DNA from: Candidatus Electrothrix aestuarii | Lineage (GTDB): Bacteria; Desulfobacterota; Desulfobulbia; Desulfobulbales; Desulfobulbaceae | DNA: 64,000 nucleotides | Direction of reading: 5' to 3' | Assembly: GCA_032595685.2 (NCBI GenBank) | Contig: CP159373.1 | Coordinates: 2,483,501 to 2,547,500 of the forward strand | Shown: one piece after another, positions 1-64,000 of the stretch | How the letters are laid out: every line of letters begins with the position of its first letter | How positions within the stretch are numbered: the first letter of the stretch is position 1 | Notes under the pieces: model-generated | The model's database searches: none | Seen by the model: the letters and a program-made list of their open reading frames with translations, nothing else | Told to the model about the DNA's origin: nothing | Program-made: the position numbers and the translations under genes

Positions 1-407
1 TCTATCCCCTCAAGCAGGTGCGCGAGTACATTGAGAATTTCCAGGAAACAGGTTCTATGCATTCCTTTAGTCGCTATTATCATGCTAATGAGGAGCATAT
101 TGTTATGGAGAGAGAGTTAAGAGGCCGGATTACCTTTGCCAATCATAACCTTGTCGCTGATCAGGTGTTCGGGGAGATGCATTTGATTCTCTGTCGGAAC
201 GTTATGATTTATTTTGATAAAAAATTACAGAACATGGTGCTTGATCTCTTTGATCAAAGTCTGATTCGAGGTGGCTTTCTCTGTCTCGGCGGGAGAGAAT
301 CGCTCCGCTTCTCCAATCTAAATGATAGGTACGAAGAATTGGATAGTGCAAACAGGATCTATCGTAAGCATTTTGCTCATAATCACCAGCTACAGGCACG
401 GCGATGA
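1..407 (+). CDS. cheR: CheR-type protein-glutamate methyltransferase, C-terminal part (5' end outside window)
   Basis: The frame is open from the first bases of the window, so the start lies to the left and only about 135 C-terminal residues are visible. They contain CRNVMIYFD, the signature of the SAM-binding domain of CheR, followed by the GGFLCLGGRESL strand-turn and a short C-terminal tail. CheR enzymes methylate glutamates on chemoreceptors in the cytoplasm using S-adenosylmethionine. The stop codon overlaps the next start (ATGA at 404-407), so the gene is translationally coupled to the methylesterase cheB. The family assignment is secure; which receptor set it serves is unknown. Confidence 0.9.
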   Translation, partial: YPLKQVREYIENFQETGSMHSFSRYYHANEEHIVMERELRGRITFANHNLVADQVFGEMHLILCRNVMIYFDKKLQNMVLDLFDQSLIRGGFLCLGGRESLRFSNLNDRYEELDSANRIYRKHFAHNHQLQARR

Positions 408-1036
408 AATATAAGGCGATAGTTATTGGCACCTCGGCAGGAGGAATAGAGGCTGTCGTTCATATACTCAGTGAGTTACCGGCTCACTTTCCTTTACCTA
501 TCATTCTGGTTCAACATCTTCATAAGAATCAGGATGGAAGCCTCATTCGATTTTATAATGAGCGCCTGTTACTCAAGGTTGTAGAGGCAGAGGAAAAGAA
601 CAGACTACAGTCTGGGTATGTTTATCTTGCTCCGCCTGATTATCATCTTCTCCTTGAACGGGATGAAACCTTTTCGCTTTCTGTGGATGAAAAGGTGAAT
701 TACTCCCGCCCGTCCATTGATGTCTTGTTTGAGAGCGCAGCAGACGTGTATGGGCCCGGCTTGGTTGGTATTATCATGACCGGCGCCAATCATGATGGTG
801 CGCTGGGACTGCAACGAATTAAAGCCCTGGGAGGTTTAACCCTGGTGGAGGACCCGGCAACAGCTAAGTTTTCTGAAATGCCGAGGAGTGCTCTGGCCGC
901 CTGTAGTGAAGTTGATTATACCCTGTCTCAGGGTGATCTGGGGAAATTCTTGCTGACCTTTGTGGAGGGATGCCCAAAGGGGGAAAATATGCATGTTGTG
1001 CAAACGTCCAGAAAGCAAATGCGGGGGCTGCTATGA
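404..1036 (+). CDS. cheB: CheB-type methylesterase domain protein without receiver domain
   Basis: This 210-residue protein consists only of the CheB methylesterase domain. The expected catalytic triad is visible: Ser11 in GTSAGG, His38 in VQHLH and Asp131 in TGANHDGA. CheB removes methyl groups from chemoreceptor glutamates, opposing CheR. Classical CheB has an N-terminal phospho-receiver domain of about 130 residues that gates activity. It is absent here, as in stand-alone CheB proteins that sit beside a CheR and often work with hybrid kinases outside flagellar chemotaxis. It overlaps cheR by ATGA at the 5' end and the following gene by ATGA at the 3' end, so the three genes form one tight operon. 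Confidence 0.92.
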
Positions 1037-3222
1037 AGCCAAAAACAGCAAATCGTCTGGGCCAGGAAAAGAGCCCCTATCTGTTGCAGCACGCCAGCAA
1101 CCCGGTGGATTGGTATCCCTGGGGCGAGGAGGCTTTCCAAAGAGCACGGGAGGAGAAGAAGCCTGTTTTCCTCTCCATAGGCTATTCCACCTGCCATTGG
1201 TGTCATGTCATGGCTCGTGAGTCTTTTGCTGATGAAGAGATTGCTGCCCTCCTGAATGCAGGCTTTATCTCTATTAAGGTGGATCGGGAAGAACGACCGG
1301 ATATTGATCAGATGTATATGGCTGCTGCCATGGCCATGAACGGTGCTGGCGGTTGGCCCCTGTCGGTTTTTCTTCTGCCCGATGGAGCGCCTTTTTATGC
1401 TGCAACCTATATTCCTCCCAGGGCAGGAAACGGGCTTTCCGGCTTACCTGATGTCTTGCAGGCTATACGTGCAGCCTGGGATGATCACCGAGAGGCCTTG
1501 GCGCAATCAGCTACAGAATTGATGGGTATATTGCAAAAGAGTGCCATAGCGGGTGGAGGAGGGACAGGAGGGAAGATAAGGACTCAGAGCAACTCCTTGA
1601 CTCGTGCCGTTGCTCTTTTGGCAGAGTCCTTTGATCAACGCTATGGGGGTTTCGGCGGTGCTCCTAAGTTTCCTCGGCCAGCAGTTTTTACCCTCCTTTT
1701 TTCTTCCTGGGTCCTGGAGGAAGATGCGCGCGCTCTTGAGATGGGGCTTGCTACCCTCCAGGCTATGGCCGGTGGTGGTATCCATGATCACATCGGTGGT
1801 GGCTTTCATCGCTATGCTGTGGATCAGCAATGGAGGGTGCCTCATTTTGAAAAGATGCTTTATGATCAGGCCCAGCTGGCTGAGGCCTATCTTCTCGCGA
1901 CCCAGATTACTGGGGAGATGCAGTATGCCGAGGTAGCTCGTCGCACTTTTCACTATGTGCTTTCCAGTTTGCAAGCACCGACGGGTGGCTTTTATGCAGC
2001 AGAGGACGCTGATAGCGAAGACCCTTATCTGCCGGGACAGCATGGGGAAGGAGCTTATTATCTCTGGACCGAGGAGGATATCGTCCGAAGCGTCGGAAGC
2101 GCCGATGCCAATATCTTTACGTATTGCTATGGGGTGGAGTTTGATGGCAATGCCTTGGTTGATCCACAGCAGGAGTTCACAGGGCGTAATATCTTTTATA
2201 TGAAGCATACGGCAGCAGAGGCTGCTGAGCATTTTGATAAGGGTATCAGCGAAATTGAGGATGCCCTGACTCGGGCTTCTGGAAAGCTTGCAGCAAAGCG
2301 CCAGCAACGCCAAGCTCCTCATCGGGATGAAAAAATTCTGGTTTCCTGGAATGGCCTGATGATAAAGGCCTTAGCCAGGGGGAGTGTGGTTTTGCAAGAC
2401 CCGCAGCTTCTCAAGGCAGCCCGAGATACAGCGATTTTTTTACGGAGCTCTCTTTATGATTCAGAGAGCCGGACGCTATGTCGTTGTTTTTGCCAGGGAG
2501 AAAAGGGTGGAAAAGGGCAGCTGGATGATTATGCCTTTCTTGTTGCCGGACTTCTGGAGCTGTACCATGTTTCCCAGGAGCCACAATGGCTGCAATGGGC
2601 AATAGAGCTGACAGAGACACAGATTCGTTTGTTTTGGGATGAGCAGGCAGGTGGTTTCTTTGACAGTGTTGTGGATTCACTGGTGGCAATACGCCTGAAA
2701 ACACAGTATGACGGGGCGGAGCCTGCGCCGAATTCTCTTGCGGTAGTGAATCTGGTCCGTCTTGCTCGGTTAACTGATAGGAAGCAGTGGTTGGATTTGG
2801 CCGAGAAGACGCTCAGGAATTTTCAAGGGCAATTACAGCAGGCTCCAGAGGCCTTACCCATTATGCTTGTTGCGCAGCAAGAGTTTCTGGAGGCTTCGTC
2901 TTTCCTCGTGATTGCGGGCAGACGGGAAGATGCAGAGACTAAGGAAATGCTGGAGATAGTTCACCGTTCCTGGGTGCCGGGGCGTCTTCTTCTGCTGGCC
3001 GATGGTGGAGAAAACCAGGATTTTTTGAACAAGCTGCTTCCCTTTCTTGAGACGGTGGCTATGCAGGATGATCAAGCAACTGCCTATGTTTGCCGGGATT
3101 ATACCTGCCAGCTCCCTGTGACAGATCCTGCGGAGTTGAAGAGGATATTGGAGGAAGAAGGGGGTATGGAAAGACGAAGAGGTCGATTCGACGTCTTGAA
3201 AAAAGATTTGGGAAAAATATAA
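1033..3222 (+). CDS. DUF255 thioredoxin-like / six-hairpin glycosidase-fold protein (YyaL/SPATA20 family)
   Basis: This 729-residue protein belongs to the widespread YyaL/SPATA20 family. The N-terminal thioredoxin-like DUF255 domain carries the redox motif C54-H-W-C57 (STCHWCHVM), followed by [11 protein letters not shown]. The rest is an alpha-helical region of the six-hairpin glycosidase type, with [10 protein letters not shown] and [11 protein letters not shown]. The biochemical role of the family is not established; a thiol-redox role is inferred from the CxxC motif only. An in-frame start exists at 970, but the ATG at 1033 overlaps the cheB stop (ATGA) and begins just before conserved family sequence, so I prefer it. 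Length is normal for the family. Confidence 0.88.
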
Positions 3223-3244
3223 GGGTTGCACAGGGGCAACCCTT
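3221..3244 (+). terminator. Inverted repeat just after the DUF255 gene
   Basis: AAGGGTTGC (3221-3229) and GCAACCCTT (3236-3244) are perfect 9-bp reverse complements around a 6-nt loop, beginning within the stop codon. No strong T-run follows on either strand, so it may be a weak terminator or an mRNA 3'-end stabiliser between the convergent genes. Confidence 0.5.
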
Positions 3245-3279
3245 ATACAAAATAAGGTTTTGTGCGCTCTTGGATGGGA

Positions 3280-3996
3280 TTAAAAGAAATATTTTACCCC
3301 TAAGTTCACTTCATAACGATCCAAGGCGGCTTCATTTTCAAGTGTAACTGTTCCTTGAGGAGTTGTAACGGTTCCTGTAAGATCGGCATCGCCGATAGTG
3401 TACTGTCCTGCTAAAAAGAGAGCATACTTGTCATTCAGAGGGTACTCAATACCAGCTGTCAGAAAGTAGAACATGCTATCGTCAATTTCTCCGTGCATTC
3501 CCTGGTTAGCAATAAATTCACTGTTTGAAGCATCGTTAAAGGAATAACCTAGACCTACGCCGATATACGGGTCCACGATGCTCGTATCAAAGTGATAATT
3601 TACCCCCAAGGAGATGGGGATGTGGCTATGTTCGGAAAGCTCGTTGCCGCTTTCGTCTTCTATCGTGACTTCTTGCATATACTCAATGCCAAGGTTGAAA
3701 GAGAAGTCCTTGTAATATTTACTGATGATGATGCCAACTTTGAGGGCGGGATCAGAATCCATTTCATGAGTTACTCCTGGTCGGAAGGGGTCTGGTTTTT
3801 CCTCTCCTTCGAAATCTGCCATGCCGATGTAGCCGCTGATTGCCCAATCCCGTTGAGACGCTTGTGGTGCTTCCGGTGCCATCTGTTGCGCCTCCATTTC
3901 CATCTCCCCTTGAGCCATTTTTCTGTTTCCTGCATGGGTCAAGTGGGCACCGCTGGCGAGTAGAAGGACAGTACCCGCTACTATAATCTTCTTCAT
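3280..3996 (-). CDS. Outer-membrane beta-barrel protein
   Basis: This 238-residue protein has a cleavable signal peptide (MKKIIVAGTVLLLASGAHLTHA). After a short Q/A-rich linker come alternating amphipathic strands typical of 8-stranded OmpA/OmpX-like barrels: DWAISGYIGM, FSFNLGIEYM, VNYHFD, YIGVGLGYSF and YALFLAGQYT. It ends in VKYFF, an aromatic C-terminal residue of the kind recognised by the BAM machinery. A good ribosome-binding site (GGGGGA) precedes the ATG. The gene is alone, convergent with the upstream operon. Such proteins are structural or adhesin-like; no substrate can be named. Confidence 0.85.
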   Translation of the reverse strand: MKKIIVAGTVLLLASGAHLTHAGNRKMAQGEMEMEAQQMAPEAPQASQRDWAISGYIGMADFEGEEKPDPFRPGVTHEMDSDPALKVGIIISKYYKDFSFNLGIEYMQEVTIEDESGNELSEHSHIPISLGVNYHFDTSIVDPYIGVGLGYSFNDASNSEFIANQGMHGEIDDSMFYFLTAGIEYPLNDKYALFLAGQYTIGDADLTGTVTTPQGTVTLENEAALDRYEVNLGVKYFF

Positions 3997-4297
3997 TTCT
4001 TCCCCCTGAGTTAGGATCTGCTCTTTTAGTTAAAAATATTCATCAATATAGAAGTATAATGGGAGCTGTAAGAGAAAGTAAATTAAAAAAGATGTCAGGA
4101 GGAATATTTCTACATCAGAGAGCAGTCTTGTTGCGGTAGGAGTTTTTTCCGAAATTTTTTCATCCGAGGGATGACGAGGGGATGGTGCGCCTTAAGGGAC
4201 TTGCGAGAAAATGTTTTTCTGTTTGGTATCCAAAGCGGAATAGAGTATATATTCCATAGTCTGCGCACCTGTATGTAATATATCAGAATTCAAGAGA
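3997..4297. other. Intergenic region between divergent genes
   Basis: About 300 bp separate the divergent barrel-protein and phosphatase genes. It should hold both promoters, but I found no convincing -35/-10 pair, conserved RNA or repeat. Confidence 0.5.
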
Positions 4298-4894
4298 ATG
4301 ACAGATCTCAGCCTCACCCGGCTTTTTCTCCTCCGTCATGGTCCCACCTCCGCACCACCGGGCTGCCTTGTTGGTAGCAGTGATCTTCCCCTGTCCGGCC
4401 AGGGACTTACCCGTTTACAGAATATAATGTCGCAACTGGAGCATGTTGCTTGCTGGTATTGCAGTCCGTTGCTTCGAACCAGGCAAACGCTGGAACATCT
4501 CCAGTTTCTGGGGTGCCCCTTAGAGAAGCCTTTTTATGAAGAACGCTTACGCGAGATGAATTTTGGACGCTGGGAGCTGCAAAGTTATGCTGATATTGTT
4601 GCCAAGGATGAGGAGCAGATCGAAGCCTGGAATCAATATCTGGACTTTATCTTTCCCGAGGGGGAGGCAGTTTCAGCCTTTATTGCAAGAACTACGGCTA
4701 TGCTGAGGCTTTTTGCAGAGTCTGAACATAATACTATCGGAGTTATGACACATGGTGGGGTTATTCGTACTATGATTTGCCTTGCTTTAGGGATTTCTCC
4801 AAAGAACTACTTACTGTTTGATGTTCAACCAGCATCTCTTACTATCTTAGATCTTTATTCTGAGGGCGGCGTGTTGCGTGGGCTGAATCTGTGA
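4298..4894 (+). CDS. Histidine-phosphatase superfamily protein, CobC (alpha-ribazole phosphatase)-like
   Basis: This 198-residue protein has the phosphoglycerate-mutase fold: the catalytic RHG motif (R13-H14-G15), the second conserved histidine in MTHGGV near the C-terminus, and SSDLPLSGQG after the first strand, as in CobC-type enzymes. CobC dephosphorylates alpha-ribazole-5'-phosphate in the last steps of cobalamin assembly. The cobU-cobT-cobS-cobD/Q operon near 31-37 kb lacks its own phosphatase, so a cobalamin role is plausible. The superfamily is broad, so other small phosphorylated substrates remain possible. The gene stands alone between a 300-bp gap and the PPDK-like gene. Confidence 0.78.
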   Translation: MTDLSLTRLFLLRHGPTSAPPGCLVGSSDLPLSGQGLTRLQNIMSQLEHVACWYCSPLLRTRQTLEHLQFLGCPLEKPFYEERLREMNFGRWELQSYADIVAKDEEQIEAWNQYLDFIFPEGEAVSAFIARTTAMLRLFAESEHNTIGVMTHGGVIRTMICLALGISPKNYLLFDVQPASLTILDLYSEGGVLRGLNL

Positions 4895-4975
4895 GTTCTT
4901 CGTTTGTCCCGTATCGTCCCAATAACCCACCTGTAAAATTCCAATAAAAAAATCCACCGTTAACGAGGTGAGCTC

Positions 4976-7900
4976 ATGACTACTCAGCAAACAGCCGGTT
5001 TCACATCCAAGGCCTGGGAGGCCAATAAAGAGGAAACTGCCAGCATAGTGGAGATCCCTGAGCATTTCAGGCAACTCCAGGAGGTCGTTGCCCGATATCA
5101 GGGCGTGGCAAAAAAACTGGAACATCTGCTCTACGAAATAAGTCATCCCTACCGTAATTGGCAGATGATTATTCTGGAACTCCGTCCCTTTGTTCTGAAA
5201 AATTTTAATCAGTATCGCAGGCACGAACAGGGGCCAGCCTGTTTTTCCTTGTTCACTGGTATCTTTCTTGATGCTCTGACTGAGTCGAAAAAAAACGGCA
5301 AGGTCGTTTCTCTGGCTATGGAGGCTATGCTGGCCTATGCTGATAAGCTCATTGCCTCCCTGCAAAAGGATTCCCTTGCTGCGTACAAAGAGGAGCTGGA
5401 TACTTTTTTTGAAAAATTATCCTCTTTGAACGAGATTGATGAGACCGTGATGATGTACATGGTGCAAGGACATCATCCCATGAAAAAGATGGCCTTGCAT
5501 TTGATGAAAATAGGGAGAGACAATGAGGAAACTGTTTTCTCCTGTGCCCCTCTTGCCCGATTGATGAAAAAGATCCTCCGCTTAAACTATACCTATTGGC
5601 TAAGTGAGGAAAATCCCCAGCCCTGGTTTGAATCACAATGTGGCTCTTTTTGTAGCGGGTGGCAGGCAGGCTCTCTGTTGACAGCGATTTCTCATGATCG
5701 TTTTCATGAGCATCTGAAGGCGCTTGACCTGATCGATATTGAAGAAGATTCTTTTCAGGCATTGAGCGAACTGCTGGAGCTGCCAGCCCATGTTGATATT
5801 GTTCGTTTGTACCGGGAGATTCCCAAACAACTGACCCCTGAAACCGATGATGAGCAAGAGGCCTCTTTTTCAGAAAACAGGAAACTCTTTTTTCTTTTTC
5901 GCATTATGGATACCTCTGGGCTCTATCTCATCCATGAAGAAAGCCTGCGGGAGATCAATCGTTCCTTAATTCAGCTTATTCGCAATCAGAGCTTTGAGGA
6001 AATTGAGCAGTTTTTTGTCACCACCTTTCATCTCCTGAAGGCCAATGTGCGCAAGTATCCTCACACTTCGCTGCAATGCATTCAGGTTATTGGCGGGGAA
6101 GTATTTCGCCGTAATAATTCGCGTCTGGTGGAAGCCTTTCTCTTTGAGACGGTTCGTTTCGGCTTTCAGTATGCCAATGTAATGGGAGTGGATGAGGACT
6201 GGCAGCCTATTACCAATCCGGCCCATTTGGCCAATATCCGGGTTTGGCTGAGCCTGATCATGCAGGAGCCAAAGTGGTGTTCCACTCTTTTTTCTGCGTT
6301 GATTATCAATATCAAACTGTCCGGGACCTGTGTCAAGGATACGGATCTTTTTCAACGGGATATCACTGAGCTGCTCAATCATCCCATCAAGCCCATCTAT
6401 AACCTGGCCAAGCAGTTTACCAAACTAATGCCGGTCTTCTTTAACGAGATCGGTGCAGAAGGAGAGCTGCGCGATGTCTCCACGGAACTGGATGAGATGC
6501 ACAAACGGCATGATGTCCTGATCCACTTCCTGCGCAAGCAGTCCCATGTGGAGTCTTCCAATCTGATTGTCGGTTTTATCAAGGGAATCTTCGTCTTCTG
6601 GCGGACTCTGGATAAGGAGCACCTGCGTCCCTTTCTTCCTGACGAGATCCTCAGTCAGGTGGTCACGGAAGGTCCTTTTGTCGATGAGTTGCACTCACTG
6701 ACCCTGCGGATTCAGGAGGAGCGAAAAATACAGACCATAGATGAGACCCTGGGATGGACCAAAGAGCAACGGGCAGTCTGGCTGGCAGAGCAGGAGGATA
6801 TTTCAGTTGGGGAGCGGAGGCGTTTCGATCTGCTGATCAGGATGTTCAAGCTGCTCCATCATAAATACAGCCTTAGTATGCAGGAGCTACGTCATCAACT
6901 GCATCATGCGGCTCAGAGTGGCTTTCCTGAAATGGAAGGCCTCCTGGATATCCTGGAAAAAGGCGATACCTATGCCTGCCTTGATGCCCTGTTGACACAA
7001 CTGGAGAATCTCCGGGAGATTATTCTCTCTGAGGAGTGCTTTGCCCCCAAGGAAGAGATCTATTATAAGCGGCATATCGCCGTGGATATTCCCTCAGTCT
7101 ATGGTCGCTATTCCGAGCGAAAATTCGACGCCCTGGGGCTGAGCTTCCGTCTGGAAAATCTGGCCAATATCTATATCGAACGCCTGACCCGTTCTATTAA
7201 TCTGGGCTTTATCACTCAGGCCACCTTTATTCGGATTTCACGATGCCTGTTGCTTTTTCTCCGGGCCTTGAAAGTGGACGGAATCACCAGTCGACGACTG
7301 GATACCTATACCAGTCTGCTCAGTTCCTCTATTACTATGAAGCGTTTTTCCTACACCCAGCACCTGGATATTGTTCGTGGGTTGTCTGAAGGTGTCAAGG
7401 ATGTGATTTATGCCTATTACACCAATGTGCATCAGAATAATCTTTCCATGATTATTCCCCAGATAGGTCAGTGGAATCTTTTGACCAAGTACCGCTCACT
7501 TTGGGAGGATGAAGACATGCCCTCCACGATTCATCGGCTGTCCGAGTCTTTTTTTCGGGATCTTATTGCTACGACCTTTGGTTTGCAACATCTGGATAAC
7601 TTTATAACCCGTATCATCCATACCCTGGAGGCGCAGAAGGATATCCTGGATGCCAAGACTATTGATCTGCTCATGACCTATAATCCTGACAAGACTATTT
7701 CCTCTTTATATAATGAGAATCTACGTACGCATAATTTGATTCATTTGGGAAATAAGGGGTTTAATCTGATGATATTGGCCGGGGACGGAAAACGTGTCCC
7801 CCCGGCCTTTATTATTACGACGGAGATTTTCCGTTGTTGGCGGGCAGTGCAAAGCTTTAAGCGGGCCAGGGATGAGTTCATGCAGCGGGTACGGGGTGCT

Positions 7901-9229
7901 ATCACCAACCTGGAAGATCAGACCGGGCGAGGCTTTGGTTCGCCAAGAGATCCTTTGTTGCTTTCTGTGCGTTCCGGGTCAGCCATCTCCATGCCCGGTA
8001 TGATGACGACTATCCATAACGTTGGTCTGAATGAAGACCTGTTGGAGGAACTGGTCGCCAATCATCCAGATCAGGAATATTTTCTCTGGGATAATTATCG
8101 TCGTTTTCTCCAGTCCTGGGCTATGGCGGGTGGCATGGAGCGGGAGGAATTTCAGGCCATCATGAATACCCATAAAGCGCGGCACGGAGTGCGTCTGAAA
8201 CGGCAGTTCACTGCGGAGCAGATGCGCGAGCTGGCTCTGGACTACCAGGCTGCCTTGCGTCGGCGAGGGCGCAGCGCCCCGGAAGACCCTTGGCTTCAGT
8301 TGATTGGGGCTGTGGAAATGGTGCTGTCTTCCTGGAATACCAGTAAGGCCATGCAGTACCGGAGTCTGATGGATGTGTCTGATGACTGGGGAACTGCTGT
8401 GATTGTTCAGACTATGGTCTACGGTAATAGGGGAGAGCAGTCAGGTAGCGGGGTCCTGTTTACTGCCCATCCTTATCGCAAGGTGCGACGGGTGGCCCTG
8501 TGGGGTGATTATGCCTCTAACGACCAAGGTGAGGATATTGTCTCCGGCTTGGTCAACAGCTATCCGGTTTCTGTGGAGCAGGCAGAGCTTGACGGCAGGC
8601 CGGTTGAGCATACCCTGGAGGTCAAATTTCCGATTATTTACGAAGAGCTGCTCAAGATTGCCCGTGATCTGGTCTATACCAAGGAGTGGAATCCTCAGGA
8701 GATAGAATTTACCTTTGAGGGGCCGGACGCAGAAAACCTGTATATCCTCCAGACCCGTGATATGATCACGGTGAAGAAGAAAGAGCGTTTTCATGTTTTT
8801 ATCGAATCTGAAAATCAGCAGGACAATATTCTTGGAAAAGGAATCGGCGTAAGCGGCTCTGCCTTATCTGGTCTGGCTGTTTTTACCGAAGAGAATATTC
8901 ACCAGCTCCGGCAGGAGCAACCAGGGATACCCCTGATTTTGATCCGGCAGGATACCGTTCCTGAGGATATCCGGGAAATTTCTATGGCCGATGGCCTGCT
9001 CACTGCTCGCGGGGGGCAGACATCCCACGCCTCTGTGGTAGCTACTCGCCTGGAGAAAACCTGTGTGGTGGGCTGCCGAGATCTACAGGTTTTTGAGAGC
9101 GGAGAGTATGCTGTAGGGAATGGTGTGCGAATCAGTTTTGGTGATTCTATTTCGATAGATGGCCGTAATGGTTTGTTTCTTCAAGGCGTCCATGAGTCCC
9201 GTGAAGAGGTGCATATTCTGCCCTTGTAG
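4976..9229 (+). CDS. Giant PPDK-like protein: ~900-residue helical N-terminus plus ATP-grasp and phosphohistidine swivel domains
   Basis: This protein has 1417 residues. The first ~900 are mostly helical with no domain I recognise. From about residue 920 the sequence follows the nucleotide-binding part of pyruvate phosphate dikinase: GNKGFNLMILAGDGKRVPP, then SVRSGSAISMPGMMTT, then GNRGEQSGSGVLFT. The swivel domain near the C-terminus has LTARGGQTSHASVV, with His1351 as the expected phosphorylated residue. The protein ends about 65 residues later, so the PEP/pyruvate-binding TIM barrel of PPDK and PEP synthase is absent. ATP-dependent autophosphorylation on His1351 and transfer to an unknown acceptor is inference. 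The gene is monocistronic, with GAGGTGAGCTC just before the ATG. Confidence 0.8.
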   Translation: MTTQQTAGFTSKAWEANKEETASIVEIPEHFRQLQEVVARYQGVAKKLEHLLYEISHPYRNWQMIILELRPFVLKNFNQYRRHEQGPACFSLFTGIFLDALTESKKNGKVVSLAMEAMLAYADKLIASLQKDSLAAYKEELDTFFEKLSSLNEIDETVMMYMVQGHHPMKKMALHLMKIGRDNEETVFSCAPLARLMKKILRLNYTYWLSEENPQPWFESQCGSFCSGWQAGSLLTAISHDRFHEHLKALDLIDIEEDSFQALSELLELPAHVDIVRLYREIPKQLTPETDDEQEASFSENRKLFFLFRIMDTSGLYLIHEESLREINRSLIQLIRNQSFEEIEQFFVTTFHLLKANVRKYPHTSLQCIQVIGGEVFRRNNSRLVEAFLFETVRFGFQYANVMGVDEDWQPITNPAHLANIRVWLSLIMQEPKWCSTLFSALIINIKLSGTCVKDTDLFQRDITELLNHPIKPIYNLAKQFTKLMPVFFNEIGAEGELRDVSTELDEMHKRHDVLIHFLRKQSHVESSNLIVGFIKGIFVFWRTLDKEHLRPFLPDEILSQVVTEGPFVDELHSLTLRIQEERKIQTIDETLGWTKEQRAVWLAEQEDISVGERRRFDLLIRMFKLLHHKYSLSMQELRHQLHHAAQSGFPEMEGLLDILEKGDTYACLDALLTQLENLREIILSEECFAPKEEIYYKRHIAVDIPSVYGRYSERKFDALGLSFRLENLANIYIERLTRSINLGFITQATFIRISRCLLLFLRALKVDGITSRRLDTYTSLLSSSITMKRFSYTQHLDIVRGLSEGVKDVIYAYYTNVHQNNLSMIIPQIGQWNLLTKYRSLWEDEDMPSTIHRLSESFFRDLIATTFGLQHLDNFITRIIHTLEAQKDILDAKTIDLLMTYNPDKTISSLYNENLRTHNLIHLGNKGFNLMILAGDGKRVPPAFIITTEIFRCWRAVQSFKRARDEFMQRVRGAITNLEDQTGRGFGSPRDPLLLSVRSGSAISMPGMMTTIHNVGLNEDLLEELVANHPDQEYFLWDNYRRFLQSWAMAGGMEREEFQAIMNTHKARHGVRLKRQFTAEQMRELALDYQAALRRRGRSAPEDPWLQLIGAVEMVLSSWNTSKAMQYRSLMDVSDDWGTAVIVQTMVYGNRGEQSGSGVLFTAHPYRKVRRVALWGDYASNDQGEDIVSGLVNSYPVSVEQAELDGRPVEHTLEVKFPIIYEELLKIARDLVYTKEWNPQEIEFTFEGPDAENLYILQTRDMITVKKKERFHVFIESENQQDNILGKGIGVSGSALSGLAVFTEENIHQLRQEQPGIPLILIRQDTVPEDIREISMADGLLTARGGQTSHASVVATRLEKTCVVGCRDLQVFESGEYAVGNGVRISFGDSISIDGRNGLFLQGVHESREEVHILPL

Positions 9230-9366
9230 GGAGAAAAGCAAGTGTGCTATCCTTGTTCTTTTTTCTGTAATACTTTGTGGTATAGAAGGCGACGTTTCTC
9301 TTTTTTTGCTGTTATAATATGGTGTTATCTTTAGTAGACTGCATAACGTTTTTTGTGAAAAAGTCC

Positions 9367-9396
9367 TTGTACCTTTTTTTCGCATTGACCTATAAT
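9367..9396 (+). promoter_or_regulatory. Candidate sigma70-type promoter of the pentaheme cytochrome gene
   Basis: A perfect TATAAT (9391-9396) lies 18 bp after TTGTAC (9367-9372), a weak -35. The distance to the cytochrome start codon is about 75 nt. The -10 match is strong; the rest is inference. Confidence 0.45.
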
Positions 9397-9470
9397 AGGT
9401 GTTAATAACAAAGGATGTTTGTGAATAACAATGGGTGCTTGTTAAACCTTAATGAACAAAAGGAGGAATA

Positions 9471-11036
9471 ATGAAACGCAAATACATTGGCTTGGTAATG
9501 GGTTTGATAGCCAGTCTACTTGTGACGGCGACCTCAAGCTTTGCAGAAGAACAGCCTGAGTTGCTTTCTTTCAAACCATCAAATTTGCAATGGGAAAAAA
9601 CCAAGGCTGACTTTGTTGCGCCGGAAATTTCAACCTGTGCCGGATGTCATCCGAGACAGTATGAAGAGTGGCGTGGCTCAATGCATTTTCAGTCATTCCA
9701 GGATCCAATTTATCTCGGAGAGCTGAACTTGGCCATTAAGGCTGTAGGTAAGGAGGTTTCCAAGCAGTGCGAGGGGTGCCATACTCCGGCTGCCTTTGTC
9801 ATGGGGGAAACGGCAGAACTGGATTTTGATAATCTGAGCCCCTTGGCCAAGGCCGGTGTGTCCTGTGACGTTTGTCACTCTATTAAAAGATTTACCCATT
9901 GGGAAACCCCGTCTCATGAGCCGGAGAACGGATCTTATGTCCTTTCCCCGGGGAGAAATGATGACAGTGATCCGAGAGGCTTTGTTCGTACAAAATATGG
10001 TCCTTTCCCCAATTACGAGGGCTGTGGTGGAGGTTTCCACGAATGTGTTGAATCACCTAAGCATCTGACCGCAGAGCTCTGTGCTGGTTGTCATCATGTA
10101 TATCATTATGATAAACACTTTCCCTATGAGTTCACCTATGGTGAGTGGAAGAAGAGTTTGTATGCTTTGAATGGTATCCAGTGTCAGGATTGTCATATGG
10201 TGGATATCGACACCTTTAAGCGTTCTGCTGATGAGTACATTAAGCCGAAACGGAGTGAGTATCACCATTATTTCAATGGTGCTAACTTCCTGATGTACTT
10301 CCTTGGTAAACTCAGAGCAGAGAAAGAGGGTGATACTAAGCTTGCTGAAAATTTCCAGCAGAAGTACGAGATGGCGGTACAGCGTCTCCAGGCAGCAGCT
10401 GAGATTGAGATTGATCCTATATACAATGAAGAAGGTAATCTGTATAAAATCAGAGTTCGGGTACATAACCGACGTGCAGGGCATAACCTGCCGACCTCTC
10501 TGACCGCTGTTCGTGAAATGTGGCTCGAAGTCAAGATTACCGACAAGAAGACCGGTAAGGTGTTGATTCAGAGCGGTTATGTAGATGAGAAGGGTGAGCT
10601 GGCCGGTGATACCCACATCTTTAACACCAAGGGAACAGATGAGCATGAGATTTTCCAGATTGATCCTTGGAAAGTTGTATCTAATGCCGAGGTCGGTCTT
10701 ATTCCACCGAAGGGATATCGCGATATCGTGTACACCATCCTGTATCCGCCGGGAGAAGGACATGAATTGGATGTCCATGCGAAACTGCGTTTCCGTCAGG
10801 CCAGCCAGAAGGTTGCTGAAAAACTGCTGACCAGCTTGCCTAAGGGGGTAGATCTGAACAAATGGTATGGTTTGACCGAGATTCCGGCAGTGCCGATTGT
10901 TGATATGACCGAGACCAATACAACCATGATGACCACTGGCGAACCGAGCAAGGAGCCGAATCTTATCGACAAGCTGACTACCGGTTGGTCACATGTACCG
11001 AAATCTTCTGCTGCGAAAGAAGAAGAAAAAAAGTAA
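9471..11036 (+). CDS. Exported pentaheme c-type cytochrome (cytochrome c554-like)
   Basis: This 521-residue protein has a Sec signal peptide (residues 1-~26, ending SSFAEE) and five CXXCH heme-binding motifs in its first half: CAGCH, CEGCH, CDVCH, CAGCH and CQDCH. The spacing and the extra histidines resemble the cytochrome c554/c' family. The second half, without hemes, is beta-rich. It includes YKIRVRVHNRRAGHNLPTS, a segment seen at the end of several multiheme cytochromes. The protein is expected to act in the periplasm as an electron carrier or oxidoreductase. A strong AGGAGG precedes the ATG, and a strong terminator follows, so it is a single-gene unit. Confidence 0.87.
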   Translation: MKRKYIGLVMGLIASLLVTATSSFAEEQPELLSFKPSNLQWEKTKADFVAPEISTCAGCHPRQYEEWRGSMHFQSFQDPIYLGELNLAIKAVGKEVSKQCEGCHTPAAFVMGETAELDFDNLSPLAKAGVSCDVCHSIKRFTHWETPSHEPENGSYVLSPGRNDDSDPRGFVRTKYGPFPNYEGCGGGFHECVESPKHLTAELCAGCHHVYHYDKHFPYEFTYGEWKKSLYALNGIQCQDCHMVDIDTFKRSADEYIKPKRSEYHHYFNGANFLMYFLGKLRAEKEGDTKLAENFQQKYEMAVQRLQAAAEIEIDPIYNEEGNLYKIRVRVHNRRAGHNLPTSLTAVREMWLEVKITDKKTGKVLIQSGYVDEKGELAGDTHIFNTKGTDEHEIFQIDPWKVVSNAEVGLIPPKGYRDIVYTILYPPGEGHELDVHAKLRFRQASQKVAEKLLTSLPKGVDLNKWYGLTEIPAVPIVDMTETNTTMMTTGEPSKEPNLIDKLTTGWSHVPKSSAAKEEEKK

Positions 11037-11099
11037 GTCGATCAAGCCCGTGATTGTCTTGTGAGTGATTAAACTCCAAGTATAAGCACAAACACCTTT

Positions 11100-11137
11100 C
11101 ATCCGGCATTTTTCTCTGAGAAATGCCGGATTTTTTT
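11100..11137 (+). terminator. Rho-independent terminator after the pentaheme cytochrome
   Basis: ATCCGGCATTT and AAATGCCGGAT form an 11-bp perfect stem around a 9-nt loop, followed directly by seven T residues. This is a textbook intrinsic terminator on the plus strand. Confidence 0.92.
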
Positions 11138-11235
11138 GCTTTTTTAGTAGGATCTGCTAGAAGTATTCTTGCTGACTGCAAAAACTTAATAAAACGAGAA
11201 TAGGTTTTGGTTACTTTGAAATAAGGAGGCGAATG

Positions 11236-11583
11236 ATGAAAAAAACAATGATTTTTGCTTTTCAGGGGAATCCCCTGTGCTTCATTCATGTTTTGCTGAA
11301 TGCCTTGAATATGGCGGAGCAGGGCATGGAGGGGAAGATTATTTTGGAAGGGGAGTCTGTGAAACTGGTACCGGAAATGGCAAAGTCAGATCATTTTCTT
11401 AATAAGATGTATACCAAGGCCAAGGAAGAAGAGGTTATTTTTGGGGCTTGTCGGGTTTGTTCCAGTAAGCTGGGAGTTTTGGAGGCCGTGATAGCAGAAA
11501 ATATTCCTCTGGTTGGTGGGATGTCCGGTCATCCGCCCATGTCGGAATATATAAAGCAGGGATATACGATTATTACGCTCTAA
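11236..11583 (+). CDS. DsrE-like small sulfur-relay-type protein
   Basis: About 115 residues with the DsrE/DsrF fold pattern: an N-terminal beta strand (MIFAFQGNPLCFIHVLLNAL), EGKIILEGESVKLV, and GACRVCSSKLGVLEA holding a CxxC pair. Two ATG codons are adjacent. The second (11236) is preferred because AAGGAGG lies 6 nt upstream of it, against 3 nt for the first. DsrE-family proteins carry persulfide sulfur or assemble as small hexamers; whether this one traffics sulfur is inferred from the cysteines. The gene sits alone downstream of the cytochrome terminator. Confidence 0.75.
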   Translation: MKKTMIFAFQGNPLCFIHVLLNALNMAEQGMEGKIILEGESVKLVPEMAKSDHFLNKMYTKAKEEEVIFGACRVCSSKLGVLEAVIAENIPLVGGMSGHPPMSEYIKQGYTIITL

Positions 11584-11614
11584 GCGTCTACCGGAGCATT
11601 GCACCAGTAGACGC
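11584..11614 (+). terminator. Possible terminator between convergent genes
   Basis: GCGTCTAC (11584-11591) and GTAGACGC (11607-11614) are perfect inverted repeats right after the DsrE-like stop codon. A T-rich stretch (TTTATTT) follows at a distance, so this is a moderate terminator candidate. Confidence 0.5.
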
Positions 11615-11634
11615 CATATTCGTTTATTTAGACG

Positions 11635-12282
11635 TCAGGGGGCTGTTTTTTCAGGAATAGCTTGGAAAAAAGCCCCCTTTTTTACAGAGAGGATAACGGA
11701 TTGGCCCGCTCTGAGTTGCTCTTCTGCATGCTCAGGTTCCACCATAATATAATGGGTGTATTGGTGTTCATCTTGGACTTTTGCCTGAACCGGTTTTCCT
11801 TGTCTTGCTGTGCCCGCAAGAATGACCGCTGTCCTGCCGATCAGGCTGTCTTCCGAAACCGCCGAGGTTTCATCTTTGGGCATATAGGTATGAAGTAGTC
11901 CTCCAATCACCCGGGTAAAAGGTAGCGCGCAGAAACCTGCTGGAATGAGTGCTATGAATGGAGGGAGGAGATTACCTGTCATTTTTTGGATCAGCGCCTG
12001 AAGAAAGAGCCCGGAAAGTCCAAAGGCAGTCAGGGTAACAAGGAGGAGCATGAGGAGGGGAACTTTTCCAACACGGAGCCAGCTAAGGAACTGACTGAAT
12101 GCAGACGGTGAGCTATCCGGGAGTTCGAGGTCTACATCCACATCAGGGAACAGGGAGTCAATAAGCTCTGAAATCCCTGCCCCAAGACTGAGAGAGAGAA
12201 GCTCCAGAAAAACAAAGGAAATCATCACTGCCAAGGCTCCGGAAAAGGGCAGATTGGCAGGTTCCATCAGAAAGTTGAGCAT
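11635..12282 (-). CDS. YqiJ-like inner-membrane protein with C-terminal OB-fold
   Basis: This 215-residue protein has about three hydrophobic helices (around residues 12-35, 72-98 and 108-130) and then a soluble beta-rich domain beginning near EDSLIGRTAVIL. That layout and several positions match the YqiJ/OB-fold-containing family, which in many bacteria is paired with the flotillin-like YqiK. No flotillin gene is adjacent here. GGGAGAG precedes the ATG. It lies 12 bp downstream of the glycosylase gene on the same strand and is probably co-transcribed with it. Function is unproven; membrane-domain organisation or stress roles are assumed from the family. Confidence 0.72.
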   Translation of the reverse strand: MLNFLMEPANLPFSGALAVMISFVFLELLSLSLGAGISELIDSLFPDVDVDLELPDSSPSAFSQFLSWLRVGKVPLLMLLLVTLTAFGLSGLFLQALIQKMTGNLLPPFIALIPAGFCALPFTRVIGGLLHTYMPKDETSAVSEDSLIGRTAVILAGTARQGKPVQAKVQDEHQYTHYIMVEPEHAEEQLRAGQSVILSVKKGAFFQAIPEKTAP

Positions 12283-12294
12283 ATACTCTCTCCC

Positions 12295-12966
12295 TTAGGC
12301 CGTCAGTTGATATTCCTGAACACCGCCGACCCCGGAAAGTGGGCATTCTCCGCATTGCGGTTTTGATTTTTTGCAGAACTGTTTGCCCACCTGTACCAGC
12401 AACGCATGGTATTCATTGAAAAGCGCTACATCTTCCCGCAGATTATCCATGAAGAGTTCCTGGATTTGGAAGTAATCATAATCCTCTGAAATGAGTTCAT
12501 GCCGAGTCAGGATGCGATGGGTGTAGGCGTCCACCACAAAAATAGGCTGGCCAGCAGCGTACAGCACCATAGAGTCGGCGGTCTCTGGGCCGATTCCTTT
12601 GACAGAAAGCAGTTGTTCCCGGAGGATAGAAGCAGGCTGTTGGAGCAGATACTCCAGATCATTATCCCAGTTTTCTGTGATCATGGCGAAGAGGTTTTGT
12701 AGCCGTCCGGCCTTAATATTATAATAGCCAGCAGGACGGATATACTCGGCCAGCTCTTCTTTGCTCAAGGCTGCCATTGCTGATAAGGAAAGCACACCAG
12801 CCTCCTTTAAATTGGCAATGGCTTTTTCTACGTTCTGCCAATTGGTGTTCTGGGTAAGAATCGCGCCCACCATCACCTCGAACGGGGTTTCGCCGGGCCA
12901 CCAATGTTGGGGTCCAAAACGTTCCAGCAGACGACGGTAGATTTCCTCCAGCTCCTCGGATATCAT
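12295..12966 (-). CDS. EndoIII-like HhH-GPD DNA glycosylase with altered catalytic and FeS motifs
   Basis: This 223-residue protein contains the helix-hairpin-helix (VKGIGPETADSMV) and the conserved aspartate of the HhH-GPD superfamily (VVDAYTHRIL). Endonuclease III has a lysine (GRKTAN) where this protein has Glu (GPETAD), so it should be a monofunctional base glycosylase without strand cleavage. The C-terminal iron-sulfur loop has C-X6-C-X2-C but no fourth cysteine: the sequence after CPL is SGVGGVQEYQ. The substrate base cannot be told. It is 3 bp downstream of the phosphofructokinase gene, so the two are one transcript. Confidence 0.85.
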   Translation of the reverse strand: MISEELEEIYRRLLERFGPQHWWPGETPFEVMVGAILTQNTNWQNVEKAIANLKEAGVLSLSAMAALSKEELAEYIRPAGYYNIKAGRLQNLFAMITENWDNDLEYLLQQPASILREQLLSVKGIGPETADSMVLYAAGQPIFVVDAYTHRILTRHELISEDYDYFQIQELFMDNLREDVALFNEYHALLVQVGKQFCKKSKPQCGECPLSGVGGVQEYQLTA

Positions 12967-12969
12967 GGG

Positions 12970-14061
12970 CTACTCCTTGTCGCCAAGGCAGATGCCGATG
13001 GAGCGTGCAGTCAGTATTTTGTCACTCTTCAGGTCTACCTGCTTTCGGCAACGGATAGCGTCTTCCAAGAGTACCGCCGACATAGTGGGGGGAGTCCAGG
13101 CAACCATTCGATCAAATAAACCTTCTGCAGCCATTCGCACAGCAGCAGCTCCGAAGCGGAGGGCCAGCAGACGATCAAAGGTGGTGGGCGAGCCCCCTCT
13201 TTGGAGATGTCCAAGTACCAGTGATCGGGTATCTTTACCGATCCTCTTCCTGATTTCTTCCGCAACCCATTCTCCAACTCCACCGAGGACGACTTCCTCG
13301 CGACCGGCTTCTCCTTTGCCTCGATTTCTAACCTCTCCGCCTTCTTCCCTGGCTCCTTCCGCAACCACAACAATGGAATAATGTTTGCCGTGGAGTTCGT
13401 TTTCGGTGATCTTGGCGCAGACTGCATCCATATCAAAGGGAATCTCTGGGAGTAGGATAACATCTGCGCCTCCTGAAATTCCTGAATACAGAGCTATCCA
13501 CCCTGAATCTCGCCCCATTACCTCCACGACCATGACTCTATCATGGGATTTAGCCGTGGAATGGAGTTTATCCAGGGCCTCTGTTGCGGTGGAAACCGCT
13601 GTATCAAAACCAAAGGTCCGGTCGGTGGCTTCCAGGTCATTATCAATAGTCTTAGGGACTCCGACAACCGGCATGCCCAACTCAGCAAAGCGATGCGCTA
13701 TTTCCAGACTCCCGTCGCCACCAACAGCAATATGGCAGCCAAAGCCCATGCGCTTAAAGCCGTCCATAACTTTGCTCGAGACGTCTACCAGCATTTCTTC
13801 GTCGGCAAAGTTTTTTACCGGCATGGAAAAGGGGTTTCCCTTGTTTGTTGTGCCGAGGATTGTACCACCAGTGGGTGTTATTCCCTCAACATCGGCGGGC
13901 ATCAGGCGAACAAGTTCATCTCTATCCAGGAATCCCATATAGCCATGTCGACTCCCATAGACCTCCCAGCCGAGTTTCGTTGCGGATTTCACAATCGCAA
14001 AAATCACCGCGTTCAGGCCGGGTGCGTCTCCGCCGCCTGTGGAAATCACTATTTTGTTCAT
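12970..14061 (-). CDS. pfkA: ATP-type 6-phosphofructokinase (Gly/Lys variant)
   Basis: A 363-residue phosphofructokinase that phosphorylates fructose-6-phosphate in glycolysis. GGDAPGLNAV, GGDGSLEIA, PKTIDNDL and VVEVMGRDSGWIA are all visible. At the two positions that separate ATP from pyrophosphate enzymes it has Gly (GGDGS, ATP-type) and Lys (PKTIDND, usual in PPi enzymes). This mix occurs in ATP-dependent members of the PFK-A superfamily, so ATP is the more likely donor. The ATG at 14061 is chosen over an upstream GTG at 14070 because AAGGTG lies 6 nt before the ATG. It is followed closely by the glycosylase and YqiJ-like genes. Confidence 0.93.
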   Translation of the reverse strand: MNKIVISTGGGDAPGLNAVIFAIVKSATKLGWEVYGSRHGYMGFLDRDELVRLMPADVEGITPTGGTILGTTNKGNPFSMPVKNFADEEMLVDVSSKVMDGFKRMGFGCHIAVGGDGSLEIAHRFAELGMPVVGVPKTIDNDLEATDRTFGFDTAVSTATEALDKLHSTAKSHDRVMVVEVMGRDSGWIALYSGISGGADVILLPEIPFDMDAVCAKITENELHGKHYSIVVVAEGAREEGGEVRNRGKGEAGREEVVLGGVGEWVAEEIRKRIGKDTRSLVLGHLQRGGSPTTFDRLLALRFGAAAVRMAAEGLFDRMVAWTPPTMSAVLLEDAIRCRKQVDLKSDKILTARSIGICLGDKE

Positions 14062-14458
14062 TGTATTCACCTTGTTACATGAAACGAATTATCTTGATTG
14101 ATCGACAGGACATAAAAAGCCAACAGTAGAATAATCCTAAGAAAAGGCTGGAGGTTTTGCAACTTTTTTCCCTTGATTGCTGAGGAATAATTTTATCGAT
14201 TTCCCCTTTTCTTTCTTCCCAATATCCCGGATCAATTGATATTGAATCCCATTTAAATTTTTTCGGCCATTGACTTATCAGATAAACTGCCGTACGATAA
14301 GAAGTAATCTGAACGTTTTATTTTTCTGTTTTTCAGATACGGTCTTTTGTTGAAGTTAGAATAAGGCTAACTAAACAGATTTTTTGGAAGAAAAGAGGAA
14401 TGAAGAAGCTCAAGCTTGCTCTGTAAAGCTTGATAATTTTAACAACCTGGAGGTTATT
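14062..14458. other. Intergenic region between divergent pfkA and the HesB-like selenoprotein
   Basis: About 400 bp, AT-rich. It contains the candidate promoter at 14270-14298. I see no further gene. Confidence 0.5.
14270..14298 (+). promoter_or_regulatory. Candidate promoter with flanking inverted repeat, upstream of the selenoprotein gene
   Basis: TTGACT (14270-14275), a 17-bp spacer, and TACGAT (14293-14298). CTTATC inside the spacer and GATAAG overlapping the -10 are reverse complements and could form an operator. The mRNA leader would be about 155 nt. Confidence 0.4.
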
Positions 14459-14797
14459 ATGCTGGAAGTAACAAGTTCGGCAGTCGAGAATCTCAAGACA
14501 TATCTCGCCGACAATAATATTGAATCCGCGATCCGCATCTCTTTGATGCAGGGTGGCTGAGCAGGCCCCTCTTTGGGATTGGCTCTGGATGAGCCAAAAG
14601 AAAATGATCAGACGTTTGATGAAGGTGGTGTTCAGTTCTTGGTTGAGCAGGGATTGCTCAAAACCTGCGGTGCTATTAAAGTAGACTTCCTCGAAGCTGG
14701 CTACCGTTCAGGTTTTTCCATTACCTCTGAAAAACCTGTAGGTGGTGGCGGCGGTTGTAGTTCTGGTTCTTGTAGTTCTGGTAGCTGCGGCGGCTGA
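14459..14797 (+). CDS. HesB/IscA-like selenoprotein (in-frame UGA read as selenocysteine)
   Basis: Translation from the ATG at 14459 (GGAGG 5 nt upstream) runs in one frame to TGA at 14795-14797 except for a TGA at 14558-14560. Read as Sec34, it gives QGG-U-AGPSLGLALDEP, where HesB/IscA relatives have Cys in GGCxGPxLGL. Homology continues without shift on both sides: MLEVTSSAVENLKTYL before, and ALDEPKENDQTFDEGG after. The 112-residue product ends in a Cys/Gly/Ser-rich tail. Selenocysteine-containing HesB-like proteins are known in sulfate- and metal-reducing deltaproteobacteria. IscA-type proteins bind iron or FeS clusters; the exact role of the Sec form is not established. An automatic call would start downstream of the UGA and lose the N-terminus. 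Confidence 0.88.
14581..14595 (+). promoter_or_regulatory. Candidate bacterial SECIS hairpin
   Basis: GGCTC and GAGCC form a perfect 5-bp stem with the loop TGGAT, which has G early in the loop. The loop begins 26 nt after the UGA, within the range described for bacterial SECIS elements. The sequence also codes for protein, as expected for a bacterial SECIS. The stem is short, so this needs folding. Confidence 0.5.
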
Positions 14798-14823
14798 TAT
14801 CACAGGGTATATTTCTCCGTAAA

Positions 14824-14862
14824 GCCTCTGTCCCGACGCTGTTGTCGGGGGAGAGGTTTTTT
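14824..14862 (+). terminator. Rho-independent terminator after the selenoprotein gene
   Basis: CCTCTGTCCCGAC and GTCGGGGGAGAGG form a long, nearly perfect stem with a small loop, followed by TTTTTTATTTTT. Confidence 0.9.
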
Positions 14863-14872
14863 ATTTTTCCCT

Positions 14873-16117
14873 CTACTTTTTGCTTTTCTTTTTCTTCTTC
14901 TTTATTGTTTTTCCGCTGCCGGGATACTGTCCTTTCTTTAACAGACTAAGTATTGCTCTGCGTTGATTCCGTTTCTGATTGAGAAGGATGACGTATGGCC
15001 TCCCATCATTCAGGTAGCCAGCATAGTTGTAAATCCCCTTCATGCTGCCTGACTTGCTTTTCACCCCCATATATTTACGCAGGAGCAGGGCATAGGGCTT
15101 GAAGACTTTGAGCAGCTCCAGCATGGCCCTGACAGTGACTTTGTTATCCCGAGACAGGCCTGCGCCATCTTTCTGGATGATGGAGGCAGCTGTTTTTTTG
15201 CCGAGCTTTTTTTTAAGCACCTCGTTGATTGCCCGCTCCGCTTTGGCCCAGGTGGCCGGATAGCCATATTTTTTTGCACCGCAGGTCAGATAGACCAAAT
15301 TCGAAATAAAATTCGATGAGTATTTAAGAAAAGAGGTGGCTAGTTCCTTCAAATTTTTACTGCTCTGGTGGGTATAGATCAGTTTGGCCTTGGCAGGAAC
15401 TGCCAGCACGCCTGTTTTTCCTTCTCCCGGTATTTCCGCTTCTTCCTGTAGGGCGCGGAATAGCTCAGTGGTATAGCAGGCTATCTGTCCCTCTGACGGT
15501 ATTCCGCCCCGGCAGATATTAATTCGATGTTTGCCAGCAGGATAGCCTTTAGCTAAGCTCCGCATAATAGGTAAAAAGGGTGTTTCTTCCTCCGCAGAGC
15601 GAATTTTTCCTTTTTTCGTTACGCGAACACCGACACTGTTGAAATTTACCGAAACCGCCCCCACCGGCGCATCATAGGGGTTATCACTGTCTTCCCGCCC
15701 CGGCACTCTGTGTTCCAGAGCAAAGGCCGAAGGATCAATAAAGACCCCATTGATTTTTTTTACCCCTTTTTCTTTCAACGCTTTGAAGATAAGGCGAATT
15801 TCATCGGAGACCAGCATGGGATCTCCTGTTCCCTTTATATAAAGATTCTGCTCTTTGTCTGTATAAAAGGCTGTGGTAAAACGGTAATCCGGTCCGAGTA
15901 TCTCAAAGGCTGCAAGGGCCGTGGATATTTTGAGAACACTGGCAGGAATGTAGGATTTATCAGCGTTGCAGGAGGCGATAACCTTGCCCTGGGTATCACT
16001 GACACCATAGGCACCGTTTTGAATGAGTTTATGAAATGGGGGCGAACAGGCTGCGCCAGCTGATTCAGCGAGAAGAAATAAAATACTTGCTAGCACCAGT
16101 GGATGGGGAAATTTCAT
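14873..16117 (-). CDS. D-alanyl-D-alanine carboxypeptidase, PBP4 / S13 family
   Basis: This 414-residue exported protein has a signal peptide (MKFPHPLVLASILFLLAESA, then GAAC). The three penicillin-binding signatures are SxxK in PASVLKIST, SxN in YSSNFISNL and KSG in KSKSGSMKG. This order and length fit the DacB/PBP4 class, which trims or cuts peptidoglycan peptides in the periplasm. The C-terminus is unusually basic (GKTIKKKKKKSKK). It is slightly shorter than typical PBP4, so the inserted extra domain is probably reduced. It is transcribed alone, convergent with the selenoprotein gene. Confidence 0.88.
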   Translation of the reverse strand: MKFPHPLVLASILFLLAESAGAACSPPFHKLIQNGAYGVSDTQGKVIASCNADKSYIPASVLKISTALAAFEILGPDYRFTTAFYTDKEQNLYIKGTGDPMLVSDEIRLIFKALKEKGVKKINGVFIDPSAFALEHRVPGREDSDNPYDAPVGAVSVNFNSVGVRVTKKGKIRSAEEETPFLPIMRSLAKGYPAGKHRINICRGGIPSEGQIACYTTELFRALQEEAEIPGEGKTGVLAVPAKAKLIYTHQSSKNLKELATSFLKYSSNFISNLVYLTCGAKKYGYPATWAKAERAINEVLKKKLGKKTAASIIQKDGAGLSRDNKVTVRAMLELLKVFKPYALLLRKYMGVKSKSGSMKGIYNYAGYLNDGRPYVILLNQKRNQRRAILSLLKKGQYPGSGKTIKKKKKKSKK

Positions 16118-16860
16118 ATCTGCACTCCTGATAGGTTGGACGCTATTATTGTCAACGGTACGCTGGACCCGGCTTGTAATTTATACGAAAACTTATCGAA
16201 GTTTATACCATCACTCAAGGGAATAAGAAGAAAAATAATAAAAAAATGTAAGGAGTTGCCTGATAGCTCTGTAGCGCTACATGAGTGTCTTTGACGATCT
16301 CCTCGATTTTTCGTTGCAAGAGCATCGCATTTATTTTTGGCATCAAGGTGAAAATGGAGAAGAGCTTGGAGGCAACTGTCGCTTTTTAAAACGGTGTGTG
16401 TCATGTGGCAAGATAGCCAGAGGAGCGTGTTTTTTCATCATATAAAATGAATATAAATTGTGTAATGACAATATGTTGACAGTTTTGTGGTATCTTGTTA
16501 CATAAATGGTTTTCTTGTAACTTGCTCTGGTGATGATGATGAATAATTTGCTGAATTTAGAGAGAAAATTGTCATTTTTTGCAATTATTGGACCGTCCTT
16601 TTTCCGAGAGCGGCAGTTTTTTCCTTGACTGTCGACGCGTTTTGCGGTTAAGCAGTAGCTGCTCTTTTTTGAGATGGAAGGATTTTTATAAAATACATTA
16701 TGTTCCCCCCCCGCATGAATTCGGGTGCCTCTGTATTCGAAAAGGGTGATCGGCCCGTTGCGTCGGTCGTTTTGTAACGGCGCATTCGGCTAACGGAACT
16801 GAATAGATTGTTTTTTTAAGGCATAAACTTGGTTTAAAAGTACAAAACAAGGAGGCCGTT
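16118..16860. other. Long intergenic region upstream of the NrfCD-type operon
   Basis: About 740 bp, AT-rich, between divergent genes. A 96-codon minus-strand frame at 16114-16404 overlaps the PBP4 promoter region and looks spurious. A possible promoter is listed at 16476-16504. I see no other gene or conserved RNA, but the length leaves room for a small RNA or long leader. Confidence 0.45.
16476..16504 (+). promoter_or_regulatory. Weak candidate promoter
   Basis: A perfect TTGACA (16476-16481) with a 17-bp spacer to TACATA, a poor -10. If used, the operon would have a leader of about 350 nt. Confidence 0.25.
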
Positions 16861-17169
16861 ATGGCTGAAGAACAGATGGAGAGTGTGAACACACAGAAAG
16901 TGCCCGATGAGGTGGTTGCCGACAAGCGGGGCTTTCTCCGGTGGGCTGGGGCTGCTTTAGGAGTCGTAGCTGCTGCTAGTTGGACCGGATTGGCGATCAC
17001 GAAATCCGCCAAAAAATCCGAAGCTACGAATACCCGTGCCCACTCCGTTGAGGAGGAGTTGCGGCAGCAGCAGATCATGACTGGCAAGAAAATGGTCGTC
17101 ATGACCCAGGAAGAAAAGCAGAAGATGCTTGACCGTATCCTGCGCAACCATTACCGGACGGTATCCTGA
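16861..17169 (+). CDS. Small membrane-anchored protein at the head of the electron-transfer operon
   Basis: This 102-residue protein has a TAT-like N-terminal segment DKRGFLRWAGAALGVVAAA, with Lys-Arg instead of Arg-Arg, so it may be a plain membrane anchor. A charged helical C-terminus includes EEELRQQQIMTGKK. I do not recognise the family. AAGGAGG precedes the ATG. It is the first gene of a unit that continues with the iron-sulfur protein 38 nt later, so it is probably an assembly factor or small subunit of that complex. Confidence 0.68.
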   Translation: MAEEQMESVNTQKVPDEVVADKRGFLRWAGAALGVVAAASWTGLAITKSAKKSEATNTRAHSVEEELRQQQIMTGKKMVVMTQEEKQKMLDRILRNHYRTVS

Positions 17170-17207
17170 GCGCATTCAGGACGCCATATTAACGGAGGCA
17201 ATAGACA

Positions 17208-18263
17208 ATGTCGGAAGACAAAAGAAAAAATGACATCGCTGAAGGGCAAGACGACGGGGCAACCAAGGAATCCCGCCGTGATTTCCTGAAAAAGCTGGGT
17301 GTTGCAGCAGCTGCAACAACAGTGGCGCCAGCAGCTACGGCGAAAGCAGCCAGCATAGCTGAGCACTTGCAGACGCATTTTGAGATGATGAGCGACTCTC
17401 AAAAGGAAAAGGCCATTGCCCGCTTAGAGAAACGCTACAGCGAGCAGTTTGAGAAGCAGGTCACGGTGGCAAATACACCCGCCCCGGATGGAGTGCTATT
17501 CGGCTATGCCCTCAATATCTCCAAATGCATCGGCTGTCGCCGCTGTGTTGAGGCTTGTGTCAGAGAAAATAATCAATCCCGTGGTGAAGAAGATACCCGT
17601 CATCTCCCGATCCAGTGGATCCGGGTGTTGGAGATGACACGAGGCAATGACACCTTTCAGCTGGAAAATTGGCATAAGGGATCTCCCAGTAGCAGTCCCA
17701 TAGGTGATTACGGTGTCCAGTCCGGTGGTCATGCCGATAAGGCTGTCGGTATTTCCGGCCATGTAGAGCATTACTATGAACCAGAGCAGGTTCCGGAAGA
17801 GAATTCCTTCTATTTTCCGGTACAGTGTCAGCAATGTGAAGACCCGGCCTGTGTCAGGGCTTGTCCTGTCCGTGCAACCTACCGCGATCCTAATGGAATC
17901 GTAGTTATCGATTATAATTGGTGTATCGGTTGTCGTATGTGTCAGTTGGCCTGTCCGTACTGGGCACGCCGTTTCAACTGGGGCGAACCGATCTTGCCCA
18001 ATGAGGATATGAATCCCAAGACCCATTACCTGGGGAACCGTCCTCGTATGCGCGGGGTCATGGAAAAATGTACCTTTTGTTTACAGAGGGTGAGAGATGG
18101 ACGCTATCCGGCATGTGTGGAAGCCTGTCCAGTGGGTGCAAGAAAATTCGGCAACCTGCTTGATCCTGAAAGTGAAATAAGGAAGATTTTGGCACATAAA
18201 AAGGTGTTCCGGTTTAAAGAGGATTTCAACACCGAACCGAAATTTTTCTATTACATGGATTAG
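17208..18263 (+). CDS. TAT-exported 4x[4Fe-4S] ferredoxin subunit (DsrO/NrfC/HmcB type)
   Basis: This 351-residue protein has a twin-arginine signal (SRRDFLKKLGVAAAA), so it is exported folded. Cysteine groups for four [4Fe-4S] clusters follow: CIGCRRCVEAC, CQQCEDPACVRACP, CIGCRMCQLACP and the pair CTFC with CVEACP. This is the fold of the periplasmic iron-sulfur subunit of NrfD-containing complexes, which passes electrons between the membrane quinone site and cytochromes or a catalytic subunit. It is 13 nt upstream of the NrfD gene. No molybdopterin or other catalytic subunit lies in the operon. Confidence 0.9.
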   Translation: MSEDKRKNDIAEGQDDGATKESRRDFLKKLGVAAAATTVAPAATAKAASIAEHLQTHFEMMSDSQKEKAIARLEKRYSEQFEKQVTVANTPAPDGVLFGYALNISKCIGCRRCVEACVRENNQSRGEEDTRHLPIQWIRVLEMTRGNDTFQLENWHKGSPSSSPIGDYGVQSGGHADKAVGISGHVEHYYEPEQVPEENSFYFPVQCQQCEDPACVRACPVRATYRDPNGIVVIDYNWCIGCRMCQLACPYWARRFNWGEPILPNEDMNPKTHYLGNRPRMRGVMEKCTFCLQRVRDGRYPACVEACPVGARKFGNLLDPESEIRKILAHKKVFRFKEDFNTEPKFFYYMD

Positions 18264-18276
18264 AGGAGTATTACTG

Positions 18277-19542
18277 ATGACAACGACAACGCAACCCGCT
18301 TCAGTTTTTCAGAAGTCGATAGCTTTCTCCCGCGACTTCTGCATGTATACAATAAAAGGAGGAAAAGTCTATTACAGTTGGCTGCTTTTCCTTTCCTTTT
18401 TTGTCCTTGTAGGCCTTGTCACCACCTTTATACAGATGACGACCGGCCTTGTCGTCACCGGAGCCTCAGACCAAATCGTTTGGGAGCTGTTCGTCTCCAA
18501 CTTTATTCACTGCCCATCCATCGCCTCGGCGGCGGTATTGGTAGTAACGCCTGCTTACATCTATAAACGTAAAGATATGAAGCAGCTGGCCGTTATTGGC
18601 GAGGCCATAGCCATGGTCTTCGTGATTATCGGCCTCACCTTCATCATGTTCCACATGGGGAGGCCAGACCGGTCATGGCACGCGATTCCTGTGATAGGCA
18701 TCTTCAACTTTCCCAGTTCGGTGCTTACCTATGACATCATAGTGCTGAATGTTTACCTCGTTCTTAATGCGGTAGCGGTCTTCTATTATCTGTACAAACA
18801 CTATGTCGGTCAGCCGCTGAACACCACATTCTATACTCCGCTGATCTGGTTTGCCGTGGCATGGGGACCGTTCATTCATATCATTACCGCCTTCATCCTC
18901 AGCAGCAATGCGCAGATCGCCGTATGGCATTCTGCTCTCATGCCCTTTTCCTTTCTCGCTATGGCAGCTGCCGCTGGACCGGGCTTGGTCATTGTAACAC
19001 TTTTGGTTATCCGCAAATTCACTAAACTGGAAGTTAAAGACTCCGTTATTGACTTCTTTTCCCAAGTCATTATCTGGGGTGTAGGGGCCCTTATCCTGAT
19101 GTTTGCGGTAGAGTTTTTTACAGAACTCTATCCTGCCACACATCATGCTGCCCCTCTGGAGTATGCGATTAATGGACATAACGGTATGAACCCCTATGGT
19201 CCGTGGTTTTGGTCAATCATGACCATATTTGTGGTGCAGTTTTTCCTGCTGTGCATCAAAAAAGTACGGAAGAGCTATAACTTTATGCTTCCTCTGCTTT
19301 GTATTTCAGTCTTTCTGAGCGTTTTGTTTGAAAAACCCTCAGTTCTGATTTTTCCGGCCTTCAGCCCGACCCCCTTGGGTGAGTATGCCATATATCGTCC
19401 GACCTTGATTGAAATTTTCAACGTTCTGTTCGTCTGGGCGGGCGGTTTTATCCTGCTGACTATGGTCCTTAAGGGTGTGGTTGGCGTTTTGGTTGGTGAT
19501 GTGCAAGATTCCAGTGTAGCAGTGGAAGGAGGTGCAAAATGA
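18277..19542 (+). CDS. NrfD/PsrC-type integral membrane quinol-interacting subunit
   Basis: This 421-residue protein has about ten hydrophobic helices, beginning near residue 30 (YYSWLLFLSFFVLVGLVTTF), with conserved polar spots such as FHMGRPDRSW, typical of the NrfD/PsrC/DsrP superfamily. Such subunits bind menaquinone in the cytoplasmic membrane and hand electrons to, or take them from, the partner iron-sulfur protein. GAGGAG precedes the ATG. The stop overlaps the next start (ATGA at 19539-19542), so the tetraheme cytochrome is made in step with it. Confidence 0.9.
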   Translation: MTTTTQPASVFQKSIAFSRDFCMYTIKGGKVYYSWLLFLSFFVLVGLVTTFIQMTTGLVVTGASDQIVWELFVSNFIHCPSIASAAVLVVTPAYIYKRKDMKQLAVIGEAIAMVFVIIGLTFIMFHMGRPDRSWHAIPVIGIFNFPSSVLTYDIIVLNVYLVLNAVAVFYYLYKHYVGQPLNTTFYTPLIWFAVAWGPFIHIITAFILSSNAQIAVWHSALMPFSFLAMAAAAGPGLVIVTLLVIRKFTKLEVKDSVIDFFSQVIIWGVGALILMFAVEFFTELYPATHHAAPLEYAINGHNGMNPYGPWFWSIMTIFVVQFFLLCIKKVRKSYNFMLPLLCISVFLSVLFEKPSVLIFPAFSPTPLGEYAIYRPTLIEIFNVLFVWAGGFILLTMVLKGVVGVLVGDVQDSSVAVEGGAK

Positions 19543-20570
19543 TTTCAGCGAGAAAATACATGAGAGCAGCGGTTCTCGTCGGCCTTTTCTTCGTAGCGAT
19601 CAGCGGCCTGGTCCTTCATAACATGCCTGGAGAGGCTGTGGCGCAAGAAGATGCGGCACAACATGAGGAGTCTGGCGCAGCAGTACAAGAAGCTCCAGCT
19701 GAGGCTACACAAGAAGAGGCAGCAGTAGAGCAAGAAGCTCCGGCTGAGGTTGCGCAAGAAGAGCCAGCAGTAGAGCAAGAAGCTCCGGCTGATACTGCAC
19801 AAGAAGAGCCAGCAGTAGAGCAAGAAGCTCCAGCGGATGCGGCACCAGCCACCTCTGCTGCGGGAGTTGAGTGCTATGAAAGTAGAAAAGATGCCACCAA
19901 GATTTTGCAGGTGCAAAATGCAAACCCCAAATACGGTTATCCCAATGTGAAGTGTTCACCCACCACAGGGGCCGTTCTTTGGTACGGCGATCCCTACACC
20001 GGGACTGAGCCTATTGGGGAAATGCCGAAATACGGCGATAAGACTGATGGAGACTTTGCTCAGGCTGTGATCAGACCTCGTACGGGGCACCTGAAAACAA
20101 TCCAGCAGACAAACATGCAGTGCAGTGGCTGTCATCAGGCTCCTCCTCAGCAGACAAATCCTCGTCAATTGATGATGCACCAGGATATCGTGAGCGACGC
20201 GAGCAAGTTACAGCATGGTCGCGGTGCTATCTGGTGTCTTGACTGCCATAATGCTGAAAATCGTGACACCCTTATTGACCAACAAGGCAATGAGGTGAGC
20301 TTCAATCAGTCCCAGAAGGTCTGCGGTAGTTGTCACGGTGATCTCTACAGCGACTGGCGCATGGGCCTCCACGGCAAACGCACCGGTGAATGGAAAGTCG
20401 GTGGGAAGAAACGCTGGTGGACCTGTACAGAATGCCATAACCCGCATACTGTTCAAGAGCATCGTTTTGATCCGGTTAAACCCGAGCCACCACCTGCTCT
20501 GCCTCGTGGTATGAGCAAAGATGACCTCAAGGGTGCTGAGGGACACGGTGGTCACGGCGGTGGTCATTGA
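19539..20570 (+). CDS. Tetraheme c-type cytochrome with a Glu/Ala/Pro repeat linker
   Basis: This 343-residue protein has an N-terminal signal or anchor (AAVLVGLFFVAISGLVL), a low-complexity acidic linker of three and a bit 15-residue repeats (EAPAEVAQEEPAVEQ type), and a C-terminal domain with four CXXCH motifs: CSGCH, CLDCH, CGSCH and CTECH. The linker should hold the heme domain away from the membrane. The C-terminus is Gly/His-rich (GHGGHGGGH), a possible metal-binding tail. It is the last gene of the small protein-FeS-NrfD-cytochrome operon and is probably the periplasmic electron acceptor or donor of that complex. Confidence 0.87.
   Translation: MISARKYMRAAVLVGLFFVAISGLVLHNMPGEAVAQEDAAQHEESGAAVQEAPAEATQEEAAVEQEAPAEVAQEEPAVEQEAPADTAQEEPAVEQEAPADAAPATSAAGVECYESRKDATKILQVQNANPKYGYPNVKCSPTTGAVLWYGDPYTGTEPIGEMPKYGDKTDGDFAQAVIRPRTGHLKTIQQTNMQCSGCHQAPPQQTNPRQLMMHQDIVSDASKLQHGRGAIWCLDCHNAENRDTLIDQQGNEVSFNQSQKVCGSCHGDLYSDWRMGLHGKRTGEWKVGGKKRWWTCTECHNPHTVQEHRFDPVKPEPPPALPRGMSKDDLKGAEGHGGHGGGH
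19689..19838 (+). repeat. 45-bp tandem repeat inside the tetraheme cytochrome gene
   Basis: Units start at 19689, 19734 and 19779, with a partial fourth at 19824. Each encodes 15 residues of the Glu/Ala/Pro linker. The units are very similar at the DNA level, so copy number may vary between strains by slippage. Confidence 0.9.
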
Positions 20571-20603
20571 TTTGCACAGCAACCAATCGAAGTAACGAGC
20601 TTT

Positions 20604-20637
20604 AAAAAAGGCCGGAGACAATGTCTTCGGCCTTTTT
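20604..20637 (+). terminator. Rho-independent terminator of the NrfCD-type operon
   Basis: AAAAAGGCCGGAGAC and GTCTTCGGCCTTTTT form a stem of about 15 pairs with a 3-nt loop. The T-run is part of the right arm, so it may also work on the opposite strand. Confidence 0.9.
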
Positions 20638-20732
20638 GTTTTTGAGCTGGTGGTGAGAGAGGGAAGGGGGCTGTTATCCTCACTCAGAGTGAGGAGGGAG
20701 TGTTTTTTCTGGTGCGACGTATCGCAAGTGCA

Positions 20733-20921
20733 TTATGCCCTGTTGGCTTCATCAGCCTTGATTAAGGTGGAGATCTTTTCGTCATTCTTTTCCTGGATAA
20801 TCTTTTTGAAATCCGCATTAACGAGGCATAACATCTGGGCGATATGCTTTGCTACATTTCCCGGGCGGAGAATTAAGGAATTGGAGCTGCCCGGAGGGTT
20901 GACGACGTTATACTCTTTCAT
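20733..20921 (-). CDS. Small conserved-looking hypothetical protein (62 residues)
   Basis: A short frame supported mainly by a perfect AAGGAGG located 7 nt before its ATG. The product is soluble and mixed-charge (MKEYNVVNPPGSSNSLILRP at the start), with no signal peptide and no domain I recognise. It lies 82 nt downstream of the Kef antiporter gene on the same strand and may share its transcript. Confidence 0.55.
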   Translation of the reverse strand: MKEYNVVNPPGSSNSLILRPGNVAKHIAQMLCLVNADFKKIIQEKNDEKISTLIKADEANRA

Positions 20922-21003
20922 GAAAGTACCTCCTTAATTTTAAATGATTAATTCATGTAGGTGTTTGTCGAAAGTTGAAGAACACGGGCAGGTGATGCAA
21001 AGC

Positions 21004-22962
21004 TCAAGCACCTGCCAGCTCATTAAACGCATGTCTTTCCTGCGCATTACCAACAACCGCGACCAAATCGCCACCTTGAAACGTATAATCCACTTGAGGA
21101 TTAGAATAGAATTCTTTCCCTTGGATGATCCCCACAATTGACGCCCCTGTCTTGGTACGAACAGCGGCCTCTCCGATATTTTTATTGGCAAGAGGACTTT
21201 CCGGGGAGATCGTTACCCATGAGATTTCCAGCATGTTTTTTATATTGCCAAGTTTTGCCAAAAGATCATGCCCATCCTTGGGGTGATAAATTGACGAATA
21301 TAAATTTTGCCGGACATCGTCTGTATATTGCTGAATAACACTCACAGGGACATCAAAATGCAGAAGCGCCTGCCGTGCAATTTCCAACCCCGCTTCCATC
21401 TCAGGCAATACAGCCATATATATGCCGCTTTCATATAAGGCCTGCGTTTGTTTGATACCATCGGCCCGGGCAATGATGTGGAGTTCAGAATTATGCCGAC
21501 GTGATAGCCGGACAATGGATTGTGAGGTTGTGACATCAGGGGTAGTTATGAGTAAGAGTTTTGCTGAAGTAACCTTGGCAAGCTCAAGAACCGTTGCATG
21601 GTTTATATCGCCGTAAATAACTGGGTACTCAGCTTCTTTGCATTCAAGCATGCGCTGGTGATTTACCTCAACAATCACAAAAGGTATGCTGAGTTGTCTC
21701 AGGACCTGCGCAATGTGTTGGCCTACCCGTCCACCTCCGGCAATGATGATATGGTTCTTTAAGCCAGACTGGGGAAGGTTTTCTGTTTGCAGCGGTTCCT
21801 GCTTGAATCGGCGCTTTTTCAGTTTGTAGAGTGGTGCTGCCAAGGCCGAGGCAAAGGGGGTCAGGACCATACTCAAGACGGACACGGCAAGCACGAGAGA
21901 ATACATGTCCTGGTCAATAGACTTTGTCTCAAGTCCCAATCGTGCAAGGACAAAGGAAAATTCACCGATCTGGAACAACCCGAATCCAACGGCAATCGGA
22001 ATAATATTGCCATAGCGAAACAGGACCGCCAGCATGGAGAAAATTGTCCCTTTGAAGACCGCGATAGCGAGACATAGGGAGAGAATCCGAACCCAATTGT
22101 CAAATAAATATATGGGGTCAAGCAGCATGCCGACGGATGTAAAAAACAAAAGACCGAAAATATCTCTGAGGGGAATAATGTCACTCAGGGCCTGGTGGCC
22201 ATAATCAGACTCGCTCAAAACCATTCCGGCAACAAAGGCGCCAAAAGCAAAAGACAGCCCGAAAAGGTAGGTGGCATAGCCTATACCGAGACCTATGGCA
22301 GTGATAGATAAAATGAAAAGCTCTCGTGAATTCCACTGCGCAACATGCTCCATCAGCCACGGAAGCAGCTTCCTGCCAAAATAAAACATCAAAACCAGGA
22401 AAACGACAGATTTAACTATGGCGATGGCCAGGATTGGCAAACCTGCTTCAGGATTGCTGAGCTGCGGGAGAATAATCATCATCGGGATGATGGCTAAATC
22501 CTGAATAATGAGCATCCCGATCATGACCCGGCTGGAGAGTGTTCCTAAAAGCCCTCTGCTCATCAGGGTTTTTAAGGTCACCATTGTGCTGGAAAGTGAT
22601 ATGAGGGAGCCAAACCATATGGCATGCGCGAAAGAAAGGCCTAGGTATCTGCCAAGAGCAAAGCCGAAGCTAATGGTCAGCAGAATTTGTATTGGTGTCC
22701 CTAAGAGGGCGATGTTACGAACCGGCCTCAATTCACTGAGAGAAAATTCCAAACCCAAAGCAAAGAGAAGAAGGGCCACGCCGATTTCTGCCAGCAGCTC
22801 AATTTCATGGAGATCTCCGACTGTCACCCCGCCGGTATATGGCCCCACAACAATACCTGCTGCAATATAGCCTAAAATCAACGGTTGTTTGGCCCGCTGG
22901 GCAATAAGTGCGCCAATTAAGGCGGCAACGACAATGATAACAATATCTGCGGCTACACCCAT
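21004..22962 (-). CDS. Kef-type monovalent cation:proton antiporter (CPA2) with RCK domains
   Basis: This 652-residue protein begins with about 12 membrane helices of the Na+/H+ exchanger fold (residues ~5-385; [29 protein letters not shown]). A cytoplasmic TrkA-N Rossmann domain follows, with [16 protein letters not shown] near residue 410, then a TrkA-C domain at the C-terminus. This is the layout of KefB/KefC/YbaL proteins, which exchange K+ for H+ under control of a nucleotide or thiol ligand. Nothing in the neighbourhood identifies a KefF/KefG-like ancillary subunit. The start ATG is the first in frame and directly precedes helix 1. Confidence 0.9.
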
Positions 22963-23567
22963 TTTGTTCCCATCTTTTGTGTTTGTATTGAGTTGTTCAT
23001 GCTGTTTTGAGTCAGCAGCTTGGATCTGGTATGAAAGGTGTAAATTTAATCAGTTATGCTCAATGAGTAAATAGGAAAGAACAGCTCGGGTAATCTCATA
23101 TCTTCTTGCATTCATTTCGCCTTTATTTCTATGTAGCTGTCGAGAAAAAGCTTGCTGATGATTTTACAGTCTGATGGGCAAAAACGATGGCCTGCCGGGG
23201 TAACGTCTACCCCGGTTTCCTTGGAAAAACATCGCTAATCCCCCTGACAATTTATCGATATAATCCGATCCAATCATCAAGTATCAAACGGACTGTTTAT
23301 CGAGTATCAAGTGAATCATTCATCGAGCGTAGAGTGGATCACTTATCGCCCGTAGAGTAATGTACTCTACGCCCGTAATCAGAACCAGTCATCGGGTATC
23401 AAATAGATTTTTTATCGAGTATCAAACGAACCCTTCAGCGGGCGTAATTTTATCAAATGAACGGCAGCGCTTTATACCGGGATGCGCCTGGGCTGGCTCT
23501 GCGCGATAATCGTTCAGTAATCTTGAGAAAGCTCTTAGCAGGACATGCTGCGGGAGAAACGGTCTGT
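22963..23567. other. Intergenic region with 23-bp repeat array
   Basis: About 600 bp between the Kef and RACo-like genes. It contains the 23-bp array (23251-23457) and a perfect 8-bp stem CCGGGGTA / TACCCCGG at 23195-23215 with a 5-nt loop and no strong T-run. I see no gene. Confidence 0.6.
23251..23457. repeat. Degenerate 23-bp tandem repeat array A (9 units)
   Basis: Units begin at about 23252, 23274, 23297, 23320, 23343, 23366, 23389, 23412 and 23435, so the period is 23 bp with one 22-bp step. The typical unit starts TTATCGAGTATCAAACGGAT; an alternative form has CGTAGAGT in the middle. Units are degenerate but the phase is kept. The pair at 23351-23371 makes a 9-bp palindrome with a 3-nt loop. 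There are no unique spacers, so it is not CRISPR. Confidence 0.85.
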
Positions 23568-25178
23568 TCAGCTTCTATCCCGAAAACTGGGTACTGAGGG
23601 AAACAAGCCCGGGTCGGTATGGGGGATAAAGCGGGAGCCGGAAAAGCGGATCATGAATTCCTGGTTCACATTTAGTTCGATATAGGTGATCTTGCGGGCG
23701 ATTTTCAGGGATTGCTCAAAGGCCTTGTGGTCAAGCAGGACTAACTCGGCACCGCGCAGGGAGCTGTTGCCAACCGGCTGAAAGGTGGAAAGGGGGAGGT
23801 CCGGCAGCATGCCGAGGGTAATGGCCTGCCGGGGATTGATGTGTTTGCCAAAGGCTCCGGCCACGGAGATGCGGGACAAATCACTGAATTCCAGCCCGAC
23901 CTGCCCGATCAGCGTCACCAGAATAGCGTACATGGCAGCCTTGGAGCGCATCATGGCATCCAAATCAAGCTGACTGAGGAGCACCGGCTCATCATTGCCA
24001 GATTCTCCGGCGGCAATGAGCAGAAAGACCTGCTCTCCGTCCATCTCCAGTAAACGTTCCTCAACAAAAGCTTTCTGCGCCTCTGATTGATCAGGGAACG
24101 AGGCCTGGAATTTCCCCCGCAGATCGACAATACGGGCGAGATAAAGCTCTGCTACCAGGTCGATTAAGCCGGAACCGCAGAGCCCTACCGGCGGTGCCTC
24201 CCCGATACTGCGCCAAGTGAGCTGCCAATTCTCCCTATCAATGGCTACATGCTCGACTGCGCCAGCAGCAGCTCGCATGCCCATTCGAGCTACCCCGCCT
24301 TCCAGGGCAGGGCCTGCTGCACCGGCGCAGGCAATGAGCCACTCGCTGTTTCCCATGACCACCTCAGCATTGGTACCCACATCTATGAGCATGCAGGTCT
24401 CCTCGCCCTGATCAAGGCCAGTTGCCAGGATGCCGGACATCAGGTCTCCCCCGAAATAACTTCCTTTGCCCGGTAATACCCGCACGGTTGCCTGGGGATG
24501 AAGTTGCAGCCCGATCTCCTGGGCCAGGAAAGGATCAGGGGCATTCACTAGGGGGATGTACGGTTCCCGGCAGATGTGACGTGGATTGAGGCCGAGCAGG
24601 AGGTGAACCATCGTCGTGTTGCCTGAGATAGCGGCAGCCTGCACTTCCTGGGGAGAGGCAGCTGCCTCTCTGCAGAGCTCGTCAAGGAGTTCATGGATAG
24701 AGGCAAGGACAGCCTCTTGTAACACAACCAGCCCTTGCCTTTCACCCTCTTTGCGTTCCGCGAAATGAATGCGACTGAGGATATCAGTTCCATAATTGAC
24801 CTGGCGGTTGAGGACGGCAGCGTGGGCAATCGTCTCTCCGGTGAGGAGGTCCAGCAGGGTGGCCTCCAAATGGGTGGAACCGAGATCCAGGGCCAAGGCA
24901 GGCAGGCGTTTCGGTGCCTTGGCAAAGAAATCCACAAAGACAAGGCGGGTGGGCTCATATTGCACTACAGCATAGCCGGTAAAATCAGCAGCTCTGAATG
25001 CGGCGGCAAGAGTTGCCATACAGGAGAAGGGGATATGGATGGCGCAAGTACGCAAAGGCTCCGGCAATGACTCGGCTAAGGCGAGTTTCAGGCGATCAAG
25101 ATCTGCGGTGTTATCCTGTAGGCTGGGCGGAGCGGCATTGACATGAACAAGGGATACCAAGGGGATTGTTTTTAGCAA
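23568..25178 (-). CDS. RACo-like ASKHA ATPase (corrinoid-protein reductive activator) without ferredoxin domain
   Basis: This 536-residue protein matches the C-terminal part of RACo-type activators: ALDLGSTHLEATLLDL (phosphate-1), AISGNTTMVHLLLGL, LIDVGTNAEVVMG, CAGAAGPALEGG and VAGAFGKHINP. These proteins use ATP hydrolysis to drive reduction of Co(II) corrinoid to Co(I) in methyltransferases. Characterised RACo proteins start with a [2Fe-2S] ferredoxin domain. Here the first ~95 residues have only two cysteines, not a 2Fe-2S pattern, so an external electron donor is likely. No corrinoid methyltransferase gene is adjacent. A cobalamin operon is 6 kb away. Confidence 0.85.
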   Translation of the reverse strand: MLKTIPLVSLVHVNAAPPSLQDNTADLDRLKLALAESLPEPLRTCAIHIPFSCMATLAAAFRAADFTGYAVVQYEPTRLVFVDFFAKAPKRLPALALDLGSTHLEATLLDLLTGETIAHAAVLNRQVNYGTDILSRIHFAERKEGERQGLVVLQEAVLASIHELLDELCREAAASPQEVQAAAISGNTTMVHLLLGLNPRHICREPYIPLVNAPDPFLAQEIGLQLHPQATVRVLPGKGSYFGGDLMSGILATGLDQGEETCMLIDVGTNAEVVMGNSEWLIACAGAAGPALEGGVARMGMRAAAGAVEHVAIDRENWQLTWRSIGEAPPVGLCGSGLIDLVAELYLARIVDLRGKFQASFPDQSEAQKAFVEERLLEMDGEQVFLLIAAGESGNDEPVLLSQLDLDAMMRSKAAMYAILVTLIGQVGLEFSDLSRISVAGAFGKHINPRQAITLGMLPDLPLSTFQPVGNSSLRGAELVLLDHKAFEQSLKIARKITYIELNVNQEFMIRFSGSRFIPHTDPGLFPSVPSFRDRS

Positions 25179-25445
25179 GGAAGGACCTCCATCATCAAAA
25201 AGCTACCCTTTGGGGCAGAAGAAGAAATTGAACGAATCATATAGCTGCAAGCGGCGTGCAGGAAAAGCTTGCCCCTTTTGCGCCGGTAATACTTGACTGA
25301 ACATCCTGCAACGGGTACTTACTGTACTAGCGTCAGCAGCAGAAATTTCATCTTTGCAGGAAGGTTGTAGAAATGCTTCCGCTGTCGTACCACAAAATAT
25401 AAAATATGTCAGACCAACAGCACCCTTGTCAATAGTTGAACAATC

Positions 25446-26141
25446 ATGGGACTTGATGGCGTAGAAATCATAATGAATATTGAACAGGCTTTCGGCCTTA
25501 CTATTAAAGATGGTGAGGCCGAAAATGTAGTCACTGTTAACGACTTGTGTTTTTTAGTCAAGAAGAAGCTGGGAAACTCTCATCAATCTCAGTGCAAAAC
25601 GAGCCGTGTTTTTTATAAGGTCCGCCGTTCACTTGTAGAAGTGTTTCATGTAAAGCGAGCTGATATAAGACCCTCTGTGCGGTTAAGTTCTCTTGTTCCC
25701 AAAGAAGACATTCGGAAAAACTGGGGAAGATTAAAAGCCGAGTTAGGGGTAAAGATACCAGATTTGCAAAGACCCCGCTGGCTTGAAGACGCTATACTGT
25801 ATTTTACGCTCGTATTAGCTTTCTGTGCATTTTTCGCGTTTGGTCTTGAAGCATTTCAGCTCGGTCTGGCTGTAATAATATTTTCTATATTATCTGCTAT
25901 AGCGTTATATAACGTGACGAAACCTCTGGGAATACATATTCCTGGCCATGTTGATAAGCTTTCACATTTTACTTATAGTGTGCTATCTCAAAATCCATCA
26001 TTTATAGAAGAACAAAGAAACGCTTGGGCCGACAAAGAAGTCTTTAGGCTCGTACAGACGATAGTTGCTGAGCAAGTGAATTTGCCTATAGAAAAAGTAA
26101 AGCCGCAGTCATCGTTGATAGATGACCTTGGAATAGGTTGA
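25446..26141 (+). CDS. Acyl-carrier-protein-like membrane protein lacking the phosphopantetheine serine
   Basis: This 231-residue protein starts at the ACP recognition helix (GLDGVEIIMNIEQAFGL), but with Gly where the 4'-phosphopantetheine serine should be. A second basic segment (VRRSLVEVFHVKRADIRPS) looks like another degenerate carrier-type domain. Two hydrophobic helices (about residues 118-155) and a last ACP-like segment follow, ending in SSLIDDLGIG. So it begins and ends at the same point of the ACP fold. A stop codon lies just upstream in frame. Base composition is AT-rich compared with neighbours. It may be a natural family shape or a truncated gene; function unknown. Confidence 0.6.
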   Translation: MGLDGVEIIMNIEQAFGLTIKDGEAENVVTVNDLCFLVKKKLGNSHQSQCKTSRVFYKVRRSLVEVFHVKRADIRPSVRLSSLVPKEDIRKNWGRLKAELGVKIPDLQRPRWLEDAILYFTLVLAFCAFFAFGLEAFQLGLAVIIFSILSAIALYNVTKPLGIHIPGHVDKLSHFTYSVLSQNPSFIEEQRNAWADKEVFRLVQTIVAEQVNLPIEKVKPQSSLIDDLGIG

Positions 26142-26282
26142 TTATTTTATTTAACAAATGTTCTTGCATATAAGCTGAGAGTCACCGGTGAGCTCACCTG
26201 CCTTACTGGCCTGAGATCCAACTAGAGATGCCTTTCAGTTTGCACGTCCCGTTTTTATATTTCCCCGAAACCCTGTAACACT

Positions 26283-27365
26283 GTGAATCTTCTAACCCGT
26301 TATATCCTGCTTCAGTTTTTAAAAAACATCATGATGCTCGTCCTGAGCTTCATTGCTATCTATCTGTTGATTGATTTTTTTGAAAAGATCGACAACTTCA
26401 TGGAAAAGGGCAAGTCTATGGCCTTGGTTGGCAAGTTTTTTTTGCTCTCCATCCCCTTTATTGTCGAGCAAATGGGACCGGTCTGTATCCTCCTGGCCGG
26501 AGTTGTGACCTTTGGCGTGCTCAATCATTCCAACGAGCTGATCGCCCTCAAATCCTGCGGTATTCCATTAAAAAAGATTTCAGCCCCTATTATTGCCGGT
26601 GGGGTTCTGGTGACCTTGTTGCTTCTCTCCTTATCGCAATTTGTTCTGCCCAAGACGGTCTCGCAAACCAATAGGATCTGGAATAAGGAGGTTAAGGGTA
26701 GGGTCTCTCTGGGAATTTACCGCAACGGACGCTATTATTATCAGGGCAATGATCATTTTTATTCCTTTGCCCGCCCTGATCCAGGTCAGAATGTTTTTCC
26801 CTTTTTCTCCTACTCCTCCTGGAACAAACGCTACGAGCTCACGGTCTTGGTGTCTGCCAAGCATGCTGTCTGGAAGGACGGCTCCTGGACCCTGCAGAAT
26901 GGTCAAGTACAGTTTGCCAAGGAGAAGGAGGTGTTCAAAACAGAGATTTTTACTGAGCGCGACTTTCAATTCACAGAAAATCCAGGGGACTTTTTTATTC
27001 CGCAATATCGGAGTAACGAGCTTTCCTTACTTGAGTTGTACCGTGACGCCCTGCATCAGGAGGCACCGGAAGAGCGTACCGTGGCCTGGGCAAATTTTTA
27101 TGGCCGAATCTCCTATATACTCCTAGGGATACCTCTGCTTCTGCTTGGTCTGCCTATGCTCCTGATGGTGTATCGCAAATGGGGACGTGATCTTTCGCTG
27201 GCTGTGCCGGTGAGTTGTGGCTTGGCCTTTGTCTGCTGGGGCTGTTGGGGGACCCTCCAATCCCTGGCCAAGGCAGGCTATATTCCTCCTTTTGCCGCAG
27301 CAGTCTCAGTTCATATCGCAGTGGGTACTTTAGGCTTTATCCTGCTTCTACGGGAGGATACCTGA
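26283..27365 (+). CDS. LptF/LptG-family lipopolysaccharide export permease
   Basis: This 360-residue protein has three N-terminal helices (residues ~12-110), a periplasmic beta-jellyroll region (about 130-260, with GIYRNGRYYYQGNDHFYSF) and three C-terminal helices. This is the shape of LptF/LptG, which with LptB and LptC extracts LPS from the inner membrane. The end of the first cluster, NHSNELIALKSCGIPLKKI, holds the conserved contact with the ATPase. The start is a GTG at 26283. The stop shares one base with the next gene (TGATG). Whether it is the F or G paralogue cannot be told. Confidence 0.87.
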   Translation: MNLLTRYILLQFLKNIMMLVLSFIAIYLLIDFFEKIDNFMEKGKSMALVGKFFLLSIPFIVEQMGPVCILLAGVVTFGVLNHSNELIALKSCGIPLKKISAPIIAGGVLVTLLLLSLSQFVLPKTVSQTNRIWNKEVKGRVSLGIYRNGRYYYQGNDHFYSFARPDPGQNVFPFFSYSSWNKRYELTVLVSAKHAVWKDGSWTLQNGQVQFAKEKEVFKTEIFTERDFQFTENPGDFFIPQYRSNELSLLELYRDALHQEAPEERTVAWANFYGRISYILLGIPLLLLGLPMLLMVYRKWGRDLSLAVPVSCGLAFVCWGCWGTLQSLAKAGYIPPFAAAVSVHIAVGTLGFILLLREDT

Positions 27366-28135
27366 TGGAAAAAACTATCGGAAAAATAATCGGCATCGTT
27401 GGTGTTCCGCCGCTGGAGATCATCCGCCAAATCAATGAGGAGCAGGGGAGGATCGTTGATCTGGATGAGCCGCAGCTGCCCCTGCCCATGAACCGGGAGA
27501 CCCATCTCCCGCAGGTTTATTGCGCCATCCTGCGCACCGTGCTCCTCAACGCTATGAACATGCCTCTGGATCGGATATATGTTGATGTGGGACCGGGGAA
27601 ATGTGACTGTGCCCTCCATGTAGCCACGGTGCTCCAGCATTTCCTTGCTATTCCTGTTATCACCACCCGTAATCAGGACAGCGAAGGTTTTGGTTTTCCC
27701 ATCAGTCGGAGTAATTTGCCTTTGCTGGAAAAGCTGCAGGCGATTACCCAGGGAGTGCAATCCAGCGAGCCTTCTCCTGATTATCCCCCCTCGGTCCCCA
27801 CCGCAGGCTTTTGGGGCGTGCCACCGCGTGATTTCTCGCTTTTATCCCTGTTCCCGGACAGCACCCATGTCTATGGCTGGAGCCGCTGTATGGAGAACAA
27901 AACACCTGCTGATGTCGAGTTGGAATCCTACTACAATCCCTCCGTCCCTACCGTATTCTTTGCCCAATCCTTTTGCGCGAAAACGGCCTTAGCCAAGCAT
28001 TTGGCAGAACGGCATCCCAAGGGGCTCTATGTGGATTGTGATGTCAATACCAGCTCTAGTGTTCGGGCAAAAATCGAGGCCTTTCTGGAGTTCTCTCTCA
28101 AGAAGGGGCCGGGAGACGAAGATGCTGCTGGCTGA
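27365..28135 (+). CDS. Hypothetical partner of a BadF-type activase, possibly dehydratase-like
   Basis: This 256-residue protein is coupled by TGATG to the permease and overlaps the activase gene by 14 nt. I cannot place its domain with certainty. It has a CDC motif in VGPGKCDCALHVA, a CxxN pattern in WSRCMENKTP and several other cysteines. With the BadF-type activase directly downstream, it could be a reduced 2-hydroxyacyl-CoA-dehydratase-like component, the usual client of such activases. That is inference from context only. It appears soluble. Confidence 0.65.
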   Translation: MEKTIGKIIGIVGVPPLEIIRQINEEQGRIVDLDEPQLPLPMNRETHLPQVYCAILRTVLLNAMNMPLDRIYVDVGPGKCDCALHVATVLQHFLAIPVITTRNQDSEGFGFPISRSNLPLLEKLQAITQGVQSSEPSPDYPPSVPTAGFWGVPPRDFSLLSLFPDSTHVYGWSRCMENKTPADVELESYYNPSVPTVFFAQSFCAKTALAKHLAERHPKGLYVDCDVNTSSSVRAKIEAFLEFSLKKGPGDEDAAG

Positions 28136-28787
28136 TTTCGGGACCTCCTACACCAAGCTTTTCACAACAGGACCAGAGGGCAACGAACCACGTACTCCAC
28201 GTATTGTCCCCACCCGTGAGCTTGATCCAGAATTTATGGCTGATCTTGCCACTGGTCATAACGCCAAGCGACGGGGAAAAGAAGCTGTGAATGAGCTGAT
28301 TGCCTTGGCTAAGGGGGGGCGCCGCCTGATTGCTGAGCCCGATGCAGTGCTGCTCGACTGCGGCAGTCGGGACATTAAGTTCATTCGCTACCAGGACTTT
28401 GAGGTGGCAGATATGGGCTGGAATGCCGAGTGCGGGGCCTCAATGGGGTTCACCATTGAGCTGCTGGAATCCTATTACAAAATTGATTACAGTAAGGTGG
28501 CTGTTCCGGAGACGGGCTTTTCCGTCACCTGCGGCGTCCTTGGTATGAGCAATATCTTTGATGCTGTGGTCACAGGCAGTTCAGAAACCGAGGCCGTGGC
28601 AAAATTTGTCCGAGGTATTGCCCGTAATGCCTTCCGCTTTGCCGGTTCTCCAGATAAACTCTATCTCTCGGGTGGTCTCTGCGATAACCCACTTTTTCTT
28701 GGTTGCTTTCCTTGTGAGGTTGTGCCATTGGGGAGATTTGTGCTCCTGGAGGGGCTTAGGGCACATTTGATGAGCAAGGAGAAATAG
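28122..28787 (+). CDS. BadF/BcrA/HgdC-type activase ATPase (ASKHA fold)
   Basis: This 221-residue protein starts at ATG 28122 with ADFGTSYTKLF, the phosphate-1 loop. LLDCGSRDIKFI (phosphate-2), NAECGASMGF and VTCGVLGMSN follow, holding the two cysteines that in this family bind the [4Fe-4S] cluster between two monomers. YLSGGLCDNP comes last. These homodimeric ATPases inject one low-potential electron into 2-hydroxyacyl-CoA dehydratases or benzoyl-CoA reductases. No complete dehydratase is nearby; the overlapping upstream gene is the likely partner. An in-frame ATG at 28029 lies deep inside that gene and is rejected as start. Confidence 0.82.
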   Translation: MLLADFGTSYTKLFTTGPEGNEPRTPRIVPTRELDPEFMADLATGHNAKRRGKEAVNELIALAKGGRRLIAEPDAVLLDCGSRDIKFIRYQDFEVADMGWNAECGASMGFTIELLESYYKIDYSKVAVPETGFSVTCGVLGMSNIFDAVVTGSSETEAVAKFVRGIARNAFRFAGSPDKLYLSGGLCDNPLFLGCFPCEVVPLGRFVLLEGLRAHLMSKEK

Positions 28788-28793
28788 AAGATG

Positions 28794-29825
28794 TCATCTC
28801 TTCTTCCTCAGCTTCTGATATTTATATACCGCCCGGTTATGCTCTTGGAGGCTCTTGGAAAAATAATGGCTCCCGTCATTCTGGGAGACGAAATAGAGAT
28901 AGGGCACATTTGCTGGCTGTAAAACCGCCTGAAGAGCTGCGGCCCCAGGATTACAGATGGGGCCAGCGGGCAGGCCTGGAATGACATAGGTATTATACGG
29001 GCTCCATCGCTCAAGATCTGCCTTGGTCAGGTTGCCGTTGAAATTCTCAATGCCGTAGATAGTGGTGGGGTCAGACTGGAGCCGCATCCCCTTTTTGAGG
29101 CGATTATAAAACACCCCGGCGATCACATCCCGTTCCCCGGCTGAACCGGTTTCCTTTTCCACAATAGAGGCCAAGATGAGCAGCTGATGCTGGTTATATT
29201 TCCCCACTTGGTCTGTCCTCTGTGCCGTTTCTGGGCCAGTTAGTTCCTGCCAAACTGCGAAAAAGCGTTCAACCATCATTCTAATAAGCTTCCGCTCATC
29301 AATCTCTCCACGAACCAGGGTATAGGTTTCGGGGAAAAGGTATCCCTCTAAAGAAGCTGCTGTTACCCCCAGCTCTTTCAAAAAGGCCGCGTCCTGACAA
29401 AGGTGGATAAAGACCGCAGGATCTGCCCAACCGTCCTCTGCAAAGATGGCTGCAATCTCGGTCATCCTTTTTCCTTCCGGGACCGTGACTCTATGACGCA
29501 CTGGCTGGGCCGTATCCAGGAAACGAATCACCTCCAATGGAGTCAAACCCTGCGGTACCTCAAACTCCCCGGCTCGCAGTCGCGGCGGATGATCAAGCAC
29601 ATGGAAGAGCCGGGCCAGAGTAAGAAAACGAATATCATCAGCAATGATTATTTCTTTCAGGGCAAGAAGAGATTGTATCTGCCGGACACCCGCTCCTTTG
29701 GGAATATCGACAATGCGCTTCTCTGTGCCGGGAGAAGGCGTGAAGACATATGCAGCAAACCAGCCGCCTACGGCTAAGCAGAGAAGAAAGGTAGCGAGGA
29801 GAAAAAAAAGACAGAATGAACGCAT
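28794..29825 (-). CDS. mltG: Endolytic murein transglycosylase MltG
   Basis: This 343-residue protein has one N-terminal membrane helix (FFLLATFLLCLAVGGWFAAYV), a LysM-like region and the YceG catalytic domain, with LASIVEKETG (catalytic Glu), AGVFYNRLKKGMRLQSDPT and YNTYVIPGLPAGPICNPG. MltG cuts nascent glycan strands at the membrane and influences glycan length. The gene converges with the activase gene, ending 6 nt away. Length is typical. Confidence 0.94.
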   Translation of the reverse strand: MRSFCLFFLLATFLLCLAVGGWFAAYVFTPSPGTEKRIVDIPKGAGVRQIQSLLALKEIIIADDIRFLTLARLFHVLDHPPRLRAGEFEVPQGLTPLEVIRFLDTAQPVRHRVTVPEGKRMTEIAAIFAEDGWADPAVFIHLCQDAAFLKELGVTAASLEGYLFPETYTLVRGEIDERKLIRMMVERFFAVWQELTGPETAQRTDQVGKYNQHQLLILASIVEKETGSAGERDVIAGVFYNRLKKGMRLQSDPTTIYGIENFNGNLTKADLERWSPYNTYVIPGLPAGPICNPGAAALQAVLQPANVPYLYFVSQNDGSHYFSKSLQEHNRAVYKYQKLRKKR

Positions 29826-29911
29826 AGGATAATAAACAGGTGGGATTAAGAGAAGTTATTTTGTCTATATTTTGGAGGTGAGTAGATATGTGTAACGCTT
29901 TTACAGGGAGA

Positions 29912-31474
29912 TCAGAGTACGTTATCCGGATATTCCACGAGTACATCGGTCAGATTCCGTTCCGCTTTGTCAAATCCGAATCCGACAAGCACCAGCGTCC
30001 TGCTATCAGCTAGATAAGGTGTATGATATTTTCTTGTTTTGATCTGCTCCAAGGCGGCTTCAGCGGTGCCCATCTTGAATTCAAGCACGTATATATAACG
30101 CTCTGTTGTAATAACCGCATCTGTTGTGCCGAAATGGGATTGCACCTCGCAGGCTATCCGAATGCCGAGAAGCTTGAGGACGATATAGATAACAGAGTGA
30201 TAAAAGCCCTCATACTCCTTTACCTTGTCCAGTTGCTTGACCGCTATGGAACTGAACAGAGCCTGCAGGGCTTTCAGAAAATTGTGCATTTCATTCTGCT
30301 CAAGGGCAGCAAGCAGCATATCCACAATACAGCTCATCTCATCTGGTGAACTGCCTGCATAATGTTCCACTGCAAAATTGAGAAAAGAGTCCCGGACTTC
30401 TTTATTGGGGAACTCAAGCAGGTATTCCCCGCAGGTTCTGTCCGACTGTTTCACGGTCAGGTAGCCGGTCTGAAACATGATCGCGGTGATGTTCATATTG
30501 TCGATATCATACTTACTGAACGCTGTTTCCCTGACCGTCTTATTGATTGATTCATTAATCTTTTTTCCACTTTCCTTCAGTCTGTTGATGAGAAAGGTCG
30601 GGCTGCCGGTTTCAAACCAAAAGTTTTTGAATTCCCGGTCATAAAAGAGGCGAAGCACCGAATAGGGATTGAAGAGAAAGGTCTCGCCGTCCCAGGAGTA
30701 ACCATTATACCATTGAGCAGTTTGCTTTATGGTTTCGTCCAGAGACCAGCCGAACTCATCGGCCAGACCCTGCAAATACCCGCCGTAATATGTCCTGATT
30801 TCTGCCTCGCTGTATCCGGCGATGGCGGCGAAATGACGGGTCATGGTGATGTCGGTGAGATGATTCAGATCGCTGAAAATAGAGACCTTGCTGAACTTAG
30901 ACACCCCAGTCATAAAGAAAAAGCGCAGATACCTGCCCTGATCCTTGATCCCGGCATAGAGGGTCTTGAGGATTTCCCGGTTTTCCTGGGCTTGGCCGAA
31001 CTCGGACTGCTCAAGATAGTCGATGATCGGCTTGTCATATTCATCGATAAGAACTGCTGTCGGTGTATCCTGACCTACTTTTCTGATCAGTTCCAAGAGT
31101 TGACCACCGTAACTTGTCGATTCCAGAATAACTGTATGTCGTTCCGCCTGCTCCGCCAGAAAAATCTCCAATGCTTTTTCCAGTCCCAGGGTTCTGTACT
31201 CAATCTCGGCAAAACTTATCCTGATAACCGGGTACTGTTTTTGCCAATCCCATTTGTCATAGATCCAACAGCCCTCGAATAAGATTTTGTTGCCGGAGAA
31301 CAGCTCCTGCATGGTGTTGATCAGCAGGGATTTGCCGAAGCGCCTGGGGCGGGAAAGGAAGTAATATTTGCCGTCATCTATGAGGCGGTAGATCAGCTCG
31401 GTCTTGTCCACATAGATCAAGTTTTCTGTTGTAAAGGCTGCAAAGTCCTGAACGCCTAAGCCGAGTTTTTTCAT
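29912..31474 (-). CDS. AAA-ATPase-like protein with C-terminal PD-(D/E)XK nuclease domain
   Basis: This 520-residue protein belongs to the large AAA_9/PDDEXK_9 family. It starts GVQDFAAFTTENLIYVDKTE, has a variant P-loop in SRPRRFGKSLLINTM and a Walker B-like LIDEYDKPI. The C-terminal nuclease region includes RYIYVLEFKMGTAEAALEQI. The family is abundant and horizontally mobile in anaerobes. A role in DNA conflict or selfish-element biology is assumed, not shown. It lies 10 nt downstream of the cobD-cobQ gene but is probably not related to cobalamin. Confidence 0.88.
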   Translation of the reverse strand: MKKLGLGVQDFAAFTTENLIYVDKTELIYRLIDDGKYYFLSRPRRFGKSLLINTMQELFSGNKILFEGCWIYDKWDWQKQYPVIRISFAEIEYRTLGLEKALEIFLAEQAERHTVILESTSYGGQLLELIRKVGQDTPTAVLIDEYDKPIIDYLEQSEFGQAQENREILKTLYAGIKDQGRYLRFFFMTGVSKFSKVSIFSDLNHLTDITMTRHFAAIAGYSEAEIRTYYGGYLQGLADEFGWSLDETIKQTAQWYNGYSWDGETFLFNPYSVLRLFYDREFKNFWFETGSPTFLINRLKESGKKINESINKTVRETAFSKYDIDNMNITAIMFQTGYLTVKQSDRTCGEYLLEFPNKEVRDSFLNFAVEHYAGSSPDEMSCIVDMLLAALEQNEMHNFLKALQALFSSIAVKQLDKVKEYEGFYHSVIYIVLKLLGIRIACEVQSHFGTTDAVITTERYIYVLEFKMGTAEAALEQIKTRKYHTPYLADSRTLVLVGFGFDKAERNLTDVLVEYPDNVL

Positions 31475-31484
31475 AATCTTGTGA

Positions 31485-34160
31485 TTAGATCCCTAACAGG
31501 TTGTACACGGTATCCATATCCATCTCCTGCCGCAACACCGCTGCCAATCGGTCCAGAGCCGGTTCGAGATCATATTTCGCGTCTTGTCCAATCAAGGCAG
31601 GCAGGCCCTTTGCAACGCGAAGCTGATTGATGAACCAGCGGCGGAAAGGGTCAGAGTCAAAGATGCCGTGCAGATAGCTGCCCCAGATTCGTCCGGTCTG
31701 GTTCGCAACGCCGCAGGATGCCCCGTCTGTAAAGGACAGCAACGATTTTGATGCGGAGCTATCACCGCTGCTGCTTTGCCCGTGATGAATTTCATACCCA
31801 TGCACAGGCTGGCCGGACGGCAGATGAACTCCCTCGCGGCGGATCAGGGTTTTATCCGCCGCAAGCTCCGTGACAAGGTCCAGCAGAGCCAGACCATGCA
31901 GCATACTGCCTAGCTCTCCCTCAATGCCATGCGGGTCAGTAAGAGTTTTACCGAGGATCTGAAATCCTCCGCAGATCCCTGTTATCTGGCAGCCCAGTTC
32001 AGCTCGTTGAATGATTGCCTTGTCCAGGCCGCTTTGCGCCAGCCAGTTCAAATCACCCACCACGTTCTTGGATCCCGGCAGGATTATGCAGTCCGGTTCG
32101 CCCAAGTCATCCACCCGCCGAACCGTGCGCAGCCAGACATCTTTTTCCTCCAGTAGAGGCTCCAGATCGGTGAAATTGGAGATATGAGGCAGGTCAATCA
32201 GGGCAATTTCTACATGTTCGCCTGCAGGCTCTGCACTATTATATAGGCCCGCCTTAAAGCTGACTGAGTCCTCCTGAGGCAAACCAAGATCATTGAGCCA
32301 GGGTACTACCCCGATCACGGGTTTGCCGGTTCGTTGTTCCACAAAATCATGGGCATCTGCCAGCAAAGAGGCATCGCCACGGAAGCGGTTAACCAGGAAG
32401 CCAGCCAGTAATTGCCGCTCCCAAGGGGCCATAACAGCCACATGTCCGATAAAAGAGGCATAGACCCCGCCCCGATCAATATCCCCCACCAACAGAGCCG
32501 GAGATTGACTGTATTGGGCCATGCGCATATTGACGATGTCATGGGATTTCAGATTGACCTCGCCCGGACTGCCTGCTCCTTCGAGAATAATACAGTCGAA
32601 ATCCGCTGCCAGCTCGTCATATGTTTGGCAGACCTCCTGCCAGGCCTGCTCCTTATAGCGGACATAATCTGCCACCCGCATATTGCCGACAGGTTTGCCG
32701 TGAACAATGATCTGGCTGCCCACGTCGGAAGATGGTTTCAGGAGCACCGGGTTCATGCGTACATCAGGATCAAGGCGGCAGGCCTGGGCCTGCACCACCT
32801 GGGCTCGGCCCATCTCTCCTCCATCTCTGGTCACGTAGGAGTTCAGCGACATGTTCTGGGCCTTGAACGGAGCGACCCGGACGCCGTCTTGCAAAAGAAT
32901 TCGGCAGATACCCGCCACCAGTACGCTTTTACCCACATCTGAGCCTGTGCCGAGGAGCATCAGGGAAGGTGTTTTTTTGATGCGGGAACCGCACCTCGTG
33001 GAACATGCTTGCTCTTTTGGCAACAAAATTTCGCGCAATGCAATAACTAAGCGGTCATTCTCTTCTTGTGAACGCACCGCCACCCGGAAATACTGTTCAT
33101 CCAGGCCTTCATAATTAGCACAGACTCTGATAGCGATTTTGGCCTGCTGCAAGAGCTGGTTTGCCAGCTCTGTAGCTGTCATGGCTGTCAGTTTGTTCTT
33201 CAGCTGGATTAAGAGGAAATCTGCTGCACCGGGAATAACCCGGAGGGAAGGAATGGCGGCCAGGTCTCGATAGAGGGCTTCACGGTTTACCCTGATCAGT
33301 TCCTGGGTATTGCGAACATACTCGGTATCCTGAATCATGGCTTGACCAGCAGCCTGGGCCAAGGCGTTCACCGACCACGGGGCAAGCTGGCGCTTGATAT
33401 CCTGGCAGAGTTCTTGAGATGCGGCCAGGAAACCCAGCCGCAGGCCGGGTACAGCAAAGAGTTTGGTCAGTGAGCAGAGGGTGATGATATTTTCCCGGCT
33501 TCCGGCCAAGGAGGTATAGCCTGCAACAAATCCGGCAAAGGCCTCATCAAGGAGGAAAAGAACATCCTGGTGCTGATCTGCCAGGGTCAGCAGGGACTCT
33601 CGGTCAATCATCCTGCCGGTGGGATTATTGGGTTGGCCGAGAATTAGTAGATCACCAGACTGAAGTGAGGTGAAAATATTATCCAGGTTGGGTTGAAAAT
33701 CATCATCCGCAGAGAGAGGAAGAGGCACAACCTCAAGACCAGCCTGTTCGCAGGCCTGATGATAATCAATATAGGCAGGAACCGGGATGAGTGCCCGACG
33801 TATCTTTCGTTCTGTCTGGGAATCATGTAGGGGCAGGTCCCTGTGCCTGCCCTTGCCTGAAGGGCGAACACAGGGGTTCGCCCCTACAGCGCGCAGGCAG
33901 GCATAAAGCAGGTCCGAGGTGCCGTTTCCTGGTACAATCTGCTCGGGAGCTAATTGATATTGTTCTGCAAGGGCTTGCACTAATTCCGTGGAATCTGGAT
34001 CAGGATATTGGACAATATCCTCCAGGCGGCCAGCCAGCAGATTCCAGAGATACTCCGGCGGACCAAGGGGGTTGATGTTAGCGCTGAAATCCAGAATTTC
34101 TTCCGGCTGGCATCCCAAACGAGTAGCGAGCTCTCTGGTATTCCCACCGTGCCCGCTCAT
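31485..34160 (-). CDS. CobD-CobQ fusion: threonine-phosphate decarboxylase-like domain plus cobyric acid synthase
   Basis: This protein has 891 residues. Residues 1-~385 are a PLP-dependent class I/II fold of the CobD/CobC type (LDFSANINPLG, QPNNPTGR, Lys in SLTKLFAVPGLRLGF), which makes the aminopropanol-phosphate linker. Residues ~400-891 are cobyric acid synthase: P-loop GTGSDVGKSVL, KAQNMSLNSYV, and a glutaminase part with the nucleophile in GICGGFQILG and YEIHHGQ. It amidates the corrin side chains. Residues ~92-111 are an extra segment encoded by a palindromic repeat (33827-33887). The ATG overlaps the cobS stop (34157-34160). Confidence 0.9.
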   Translation of the reverse strand: MSGHGGNTRELATRLGCQPEEILDFSANINPLGPPEYLWNLLAGRLEDIVQYPDPDSTELVQALAEQYQLAPEQIVPGNGTSDLLYACLRAVGANPCVRPSGKGRHRDLPLHDSQTERKIRRALIPVPAYIDYHQACEQAGLEVVPLPLSADDDFQPNLDNIFTSLQSGDLLILGQPNNPTGRMIDRESLLTLADQHQDVLFLLDEAFAGFVAGYTSLAGSRENIITLCSLTKLFAVPGLRLGFLAASQELCQDIKRQLAPWSVNALAQAAGQAMIQDTEYVRNTQELIRVNREALYRDLAAIPSLRVIPGAADFLLIQLKNKLTAMTATELANQLLQQAKIAIRVCANYEGLDEQYFRVAVRSQEENDRLVIALREILLPKEQACSTRCGSRIKKTPSLMLLGTGSDVGKSVLVAGICRILLQDGVRVAPFKAQNMSLNSYVTRDGGEMGRAQVVQAQACRLDPDVRMNPVLLKPSSDVGSQIIVHGKPVGNMRVADYVRYKEQAWQEVCQTYDELAADFDCIILEGAGSPGEVNLKSHDIVNMRMAQYSQSPALLVGDIDRGGVYASFIGHVAVMAPWERQLLAGFLVNRFRGDASLLADAHDFVEQRTGKPVIGVVPWLNDLGLPQEDSVSFKAGLYNSAEPAGEHVEIALIDLPHISNFTDLEPLLEEKDVWLRTVRRVDDLGEPDCIILPGSKNVVGDLNWLAQSGLDKAIIQRAELGCQITGICGGFQILGKTLTDPHGIEGELGSMLHGLALLDLVTELAADKTLIRREGVHLPSGQPVHGYEIHHGQSSSGDSSASKSLLSFTDGASCGVANQTGRIWGSYLHGIFDSDPFRRWFINQLRVAKGLPALIGQDAKYDLEPALDRLAAVLRQEMDMDTVYNLLGI
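33827..33887. repeat. Palindromic two-hairpin repeat element, copy 1, inside the cobD-cobQ coding sequence
   Basis: The ends are GTAGGGGC and GCCCCTAC. Inside are two hairpins: GGGCAGG / CCTGCCC around TCCCTGTG, and GGGCGAA / TTCGCCC around CACAGGGG. The frame of cobD-cobQ stays open through it and adds about 20 residues. A longer relative lies at 36178-36301. Confidence 0.88.
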
Positions 34161-35062
34161 AGGAGGCCACCCAGGTTCAGAGTGAAGACAAGGGCAACAA
34201 TAGCCTCTGCCAGCTCGCAGGCTGCACCCAAGGTGTCACCGGTCACGCCGCCAATTTTTCGGCGACAAAGGAAGGCAAAGCAAGCGCTCATGAATAATAC
34301 GGCAAAGACAGCGAGCAAGCCCTGGGTACCTGCTGCGGCCCAGGAAAGACCGCTGAGGACCAGGAGGGCTGCTCCTGCCCGGATCAGCGCCTGCTGGGAA
34401 TAAAAAGAACCTTTGAACAGGCTGCCCAGTCCTCCTTCAGGGCGGGCATAAGGCAGCATGGCCATCAGAAGGAGGATAGCCATGCGTCCGGCAAGGGGCA
34501 TGAGAAAAACCGCGATAAGAAGCTGGCTTTTCATGGAGGCCAAGCAGGCAATTTTGAGGGAAAGGAGTAGGGCCAGGGCAATAACGCCCATAGCCCCGGT
34601 GGCTGAATCCCGCATGATCTCCAGCATCCGCTCACGGGGCCGGGCACTGAAAAATCCGTCTGCTGTGTCGGCCAGACCATCCAGGTGCAGCCCACCGGAA
34701 AAGGAGAGCAGGAGCAGCACCGTGAGAACCGCTGTCACTGCTGGAGGAAGCACCAAATGCATGGCCCAGGCCAGGGGAACAGCGATGCAGCTGAATAAAA
34801 GGCCGATTAAGGGGAAGAAGGAAACAGATCGGGCCAATTCCTCTTCACTTGTCCCGAAGCTGCCTGCAAAGGGAATAATCGAGAGGAAACGCAGGGCCGC
34901 GACAAAGGAACCTATCTGGGTAATGATGGCCCTGTTTAGCGGTTGATGAGGCTGATGCGTTCCCGGCTCGACCTGCCGTTTTTGTTCAGGAGCCTTTCTT
35001 TGAAACCGTACTGTTTTTTTTCTGCGCCGATTGCCTGAGCCGCGCCTGGTAAAGAGTCTCAT
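34157..35062 (-). CDS. cobS: Adenosylcobinamide-GDP ribazoletransferase (cobalamin synthase)
   Basis: This 301-residue integral membrane enzyme joins AdoCbi-GDP with alpha-ribazole(-phosphate). It shows GLHLDGLADTADGFF and, near the end, GGVTGDTLGAACE, both family signatures. Several hydrophobic helices surround these. The first ~45 residues (RRGSGNRRRKKTVRFQ and following) are basic, repetitive and unlike the family start, so the true start may be nearer residue 45. The annotated ATG was kept because it overlaps the cobT stop by 4 nt. The 3' end overlaps cobD-cobQ by 4 nt. Confidence 0.92.
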   Translation of the reverse strand: MRLFTRRGSGNRRRKKTVRFQRKAPEQKRQVEPGTHQPHQPLNRAIITQIGSFVAALRFLSIIPFAGSFGTSEEELARSVSFFPLIGLLFSCIAVPLAWAMHLVLPPAVTAVLTVLLLLSFSGGLHLDGLADTADGFFSARPRERMLEIMRDSATGAMGVIALALLLSLKIACLASMKSQLLIAVFLMPLAGRMAILLLMAMLPYARPEGGLGSLFKGSFYSQQALIRAGAALLVLSGLSWAAAGTQGLLAVFAVLFMSACFAFLCRRKIGGVTGDTLGAACELAEAIVALVFTLNLGGLL

Positions 35063-36162
35063 TCGACTGGTGTTCCTGTGACCCCGGCATCGGCAAAGGT
35101 CGCCACCTCAGTGAGGACAGCCACTGCCGCTTCCACCAGATTCATGGCCAGGGCAGCACCTGTTCCCTCCCCCAGGCGGAGGTTGAGATCCAGCAGCGGT
35201 TTACAACCGATTTTCTCTTGCATGGCAGCATGTCCCTGTTCTACCGAGCGATGGGCGCAGATGATATAATCACGGACAAAGGGTTCCAGCTTGCAGGCGA
35301 TCAAGGCCCCGGCAGTGGATATAAAGCCGTCCACCAGGATGGGTTTCTGTTGGGCCGCAGCGCCGATGATCAGACCAGCAATACCGCCGATTTCATACCC
35401 ACCCACCTTGGCCAGCACGTCCAGTCCGTCCTCGGCATCGGGTTTATTCATTTGCAGGGCCCGGGCCAGGATCTCTTTCTTGTGTTCCAGTTGCTCATCA
35501 TCAAGGCCGGTTCCCCGGCCAGTGAGCTGGTCCAGGTCCTTGTCGGTCATGGTGGCGATAATGGCTGTGCTGGCTGTGGTATTCCCGATCCCCATATCGC
35601 CAGTGGCAAAGATATCCACCTCATGACCCAACTGCTCTGCCACCTCAATGCCTGCTTCCACGGCCATAACCGCCTGGGTCCGGGTCATGGCCGGTCCGTG
35701 GACCATATTTTCGGTACCGGCTGCAATCTTTTTGGAGATAATCTTGCCCTCATTAACCAGCGCCGACAAGTCCTCAGAACAGCCCATGTCCACCACAGAG
35801 ACCTCTGCTCCGGCCTGCCGGGCCAAGGCGTTGATGCCTGCACCGCCGTTGACAAAGTTGTAGACCATCTGGGCCGTTACCTCGGAAGGATACTTGGACA
35901 CCCCTTCTGCGGTAACCCCGTGATCTCCCACCATGATCACCACCCTTTTCCGCTTTACCGGGGGATGCATGGAACGAGTCATTCCGGCCAGATCCACAGC
36001 CAGATCCATGAGATCTCCCAAGGCCCAGTAGGGCATGGTCAGCTGCTCAAGTCGGGCAGTGGCCTTTTCGCGGTATTCGCTGTTCTGGGGGAAGATTTTC
36101 CGGAAGGTGGCTTCGAGGAAATCGACGTGATCGGATCTATTCGGTTTATATGTTGTTGCCAT
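35059..36162 (-). CDS. cobT: Nicotinate-nucleotide-dimethylbenzimidazole phosphoribosyltransferase
   Basis: This 367-residue protein makes alpha-ribazole-5'-phosphate, the lower ligand of cobalamin. MVGDHGVTAEGVSKYP, NGGAGINALARQ, ATGDMGIGNTTAST and LNLRLGEGTGAAL (with the catalytic Glu) are all present. Length is normal. It overlaps cobS by ATGA. Immediately upstream is the second copy of the palindromic repeat, and no clear Shine-Dalgarno lies before its ATG, so translation initiation may have been affected by that insertion. Confidence 0.95.
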   Translation of the reverse strand: MATTYKPNRSDHVDFLEATFRKIFPQNSEYREKATARLEQLTMPYWALGDLMDLAVDLAGMTRSMHPPVKRKRVVIMVGDHGVTAEGVSKYPSEVTAQMVYNFVNGGAGINALARQAGAEVSVVDMGCSEDLSALVNEGKIISKKIAAGTENMVHGPAMTRTQAVMAVEAGIEVAEQLGHEVDIFATGDMGIGNTTASTAIIATMTDKDLDQLTGRGTGLDDEQLEHKKEILARALQMNKPDAEDGLDVLAKVGGYEIGGIAGLIIGAAAQQKPILVDGFISTAGALIACKLEPFVRDYIICAHRSVEQGHAAMQEKIGCKPLLDLNLRLGEGTGAALAMNLVEAAVAVLTEVATFADAGVTGTPVE

Positions 36163-36177
36163 GTTTTTTTATTCGGT

Positions 36178-36301
36178 GTAGGGGCAGGTCCCTGTGCCTG
36201 CCCGATGATATCTGATCGGAATTTTACAGGGCATCACGGGGCCGCCCTCTATAAAAATATCCCGGATGAAACGCCTAGGGCGAAGACAAGATTCGCCCCT
36301 A
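36178..36301. repeat. Palindromic two-hairpin repeat element, copy 2, between cobU and cobT
   Basis: It begins GTAGGGGCAGG...CCTGCCC and ends GGGCGAA...TTCGCCCCTA, the same two hairpins as copy 1, but separated by about 75 bp of unrelated sequence. It fills nearly all of the space between cobU and cobT. Confidence 0.85.
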
Positions 36302-36313
36302 TAAGTGCTTCGG

Positions 36314-36844
36314 TTACTTTAACTGCATAGGGATTCCGCAACTTACCAGAAAAACCTGATCAGCAAAAGCAGCAATTACCTGATTGCAGCGTCCGACCAG
36401 ATCACGGTAGCGTCGGACCATTGGATTATCCGGGACAATGCCCAGGCCAACTTCATTGGTGACCAGGAAAACTTGCCCTTGGTGCTTGCGGGCGGCGCGG
36501 GTCAATTCTTCGGCCAAGGCGGAGATTTGATCTTCGCTGATTTCCTGCCCTTGCTGTTCCGCCTCGTACATCAGGTTATTGATCCAGAGGGTAAGGCAGT
36601 CAATAAGGACCGTGGTTCCGGCAGGGGTGCGCTCCAGCTCTTCTGCTAAGCGAAGCGGTACCTCGGCGGTTTGCCAGCCCAGCCCTTCCCGGTCCTGCTG
36701 ATGCCGGAGGATGCGTTCGTCCATTTCCGGGTCAATGCGGGGACAGGTGGCAATAAAGAGGCGAGGGCCGTCAATCTGTTCAGCCTGCTGCTGGGCAAAG
36801 GCGGATTTGCCGGAACGGCTACCGCCGGTGATGAGGGTTAACAC
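36314..36844 (-). CDS. cobU: Bifunctional adenosylcobinamide kinase / adenosylcobinamide-phosphate guanylyltransferase
   Basis: This 176-residue cytoplasmic enzyme has the P-loop GGSRSGKSAFAQQ at residues 6-18 and the family motifs IDCLTLWINNLM and LVTNEVGLGIVP. It phosphorylates adenosylcobinamide and then transfers GMP to give AdoCbi-GDP, the substrate of CobS. The start is GTG at 36844. It heads the cobU-cobT-cobS-cobD/Q operon. I looked for a cobalamin riboswitch upstream and did not see its conserved boxes. Confidence 0.94.
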   Translation of the reverse strand: MLTLITGGSRSGKSAFAQQQAEQIDGPRLFIATCPRIDPEMDERILRHQQDREGLGWQTAEVPLRLAEELERTPAGTTVLIDCLTLWINNLMYEAEQQGQEISEDQISALAEELTRAARKHQGQVFLVTNEVGLGIVPDNPMVRRYRDLVGRCNQVIAAFADQVFLVSCGIPMQLK

Positions 36845-36861
36845 GTGCTTGTCAGTCTCTG

Positions 36862-36936
36862 CTAAGGTAGCGTTTTGTAATTTCTGCGCATTGTCTTGAT
36901 GAACGTCTGAAATAACCCTGCATTGTACTTATCCAT
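36862..36936 (-). CDS. Possible 24-residue small ORF upstream of cobU
   Basis: The frame MDKYNAGLFQTF... has AAGGAG 5 nt before its ATG and stops 17 nt before the cobU GTG. It could be a leader peptide or just a chance frame with a good ribosome-binding site. There is no homology that I recognise. Confidence 0.28.
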   Translation of the reverse strand: MDKYNAGLFQTFIKTMRRNYKTLP

Positions 36937-37117
36937 TTCTTCTCCTTCAAGTAAATACGCTCTGATGGTACAATATCTCCTCCCCCTCAACAGGAGGGAG
37001 AAGGCAACAGGCATCATGGAGATACGCTCTCGGAGAGGTCCCTGCCTCGGTCGCACCACACCGGGGCTCATAAGGTACAGGTATTTCGAGGTGTAGAATA
37101 CCTGTATTTTGCCTTCC

Positions 37118-37277
37118 AAAAGGCGTAGGGTTTGTCTTCCAAAAGGCGTAGGCGTTTCCTATCAAAAGCCCTGGCTTCTACATATCAAAAACCCTCCCTT
37201 CTATATATCAAAAGGGAGGGTTTTACATCTCAAAAGGGAGACTTTTTGATATATAAAAGGGTAGGCTTTTGATTCGC
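37118..37277. repeat. Degenerate 23-bp tandem repeat array B (7 units)
   Basis: The core AAAAG (or AAAA) recurs at 37118, 37141, 37164, 37187, 37210, 37232 and 37255, steps of 23 bp with one of 22. Units look like ATCAAAAGGGAGGGTTTTAC, and some units are the inverted form. It fills most of the gap between cobU and the AIM24 genes. Confidence 0.82.
37188..37224. terminator. Bidirectional terminator-like hairpin within array B
   Basis: AAAACCCTCCCTT (37188-37200) and AAGGGAGGGTTTT (37212-37224) are perfect 13-bp reverse complements around an 11-nt loop. On the minus strand it would end the M48-AIM24 transcript. Confidence 0.7.
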
Positions 37278-37447
37278 AAGAAATTTGCCTTTATCAAGGT
37301 AGGTATTTATCCTTTGTATAAAGAATAATCTTTTCTTATCAGACGGTCCCCCCATGCCTGTTGCGTATGGAGAGCCGTTGTTTTGGATTAATTCGGGACT
37401 GTCCCTGGGATGCCTCATCGGCTCGGGCCAACCCTGTCGTCTGCCCA

Positions 37448-38131
37448 TTAATTATTCTTCTTCACCGGTCGGAAGGGCCAAACCCAATTGAGGAATGCCG
37501 GGAGCTGCCGGGTTTGAATCCAGACCCTTCCCTGGCCGTTGAACCGGCAGACCAACCCTTCACCGGAGAAGAACAGCGATTTATAGCCGCCCACTTTGGA
37601 GACCGTGTATTCAAGCCCTTCGGTAAAGGCGACAATATGGCCGGTGTCCACCACAAACTCTCCTTTCACATCATGGGCAATAATACCGCCGTAGCTGTTG
37701 AACCAGAGGTCACCGATACCGGAGCATTTGATCAGGAACATACTTTCGCCGGAAAAGAAGCCCTTAACCAGCCCCTGCCATTTGCTCTCAATCTCAATGT
37801 TCATAGAAGAGGCCACGAAAGCGGAATTCTGAAGAAAGATAGTCTCCTTATCCAGGTAGACATGGGCCATGTCGCCTGGTGCTGCCGGAGCAATGGACAT
37901 TTCACCGTCCGAATGCTCTGCGGTGAACTCATTGATAAACAAGGACTCACCAGTGAGAAAACGGCTGAATCCCCCTTTGAATTTGGTTTTCATGGAAATA
38001 TGCGTATCCATAGTTGCCATAGCCGAGGCCTCCACCTTTAGGGTCTTTCCGCCGGGAATGGTGACGGTCAGGAAGGCAAAGTCGCGCTGGCATTCGAGTT
38101 TGAACGGAAAATCTGTTCGTTTTGTCTCCAT
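37448..38131 (-). CDS. AIM24-family protein (third copy)
   Basis: This 227-residue all-beta protein of the AIM24/TIGR00266 family shows DTGHIVAFTEGLEYTVSK, GGYKSLFFSGEGLVC and NGQGRVWIQTR. A longer frame runs to 38263, but GGAG 7 nt before ATG 38131 and the conserved start of the family support the shorter one. Bacterial AIM24 proteins have no settled function; the yeast namesake acts in mitochondrial inner-membrane organisation. It lies 19 nt after the second copy on the same strand. The three copies differ enough to be old paralogues. Confidence 0.87.
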   Translation of the reverse strand: METKRTDFPFKLECQRDFAFLTVTIPGGKTLKVEASAMATMDTHISMKTKFKGGFSRFLTGESLFINEFTAEHSDGEMSIAPAAPGDMAHVYLDKETIFLQNSAFVASSMNIEIESKWQGLVKGFFSGESMFLIKCSGIGDLWFNSYGGIIAHDVKGEFVVDTGHIVAFTEGLEYTVSKVGGYKSLFFSGEGLVCRFNGQGRVWIQTRQLPAFLNWVWPFRPVKKNN

Positions 38132-38150
38132 GATAATCTCCTGACGAGTC

Positions 38151-38828
38151 TTAACGGGGTTTGAGGGAGGGGCCAAGGGCATGGCCGAATGAGCTTGGAT
38201 TATGGGACTGGCACCAGACCGTGCCGTTCCCCTTGAACTTGCAGACCAGGCCTTCTCCGCCAAGGAAGGAGGATGCCCAGCTTTTTCCGGCCTTGGTCAG
38301 GGTGAAGTCCAGGGTTTCGTTAAAGGCCACGATATGGCCGGTATCGACAATGTATTCGCCCTTGACCTTGACCGGGTAGATCGCACCAAAGGAGTTGATC
38401 AGCACCTTGCCTTTGCCGCTGATATTGAGCCAGAACATACCTTCGCCGGAGAACATCGATTTGAACCCTTGCCAGCCGAGATCAATCTCCACACCTTCAG
38501 AAGACGCGACATAGGAACCGCTCTGTACAATCAGGCGTTCGTTATCCAATTCATAGGCCATCATGTCACCGGGTAGGGCTGTGCCGAGAAAGACTTTGCC
38601 TTTTTTTTCTCCGGCCGTAAAATGGTTGAGAAAAAAGCTCTCCCCAGAGACCATGCGCTTGAGTGCCTTGACAATGCCACCGCTCTCTTTTTTATGGGTG
38701 GTTGTTGTGATATCCACATCTCCACTCATGGTGATCATGGCGCCGCCCTCTGCGGTCAGGACCTCTCCTGGCTGCAGGGTGACAAGGGCAGCTGAACATC
38801 CGGGCCTGTAATGTATTTTAATATCCAC
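38151..38828 (-). CDS. AIM24-family protein (second copy)
   Basis: This 225-residue relative of the flanking genes has GEVLTAEGGAMITMSGDVDI at the start, YIVDTGHIVAFNETLDFTL in the middle and GGEGLVCKFKGNGTVWCQSH near the end. No signal peptide or membrane helix is visible. It is the middle gene of three, 13 nt after the first copy. Co-expression with a membrane-anchored M48 protease suggests a shared envelope or membrane-quality task, which is inference. Confidence 0.88.
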   Translation of the reverse strand: MDIKIHYRPGCSAALVTLQPGEVLTAEGGAMITMSGDVDITTTTHKKESGGIVKALKRMVSGESFFLNHFTAGEKKGKVFLGTALPGDMMAYELDNERLIVQSGSYVASSEGVEIDLGWQGFKSMFSGEGMFWLNISGKGKVLINSFGAIYPVKVKGEYIVDTGHIVAFNETLDFTLTKAGKSWASSFLGGEGLVCKFKGNGTVWCQSHNPSSFGHALGPSLKPR

Positions 38829-38841
38829 GTTCTGCTCCCTG

Positions 38842-39501
38842 TTAAAAGCTTCGGTTCAGCCAGCTGGCCAGCCCTGAGATGCTGCGGGTCTGGATGACTA
38901 TTTTGCCGGTGCCAGTCACACGGGTCACCAACCCTTCACCACTGAAGAGGCTGGAGAAGATGCCACCGGCCATCTGAATCTTTAGTTGCATCTGCGGTTC
39001 ATAGCCCACCAAATGACTGGTATCCACGATGTATTCTCCGTCGATTTGCCGTTCCAGCAGGCCACCATAGGCCCCGAACCAGACCGTGCCGGTCCCGGAA
39101 ACCTGGAGTTTGAACAGTCCTTCGCGGGCAATCAAGGACGCGAATCCGGCCCATTTGACTCCCAGTTTGATTCCTGGTGTAGAGCAGATATAGGCTCCGG
39201 GTTGGAGGCAGTAGCTCTCACCGTTCAGTTCCAGGGTTCGGATGTCTCCAGGGGTGGCCTGGGTTAAGGTTACCCGCTTAACTCCTTTGGTATTATTGGT
39301 AAAGGTATTGACGAACAGGCTTTCTCCGCCAAGAAATTTCTTGCACAGGGCGGAAAAGATGTTCCCGTTCAGCCCGGCTTTCATGTCCAGGTCCGCATCC
39401 ATGCTAGCCATAGCGTCGGATTCCGCAATAATGCTCTCGCCCGGCTCAAGATCCACATGTCCGTAGGTAAAGACCGGTTGTCCTGCAAATTTTGTTTTCA
39501 T
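38842..39501 (-). CDS. AIM24-family protein (first copy)
   Basis: This 219-residue protein has VDLEPGESIIAESDAMASM, then YIVDTSHLVGYEPQMQLKI and FSGEGLVTRVTGTGKIVIQ. The ATG at 39501 is preferred to an upstream in-frame one at 39537, because the family begins here. It follows the M48 protease gene by 19 nt. It carries a mostly uncharged, glycine-rich surface like its two paralogues. Confidence 0.87.
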   Translation of the reverse strand: MKTKFAGQPVFTYGHVDLEPGESIIAESDAMASMDADLDMKAGLNGNIFSALCKKFLGGESLFVNTFTNNTKGVKRVTLTQATPGDIRTLELNGESYCLQPGAYICSTPGIKLGVKWAGFASLIAREGLFKLQVSGTGTVWFGAYGGLLERQIDGEYIVDTSHLVGYEPQMQLKIQMAGGIFSSLFSGEGLVTRVTGTGKIVIQTRSISGLASWLNRSF

Positions 39502-39520
39502 GCCGCTTCTTCTTTTGGTG

Positions 39521-40687
39521 TTATGGATTCGGGCCACCGTTGCTCCCGCTGTCCTGCTCCGGGCGGTGCGCCTTTCTGACTGCTGCCTCTACTTCCTGTT
39601 TCACCTGTTTGTAATCAATCTGCAATGTATGTCCTTGCAGTGTTTTGCCTTCCTTCTGCCAGAGTGCGTTCAAGACCTGAATTCGCTCCTCGGTTTCCGG
39701 GTGGGTGCTCAGAAAACTGAGGTTTTCCTCAATGGTCTTTTGTAAAACGTTCTGCTCCTTTTTCAAGGTTTGGAAAAAACTGATCATGCCGTGGGGATTG
39801 ATTTTGGCCCGTTTCAGGAGCTCCCAGCCGCTATGGTCCGCTTCCAGTTCAAAGGCACGGCTGTTTTTCAAGCTAGAGAGATCGCCGCCCAGTTCACTCA
39901 AGGTGGCAAGCAGGGCCGAGGCATCACCGAAAATCGCCTGGACGAGCAGGACGGTTCCTGTCCGATTGACCAATCCTCTGATATGATGGCGTTGGGTTAC
40001 ATGGCTGATCTCGTGGGCCAGCACGCCTGCGACCTCCTCTGCCGAGGTCGCATTGAGGAGCAGGCCGGAATGGATTACCACCCGACCACCGGGCAGGGCA
40101 AAGGCATTGATGGAGGAATCTTCAATCAGATAAAAATCAAAGCTGAAGTCCTTGTCAGTAACCGCTTGGGTGAGTGGGTCGGTAATTGCGGTAAGCTCTT
40201 TGGGGAGCTCCAGAAAATGTTTATCCGCAGTAACGAGTGCGAATAATTTTTTACCGATCTTGGCTTCATACTGGGGCGGAACGCTGTTTGCGGCGACCCT
40301 GGCTATGAGGTGCAGGCCGAAATATGCTCCAATCGCGCACATCGCGATGCAGAAAAGGAAAGCCACCACCGAGGTTATGCTGAACAGTCTTTTCTTTTTA
40401 AGCGCTTTGGTTGCTTCGGCGCAGGCTGCTGTCTTAACCAGAAAGGGATTTTCCAGAATCTTTTGATCATCCGAGTACAGGGTCCAATCAGGATGGTCGG
40501 GATGTCGGAAATAGATCAAACGGTTGCCTGCACCGCCCAGGCTGATCTCCAGGCCCTGCAAGGGCAGGGTGACAGAGGTTTCCGTTTCCCCGGTACGGAA
40601 GGTAAGGGCCTCGGTATCAATGACAATGAAGCCGCTTTTCCGGCCCCGCTCAAAGCTGCTGTGCAGTGCGTGTGCTTGGTAATTCAT
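39521..40687 (-). CDS. M48-family membrane-anchored metallopeptidase
   Basis: About 388 residues. The N-terminal beta-rich region (to ~residue 85) is followed by one membrane helix (ITSVVAFLFCIAMCAIGAYF). The peptidase domain then has zinc motif HEISH in VAGVLAHEISHVTQRHH and a downstream Glu in SRAFELEADHSGWELL. M48 proteases degrade damaged or misfolded membrane and periplasmic proteins. The frame extends to a TTG at 40735. The ATG at 40687 is chosen as the more usual codon, with moderate certainty. It is the first gene of the M48-AIM24x3 unit. Confidence 0.88.
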   Translation of the reverse strand: MNYQAHALHSSFERGRKSGFIVIDTEALTFRTGETETSVTLPLQGLEISLGGAGNRLIYFRHPDHPDWTLYSDDQKILENPFLVKTAACAEATKALKKKRLFSITSVVAFLFCIAMCAIGAYFGLHLIARVAANSVPPQYEAKIGKKLFALVTADKHFLELPKELTAITDPLTQAVTDKDFSFDFYLIEDSSINAFALPGGRVVIHSGLLLNATSAEEVAGVLAHEISHVTQRHHIRGLVNRTGTVLLVQAIFGDASALLATLSELGGDLSSLKNSRAFELEADHSGWELLKRAKINPHGMISFFQTLKKEQNVLQKTIEENLSFLSTHPETEERIQVLNALWQKEGKTLQGHTLQIDYKQVKQEVEAAVRKAHRPEQDSGSNGGPNP

Positions 40688-40981
40688 TGATTTGTAGTGA
40701 CCCGAGAAGCGGTTCTGAACAGTCTGAACCGTCAAGGTCTAACACTTCTTAACGTGATATATCAGGATGAATAATTCTGTTTTCTATACCATGATGATTT
40801 TTAGAAGTAAATAACGAGGCGATTACTGGCACGGGAGAATTCTAAAGAGGGGCATTGTGCAGATCCGCAGAGATGACCAAGTTCGCAAGTTGCCTTCTGC
40901 TTTGGAACCGGTTAAACTAAGGGGGAATTTTAGGGTACTGTGATCAAATAAAATAGTGCAGAACTTCTTGGGAGCAACACA

Positions 40982-41569
40982 ATGACTCTTCCACAAGCAG
41001 CAATCGAAGCAACATACAGCTACGCGGAGTATCTGCACTGGAATGATCAGGAGCGCTGGGAGCTGATTAACGGGGACATCTGGGACATGTCGCCTGCGCC
41101 CTCAAGACTGCACCAGGAAATCTCCATCCGGCTTAGCTCCGTACTGTATCAGCATTTCAAACAAAAGGACTGCGCTGTTTACGCTGCCCCTTTTGATGTT
41201 CGCCTCCCGGAGCAGGAGGACGCAGAGGATGAGGCTGTCACCACTGTTGTTCAGCCGGATATTTCCGTCATCTGTGATCAAAACAAACTGGATGAACGCG
41301 GTTGCATCGGCGCGCCTGACCTTATCGTTGAAATCCTTTTTCCCGCCACGGCAGCCAAAGACCTGAAGGTAAAAAGGGACCTCTACGAACAGCACGGGGT
41401 CAAGGAGTACTGGCTTTTTCATCCTACAGACCATACCGTTATGGTTTATCGTTTAGGTGCAGATAACCAGTACGGCAAGGCGGAGATTTTCACAAAGGAT
41501 GATCTGCTCCGTTCCAGGTTGTGTGCAGAGTTGGAGATAGAGCTGGCGGCGATTTTTCCGAAAGCCTGA
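40982..41569 (+). CDS. Uma2-family (DUF820) putative endonuclease
   Basis: This 195-residue protein contains the restriction-endonuclease-like core: NGDIWDMSPAPSRLHQEISI, QPDISVICD (acidic metal ligand), GAPDLIVEILFPATAAKDLKVKR (E-x-K-like) and YWLFHPTDHTVMVY. Uma2 proteins are very common in cyanobacteria and other mobile-element-rich genomes; their targets are unknown. A duplicated copy of its 3' end is found at 42803-42854. Confidence 0.85.
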   Translation: MTLPQAAIEATYSYAEYLHWNDQERWELINGDIWDMSPAPSRLHQEISIRLSSVLYQHFKQKDCAVYAAPFDVRLPEQEDAEDEAVTTVVQPDISVICDQNKLDERGCIGAPDLIVEILFPATAAKDLKVKRDLYEQHGVKEYWLFHPTDHTVMVYRLGADNQYGKAEIFTKDDLLRSRLCAELEIELAAIFPKA

Positions 41570-41620
41570 GCAGGGTAGGGCGCTTGGAGTAAGGAAAAAA
41601 GGGGGGGAAGCAGGCTATCT

Positions 41621-41673
41621 GTTTTGAACCCGTAGTCCGTGAACAGGTTGATGTAGCGTTCTTTAGTCGGCAT
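41621..41673 (-). pseudogene. Decayed 5' fragment of an Rpn-family gene
   Basis: The 53 bp encode MPTKERYINLFTDYGF on the minus strand, almost identical to the start of the intact gene at 42554. The copy breaks off directly after. It lies 12 bp from the stop of the intact gene, a footprint of duplication or recombination. Confidence 0.75.
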
Positions 41674-41684
41674 TGTAAGTCGCC

Positions 41685-42554
41685 TTATGCCTCATCTTCA
41701 TGGAGCTCTTCTTCAATTTTTTCAATCGTTTCCTTCGATAATCCCGTCAAGGAGGCGAGCAGGCTGACCTCCAGCCCCTGTTGCAGGCCGTTGATGACTA
41801 TTTCGCGCTCTTTTTCCTGTTTGCCCTCATCAAATGCCGTATCCAGGGAGTTTTTCATGTCCCGATAATACTTGAGGCTTTTCTCGTAAGAGAGAACCTG
41901 ATCTGGGGTGAAACGGGCAATTTCTGCTGTAGTGAAGAGCTGCTCAAAGACCTTTTCCCGCAAGCTGTCCGGTAACCGTTCAAGCCGATTCAGGTTCCTG
42001 ATAACATAAAGCCATTTATCGAATCGGGTCTCCAGCTCCTCCAAGCTCTTGGTGAACTTGGGCATCTCCAGGTAGATGAAGGTCAGTTTATCATAAAACA
42101 CCTTGTTGGTGTCAATGTCCGACAGCTTGACATCGTAACGGTATTTCTCCGGTTGCCCCTTGTCCTCATTAAAAACAAAATCCAGGATTGCCACGGTATA
42201 GACGGCCTTGAGCTCGAAATTCCAGTCGCCCCGTTCTGCCTGTTCGCGGATAGGAAAGGTGGAGTAGTAGAGAGCGCGGTCTTTGAAAAAATTCTGTTTG
42301 CTCTTTTGGAGCTCAACAATGAACTTTTCTCCGCGTTCGTTCTCGCAGTAGAGATCAAAAATTGCCTTACGGTTGATATCGGTGTCGCCCAGTTGCTCCG
42401 TCTTGAGGTAGGTCAGATCCCGGATCTCTCCCTGTTCCTCTCTGAGCAGCTCGTTGAGAAAATCCAGCAGCAGGTTTTTGTTCGGTTCTTCGCCGAAGAT
42501 CTTTTTGAATCCGTAATCTGTGAACAGGTTGATGTAGCGTTCTTTTGTGAGCAT
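41685..42554 (-). CDS. Rpn-family recombination-promoting nuclease / PD-(D/E)XK transposase-like
   Basis: This 289-residue protein begins ERYINLFTDYGFKKIFGEE and has AIFDLYCENERGEKFIVELQ (the D...ExQ nuclease core) and YSTFPIREQAERGDWNFELK, all family hallmarks. Rpn proteins promote RecA-independent recombination in E. coli. The C-terminal helical part (SLLASLTGLSKETIEKIEEE) is typical too. A decayed copy of its own start lies just after its stop, and a fragment of the neighbouring Uma2 gene lies upstream. Confidence 0.87.
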   Translation of the reverse strand: MLTKERYINLFTDYGFKKIFGEEPNKNLLLDFLNELLREEQGEIRDLTYLKTEQLGDTDINRKAIFDLYCENERGEKFIVELQKSKQNFFKDRALYYSTFPIREQAERGDWNFELKAVYTVAILDFVFNEDKGQPEKYRYDVKLSDIDTNKVFYDKLTFIYLEMPKFTKSLEELETRFDKWLYVIRNLNRLERLPDSLREKVFEQLFTTAEIARFTPDQVLSYEKSLKYYRDMKNSLDTAFDEGKQEKEREIVINGLQQGLEVSLLASLTGLSKETIEKIEEELHEDEA

Positions 42555-42913
42555 GATTTATGCCTTCGTCAGGCTAGTGAGGAGCGATTTTACCTTTTGC
42601 GATTTCTGGTTATTCTTGATGTGCTCACTATATTCTTATTTCACCGGAAGGACAAGCGTTGTGGTAGAGCTGGAAAGATTGGAGTTCTTTTTGGGATGAG
42701 GTACAGGAGGATGAGTCACGTAGGTTTTCTTGAGTGAAACGAAAGCAGACGGTTTATTTTCCGGATTGTTTGATTTCGCTGCACTCAACCGGGCCTACGC
42801 AACTGGCAGCGATTTTTCCGGAAAGTTGAACAGGGCAGGGAGGGCTTGCTATCTCTCAGGGGGGCGGTATATCTAAACCCCACCTGAAGAGACAGCATAT
42901 GGAGATTCGTGGT
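42555..42913. other. Intergenic region with a Uma2 fragment
   Basis: About 360 bp without a gene. It contains the Uma2-derived fragment (42803-42854); otherwise I see nothing notable. Confidence 0.5.
42803..42854 (+). pseudogene. Decayed 3' fragment of a Uma2-family gene
   Basis: CTGGCAGCGATTTTTCCG here matches CTGGCGGCGATTTTTCCG at the end of the Uma2 gene (near 41550), and similarity continues past the stop codon (CAGGG, GCTATCT). Confidence 0.65.
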
Positions 42914-43711
42914 TTAGTATCGCGGCGGAGGTGGCGCATAGCCATCATCCGGCCAGAAACGATTCCGTGGTTGCTGTCGAGGATAGGTCGGCGCACAGGA
43001 GATGACCCGCTTGCGGCATAAGGTCTTACGCCACTCGTATTTGTAAAAATGTTTTTCCTGTGCATAAGGCTCAGGGCGAAATGCCACCTGTATTGAGGAA
43101 GAATACTCCCCTTCACCATATCCGGTTCCGGCCGCAGACTCAGCCGAATCAAGGACATCAGCTGCCTGTGTTTTATATTTCTGCCCACGAGGTGCGACCG
43201 GAGCAGCCTCCTGGGTAGAGAAACGCGGTTTGATTGGCCGACGCTGAACAGGTCGCGGCTTTTCCGCAAAGGCGGCAACGGCAATCACCCCCATCGCACT
43301 TTCATCACCCCAGGCACCGGCATAGGAATCACTGGCCTCGGTGAAATAGAAACGATGAATTGCATCTTTGCCAGTCCGCCAACCACGGTAGACAGCAACC
43401 CCATAGGGTTCCAGAATGTACATCCTTTCCGTGTTGCGCAAATGGGATTTTTTCCCGGAGATGATATTGCGTCCATCCACCGTAATCACCAAGCCTATCC
43501 GTTGATTAGTATGGTTGCGGATACGAAGGCCGTAGCGAGCATTATGTTCTGCCTGCACGTAGGCCCGATACGTCCCCTGTGCCGCGCTGACAGGATACTC
43601 GGGAAAGATATAGCCCTGATCGGCAACCACCTCTACGCTGATATTCCCGGCAAGAGCCGTGCTCGCAAGCAGGAATACCAGGCTGACTAGTGAGAAAAAG
43701 ACTTCCTTCAC
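42914..43711 (-). CDS. Exported protein of unknown function with Arg/Pro/Tyr-rich tail
   Basis: About 265 residues from a GTG at 43711, preceded by GGAGG and giving a good signal peptide (VFFSLVSLVFLLASTALAG). A longer frame to 43927 adds an unlikely N-terminus. The middle region is beta-rich (YGLRIRNHTNQRIGLVITVD; YILEPYGVAVYRGWRTG). The C-terminus is low-complexity with many Tyr, Pro and Arg. I do not recognise the family. It is probably periplasmic or surface-located. Confidence 0.72.
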   Translation of the reverse strand: MKEVFFSLVSLVFLLASTALAGNISVEVVADQGYIFPEYPVSAAQGTYRAYVQAEHNARYGLRIRNHTNQRIGLVITVDGRNIISGKKSHLRNTERMYILEPYGVAVYRGWRTGKDAIHRFYFTEASDSYAGAWGDESAMGVIAVAAFAEKPRPVQRRPIKPRFSTQEAAPVAPRGQKYKTQAADVLDSAESAAGTGYGEGEYSSSIQVAFRPEPYAQEKHFYKYEWRKTLCRKRVISCAPTYPRQQPRNRFWPDDGYAPPPPRY

Positions 43712-43847
43712 AGTAACGACCTCCTGTTCTTTGAGAAAATTATGAGAGGGCCTTGGTGAAGAACACGTTCGGCCAGGAAGAGATGGGAGAAAAAAGAAAG
43801 TGTTCGGATAAATCGGATAAATGCGAGAGCTGTCTTGAAACGCCGGA

Positions 43848-44399
43848 TCAGGCGTTGCCGACAATGTCGCTGAAAATAGAAATATTAATACCGTAGCGGC
43901 GCGCAGCCTGTTTCCACTTGCGGTCATCTGGAGTGTTGAACAGAACCTCCAGGTCTCCGGGAACCGTCAACCAGGAGTTATCCATCAGCTCATCCTCCAG
44001 CTGACCAGGCCCCCAGCCTGCATATCCCAACAGAAACATGTAATCCTTGGGACCTTTGCCTATGGATATTTTTTCCAGCAGCTTGGACTCACGGGAAAGA
44101 TAAATATCCGGGGTAATCTTGAGCGAATTGCCCATCTCGTGATCAGAGCTATACAGAATAAAACCCGCTTCCATTTCCACAGGCCCACCGTTATACACCG
44201 GCGGCAAGGTTCCCTCAGGCAGGGGAATGTTCGTGCTGAGCAAAACCTCCATCATGGAGATTTCCTCGTTCGGTTTATTAATAACCACGCCCATTGCACC
44301 TTCTTTATTATGTGCGCAAAGTAAAATGACCTGTTCCTGAAATCTTGGATCAGGCATCTGCGGTGTTGAAATGAGGAAATGTCCGCTCAAATCTTCCAT
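43848..44399 (-). CDS. YqgE/AlgH-family protein
   Basis: This 183-residue cytoplasmic protein shows the family marks HFLISTPQMPDPRFQEQVI, EGAMGVVINKP, YNGGPVEMEAGFILYSS and LGYAGWGPGQLEDEL. YqgE/AlgH proteins are widespread; the molecular role is unclear, with some links to alginate regulation in Pseudomonas. It is transcribed alone in opposite direction to the island that follows, and marks its left border. Confidence 0.93.
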   Translation of the reverse strand: MEDLSGHFLISTPQMPDPRFQEQVILLCAHNKEGAMGVVINKPNEEISMMEVLLSTNIPLPEGTLPPVYNGGPVEMEAGFILYSSDHEMGNSLKITPDIYLSRESKLLEKISIGKGPKDYMFLLGYAGWGPGQLEDELMDNSWLTVPGDLEVLFNTPDDRKWKQAARRYGINISIFSDIVGNA

Positions 44400-44453
44400 T
44401 ATGCAATCTCCTAAACGGTTTTTGATATATGTTCATGTTAGCATTGCTTATGA

Positions 44454-44481
44454 TTGACAGTCAAGAGGGAACTTGTAAGAT
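44454..44481 (+). promoter_or_regulatory. Candidate promoter P1 of the conflict island
   Basis: TTGACA (44454-44459), a 16-bp spacer and TAAGAT (44476-44481). The -10 lies within GGAACTTGTAAGATG, which is repeated exactly at promoter P2. It lies about 75 nt before the 65-residue ORF. Confidence 0.6.
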
Positions 44482-44555
44482 GAAAGGAACAAAAAAGGTT
44501 GCGAAAGCAAAAGAATGGATGTTGAGCAATATACAGTGAAAAATGGAGAGAACCT

Positions 44556-44753
44556 ATGGGGAAACGATCTATAGCAGCTCTGTCAAGCAACTTGCAGAAG
44601 GCGGTCAAATGGATTGGTGAAATCATGAAGGAATGCCCGAATGCGCAACACAATCAGGTAATCAATGATGCTCAGCTCCGTTTCGATTTGACCCCGGCCG
44701 AGAGCGAGTTTCTGAATCATAATTTTAAGGATTTGGAGTCTGGTAGAAAGTAA
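44556..44753 (+). CDS. Small hypothetical protein preceding the FGE-fold gene (65 residues)
   Basis: The ATG has GGAGAG just upstream. The product is soluble, charged and probably helical (LQKAVKWIGEIMKECPNAQH; LTPAESEFLNHNFKDLE). No family is recognised. It shares a near-identical promoter sequence with the next gene, so it is likely part of the same regulon. It could be a small regulator or accessory factor. Confidence 0.58.
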   Translation: MGKRSIAALSSNLQKAVKWIGEIMKECPNAQHNQVINDAQLRFDLTPAESEFLNHNFKDLESGRK

Positions 44754-44838
44754 GAGAAAGGATAATGGAATGCTAACAATATGATCTTATTATTAAGATG
44801 AAAAAATGACCGCTCCTGCTCGATGTTATTGCTTCCCA

Positions 44839-44866
44839 TTGACAGGGATATTGGAACTTGTAAGAT
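44839..44866 (+). promoter_or_regulatory. Candidate promoter P2 of the conflict island
   Basis: TTGACA (44839-44844), a 16-bp spacer and TAAGAT (44861-44866). The 15-bp string GGAACTTGTAAGATG is identical to that in P1. It is about 109 nt before the FGE-fold gene start. Confidence 0.62.
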
Positions 44867-44974
44867 GGAAGAAGAATATTAATTTTTGGTCAAAAGTTAT
44901 TAGGGGTTCAAGAAAAGATATTTTGCCCGTTATTTTTTCCGAGCCCATTACCTCTTTCTTTGGATGCAGGAACT

Positions 44975-46150
44975 ATGGGAAGTATAGGAAGTCAGGAACG
45001 TCTTCAAATACGCAGGGATGATCTGCAGGCACACTGGGATTTACAACGTCAAAAGCTCTCAGCTCTCGAACGGGAGAAGATCCTGGAAACCCGTGTTGAG
45101 GAGGAGATGCGCCTTGAGGGAAAAATTAAGCGAATCAAAGACCAGCTCCAGTCTCTTGAAGAAGAACTGGTGCTTGTAGAAAGGGAGTTACAGAGTGCGC
45201 AGAGCGCTCTTACTCCTGATCAGGCACAGGCAGACGCAGGGCTTGATATATCTCCATCTCCAGCTATGCCATCTCCAGCTATGCCGTCACCTGGGATGCC
45301 TGGACAAACACATATCGTCAATCAAGGCAGCATAGGGGTAAATATCGGTCAATCCTGTGCCCCGGTCCATATTCATATGCCCAGTGTACCCGGTATGGAG
45401 AAGGCGTTGCAACCAATTCTCCCCTATGAACCGGAGATGATTGAGATACCAGAGGGCCCTTTTCTCATGGGCAGTCAGCCAGAAGAAGGGTACCCGGAAC
45501 ATGAAAGACCTCAGCACTCTGTTCACTTACCTGCTTTTTTTATCAGTACAACACCCATCACCAATGCGCAGTATGAGCACTTTGTCCGGCAAAGTGGGCA
45601 TGATGCCCCAAAGGGCTGGCTCTTGCGCAAGCCTCCATCAGAGAAACATGACCATCCCGTAACCCAGGTCAACTGGCACGATGCTGCTGCATACTGCGCA
45701 TGGCTCTACGGACAGAGCGGGCGGGCCTATCGGCTGCCAACAGAAGCAGAGTGGGAAAAAGCAGCCCGTTTTTCCGATGCCAGACTCTATCCCTGGGGCA
45801 ACGAGTGGCAGGTCCATTGCTGCAATTACGGTGCAGAGGATACCTCGCCGGTCGATGCTTTTCCACAGGGCGCGAGTGCCTATGGCTGCCTGGATATGCT
45901 CGGCAATGTGCGGGAGTGGACCTCCACCATCTGGGGCTCCAGCCCTACGCAGGCGGATTTTTTCTATCCTTTCCAGCAAGACGGCAGAGACGCGACGTCG
46001 TTCCCCGGAGCCGGATCAGTCTTTCGTATTCACCGGGGAGGCAGTTTTCGGGATACTCCTATACATCTTCGTTGTTCTGCACGCGGCTTTTCTCCAGAGA
46101 GCAGTAAGGTCGCTTGGTGCGGGTTTCGTGTCGTTATGGTGAAAGAATAA
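44975..46150 (+). CDS. Coiled-coil protein with C-terminal FGE-sulfatase (SUMF1-like) domain lacking catalytic cysteines
   Basis: About 391 residues from ATG 44975 (a TTG at 44960 is the alternative). Residues ~10-90 are a charged coiled coil, then comes a SPAMPSPAMPSPGMPG linker, then NQGSIGVNIGQ. The FGE-sulfatase/C-type-lectin-like fold fills ~155-390: IPEGPFLMGSQPEEGYPEHE, RLPTEAEWEKAAR, DMLGNVREWTS, RGGSFRD, WCGFRVVM. The catalytic cysteine pair of true formylglycine-generating enzymes is not present at the RGGSF position, so it is more likely a binding or scaffold protein. It is joined to the SIR2-like gene by TAATG, so the two are co-translated. Confidence 0.85.
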   Translation: MGSIGSQERLQIRRDDLQAHWDLQRQKLSALEREKILETRVEEEMRLEGKIKRIKDQLQSLEEELVLVERELQSAQSALTPDQAQADAGLDISPSPAMPSPAMPSPGMPGQTHIVNQGSIGVNIGQSCAPVHIHMPSVPGMEKALQPILPYEPEMIEIPEGPFLMGSQPEEGYPEHERPQHSVHLPAFFISTTPITNAQYEHFVRQSGHDAPKGWLLRKPPSEKHDHPVTQVNWHDAAAYCAWLYGQSGRAYRLPTEAEWEKAARFSDARLYPWGNEWQVHCCNYGAEDTSPVDAFPQGASAYGCLDMLGNVREWTSTIWGSSPTQADFFYPFQQDGRDATSFPGAGSVFRIHRGGSFRDTPIHLRCSARGFSPESSKVAWCGFRVVMVKE

Positions 46151-47148
46151 TGCCGAGAATAAAATTAGATGCCCAGCAAACTGTCCGTTCCAGTGATTGG
46201 CGCCAGGTCGTTCTGGATCAGTTGCGCAGCGGCAAGGCCTTGCCTATTGTCAGTAATAATTTTCACGATGATCTGCTCTTGTGCGGTCATAAACAGTTGG
46301 TGCGGGATTATGCCAATCATTACAAGATTCCTGAGAATTCCGGTTATGATCTTCCTGCCGCAGTGCAGTACAATACGGTGATGCGGGAGGTTGCAGGGGC
46401 GGCTGATATTATCCGACGGGAGTATCTTGATTTTGTTAAGAGCCGTCTCATGGACAGAGCAGAGGAGGAAAATACTGATGGCAGTCTGACAGACCTGCTG
46501 GAGGATCAGGAAAGTCAGTTTGATGAACATGACTTTTCCACCTTGTCCGCTAATCTTGGATATCCGCGTTTTGATGTGCCGGAGAAAGATCCTTTGCTCA
46601 TTCTTGCTGGGTTTGACCTGCCCATCTATTTGACCACCTCCTATCATAGTTTTCTGGAGCAGGCTCTGCGTAAAGCAGGAAAGCAACCCCATACCATGAT
46701 CTGTAGCTGGCATTCCAGGATTCCTGGAGATAATGACCCCTTGGCCACAGACTACCGACCCTCGGTGCAGGAACCCCTGGTCTGCCATCTCCACGGTTTG
46801 GATACCTGTCCAGAGTCTTTGGTCCTCAGTGAGGATGATCATCTCTCCTTTCTGGTGAATGTTTCCCGTGATCGCCATCTGATTCCTAATCGTCTGCGTC
46901 AGGCCCTGAATGACTCCTCCCTGCTTCTGCTTGGCTATGATTTGATTGCCTGGGATTTTCGTACTCTGTTCTATAGCCTGATAAAAAAACGTTCTTATCG
47001 CCTCCAAAGCGTCTGCGTGCTCCAGCTTCATCCCTCAGCAGAGGAACAGGCCTACCTGAATCGTTACATGGATGAGGTGGATTTTAAGGTCTTTTGGGGC
47101 GATACCACAGCATATCTGCAACAACTTTTTACCGGACTGCGGGGGTAG
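46150..47148 (+). CDS. SIR2-like protein, copy A (putative effector)
   Basis: This 332-residue soluble protein has the outline of a SIR2_2-type Rossmann domain: LPIVSNNFHDD (residues 31-40) where NAD enzymes have a GAGxS loop, LPIYLTTSYHSFLEQAL with T162-T-S-Y-H166 where TTNYD/TQN-I-D is usual, LVCHLHGLD (His213/His215), and LLLLGYDLIAWDFR. Such domains act as NAD-depleting effectors in several anti-phage systems. The change from Asn to Ser and Asp to His in the NAD site, shared with copy B, means NADase activity cannot be assumed. Its start overlaps the FGE-fold stop by 1 nt. The STAND partner follows after 36 nt. Confidence 0.8.
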   Translation: MPRIKLDAQQTVRSSDWRQVVLDQLRSGKALPIVSNNFHDDLLLCGHKQLVRDYANHYKIPENSGYDLPAAVQYNTVMREVAGAADIIRREYLDFVKSRLMDRAEEENTDGSLTDLLEDQESQFDEHDFSTLSANLGYPRFDVPEKDPLLILAGFDLPIYLTTSYHSFLEQALRKAGKQPHTMICSWHSRIPGDNDPLATDYRPSVQEPLVCHLHGLDTCPESLVLSEDDHLSFLVNVSRDRHLIPNRLRQALNDSSLLLLGYDLIAWDFRTLFYSLIKKRSYRLQSVCVLQLHPSAEEQAYLNRYMDEVDFKVFWGDTTAYLQQLFTGLRG

Positions 47149-47184
47149 GTGGCTGCACGCCGTGCCCCACTCTGAGAAAATGTG

Positions 47185-50100
47185 ATGAAAACCAATAACC
47201 CTTATATCGGCCCCCGTTCTTTTACCCGCAAGGAGCGGGATCGTTTTTTTGGCAGGGAAGTAGAGGCTGGTGATCTGCTTTCTCTGATCATTGCCGAACG
47301 TCTGGTTTTGTTTTATGCCCAATCCGGGGCAGGAAAGACCTCCCTCATTAACACCTCTCTCATTCCCGGTCTGGAAGAGAATGCCCGAATAGTGCTCCCG
47401 GTTGGTCGAGTCGGAGGAGAGTTGCCTGCTGGCATCACAGATGTTGATAATGTCTTTGTCTTCAGCCTGATGTCCCAGCTTGATCAGGGCGGGACAGATC
47501 CGGCCGTGCTTGCCTCGTTAAAATTGAGCGCCTTTCTTCGGGATCTGGTGACGTCAGACGGTCGAACCTATCAGTATGACCCCCCACATGAGGATGAGAC
47601 CTATGATGGGGATTTTGACGATGGGCCGATCTGTGTTTTGATCATTGATCAGTTTGAGGAAATTCTTCTTGCTCACCCGGATCGTTGGCAGGATAAGGCA
47701 GATTTCTTTGTGCAACTCAATCAGGTCATGCGGGATGATCCCAAGTTGTCCGTGGTACTTTCTCTGCGTGAAGATTACGTTGCGGCCCTGGAACCTTATG
47801 AGCCCCTTTTGGCCGACCGGATGCGGGCTCGTTTTTATATGGAGCGCATGTGTCGACGCGCAGCCAGGGCAGCTGTAAAGCAACCAGCAGCAAAGGCAGG
47901 CAGGCCCTTTGCCCCTGGAGCAGCAGAAACCCTGGTTGATAATCTCAGCCTGATTCGCTCAGCCCGGAGCTCGGAGCCCCGTCCTGGTCAGTACATAGAG
48001 CCGGTCCAGTTGCAGGTGGTCTGTTTCCAGCTGTGGCGCAACCTGCCGCCGGGAGAAGATATTACCCTGGAGCAAGTTGGTCAGATTGGTAATGTAGATC
48101 ATGCCTTAGCAGATTTCTATGAGCGGGCCGTGTTTGAAACCTTATCCAAGGCCGGAGGTTCTGAGCTGGCATTGCGTCAGTGGGTTGACAGGAAGCTGAT
48201 CACTTCGGGAGGCACCAGAGGAACCGTTTTTCAGGGCGAAAAAATGACCGATGGTATGGAGAATAGGGTCGTCCGCCTGCTGGAAGACCGTTTCCTTCTT
48301 CGCGCTGAGAGCCGTTCCGGAGCGGTTTGGTATGAGTTGGTTCATGATCGTTTTGTAGAACCCATTTTACAGGCGAACCGGCAATGGTTGGATCGCCAGG
48401 GTCCTTTATTGCGAGATGCCCTGGCCTGGTTGGATTCTAATAAGAGAAACCGAAGTCTCCTCTACACTGGGGAGAAACTGGCAATGACCCTGGCTGATTT
48501 TGAGGATCTTCCAGTGCATGAGCCTGTGGTCATGGAGTTTCTTGAAGGATGCAAAGGACGACAGGCCTGGTTGGATGAGAAGGAGTCTGCGAATAAAAAA
48601 TATCGTAAGTGGTTTAAGGCTGCCGTGTTGGTGACTGAGGTTGCGATGTTGGTGGGTATATGGGCTGGCGTGGCGACCTGGAGAGCAAAGAATGCAGAGC
48701 AGAGTGCCCTGGATGCGCATAAGAAAGCTAAGGACACCTTGGCCCGATTGCAAAAAACCGAGTCACTGAACATAGGTATGACCCTCAATGCCAAGGGAGA
48801 GTCTGAAGAGAGTAAACGGCATAATTTGAACGCCCATCTCTATTCGCTTCATGCTATCGAGAGGCTTTCCCGGGACAATAAAGAGAGTAAGGCATACAAA
48901 GAAGCTGTTGGCAGAGCCCAGGCCAATCCGGTCCCGGTCCCGGCCTTTATCGGGCATCACGACGGACAGGTCAATGACGTGGTCTTCTCATCCGATGGCC
49001 GCACTGTTGCCTCAGCATCGCGAAAAGAGATCAAAATCTGGAATGCGGTGACTGGCAAGCAACTGCGTTCTCTCCCAGGGCAGAAGGAGGGGGTGTCCAG
49101 CATAGCTTTTTCACCCGATGGCCGCTTGCTCGCTTCGGGGTCATCTGATACGACGATCGTTCTTTGGGAAGCGTCTACAGGGAAACGGGTACGCACCCTG
49201 AAGGGGCATACGGACAGGGTAGGGAACATCGTCTTTTCACCCAATGGCCGCTTGCTGGCCTCGACTTCCAAGGATATGACCATAGGCATCTGGAGTGTGA
49301 AAAGCGGGAAACGTCTTTATAGTCTGAACGGAGAAAGTAATGTAAGCAGGGTTGCCTTTTCTCCTGATGGACGTAACATTGCTGCCACCTTCTACGACGG
49401 AACGGTCGGTGTTTGGGAGGTGAAAGGCGGGAAGTGCTCAGAGGTGTTAGATGGATATACAACTGCCCTGCACGGCATTTCTTTTTCCCCTGATATGCGC
49501 ACCGTTGCCGCAGGGTCTTTTGGCAGAGTTGATTTTTGGGATGTGAAGAAAGGTGAACGTCTCCGCACGATTAAGCGCGATGATAATTGGCTCATTACCA
49601 CGGTGCCTTTTTCTGCTGATGGACGAGTAATTGCATCAGGAAGCGGAAGTAATATCATTTCTCTTCAGGATGTTGAGACTGGCGAATATCTTCGGATGTT
49701 AGAGGGCACATCTTCAGGGCGTGATATAGACTTTTCACCTGATGGTCAGACACTTGTGGCTTCTGGCTCCCGGAATAATACCCTCGGACTTTGGGAGACA
49801 TACTCAGGTAGGCTGCACCACTTAAAAGGACATGTAGGGCAGGTCGTGACGCTTTGGTTTTCCAAGAAACAGAACCAGATAGTTTCCATTTCACGAGATA
49901 AAACCATAGCAAGATGGGACACTGCTACTGGGCGGCTTTTGCAGAAGAAAGAAATAGATATAGCAAGAACAGATCCTGTTATTTTTTCTTCTGATGGACG
50001 TATCTTTGCAACATTTTCCTATGGCGGCAGCGAGATTCGGATAGGGAAAGTGGCCACCGGAAAATGGCTGGCCCAGCTTGATGCAGGTACTTATATTGAT

Positions 50101-51351
50101 AGTATTGCCTTTTCAGCAGATAGCCAGAGCCTTGCTGCTGCCTCTGGTTCGACTATCAAGGTATGGGATCTGCTGACGGAAAAATGTTCACGCACATTTA
50201 CCCTTGAAGAAGGCATGCGAGGGGTTGTGACCTTTTCCCCGGATGGTGGCCTTTTTGCTGCCAACGTAGGCTCTGGGACCATCGGTATTTGGGAGCTTGC
50301 CACAGGTAAGCGTGTACAAATCCTGGAAGGGGGAAGTGGCTTTGGTATTTTTTCTCCAGACCGCCGCCTTTTTGCCCATTTTGATACGCAAGCAAAGCCT
50401 CCCATCGTCAAGATCTGGGATATTGCAAGTGGTAAGACTATACAAACTCTCAGAGAGAGCAGTGATGTCCTGATGTTTCAGGCGAAATTTTCTCCTTCTG
50501 GTAATCTGCTTGCCTCAAGTTCTTTGGAGAAAAAGCTGAATATCTGGGATGTCCGAACCGGCACCCGTCTCCATATTTTGAAGGAAAAAAATATCTCGTA
50601 TGAAAGCATTGTTGCTTTTTCCCCTGACGATCAATATCTGGTTTTTACCACAGAAGATAATGCAGTAGGAATCTGGGATTTTTACCCCGCAGCGAATGAG
50701 TTTTCCGGTATTTCTCTGGATAAAAACGGTGGATATACGGTTGATTTACAGACCTTGCCCTATACGCTGGAAGGTATTGAACTCAAACCTTTGAATATCC
50801 AAGGAGGAAACTGGGATAAGGCGGCTCGTTGGAGTCGTTACCACCCCTTTCACTGGTTACCTGCGGCGGAAAAAGGCGATAGCAAGGCTATGTTGCAGCT
50901 CGGCATTATTTATGATCGCAAGAACGACATCGCTCGTGCCTTGCGGTGGTACAAAAAAGCCTTTAAGGCTGGCAAGAAGCAGGCAAGAAAACAAGAAAGT
51001 ATCCTCCTGCATTGGTTAGAAGATAAAGATAATTGGAAGAGAGTTCCTGAGCCTTTTCGGCGAGACTTTTGCAAAGCCAAGAAAGAATTCAAACTGCCTT
51101 TGGCGCTGAGCCTTGCTTGTACCCAAAAAAGGTATCCTGATGTTATTCCGGAGAAGGTGCTCAAAAAAATAAAGAAAAATCGTTCTTCGATAAAACGACC
51201 AAAAGGAATGAGTTTTCCTACCTTGTCCCGCAAGCTCAGGGAGAGCCAGCGGACTCCCTCGCGCTATACCCGATCGAGGAGTGCCCCACGGACTCCCCCA
51301 AAGAAAAAGAGGACCTTTCTCGATTTCTTCCATAATCTTGGTATACGCTAG
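47185..51351 (+). CDS. nSTAND1-type NTPase with transmembrane helix, 14 WD40 blades and Sel1-like tail, copy A
   Basis: About 1388 residues. NPYIGPRSFTRKERDRFFGR and the P-loop AQSGAGKTSL (K51) open a STAND NTPase. Walker B is VLIIDQFEEIL near residue 155. A single membrane helix lies at ~477-500 (AVLVTEVAMLVGIWAGVATW), then a coiled segment. I count 14 WD40 blades (~590-1168), for example IAFSPDGRLLASGSSDTTI, enough for two seven-bladed propellers. A Sel1-like repeat (EKGDSKAMLQLGIIYDRKND) and a basic tail with KKKRTF follow. STAND proteins of this kind sense a ligand through repeats and then oligomerise. The paired SIR2-like gene is the likely effector. Confidence 0.88.
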   Translation: MKTNNPYIGPRSFTRKERDRFFGREVEAGDLLSLIIAERLVLFYAQSGAGKTSLINTSLIPGLEENARIVLPVGRVGGELPAGITDVDNVFVFSLMSQLDQGGTDPAVLASLKLSAFLRDLVTSDGRTYQYDPPHEDETYDGDFDDGPICVLIIDQFEEILLAHPDRWQDKADFFVQLNQVMRDDPKLSVVLSLREDYVAALEPYEPLLADRMRARFYMERMCRRAARAAVKQPAAKAGRPFAPGAAETLVDNLSLIRSARSSEPRPGQYIEPVQLQVVCFQLWRNLPPGEDITLEQVGQIGNVDHALADFYERAVFETLSKAGGSELALRQWVDRKLITSGGTRGTVFQGEKMTDGMENRVVRLLEDRFLLRAESRSGAVWYELVHDRFVEPILQANRQWLDRQGPLLRDALAWLDSNKRNRSLLYTGEKLAMTLADFEDLPVHEPVVMEFLEGCKGRQAWLDEKESANKKYRKWFKAAVLVTEVAMLVGIWAGVATWRAKNAEQSALDAHKKAKDTLARLQKTESLNIGMTLNAKGESEESKRHNLNAHLYSLHAIERLSRDNKESKAYKEAVGRAQANPVPVPAFIGHHDGQVNDVVFSSDGRTVASASRKEIKIWNAVTGKQLRSLPGQKEGVSSIAFSPDGRLLASGSSDTTIVLWEASTGKRVRTLKGHTDRVGNIVFSPNGRLLASTSKDMTIGIWSVKSGKRLYSLNGESNVSRVAFSPDGRNIAATFYDGTVGVWEVKGGKCSEVLDGYTTALHGISFSPDMRTVAAGSFGRVDFWDVKKGERLRTIKRDDNWLITTVPFSADGRVIASGSGSNIISLQDVETGEYLRMLEGTSSGRDIDFSPDGQTLVASGSRNNTLGLWETYSGRLHHLKGHVGQVVTLWFSKKQNQIVSISRDKTIARWDTATGRLLQKKEIDIARTDPVIFSSDGRIFATFSYGGSEIRIGKVATGKWLAQLDAGTYIDSIAFSADSQSLAAASGSTIKVWDLLTEKCSRTFTLEEGMRGVVTFSPDGGLFAANVGSGTIGIWELATGKRVQILEGGSGFGIFSPDRRLFAHFDTQAKPPIVKIWDIASGKTIQTLRESSDVLMFQAKFSPSGNLLASSSLEKKLNIWDVRTGTRLHILKEKNISYESIVAFSPDDQYLVFTTEDNAVGIWDFYPAANEFSGISLDKNGGYTVDLQTLPYTLEGIELKPLNIQGGNWDKAARWSRYHPFHWLPAAEKGDSKAMLQLGIIYDRKNDIARALRWYKKAFKAGKKQARKQESILLHWLEDKDNWKRVPEPFRRDFCKAKKEFKLPLALSLACTQKRYPDVIPEKVLKKIKKNRSSIKRPKGMSFPTLSRKLRESQRTPSRYTRSRSAPRTPPKKKRTFLDFFHNLGIR

Positions 51352-51386
51352 TGAAAATACGGAGCAATAATACGGAGCAATAAGTA

Positions 51387-52460
51387 ATGCCAAGAATCAA
51401 GAAGAGAGGAAAAGGAAAGGCGCAGGTTCCCGGCTGGCGGCGGAATATTATTGAGCAGTTGCGGGAAGGCAAGGTTTTGCCTATTGTCGGTAATGCGATG
51501 CATAATGATTTGCTGCTCCAGGGGCATCAGCAAAGTGTGGAGGCATACCGTGACTTTCTTGCTGAGGAGCACGGGTATCCTCCGGCCTGCATCAAGGACC
51601 TTTCTCTTCCGGGCCTTGCCCGTTACCATACTATTATGCTCGGGTCTGCCGAGGGCAGGCGTTTGCCAGGCGCGGAACTCGCCGTGAAGCGGGAATACCT
51701 CAACTTTATCAAGAATCGCCTCTTTGATCTTGTTGAAGCCAGTGACACAGAGGGCATGATAACTGGCTTGCTGGAAGAGGAAGAGGCCCAGTTTGATCAG
51801 CACGATTTTTCCCTGATGGCCGCCAATCTCGGGCGACCTGCCTTTGCTGCGCCGGATGCGGATCCTCTCCTGATCCTTGCCAGTTTTGATATTCCCATCT
51901 ATATCACCACCTCGTATCATTGTTTTTTAGAACAGGCCCTCTGGGCGGCAGGGAAGAAACCCCGCACCGGGCTCTGTTCCTGGTGGTCTTTTGATCCAAA
52001 TCTGGTGCTTCCTGTCCCGGACCTCTTTGCTGATGACTACGAACCAAGCGTTTTGGAACCCCTGGTCTATCATCTGCACGGCCTGGACAGTTGCCCCGAG
52101 TCCCTGGTGCTGAGTGAGGACGATTATCTTGCTTTTCTGGTGAATATCTCTCAGGATCAGGTCAACAGCTCGCAGGAGAACAAGATGATTCATCCCCGCC
52201 TGCGCCATGCCCTGAGTGATTCCTCCCTGATGGTGTTGGGCTATGATCTTGGTGATTGGGATTTCCGTTCTTTGCTCTATGGGTTGATTAAACGACGGCC
52301 TGCTCAGCCCCGCAATCAGAGCGTCTGCGACCTCCAGTTGCAGCCTTCACCGGAAGATCTGGCCTTTCTGGAGCGCTCTATGAGTGATGTGGATTTTGAG
52401 GTTTTTCAGGGGGATTTTGCGGAATATCTGCGGCAGGTGTATGTGGATTTGCAGCGGTAG
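51387..52460 (+). CDS. SIR2-like protein, copy B (putative effector)
   Basis: This 357-residue paralogue of the gene at 46150 has the same landmarks: LPIVGNAMHNDLLL (31-44), IPIYITTSYHCFLEQAL with T174-T-S-Y-H178, LVYHLHGLDSCPESLVLSEDD (His229/His231) and LMVLGYDLGDWDFRSLLYGL. It lacks the usual Asn/Asp of the NAD pocket in the same way as copy A. It carries a longer basic N-terminus (RIKKRGKGKAQ) and an insertion around 203-215. It is 35 nt after the first STAND gene and 86 nt before the second, so it may be read from the same long transcript. Confidence 0.8.
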   Translation: MPRIKKRGKGKAQVPGWRRNIIEQLREGKVLPIVGNAMHNDLLLQGHQQSVEAYRDFLAEEHGYPPACIKDLSLPGLARYHTIMLGSAEGRRLPGAELAVKREYLNFIKNRLFDLVEASDTEGMITGLLEEEEAQFDQHDFSLMAANLGRPAFAAPDADPLLILASFDIPIYITTSYHCFLEQALWAAGKKPRTGLCSWWSFDPNLVLPVPDLFADDYEPSVLEPLVYHLHGLDSCPESLVLSEDDYLAFLVNISQDQVNSSQENKMIHPRLRHALSDSSLMVLGYDLGDWDFRSLLYGLIKRRPAQPRNQSVCDLQLQPSPEDLAFLERSMSDVDFEVFQGDFAEYLRQVYVDLQR

Positions 52461-52546
52461 GAGGATCCCCTTGTCCGCCCATTATTTTCGACCAACGGAT
52501 CATTTAAGGGCAGCCACAGGGGGTGCCCCAACAAAAGAGAAACGTT

Positions 52547-55500
52547 ATGAATAATCCCTACATCGGCCCTCGTTCCTTTACCCGCGAACAACGCGATCGT
52601 TTTTTCGGACGCTCCCGCGAGGCGCGCAATCTCCTCTCTCTGGTTATTTCCGAGCGGCTGGTGCTCTTCTATGCCCAGTCCGGTGCTGGTAAGACCTCTC
52701 TGCTCAACACCTCCCTGATCCCTTCTCTGGAAGAAAACGAGCGCGCGGTTCTGCCTGTGGGGCGGGTGAGCGGGGAACTGCCTGCCGGGCTTGACGATGT
52801 GGATAATATCTTTGTCTTCAATCTTCTGACCCATCTTGATCAGAGCAATACAGATCCGGCCTGTTTTGCCCGGATGGAGCTGAAGGATTTCCTGGAGCAT
52901 CTCAGCAGTGCGGACGGGGAAACCTATGCCTATGATCCTGCGGAGGCCGAGGAAGGGGAGGGGAGTAATGATGATGCGGATGATGAGGAAATGTTGCTCT
53001 ATGTGCTCATCATTGATCAGTTTGAGGAGATCCTGACCGATCATCCTGAACGCTGGCAGGATCGGGCCGGTTTTTTCCGTCAGCTGGATCAGGCCATGCG
53101 CCATGATCCGGGTCTCTTTGTTGTGCTGACCCTGCGTGAGGATTATGTCGCGACCCTTGAATCCTATGCTCCGTTCCTGACAGACCGGATGCGCTCCCGT
53201 TTTTATATGGAGCGGATGGAGCGCAAGGCGGCCCTGGCAGCTGTGACCGGCCCGGCGAAGAAATACGGCAGACCTTTTGCCCCTGGTGCGGCAGAAGCCT
53301 TGGTGGATAATCTCAGCCTGATCCGTTCTGCGCGCAGCGTGGAACCCCGTCCCGGCCAATACATTGAACCGGTCCAGTTGCAGGTGGTCTGTTTTCAACT
53401 CTGGCGCAACCTGCCGCCGGGTGAGGAGATTACTCAGGACCAGGTTAACCAGATCGGTAATATAGATCATGCCCTGGCTGATTTTTATGAGCAGGCCGTG
53501 GCCGAGACCTTGCAGGCGAGCGGGGGATCAGAGCTGGAGTTACGCCAGTGGTTCGACAGGAAGCTGATTACCGAGGCGGGTACGCGGGGTACGGTTTTTC
53601 AGGGGGAGGAGGTAACCGGCGGTATGGATAACCGGGCCGTGCGCCTCTTGGAAGATCGCTTTCTCCTCCGGGCCGAGAGTCGCGCCGGGGCGGTCTGGTA
53701 CGAGCTGGTCCATGATCGCTTTGTTGAACCAATTCAGCAGGCGAATCAGAAATGGTTGGAGCAACAGGGACCGTTGTTGCGCGATGCTTTGGCCTGGAAG
53801 GACAGTAATAAGACAGACCAGAGTTTGCTCTACACCGGAGAAAAGTTGGCAAAGGTCTTGGCTGAACGAACCGAACGGAATGTGTTGGAGTCGGTGATTA
53901 CGGAGTTTTTGGAGGATTGCCAAGCAAGGCAGACCTGGTTGGAGGAAAAGGAAGAGGCAAACCAGAGATTCCGCAAGTGGTTTAAAGTTGCGGTGGTAGT
54001 TGCTGCTGTGGCGGTGCTGGCGAGTTTATGGGCTGGGTGGGCAACCGATCAGGCTAGAAGGGCTGAAAAACAGGCAAAGGGTGCTGAACAGGCGGCGATC
54101 AAATCTCGAAAGGAGACTGAAGAGACTCTGAATCGGCTTCAGAAAACTGAGGCGTTGAATACAGGCATGGCCCTGAATGCCAAGGCGGCATTAGCAGAAA
54201 ACGAGGGCAGCAGGCTCTATGCGCATCTGTATTCACTTCATGCTTTGGACAAGCTGGGAAAAAACAACAAAGATAGTGCTGCGTACATGGAAGCGGTTAT
54301 CCGGGCGCAGGCTAATCCAGTGCCGGTGCCTGCGTTTGTTGGTTATCATGAAGGTATATCAAACAGCGCAGTATTTTCATCGGATGGACGTATAGTTATT
54401 TCCACATCAAATGATAATATTCATGTTTGGGATACTGTCACAGGAAAACGTATAAAGAGTTTCACACAAGATATGGATGGAGTGATTACTCTTTCACCTG
54501 ATGATCGCACTATTGGCTTTAGCTTGGATAATAAAGTCGGAATGTTGGATATATATACGGGAGATGTTTTTTTTGTACAAGAAAGCCATGCCGATCTCAT
54601 ACGCAGTATAGCATTTTCCCCAGACAGTCAAACACTCGCTTCAGGTGCTAGGGATGACACTATTAAGATATGGGACATCCAGAAAGGCCAGCTCTTACGA
54701 ACGATAGAATATAATGCGACAGGGTACGATGTTTCTTTTTCCCCTGACGGAAGAACGCTTACAGCAGGCTCTTATGATGGTATAGTCAATCTCTGGGATG
54801 TAGAAACAGGAGAGCTCCTCTTAGCACTAGACGGATATATGAGTGCTGTATTATCTATAGCCTTTTCGCATAATGGAAATATTCTTGCAGCAGGATCCTT
54901 TGATGGGGTTAATCTTTGGAATATAAAAAAAAGGCAACTCTTTCAAGAATTAAAAAATGATAACAATTCATTGATACTCAGTCTATCTTTTTCACCTAGT
55001 AATCAAACTCTTCTTTCTGCCGATTTTTTCGGGGTAATGGCTATCAGGGATATTCAAACTGGAAAGGTTCTGCAAAAGCTGGAGGGAAAGGCAGCTGGCC
55101 GCAACGCTACCTTTTCTCCTGACGGTCAAACAGTTCTATCCTCCTGGAAAATAGATGAAGGAAACATCGGACTATGGGGAGCTGACGCAAGCAGGCTGCG
55201 TACCTTGAAAGGACATACCGGGCCTGTGAAAGGCATTTCTTTTTCTTCTGATGGTGGTACCGTTACCACTATCTCTAGGGATAAGACTATTGGTATATGG
55301 GAGTTATCTTCAGGGAGACGTTTGCAGAATATATCTTTGCAGAAAACAAAAGGATCTATTACCAGCGCAGCCTTCTCCCCAGGCGGTAATGTTCTCGCTG
55401 TAAATTCTCTAACAAGTAATAATATTGGTCTGTTGGAAGTGTCTACAGGCAAACATCTACGGAATCTTGAAGGGCATACAAATAGCGAGGGCAGCATAGC

Positions 55501-56536
55501 ATTTTCTCCTGATGGGAAGACTATAGCCTCAGGTGGTTTTGATAATAGTGTCAGAATCTGGGATACAGCGACAGGCCACTGCCGAGGGGTTCTGAAAAAC
55601 AATGGCGAAGGTATCTATAGTATCTCTAACATTGCTTTTTCTCCAGATGGTCTTACTCTTTCCTTCTCAGTTCTTGATAGCCATAGCTTTTGGGATGTAT
55701 CGACAGACAAGAGATTACAAACTCTGGAAAATACTCAAGGAGGCATGTCATTTTCTCCTGATGGTCATACTATTGCATCTGGATCAGATGATTATAGTCT
55801 TGGTATCTGGGATATTGTCACTGGGAAACGCTTGCAGACTCTGGAAGGGCATACAGCTTATGTATCCAGGGTTATTTTTTCCCCGGATGGCCGTCTCCTC
55901 GCCTCCAGCTCTATGGATAAAACTATCGCTATATGGGACGTAAAAACTGGCAAACGTATCCGCACCCTCAAAGAAAACAATATTGCCAGCGAAAGCATCA
56001 TAGCCTTTTCCCCTGACGGCAAAACCCTCGCCTTTACCACCGACGACAACGCCATCGGCCTTTGGGATTTGGGAGACAATCCTAACGAATTCTCCGGCAT
56101 CTCCCTTGACGAAAAGGGCGAATATAAAATCGACCTGAACACCCTACCCTATAAACTGGAAGGCCTGGAACTGCAACCCATCGAAGAAAAACAACCCGGC
56201 CCGAATAAATCTGCCCACTGGAGCCGCTACCACCCCTTCCACTGGCTGCCTGCTGCTGAAAAAGGCGACAGCAACGCCATGCTGCAAATCGGCATCATCT
56301 ACGACCGCAACAACGACATAACCCGCGCCCTGCGCTGGTACGGCAAGGCCATCAAGGCTGGAAACGAACAGGCTAGAAAGCAGCAGGGCATCCTTCTCCA
56401 CTGGCTGGAGGACAAAGAAAACTGGCAGACCGTACCCGGTCCCTTCCGAACCACCTTCTGCAAGGCAAAGGCCGAGTTCGAACTGCCTTCCTCTGTGCTG
56501 ACTTATTGCACAACTCAGGAAGAGGAGCATCCATGA
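52547..56536 (+). CDS. nSTAND1-type NTPase with transmembrane helix, 14 WD40 blades and Sel1-like tail, copy B
   Basis: This protein has 1329 residues. It starts MNNPYIGPRSFTREQRDRFF, with the P-loop AQSGAGKTSLLN, Walker B VLIIDQFEEIL, a membrane helix in WFKVAVVVAAVAVLASLWAG and again about 14 WD40 blades, then EKGDSNAMLQIGIIYDRNND and HWLEDKENWQTVPGPFR. The NTPase module and the C-terminal ~150 residues are close to copy A. The WD40 part is much more divergent and, at 54.36-55.83 kb, clearly AT-richer than its flanks. ATG 52547 is preferred to an in-frame upstream start at 52523. It lacks the long basic tail of copy A. Confidence 0.88.
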   Translation: MNNPYIGPRSFTREQRDRFFGRSREARNLLSLVISERLVLFYAQSGAGKTSLLNTSLIPSLEENERAVLPVGRVSGELPAGLDDVDNIFVFNLLTHLDQSNTDPACFARMELKDFLEHLSSADGETYAYDPAEAEEGEGSNDDADDEEMLLYVLIIDQFEEILTDHPERWQDRAGFFRQLDQAMRHDPGLFVVLTLREDYVATLESYAPFLTDRMRSRFYMERMERKAALAAVTGPAKKYGRPFAPGAAEALVDNLSLIRSARSVEPRPGQYIEPVQLQVVCFQLWRNLPPGEEITQDQVNQIGNIDHALADFYEQAVAETLQASGGSELELRQWFDRKLITEAGTRGTVFQGEEVTGGMDNRAVRLLEDRFLLRAESRAGAVWYELVHDRFVEPIQQANQKWLEQQGPLLRDALAWKDSNKTDQSLLYTGEKLAKVLAERTERNVLESVITEFLEDCQARQTWLEEKEEANQRFRKWFKVAVVVAAVAVLASLWAGWATDQARRAEKQAKGAEQAAIKSRKETEETLNRLQKTEALNTGMALNAKAALAENEGSRLYAHLYSLHALDKLGKNNKDSAAYMEAVIRAQANPVPVPAFVGYHEGISNSAVFSSDGRIVISTSNDNIHVWDTVTGKRIKSFTQDMDGVITLSPDDRTIGFSLDNKVGMLDIYTGDVFFVQESHADLIRSIAFSPDSQTLASGARDDTIKIWDIQKGQLLRTIEYNATGYDVSFSPDGRTLTAGSYDGIVNLWDVETGELLLALDGYMSAVLSIAFSHNGNILAAGSFDGVNLWNIKKRQLFQELKNDNNSLILSLSFSPSNQTLLSADFFGVMAIRDIQTGKVLQKLEGKAAGRNATFSPDGQTVLSSWKIDEGNIGLWGADASRLRTLKGHTGPVKGISFSSDGGTVTTISRDKTIGIWELSSGRRLQNISLQKTKGSITSAAFSPGGNVLAVNSLTSNNIGLLEVSTGKHLRNLEGHTNSEGSIAFSPDGKTIASGGFDNSVRIWDTATGHCRGVLKNNGEGIYSISNIAFSPDGLTLSFSVLDSHSFWDVSTDKRLQTLENTQGGMSFSPDGHTIASGSDDYSLGIWDIVTGKRLQTLEGHTAYVSRVIFSPDGRLLASSSMDKTIAIWDVKTGKRIRTLKENNIASESIIAFSPDGKTLAFTTDDNAIGLWDLGDNPNEFSGISLDEKGEYKIDLNTLPYKLEGLELQPIEEKQPGPNKSAHWSRYHPFHWLPAAEKGDSNAMLQIGIIYDRNNDITRALRWYGKAIKAGNEQARKQQGILLHWLEDKENWQTVPGPFRTTFCKAKAEFELPSSVLTYCTTQEEEHP

Positions 56537-56626
56537 GGCCTGATCCTGATAGGATATTACCTTTGCGGCAGGAAGTTGCTGCATAAATCAAAATAAACGA
56601 CTCCCCCTCCGCAAAGAGGAAAAAAT

Positions 56627-57118
56627 ATGAGAAAAATTTTACGATGCTTCTGCCTAAGTTGGCTGTTGCCGGACTCTGCTCACAACTGGAAGGGCGAAGT
56701 GGTCAATGTAGCAGATGGTGATACCATCAATGTAAGGCGAGGGAAGGAAACAGTCAGGATACGGCTGTACGGTGTTGACTGCCCGGAAAGCAGGCAGAAA
56801 TACGGAAGCGAGGCAACAGAGTTTGCACGAAAGCTCCTCCTGGGGAAAAAAGTGCGGGTGGAAGCTGTGGATACAGACCAGTATGGCCGCACTGTGGGTT
56901 TGGTCTATGTTGGCCATAAGATGCTTAATCGGGAATTGATTCGGGCAGGTTGTGCCTGGGTCTATTCTTCCTGCTGCAAAAAGCAGCCACTCTGCCGGGA
57001 ACTCACGAAATTGGAAGAGAGAGCAAGAAAGAAGAAGGTTGGTCTCTGGCGGGATAAAAGGCCTACTCCTCCCTGGGAGTGGCGGAAGAAACATCACAGG
57101 AGTCAGAGAGGGGACTGA
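56627..57118 (+). CDS. SNase-like (thermonuclease) secreted nuclease
   Basis: This 163-residue protein has a short N-terminal hydrophobic segment (LRCFCLSWLLPDSAH), then the staphylococcal-nuclease OB-fold: VVNVADGDTINVRR, VRIRLYGVDCPES, GKKVRVEAVDTDQYGRTVG and ELIRAGCAWVY. The catalytic Arg/Asp/Glu set appears conserved. Ca2+-dependent nucleases of this class cut DNA and RNA outside the cytoplasm. It lies 90 nt downstream of the second STAND gene in the same direction. Whether it belongs to the conflict module or is a passenger is open. Confidence 0.87.
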   Translation: MRKILRCFCLSWLLPDSAHNWKGEVVNVADGDTINVRRGKETVRIRLYGVDCPESRQKYGSEATEFARKLLLGKKVRVEAVDTDQYGRTVGLVYVGHKMLNRELIRAGCAWVYSSCCKKQPLCRELTKLEERARKKKVGLWRDKRPTPPWEWRKKHHRSQRGD

Positions 57119-57307
57119 ACTCGGGGGAGGTCGTCTTGATCTACCCGTTTTGAAAATGACGAACGGGAGAAGCGGACCACTTGCCGACGCCATTATTTTT
57201 ATTGCTCCGATGAATATAATTTTATTCAGCCGAAGTCTTTTGTTAGATAAAAAGGAGGAGACAGAATGAAAACAGTAACCATGCGTGTTGATGATTCAAC
57301 CTATCGG

Positions 57308-57316
57308 ATTATCAAA
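57308..57316. repeat. Left target-site duplication (9 bp)
   Basis: ATTATCAAA directly abuts the left end of the insertion element. The identical 9 bp follow its right end at 59009-59017. Confidence 0.92.
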
Positions 57317-57461
57317 GGGTGCGGCTCCTTTGATACAAGGTTAACATATTGATAAAATTTCGATTGCGAATAACAGATTGTTTACAATTTGCTTGAATTG
57401 CTTCTCATGATACGGTAAAAGATTATGGATATTTTTTTACACGGCGTTTTGGAGGTTCCAT

Positions 57462-58739
57462 ATGTACAGCCCCTGTCACCTTACGGAAAGCAATATTGAG
57501 CATTATCTTCCGTCTTTTGAAGCACTTGATAAACTGGCGTCCCATATATCCGGTATAGAATTCTCCACATCCTCTTTCGGAGACGTGGAAGCAGTTATTC
57601 AACAGAAAGGACAGGAAATTATACGGCAGCTGGCGCAGGGATATCTGTCTCAGCGTTCCGCAGAAGAAGAGAAAAAAGAATTTGTTCTCGGAGAAGACGG
57701 TATTCGTCGCAATCGTCGCAGAACAGATTGTACTCGAAAAATTGAATCACGTTTCGGAGAGGTCGAGCTGTCACGAATCGGTTATTACGGGCAGTTTGTC
57801 GGCAGCGTTTTTCCTCTGGATGCCGAGTTGAATTTGCCGCCCGACAAGTATTCACACGGCCTACGAAGTGAAATAGCGCATCTGACGGCAGTCGCTTCTT
57901 TTGACGAAACATTGGAGTTTCTGGAACGTCAGGGAGGCGGAATACTGCCCAAACGTCAACTTCAGGAAGTATCCGCAGATATTGTTCGTGATTTCAAGGA
58001 GTTTCACAAGCAACCCCTTGACTTGTCGTCCGTAATGGGCAGTATTTTAGTCATTACGGCGGACGGTAAGGGCGTATCAATGCATAATCAGGATCTGCGT
58101 CCCGCCGCCAAAAAACAAGCGGAAAAGGATCAGGATAAGAAAAAAGCCCGACTTCAGCCCGGAGAGAAAAAGGGGCGTAAGCGGATGGCGACCGTTGTCT
58201 CAGTGTATGACACATCCCCTTATCAGCGCACTCCTGAACAGCTTCTCAGTATTGACGGGGAAGTCGCACCGGAGCGTCCAGAAATTAAAAACAAGCGGGT
58301 CTGGGCGGAGATTAGGGAAGATATGGGGAACGCCCTTGACCAGGGATTCCGGGAGGCGCTTCGACGAGACCCTGAACAAGAAATGGAATGGGTTGTTCTT
58401 ATCGACGGGCAGACCGATCTGGTCAGGCAGGTCGAGGTGCAGGCGGAGAAGCATGATGTAAAAGTAACCGTTATTCAGGATTTTATTCATGTTGTCGAGT
58501 ACCTGTGGAAGGCGGTTCATGCTCTTTATCCAGAGAAAGAGAACGCTGAAAAACGAGAAAAGTGGGTTCAGGGCCGTACGCTTGAGATTTTGAAAGGAAA
58601 CGCGCAAAGCGTGGCGAGCGGATTGCGTCGTGCGGCTACACGTAGAGGATTAGATGAAAATAAACGTATCCCTGTGGATACTGCTGCGAATTATATCAAG
58701 AAAAATCAGAAACGACTGAGATATGAAGAAGCTTTTTGA
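57462..58739 (+). CDS. ISKra4-family transposase, main part
   Basis: 425 residues: an N-terminal helical/zinc-free region, DGIRRNRRRTDCTRKIESRF, GSILVITADGKGVSM (first Asp of the DDE core), WVVLIDGQTDLVRQVEVQ and VIQDFIHVVEYLWKAVHAL (second Asp region). The frame stops in RLRYEEAF*. The expected continuation LKGLPIATGVIEGACR is in the -1 frame from 58736. The catalytic part downstream therefore needs a frameshift at the T-run GCTTTTTGA, or the copy is inactivated by one lost base. Confidence 0.85.
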   Translation: MYSPCHLTESNIEHYLPSFEALDKLASHISGIEFSTSSFGDVEAVIQQKGQEIIRQLAQGYLSQRSAEEEKKEFVLGEDGIRRNRRRTDCTRKIESRFGEVELSRIGYYGQFVGSVFPLDAELNLPPDKYSHGLRSEIAHLTAVASFDETLEFLERQGGGILPKRQLQEVSADIVRDFKEFHKQPLDLSSVMGSILVITADGKGVSMHNQDLRPAAKKQAEKDQDKKKARLQPGEKKGRKRMATVVSVYDTSPYQRTPEQLLSIDGEVAPERPEIKNKRVWAEIREDMGNALDQGFREALRRDPEQEMEWVVLIDGQTDLVRQVEVQAEKHDVKVTVIQDFIHVVEYLWKAVHALYPEKENAEKREKWVQGRTLEILKGNAQSVASGLRRAATRRGLDENKRIPVDTAANYIKKNQKRLRYEEAF

Positions 58740-58975
58740 AAGGACTGCCTATCGCCACCGGTGTAATAGAGGGAGCTTGTCGTCACTTGGTTAAGGATCG
58801 TATGGATCTCACCGGTGCTCGTTGGCGACTGAAATCAGCGGATGCTGTGCTGAAGCTAAGGGCGCTGAAAACCAGCGGAGATCTGAAAAAATACCTGAAC
58901 TTTCATTTTTGGAAGGAGCGGTGCAGGAACTATATCTGGATGCCGAACGGTGATGCAGTTCCGGCAATGATATAA
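58736..58975 (+). CDS. ISKra4-family transposase, C-terminal part in -1 frame
   Basis: 79 residues starting KGLPIATGVIEGACRHLVKD and MDLTGARWRLKSADAVLKLR, which hold the last catalytic Glu region of the family. It has no start codon context of its own and makes sense only as a continuation of the preceding frame, through frameshifting or as the remnant of a broken gene. Confidence 0.8.
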   Translation: MKGLPIATGVIEGACRHLVKDRMDLTGARWRLKSADAVLKLRALKTSGDLKKYLNFHFWKERCRNYIWMPNGDAVPAMI

Positions 58976-59008
58976 TCGCTGGAAGATTGCAGGAAAAGAG
59001 CCGCACCC

Positions 59009-59017
59009 ATTATCAAA
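59009..59017. repeat. Right target-site duplication (9 bp)
   Basis: ATTATCAAA, identical to the 9 bp at 57308-57316. Confidence 0.92.
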
Positions 59018-59195
59018 ACAGCAGCCGAAGGACAGAAGAGAAATTTGTCCAATTTTATCGAGTTCGCCGTGTTGCAGTATCTCTCATCCGCCCAGTATGT
59101 TGATAGTGACGAGATGAATGAAATCCTTCAGGATACCGAACTGGTACAAAGTCTAAAAAACGGTATGAGTGACCTGGAACGCGGAGATTATACCC

Positions 59196-59296
59196 TTGTC
59201 TGATTTCAGGGTCGCGGAGTCCAAGACCTTTGCAAAACGAAAAAAGAAGATCGATCCGGCTCTGTACAGCAAAATACAGTCTGCGGCGATTTACGC
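59196..59296 (+). pseudogene. Truncated RelE/ParE-like toxin
   Basis: It overlaps the end of the antitoxin frame. The reading LSDFRVAESKTFAKRKKKID followed by PALYSKIQ matches the start of RelE-type toxins, but the frame stops after about 33 residues and the catalytic C-terminus is missing. Start codon uncertain (TTG). Confidence 0.6.
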
Positions 59297-59459
59297 AATT
59301 GCTTGACTTTCCAGATCGTTCCGCCTTAAGTTGGTAGCCACAAAATTAATTGTCAGGTTGTAATCCCACGAGACACCGAGCGGGTCCATAACGCATGACC
59401 CGGCTTGGTTGTACTCATCCAGAGTGAGAGCCGACAAGACACTGCCGGAGCACATTTTT

Positions 59460-59963
59460 ATGTTTATCGCCCATATACCGTCGGGATATATTATGTCGGT
59501 CCTGCTGCTGGAGCGGGTTCGTCATGTTCAGGATTTCCGTCTATCTTTTGTTACGGCAGGGATGATAGGCTCAATAGCTCCCGATCTTGACATGGCCTTT
59601 TTCTATCTGGTTGATCATAGACAGGTGCATCACCATAAGTATGTCACCCACTGGCCGCTCTTCTGGCTGTGTCTGGTCGCTGTTTCCATTGTTTGGTTGC
59701 GGTTAAGCGGATATTCCAAGGCGGCATGCCTGTCTCTGATCTTTACGCTGGGAGGGTTCCTCCACCTGATTCTGGACATTTTTGTCGGCGATATATGGTG
59801 TTTTGCCCCTTTCAGCGACAAGGCCTATGCCATGTTTACGGTTCCCGCACTCTTCAAGCCCTGGTGGATGAACTTCTTTCTTCATTGGTCATTCTCGGTG
59901 GAACTTATTATCTGTTTGTGGGCTCTTGTGCTGTACCGTCGGCGCACTGAGAGGCCTCTGTAA
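59460..59963 (+). CDS. YdjM-like membrane-bound putative metal-dependent hydrolase
   Basis: About 167 residues from ATG 59460 (GGAG upstream; a frame to 59409 is longer but lacks support). Hydrophobic helices alternate with metal-ligand-like motifs SIAPDLDMAFFY, HHHKYVTHWPLFW and LHLILDIFVGD, typical of the YdjM/LexA-binding hydrolase family. Its substrate is unknown. It directly follows the broken toxin-antitoxin locus and may come from a different source. Confidence 0.8.
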   Translation: MFIAHIPSGYIMSVLLLERVRHVQDFRLSFVTAGMIGSIAPDLDMAFFYLVDHRQVHHHKYVTHWPLFWLCLVAVSIVWLRLSGYSKAACLSLIFTLGGFLHLILDIFVGDIWCFAPFSDKAYAMFTVPALFKPWWMNFFLHWSFSVELIICLWALVLYRRRTERPL

Positions 59964-60252
59964 ATTACCCATAATGCGTAACCTGGTTCTTTGTACCCTG
60001 CTTCCGACATCCGACTTATGCTCTTGTCTGTGCTCCGTCACCGCACGGCTGACAATCCCGTGTGAGGCATTTATATGAACATAATCGGCTTGCGGAGGAT
60101 TTTTTGCTTGCTTGATCTGATGAATCTATTATCCTGCTAAAAACAGGAAGTATTCAGAGGATCACCCGTGGAAAGAATATGAAGATATCCTGATACTCAG
60201 CGGTTATACATCAGAGATAATCAGATGAACTCGGCAGAAAGATGAGGGTACT

Positions 60253-60642
60253 ATGGAAAGAGATGGACAAGTTCCTTTTTATAAGATGAAATGGTATGTA
60301 GGCACCAAGATTCAACGAGATCTTATTGTTTATACCATCTGTGTAAGTCTGCTCTCGCAGGCGCTGATAGCCAGTTATATCTTTGTGGATAATAATCTCA
60401 TTACCGACTCGTATGCTCACTATATTATAACGGCTCTCCAGATAGCCTTTTTCGGCTTCATAATATATGGGTTCTGGCTCTCCAATCGTATCGCCGGTCC
60501 GCTTTTCCGTCTGAAGAGACATCTGGATGAAGTGGCCGAAGGAAAGGCCGATCCTGAGATCCAGTTTCGTAAGAACGACTATTGCGCAGACCTTGCGGAA
60601 TCATTTAATGCTGTTGTACAAAAGCGATTTAATCAGTCGTAA
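60253..60642 (+). CDS. Small HAMP-domain membrane protein
   Basis: This 129-residue protein has two membrane helices (VYTICVSLLSQALIASYIFV and IITALQIAFFGFIIYGFWL), then SNRIAGPLFRLKRHLDEVAE, the start of a HAMP linker, and a short cytoplasmic tail. There is no kinase or chemoreceptor output domain. Such stand-alone HAMP proteins occur in many deltaproteobacteria; signalling role unknown. There is a gap of about 290 bp to the gene before it without a recognisable gene. Confidence 0.75.
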   Translation: MERDGQVPFYKMKWYVGTKIQRDLIVYTICVSLLSQALIASYIFVDNNLITDSYAHYIITALQIAFFGFIIYGFWLSNRIAGPLFRLKRHLDEVAEGKADPEIQFRKNDYCADLAESFNAVVQKRFNQS

Positions 60643-60766
60643 AATCTGTCGGTCTTCCCCGGTATCTCACCGGATGAAAACAGTGAATACGGACTTACTC
60701 CTGAGCCGCTGCCATTCCCTTCTATCGGTTGTCCGTTGCCCGAGAGAAAGTAACTGATCGTTCTCG

Positions 60767-63241
60767 GTGTATCCAGTAAACTCCGCTCATATTACCGAAA
60801 AAATCCGAGGCATAGTCCAGCGCATCACCTACCATAACCAGGATAACGGCTGGTCGGTGCTCCGAGTTTCGCCCTTTGATGCCCAGGGCGAGACCGTCAC
60901 GGTGACCGTCCATCAGATGCAGGTCTTTGCCGGAGCCACAATGGAGTTTTCCGGTTCCTGGACCGTACATCCCAAGTTCGGTCGCCAATTCAAGGCCAAC
61001 GAGGCCACAGAGTTGAAACCGGCCTCTGCCGGGGCCTTGGAAAAATACCTTGGTTCGGGCCTGATCAAAGGGGTCGGTCCCAAGACGGCGCAGAAGATTG
61101 TCCGCCATTTCGGCAAGGAGACCCTGGAGGTCTTTGAGGAACGGATCGAACGCCTCATTGAGGTGCCGGGCATTGCCGAGAAAAAGCTCACCTCCATCAG
61201 CGCGGCCTGGCAAGAGCATCGGGCCGTTCGGGACGTGATGCTCTTTCTCCAATCCCACGGCATCTCCACCCTCTTTGCCGTGCGTATCTACAAACAGTAT
61301 GGCGATAACTCCATCGTCTTGGTCTCGGAAAATCCTTACCGTCTGGCAGCGGACTTCTACGGGATCGGCTTCTTCTCTGCTGACAAGGTGGCCCTGTCCA
61401 TTGGCTTTGCCCCGGATTCACCTCTGCGCATCACAGCGGCCATCCGCCATTCCCTGTCCGCCAGCCGGGAACAGGGACATTGCTACCTCACTCAGGAGCA
61501 GATCGCCAAGCAGGTCAATAAGCTGTTGGAGATGAACCTGACTGATCAGATCGCCCTGTTTCTCCACGAGATGGAGCAGGATGATGCCTTGCGGGTACGG
61601 CTGCTGGTTACCCGTACCGATTCTGACGCGACGCAGGAGCCGGAGCGTTGCTATTACTCCAAGACCCTGTATTATGATGAAGACTATGTGGCGAGCCGTC
61701 TACGTAAACTGACCCGGTCCTTGGAACATGACCCGGCCCGGATCGCCTCCTGGCTGGCACGCTACGCAGAACAGACTGGGGTGCTACTCTCCGAGGAACA
61801 GGCAGTAGCGGTTCGCTCTATTGCGGGCTGCCAATGCGCCATCCTTACCGGCGGGCCGGGCTGCGGCAAGACCACCACCACCAAGGTTCTGGTGGCCCTG
61901 CTTCGGGCTATGGGCCGGTCGGTTTTGCTGGCGGCACCCACTGGTCGGGCTGCCCAACGCATGGGCGAAGTCATTGGTATGGAGGCCAAGACTATCCATC
62001 GTCTCTTGGAATTTCAGGGCACTGGCTTTAAGCGCAACGAAGAAAATCCCCTCCAGACGGATGTGCTGATCCTGGATGAGTGCTCTATGCTGGATATCAG
62101 CCTGAGCGCCTCTCTGCTCCGGGCGGTTTCCGACGAGACCGCGATCCTCTTTATTGGCGATGCGGATCAGCTACCCTCGGTCGGAGCAGGGAATGTCCTG
62201 CGGGATATGATCGCTTCCACGGTTATCCCCACCCATACCCTGCAAACCATCTTCCGTCAGGCCGAGCAATCGCAGATCATTACCTTTGCCCACCAGATTA
62301 ACCGGGGGGAGGCACCGAAGATTGATTCGCCGTTTAAGAAGCCGGAATTGTGGAACGGGGCAGATTGTTTTTTCATTGATTCGGACGAAGCCACCAAGGC
62401 CCAGTTGAGCTTTATTGCCCGAACCAAACAGCATCTCCAGACCGTTGAAGAACGGGAAAAAGTCAGTGCGGATCCCTTTGCTTTTGACGAGGAATCCCTG
62501 GCCACTTCCTACCAGGGCTTTGAGCTGCCTGAGCAGTTCCAGCATGTGAACTTGCAGGCCCTGTCAACAGCAGAAGGCCCGGCCGGAGAACTGGCTGTGG
62601 TGGCGAAAAAGGTTCATCCCTGGTCCTCCCTCTACTACGGCATGACGGCGGTGGATGTGGTACAGCGGCTCTACACAGAGTGGATTCCTAAATACTGCGG
62701 CCTGAATTGCGAGATTCAGGTCTTATCCCCCATGATTCGGGGCAGCCTGGGCACGGCCTCGCTCAATAAAATCCTTCAACAGGCGGTCAATCCGGGCCAG
62801 CAGGGCAAGGCTGAGATCATGGTCGGGGAGAAGATCTTTCGGGTCGGGGATCGGGTGATCCACCGACGGAACAACTATGATCTTGGTGTGTTCAACGGGG
62901 ATATCGGCAGGATTACGGCGGTGAATAATGAGGCGTTGACGTTGCAGGTCTGCTTTTTTCCGGATCAGCGGGAGGTGGAATACCAGCGCGAGCAGATCAC
63001 CGAGCTGGAACTGGCCTATGCCATCACCATTCATAAATCCCAGGGGTCGGAGTTCGAGGTCGTGATCCTGCCGGTCCTGACCCAACATTTTCGGATGCTC
63101 TTTCGTAATTTGGTCTACACCGGGCTGACCAGAGCGCGGAAACTGGCTGTCTTTGTCGGCACCCGCAAGGCCCTGGCTATGGCAGTGCATAATCAGGATA
63201 CGGGGTTGCGGCAGACAGCTCTGCAGGAGTTGCTGAGGTAA
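60767..63241 (+). CDS. recD2: ATP-dependent RecD2-type DNA helicase
   Basis: 824 residues. The N-terminal OB-like and helix-hairpin regions include IRGIVQRITYHNQDNGWSVL and LIKGVGPKTAQKIV. The helicase core has Walker A TGGPGCGKTTTTKV, Walker B LILDECSMLDI, DADQLPSVGAGNVL, RVIHRRNNYDLGVFNGDIGR and the C-terminal ITIHKSQGSEFEVVILPVLT. RecD2 is a 5'-3' superfamily 1B helicase acting in DNA repair without RecBC. The start is GTG 60767, the first possible codon after an in-frame stop. A non-helicase insertion (about residues 545-620) separates the motor motifs. Confidence 0.93.
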   Translation: MYPVNSAHITEKIRGIVQRITYHNQDNGWSVLRVSPFDAQGETVTVTVHQMQVFAGATMEFSGSWTVHPKFGRQFKANEATELKPASAGALEKYLGSGLIKGVGPKTAQKIVRHFGKETLEVFEERIERLIEVPGIAEKKLTSISAAWQEHRAVRDVMLFLQSHGISTLFAVRIYKQYGDNSIVLVSENPYRLAADFYGIGFFSADKVALSIGFAPDSPLRITAAIRHSLSASREQGHCYLTQEQIAKQVNKLLEMNLTDQIALFLHEMEQDDALRVRLLVTRTDSDATQEPERCYYSKTLYYDEDYVASRLRKLTRSLEHDPARIASWLARYAEQTGVLLSEEQAVAVRSIAGCQCAILTGGPGCGKTTTTKVLVALLRAMGRSVLLAAPTGRAAQRMGEVIGMEAKTIHRLLEFQGTGFKRNEENPLQTDVLILDECSMLDISLSASLLRAVSDETAILFIGDADQLPSVGAGNVLRDMIASTVIPTHTLQTIFRQAEQSQIITFAHQINRGEAPKIDSPFKKPELWNGADCFFIDSDEATKAQLSFIARTKQHLQTVEEREKVSADPFAFDEESLATSYQGFELPEQFQHVNLQALSTAEGPAGELAVVAKKVHPWSSLYYGMTAVDVVQRLYTEWIPKYCGLNCEIQVLSPMIRGSLGTASLNKILQQAVNPGQQGKAEIMVGEKIFRVGDRVIHRRNNYDLGVFNGDIGRITAVNNEALTLQVCFFPDQREVEYQREQITELELAYAITIHKSQGSEFEVVILPVLTQHFRMLFRNLVYTGLTRARKLAVFVGTRKALAMAVHNQDTGLRQTALQELLR

Positions 63242-63709
63242 GAGACAGGGCAAGAGTCTCTGTAATATTGCGGATAATGTCCTTGCAGAACCTCCCCTGC
63301 TGTCGCCTCCCCTTTTCTTTCTTCCCTGATAACCTATGCAGCCATCTTCGACAGGCTAGTCAAGTCTTGCCCCACCAACCAACCCCAGGAGCATCGGCGA
63401 TGGTCCCGACGACCTTCGTACGATACTCCCTCCGACCTTCGGCGATGGTCTTGAAGACCCTCGGCGAACCTCCCCGAGACCCTTCGCCCATGTTTCTCCG
63501 CTGACCACAAACGAAGCAGTATTATCCGATCCAACGATCGGGCCGAACCGGATCACATGATCGGGCCTAGTCCGAACGCATGATCGAGTTTCTCTTGCCA
63601 CAGGTCTAGAAAGAGTCTGTTCTCCGCAAAGCGGGACGAGAAGGTTATGGATATGCTGAAAAGGAGGTGTTGCGAGGGGAGGGGGGGCTTTAACTTTCTT
63701 CAGGAATAC
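63242..63709. other. Intergenic region with 23-bp repeat array
   Basis: Between recD2 and the right-edge gene. It contains array C (63394-63598). A plus-strand frame at 63647-63916 is antisense to the membrane protein and is probably not a gene. Confidence 0.5.
63394..63598. repeat. Degenerate 22-23-bp tandem repeat array C (9 units)
   Basis: Units begin at 63394, 63416, 63439, 63461, 63484, 63507, 63530, 63553 and 63576. Early units resemble TCGGCGATGGTCCCGACGAC; late ones resemble TGATCGGGCCTAGTCCGA. The late units share ATCG-G and CCGGATCA with array A. Confidence 0.82.
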
Positions 63710-64000
63710 TCAAAACAAATCTGCCGAAAACAGACTCACCTCATCACCCTGCAAAAGATTAAAGCAGAGTTGCAAACCCCATACACCGACCAGCAGTGCA
63801 TAGGAGAAAAGATTGACTCTGTACATCAGACGCTTCGGGTTGACCTTTCTCTCATGAGCTTGTTTCCGAATAAAAGGATATTCAAACCATACGGTGACAA
63901 AATAGGCAGGCAATAAACCGACGATTCCACCGAATGGAATCAACCAAAATATCTTTCCTTCGTACGCTGGAAAAGGCAGAATAACCGATGCTAGTATAAC
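63710..64000 (-). CDS. Partial membrane protein, 5' end outside window
   Basis: The minus-strand frame is open from the window edge and ends at 63710. It shows two strongly hydrophobic segments (WLIPFGGIVGLLPAYFVTVW; LFSYALLVGVWGLQLCFNLL) separated by a basic loop (FIRKQAHERKVNPKRLMY). No family is recognised; probably an integral inner-membrane protein. Confidence 0.65.
   Translation of the reverse strand, partial: VILASVILPFPAYEGKIFWLIPFGGIVGLLPAYFVTVWFEYPFIRKQAHERKVNPKRLMYRVNLFSYALLVGVWGLQLCFNLLQGDEVSLFSADLF

Follow-up and report, generated by a model that had tools for sequence, protein, structure and literature searches.

Intergenic 22/23-bp tandem arrays of cable bacteria as probable upstream control regions of HU-HIG/DUF4469 genes

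Three arrays of short repeats with a common period lie within 64 kb of the genome of Candidatus Electrothrix aestuarii (this stretch of 64,000 nucleotides, at its full length, is referred to as the window), and they raise the question of what kind of element they represent. Array C, with which the analysis began, is situated between the 3' ends of recD2, whose product is 89% identical to the RecD2 of Ca. Electrothrix gigas, and of a convergent gene. Its periodicity of 22-23 bp is real: over 63380-63610 the identity at lags 22 and 23 is 0.34 and 0.41, which none of 500 dinucleotide shuffles matched, and the lag-22/23 identities of the early part (63389-63490) and the late part (63520-63600) were likewise reached by 0/500 shuffles each. 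When any lag was allowed, the maximum of the short late part was equalled in 26/500 shuffles, those of the whole array and of the early part in 0/500. The preliminary description of the window counted a single array of nine units; here the period stands but the count does not, because segmentation gives two blocks of four and three units. The early block (63396-63485, strand not assigned, automatic segmentation) has steps of 23, 22 and 22 bp and the motif class CCTTCG-GCGATG..CTCC, the late block (63522-63590, forward strand) consists of 23-bp units with steps of 23 and 23 bp and the motif class CCGATC..GATCGGG. The two motifs differ, a non-periodic gap of about 36 bp separates the blocks, and seven units in all are clear. 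The other two arrays, A (23274-23403) and B (37107-37361, including a leader), both on the forward strand, proved equally real, share the period of C, and like C lie outside the surrounding long ORFs. A special likeness between A and the late units of C, which had been proposed earlier, comes down to short words, and blastn gave no match between the two at E<=0.01. A set of 45-bp repeats at 19666-19845, 88% alike and inside the coding frame 19539-20570, is unrelated to the 23-bp arrays.

Arrays of this period are not restricted to the window. A survey of the window and 40 evenly spaced 20-kb stretches (864 kb, or 17% of the 5.11-Mb single-contig genome) gave 14 lag-22/23 matches at a threshold of 0.587 and 12 at 0.63, against 0-3 and 0-2 matches, respectively, for each of nine control lag pairs, which confirms the earlier suggestion of a dispersed class with a single period. 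The 14 matches amount to 11 arrays: C was counted twice, and two candidates, L100 and L016 at 18985, were left out as resembling low complexity or chance, the latter being nonetheless among the 12 matches at the stricter threshold. Among the named records L031-L068 the detector threshold was reached in three, namely L031 and L065, each with an array seen by eye, and L060 (0.59, near noise).

Among the neighbours of the arrays is a protein that gives weak Pfam matches with both HU-HIG and DUF4469. A search of the same genome with this protein yielded 25 matching pieces, and the 420 bp 5' of 17 of them showed in most cases the same succession of a 23-bp array, a TTGACA-like promoter and the gene. 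For a larger sample, 118 gene starts were taken from 12 Electrothrix and Electronema genomes, a subset of the matches from which start-less fragments are mostly excluded; one was dropped for short upstream DNA, which left 117 with at least 300 bp upstream. An array was detected upstream of 99/117 (104/117 at a looser threshold of 0.55) as compared to 14 among 707 control ORFs, each 150 aa or longer (Fisher p about 1e-92, with related loci counted as independent); the controls come from the window's genome only, and orthologs among the 117 are not independent of each other. The 14 control positives include an HU-HIG gene itself (L096) and four ORFs beside HU-HIG relics (B, C, L094 and L103). 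Seven control lag pairs gave 0 matches each, once 1, in the same 117 upstream regions. Array frequency varies among genomes, from 14/14 in G001, 11/11 in G034 and 12/15 in the window's genome to 5/8 in G002 and 0/1 in G006. Of the 18 genes below the threshold, L114, L133, L148, L153 and L262 have an array that can be seen by eye; other HU-HIG genes, e.g. L119, L147, L144 and L277, are without one even by eye, so the array is not obligatory. That the arrays are regulatory parts of HU-HIG loci is highly probable. In the survey of the window's genome, an intact HU-HIG gene stands behind one of the 11 arrays (L096) and gene remnants were found at four (L094, L103, B and C), while tblastn at E<=0.01 revealed no HU-HIG gene at A, the two arrays of L016, L020, L091 and L095.

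The layout of the gene-linked loci is uniform. A promoter of the form TTGAC-N15-19-TANNNT is present in 102/117 HU-HIG upstream regions vs 25/707 controls, and where TTGAC and a detected array occur together (92 loci) the TTGAC lies 87 bp before the ATG (5-95%: 81-93), while the array upstream stops short of it by a median of 37.5 bp (range -15 to 221). The number of units in gene-linked arrays is 3-14, with a median of 6. Of their 477 steps, 448 measure exactly 23 bp. The unit is frequently symmetrical: of 111 array consensuses, 48 reach p<=0.05 for palindromy where 5.6 are expected, and for the remaining 63 palindromy is not significant. Palindromic consensuses make up 46/99 of the gene-linked arrays and 2/12 of the orphan arrays, the latter figure agreeing with decay, although the number of units is also low in several of the orphan arrays.

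Symmetry of this kind could also belong to a structured nucleic acid, the unit folding, as RNA or single-stranded DNA, into a hairpin whose structure, and not its sequence, does the work. The retention of palindromy in many arrays, while the sequence varies by locus, would suit such an explanation, but the pattern of change does not. In gene-linked arrays with at least 6/8 positions paired, 657 cells are changed on one side and 80 on both, and pairing is regained in 30 of these 80 two-sided changes, close to the 1/3 that chance predicts. Mostly one-sided changes with chance-level compensation speak against the units working as hairpins and suggest that the half-sites are each held to the consensus, as a dimeric protein needs. 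Furthermore, 87 of the 92 arrays lie wholly upstream of the -35 element, without overlap of the TTGAC, and therefore are not transcribed from that promoter; around C (62900-64000) there is no Rfam match at E<=1. A test for free chains of palindromes gave no peak at a spacing of 22-23 bp (2-3 loci at the lowest threshold), which is further evidence against the units as strong hairpins; as this test demands near-perfect 7-bp arms, period-based detection was used instead. Altogether we consider a hairpin function very improbable. The same test showed a small peak at 28 bp, strong-palindrome chains at this spacing being slightly commoner than at others (8 loci in the window, L011-L030 and L087-L106).

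Judged from the sequences, each locus carries its own 23-bp motif, which is common to close orthologs and mostly unrelated elsewhere. Motif similarity tracks protein similarity (Mantel rho 0.26, reached in 0/2000 permutations, 44 loci): mean motif identity is 18.3/23 for protein identities from 0.8 upwards and 10.5-11.7, near chance, below 0.6. The correspondence is not strict, given that the proteins of L199 and L207 are 83% identical and their motifs unrelated. In L117, L163 and L202, with proteins 87-94% identical and nearly the same motif, the arrays have 7, 6 and 7 units, which shows that units are gained and lost. When protein pairs with the same motif (17) were compared with those whose motif had switched (14), the pairs not being independent, changes were slightly over-represented in the HU region, and the comparison brought out no clear specificity region. 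With respect to the earlier expectation of a shared period and location, the period, the frequent symmetry and the position are indeed common to the arrays; a common sequence is absent.

These motif data bear on another possible origin, i.e. that the arrays are a free-standing dispersed repeat of the REP/BIME or MITE kind, spread by a transposase and located near HU-HIG genes by chance. REP/BIME elements with RAYT transposases are short intergenic palindromes that occur in clusters (excerpts of PMC3733652), and to this extent the 23-bp arrays resemble them; the arrays differ in having no common sequence, a fixed tandem period of 23 bp and a fixed place before the promoter of one gene family. 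The existence of orphan arrays, some of them very regular, might be taken as a sign of mobility, as might a piece of a class-C array within an early-ending vapC-like (PIN) frame beside a vapB-like gene (L002, about 2090-2155, by eye). The genome also has nine Y1 transposase (Y1_Tnp) genes, two of which have arrays within 1.5 kb: L079, where a 22/23-bp array at 2139-2366 lies about 300 bp from the transposase gene, and, weakly, L086. Against this, arrays of distant loci share sequence no better than chance, strict placement before HU-HIG promoters is unexpected for a mobile repeat, and HU-HIG remnants accompany B, C, L094 and L103. A chance association of a free repeat is thus quite unlikely, and no sign was found of spread by a recombinase, for which the preliminary description proposed a search near the arrays.

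With a probability of roughly two in three we prefer the reading in which the 22/23-bp arrays serve as control regions in front of the genes for HU-HIG/DUF4469 proteins, a family of DNA-binding proteins that has expanded in cable bacteria. The HU-like product of a gene would dimerise and bind a single 23-bp unit of the array before that gene, other dimers would occupy the neighbouring units side by side, and occupancy of the array would control the promoter of the protein's own gene from upstream; sites that seldom overlap the -35 element lean towards activation or looping. Binding of an HU-HIG protein to its own array, for which position and symmetry speak, is modestly probable. Units would be copied and homogenised within an array, with the consequence that motifs change together, and duplication of loci followed by loss of the gene would give rise to orphan arrays. 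More tentatively, and with the odds somewhat against it, one may envisage a multi-member recognition system in which a genome has as many as some 30 HU-HIG paralogs, each reading a private, fast-changing 23-bp array. Protein and array would in that case switch specificity jointly and make up a set of orthogonal HU-based switches, which might possibly serve in the discrimination of own from foreign DNA or in cell states along the filament.

In this light array C is very probably a relic of an HU-HIG locus. Its late block (63526-63586) is 77-85% identical in blastn to arrays upstream of the HU-HIG genes L139, L140 and L145, and it is followed at 63613-63659 on the forward strand by a putative HU-HIG coding relic, corresponding to about codons 51-66, which matches genes of the same ortholog group (83% over 46 bp in L140 and L145, 96% over 28 bp in L139; E 9e-6 to 3e-6) in preserved order and strand. 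The distance between array match and coding match is 323 bp in L139 and 46 bp in the window, from which it follows that the promoter and the 5' end of the gene are missing at C. The late block and the coding relic also occur in the sister genome G007 (L070), where the right-hand setting is alike and the left side is masked. In the Electrothrix records L031, L034 and L067 no such array was seen by eye in the 520 bp after recD2; L031 has an array about 1.7 kb downstream. The early block of C matched no gene-linked array in blastn and resembles the orphan arrays L002 (76% over 127 bp, including the left flank) and L072 (82% over 68 bp).

Arrays A and B likewise point to HU-HIG loci. Array A, with 23-bp units, is 83% identical over 130 bp to an array in L094/L124 that precedes a 5'-truncated HU-HIG gene. 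The region of array B aligns over about 255 bp, at 82-84% identity, with the array and leader that precede the HU-HIG genes L128 and L130 and, on this alignment, is an array and leader of their type, cut just past the ATG at 37354, with the gene lost after few codons. The earlier idea of an actively forming class hence needs qualification: unit number does vary among orthologs, but the arrays are tied to HU-HIG/DUF4469 loci and the three of the window are remnants.

Not all orphan arrays have the appearance of decay. In blastn at E<=0.01, a gene-linked counterpart was found for 13 of 15 orphan queries; some orphan arrays are highly regular, unlike decayed ones, e.g. L103 (1.0) and L016 (0.98). 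The very regular eight-unit array of L103 (11130-11610) stands ahead of an HU-HIG gene with a large internal deletion, of which roughly residues 1-15 (by eye) and, according to tblastn, residues 339-358 are left close together, and an inverted near copy of this array is found in L016 at about 11640-11775 (92% over 135 bp). It is conceivable, therefore, that orphan arrays including C are live distal operators, through which HU-HIG proteins control a regulon or structure the chromosome. The composite arrays L020:14835-15111 and L006:1475-1710, which match HU-HIG arrays from other species (L270 and L280), lie 134 and 72 bp 5' of the listed starts of leucine-rich-repeat (LRR) genes; some orphan arrays may accordingly be working sites instead of relics, and the LRR genes behind them are possible regulon members. 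Composite arrays moreover recur (C, L002, L072 and L020, by eye and blastn). On the other hand, C sits between convergent gene ends with its promoter lost, and neither of its blocks, at 0.61 and 0.67, scores above the weakest gene-linked array detected in the window's genome (0.67). This last argument is valid for C and not for the class, since the other orphan arrays score no lower than gene-linked ones. As an account of the orphan arrays including C, live distal operators appear unlikely, and a relic of an HU-HIG locus remains our preferred reading of C.

Among 29 of the proteins, E<=0.01 was reached by HU-DNA_bdg in 12, HU-HIG in 11 and DUF4469 in 15; in another scan two proteins score below the Pfam cut-offs. 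Together with a profile match to PDB 4fmr (E 7e-5), these domains speak for a DNA-binding fold. The proteins are alike to the HU-HIG, HU-DNA_bdg and DUF4469 families (PF18291, PF14848, PF14734; PDB 4fmr) in an HU-like N-terminus with an Ig-like domain. With one query, the family was present in 7/8 Electrothrix and 5/5 Electronema genomes, i.e. 12/13 cable-bacterium genomes, with 32 matches in G016, and in 0/46 other genomes among 59 drawn from the taxonomic family. The assignment to Electronema follows from G034, which over 3,000 bp is identical to a record of Ca. Electronema. A profile search of the phylum found it in the window's genome alone of 395 (at most five candidates scored per genome, other cable bacteria not being among those listed); no match was obtained in the genomes reached via L056, L052 and L058, and no relative among viral contigs. 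A search with PF18291 also picks up ordinary HU/IHF, that of E. coli included, and was not used as evidence. Of six loci with DUF4469 genes in another phylum (that of L056, labelled Bacteroidia), none has an array, and the C-terminus of the cable-bacterium proteins extends about 120 residues beyond that of the proteins encoded there. Burroughs et al. reportedly noted in 2017 a lineage-specific expansion of an HU-HIG-type family in Bacteroidetes, to which the expansion in cable bacteria is similar.

In autoregulated operator and iteron arrays of plasmid replication and partition, tandem sites lie next to the gene of their DNA-binding protein. The 23-bp arrays are similar in being tandem sites of about two helical turns beside the gene of a presumed DNA-binding protein, and dissimilar in the many paralogs per genome, the mostly unrelated motifs and the HU-like protein. 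HU-like proteins are generally regarded as DNA binders of low sequence preference; a family in which every member lies behind a tandem dyad array of its own suggests that proteins of the HU fold can have individual sequence specificities. The arrays provide a concrete candidate DNA target for the HU-HIG/DUF4469 family, on whose function the searches made found almost no literature, and the link with this family accounts for one kind of repeat found between the genes of cable bacteria.

The earlier impression that the class is new to the literature still holds, as no description of 23-bp palindromic arrays was found in the literature searched on HU-HIG, DUF4469 and cable-bacterium repeats. As far as excerpts of papers on cable bacteria go, PMC10580974 refers to protein repeats only, PMC10926707 to IS elements as repeats and PMC10030654 to unspecified genomic repeats and IS elements, and PMC13047784 contains none of the terms looked for. 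PMC12724145, where it deals with genes changed in a Treponema regulator mutant, names TDE_2259, a protein with PF14848 and PF14734, as well as the leucine-rich-repeat gene lrrA (TDE_2258), adjacent judging by its number; this is a lead only.

Being periodic and partly palindromic, the arrays recall CRISPR repeats, from which they differ in that the whole 23-bp unit repeats, with no unique spacers of nearly constant length. A CRISPR array occurs in a Desulfobulbaceae MAG that is an outlier in the distribution of the family (L053:811-3066): an HU-HIG gene at 1697-2728, whose structure model (mean pLDDT 33.6) was not relied on, lies inside it as if placed at one spacer position, with 12 CRISPR repeats before the gene and at least five after. 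Two 23-bp palindromic units can be seen by eye upstream of this gene (detector 0.57, below the threshold).
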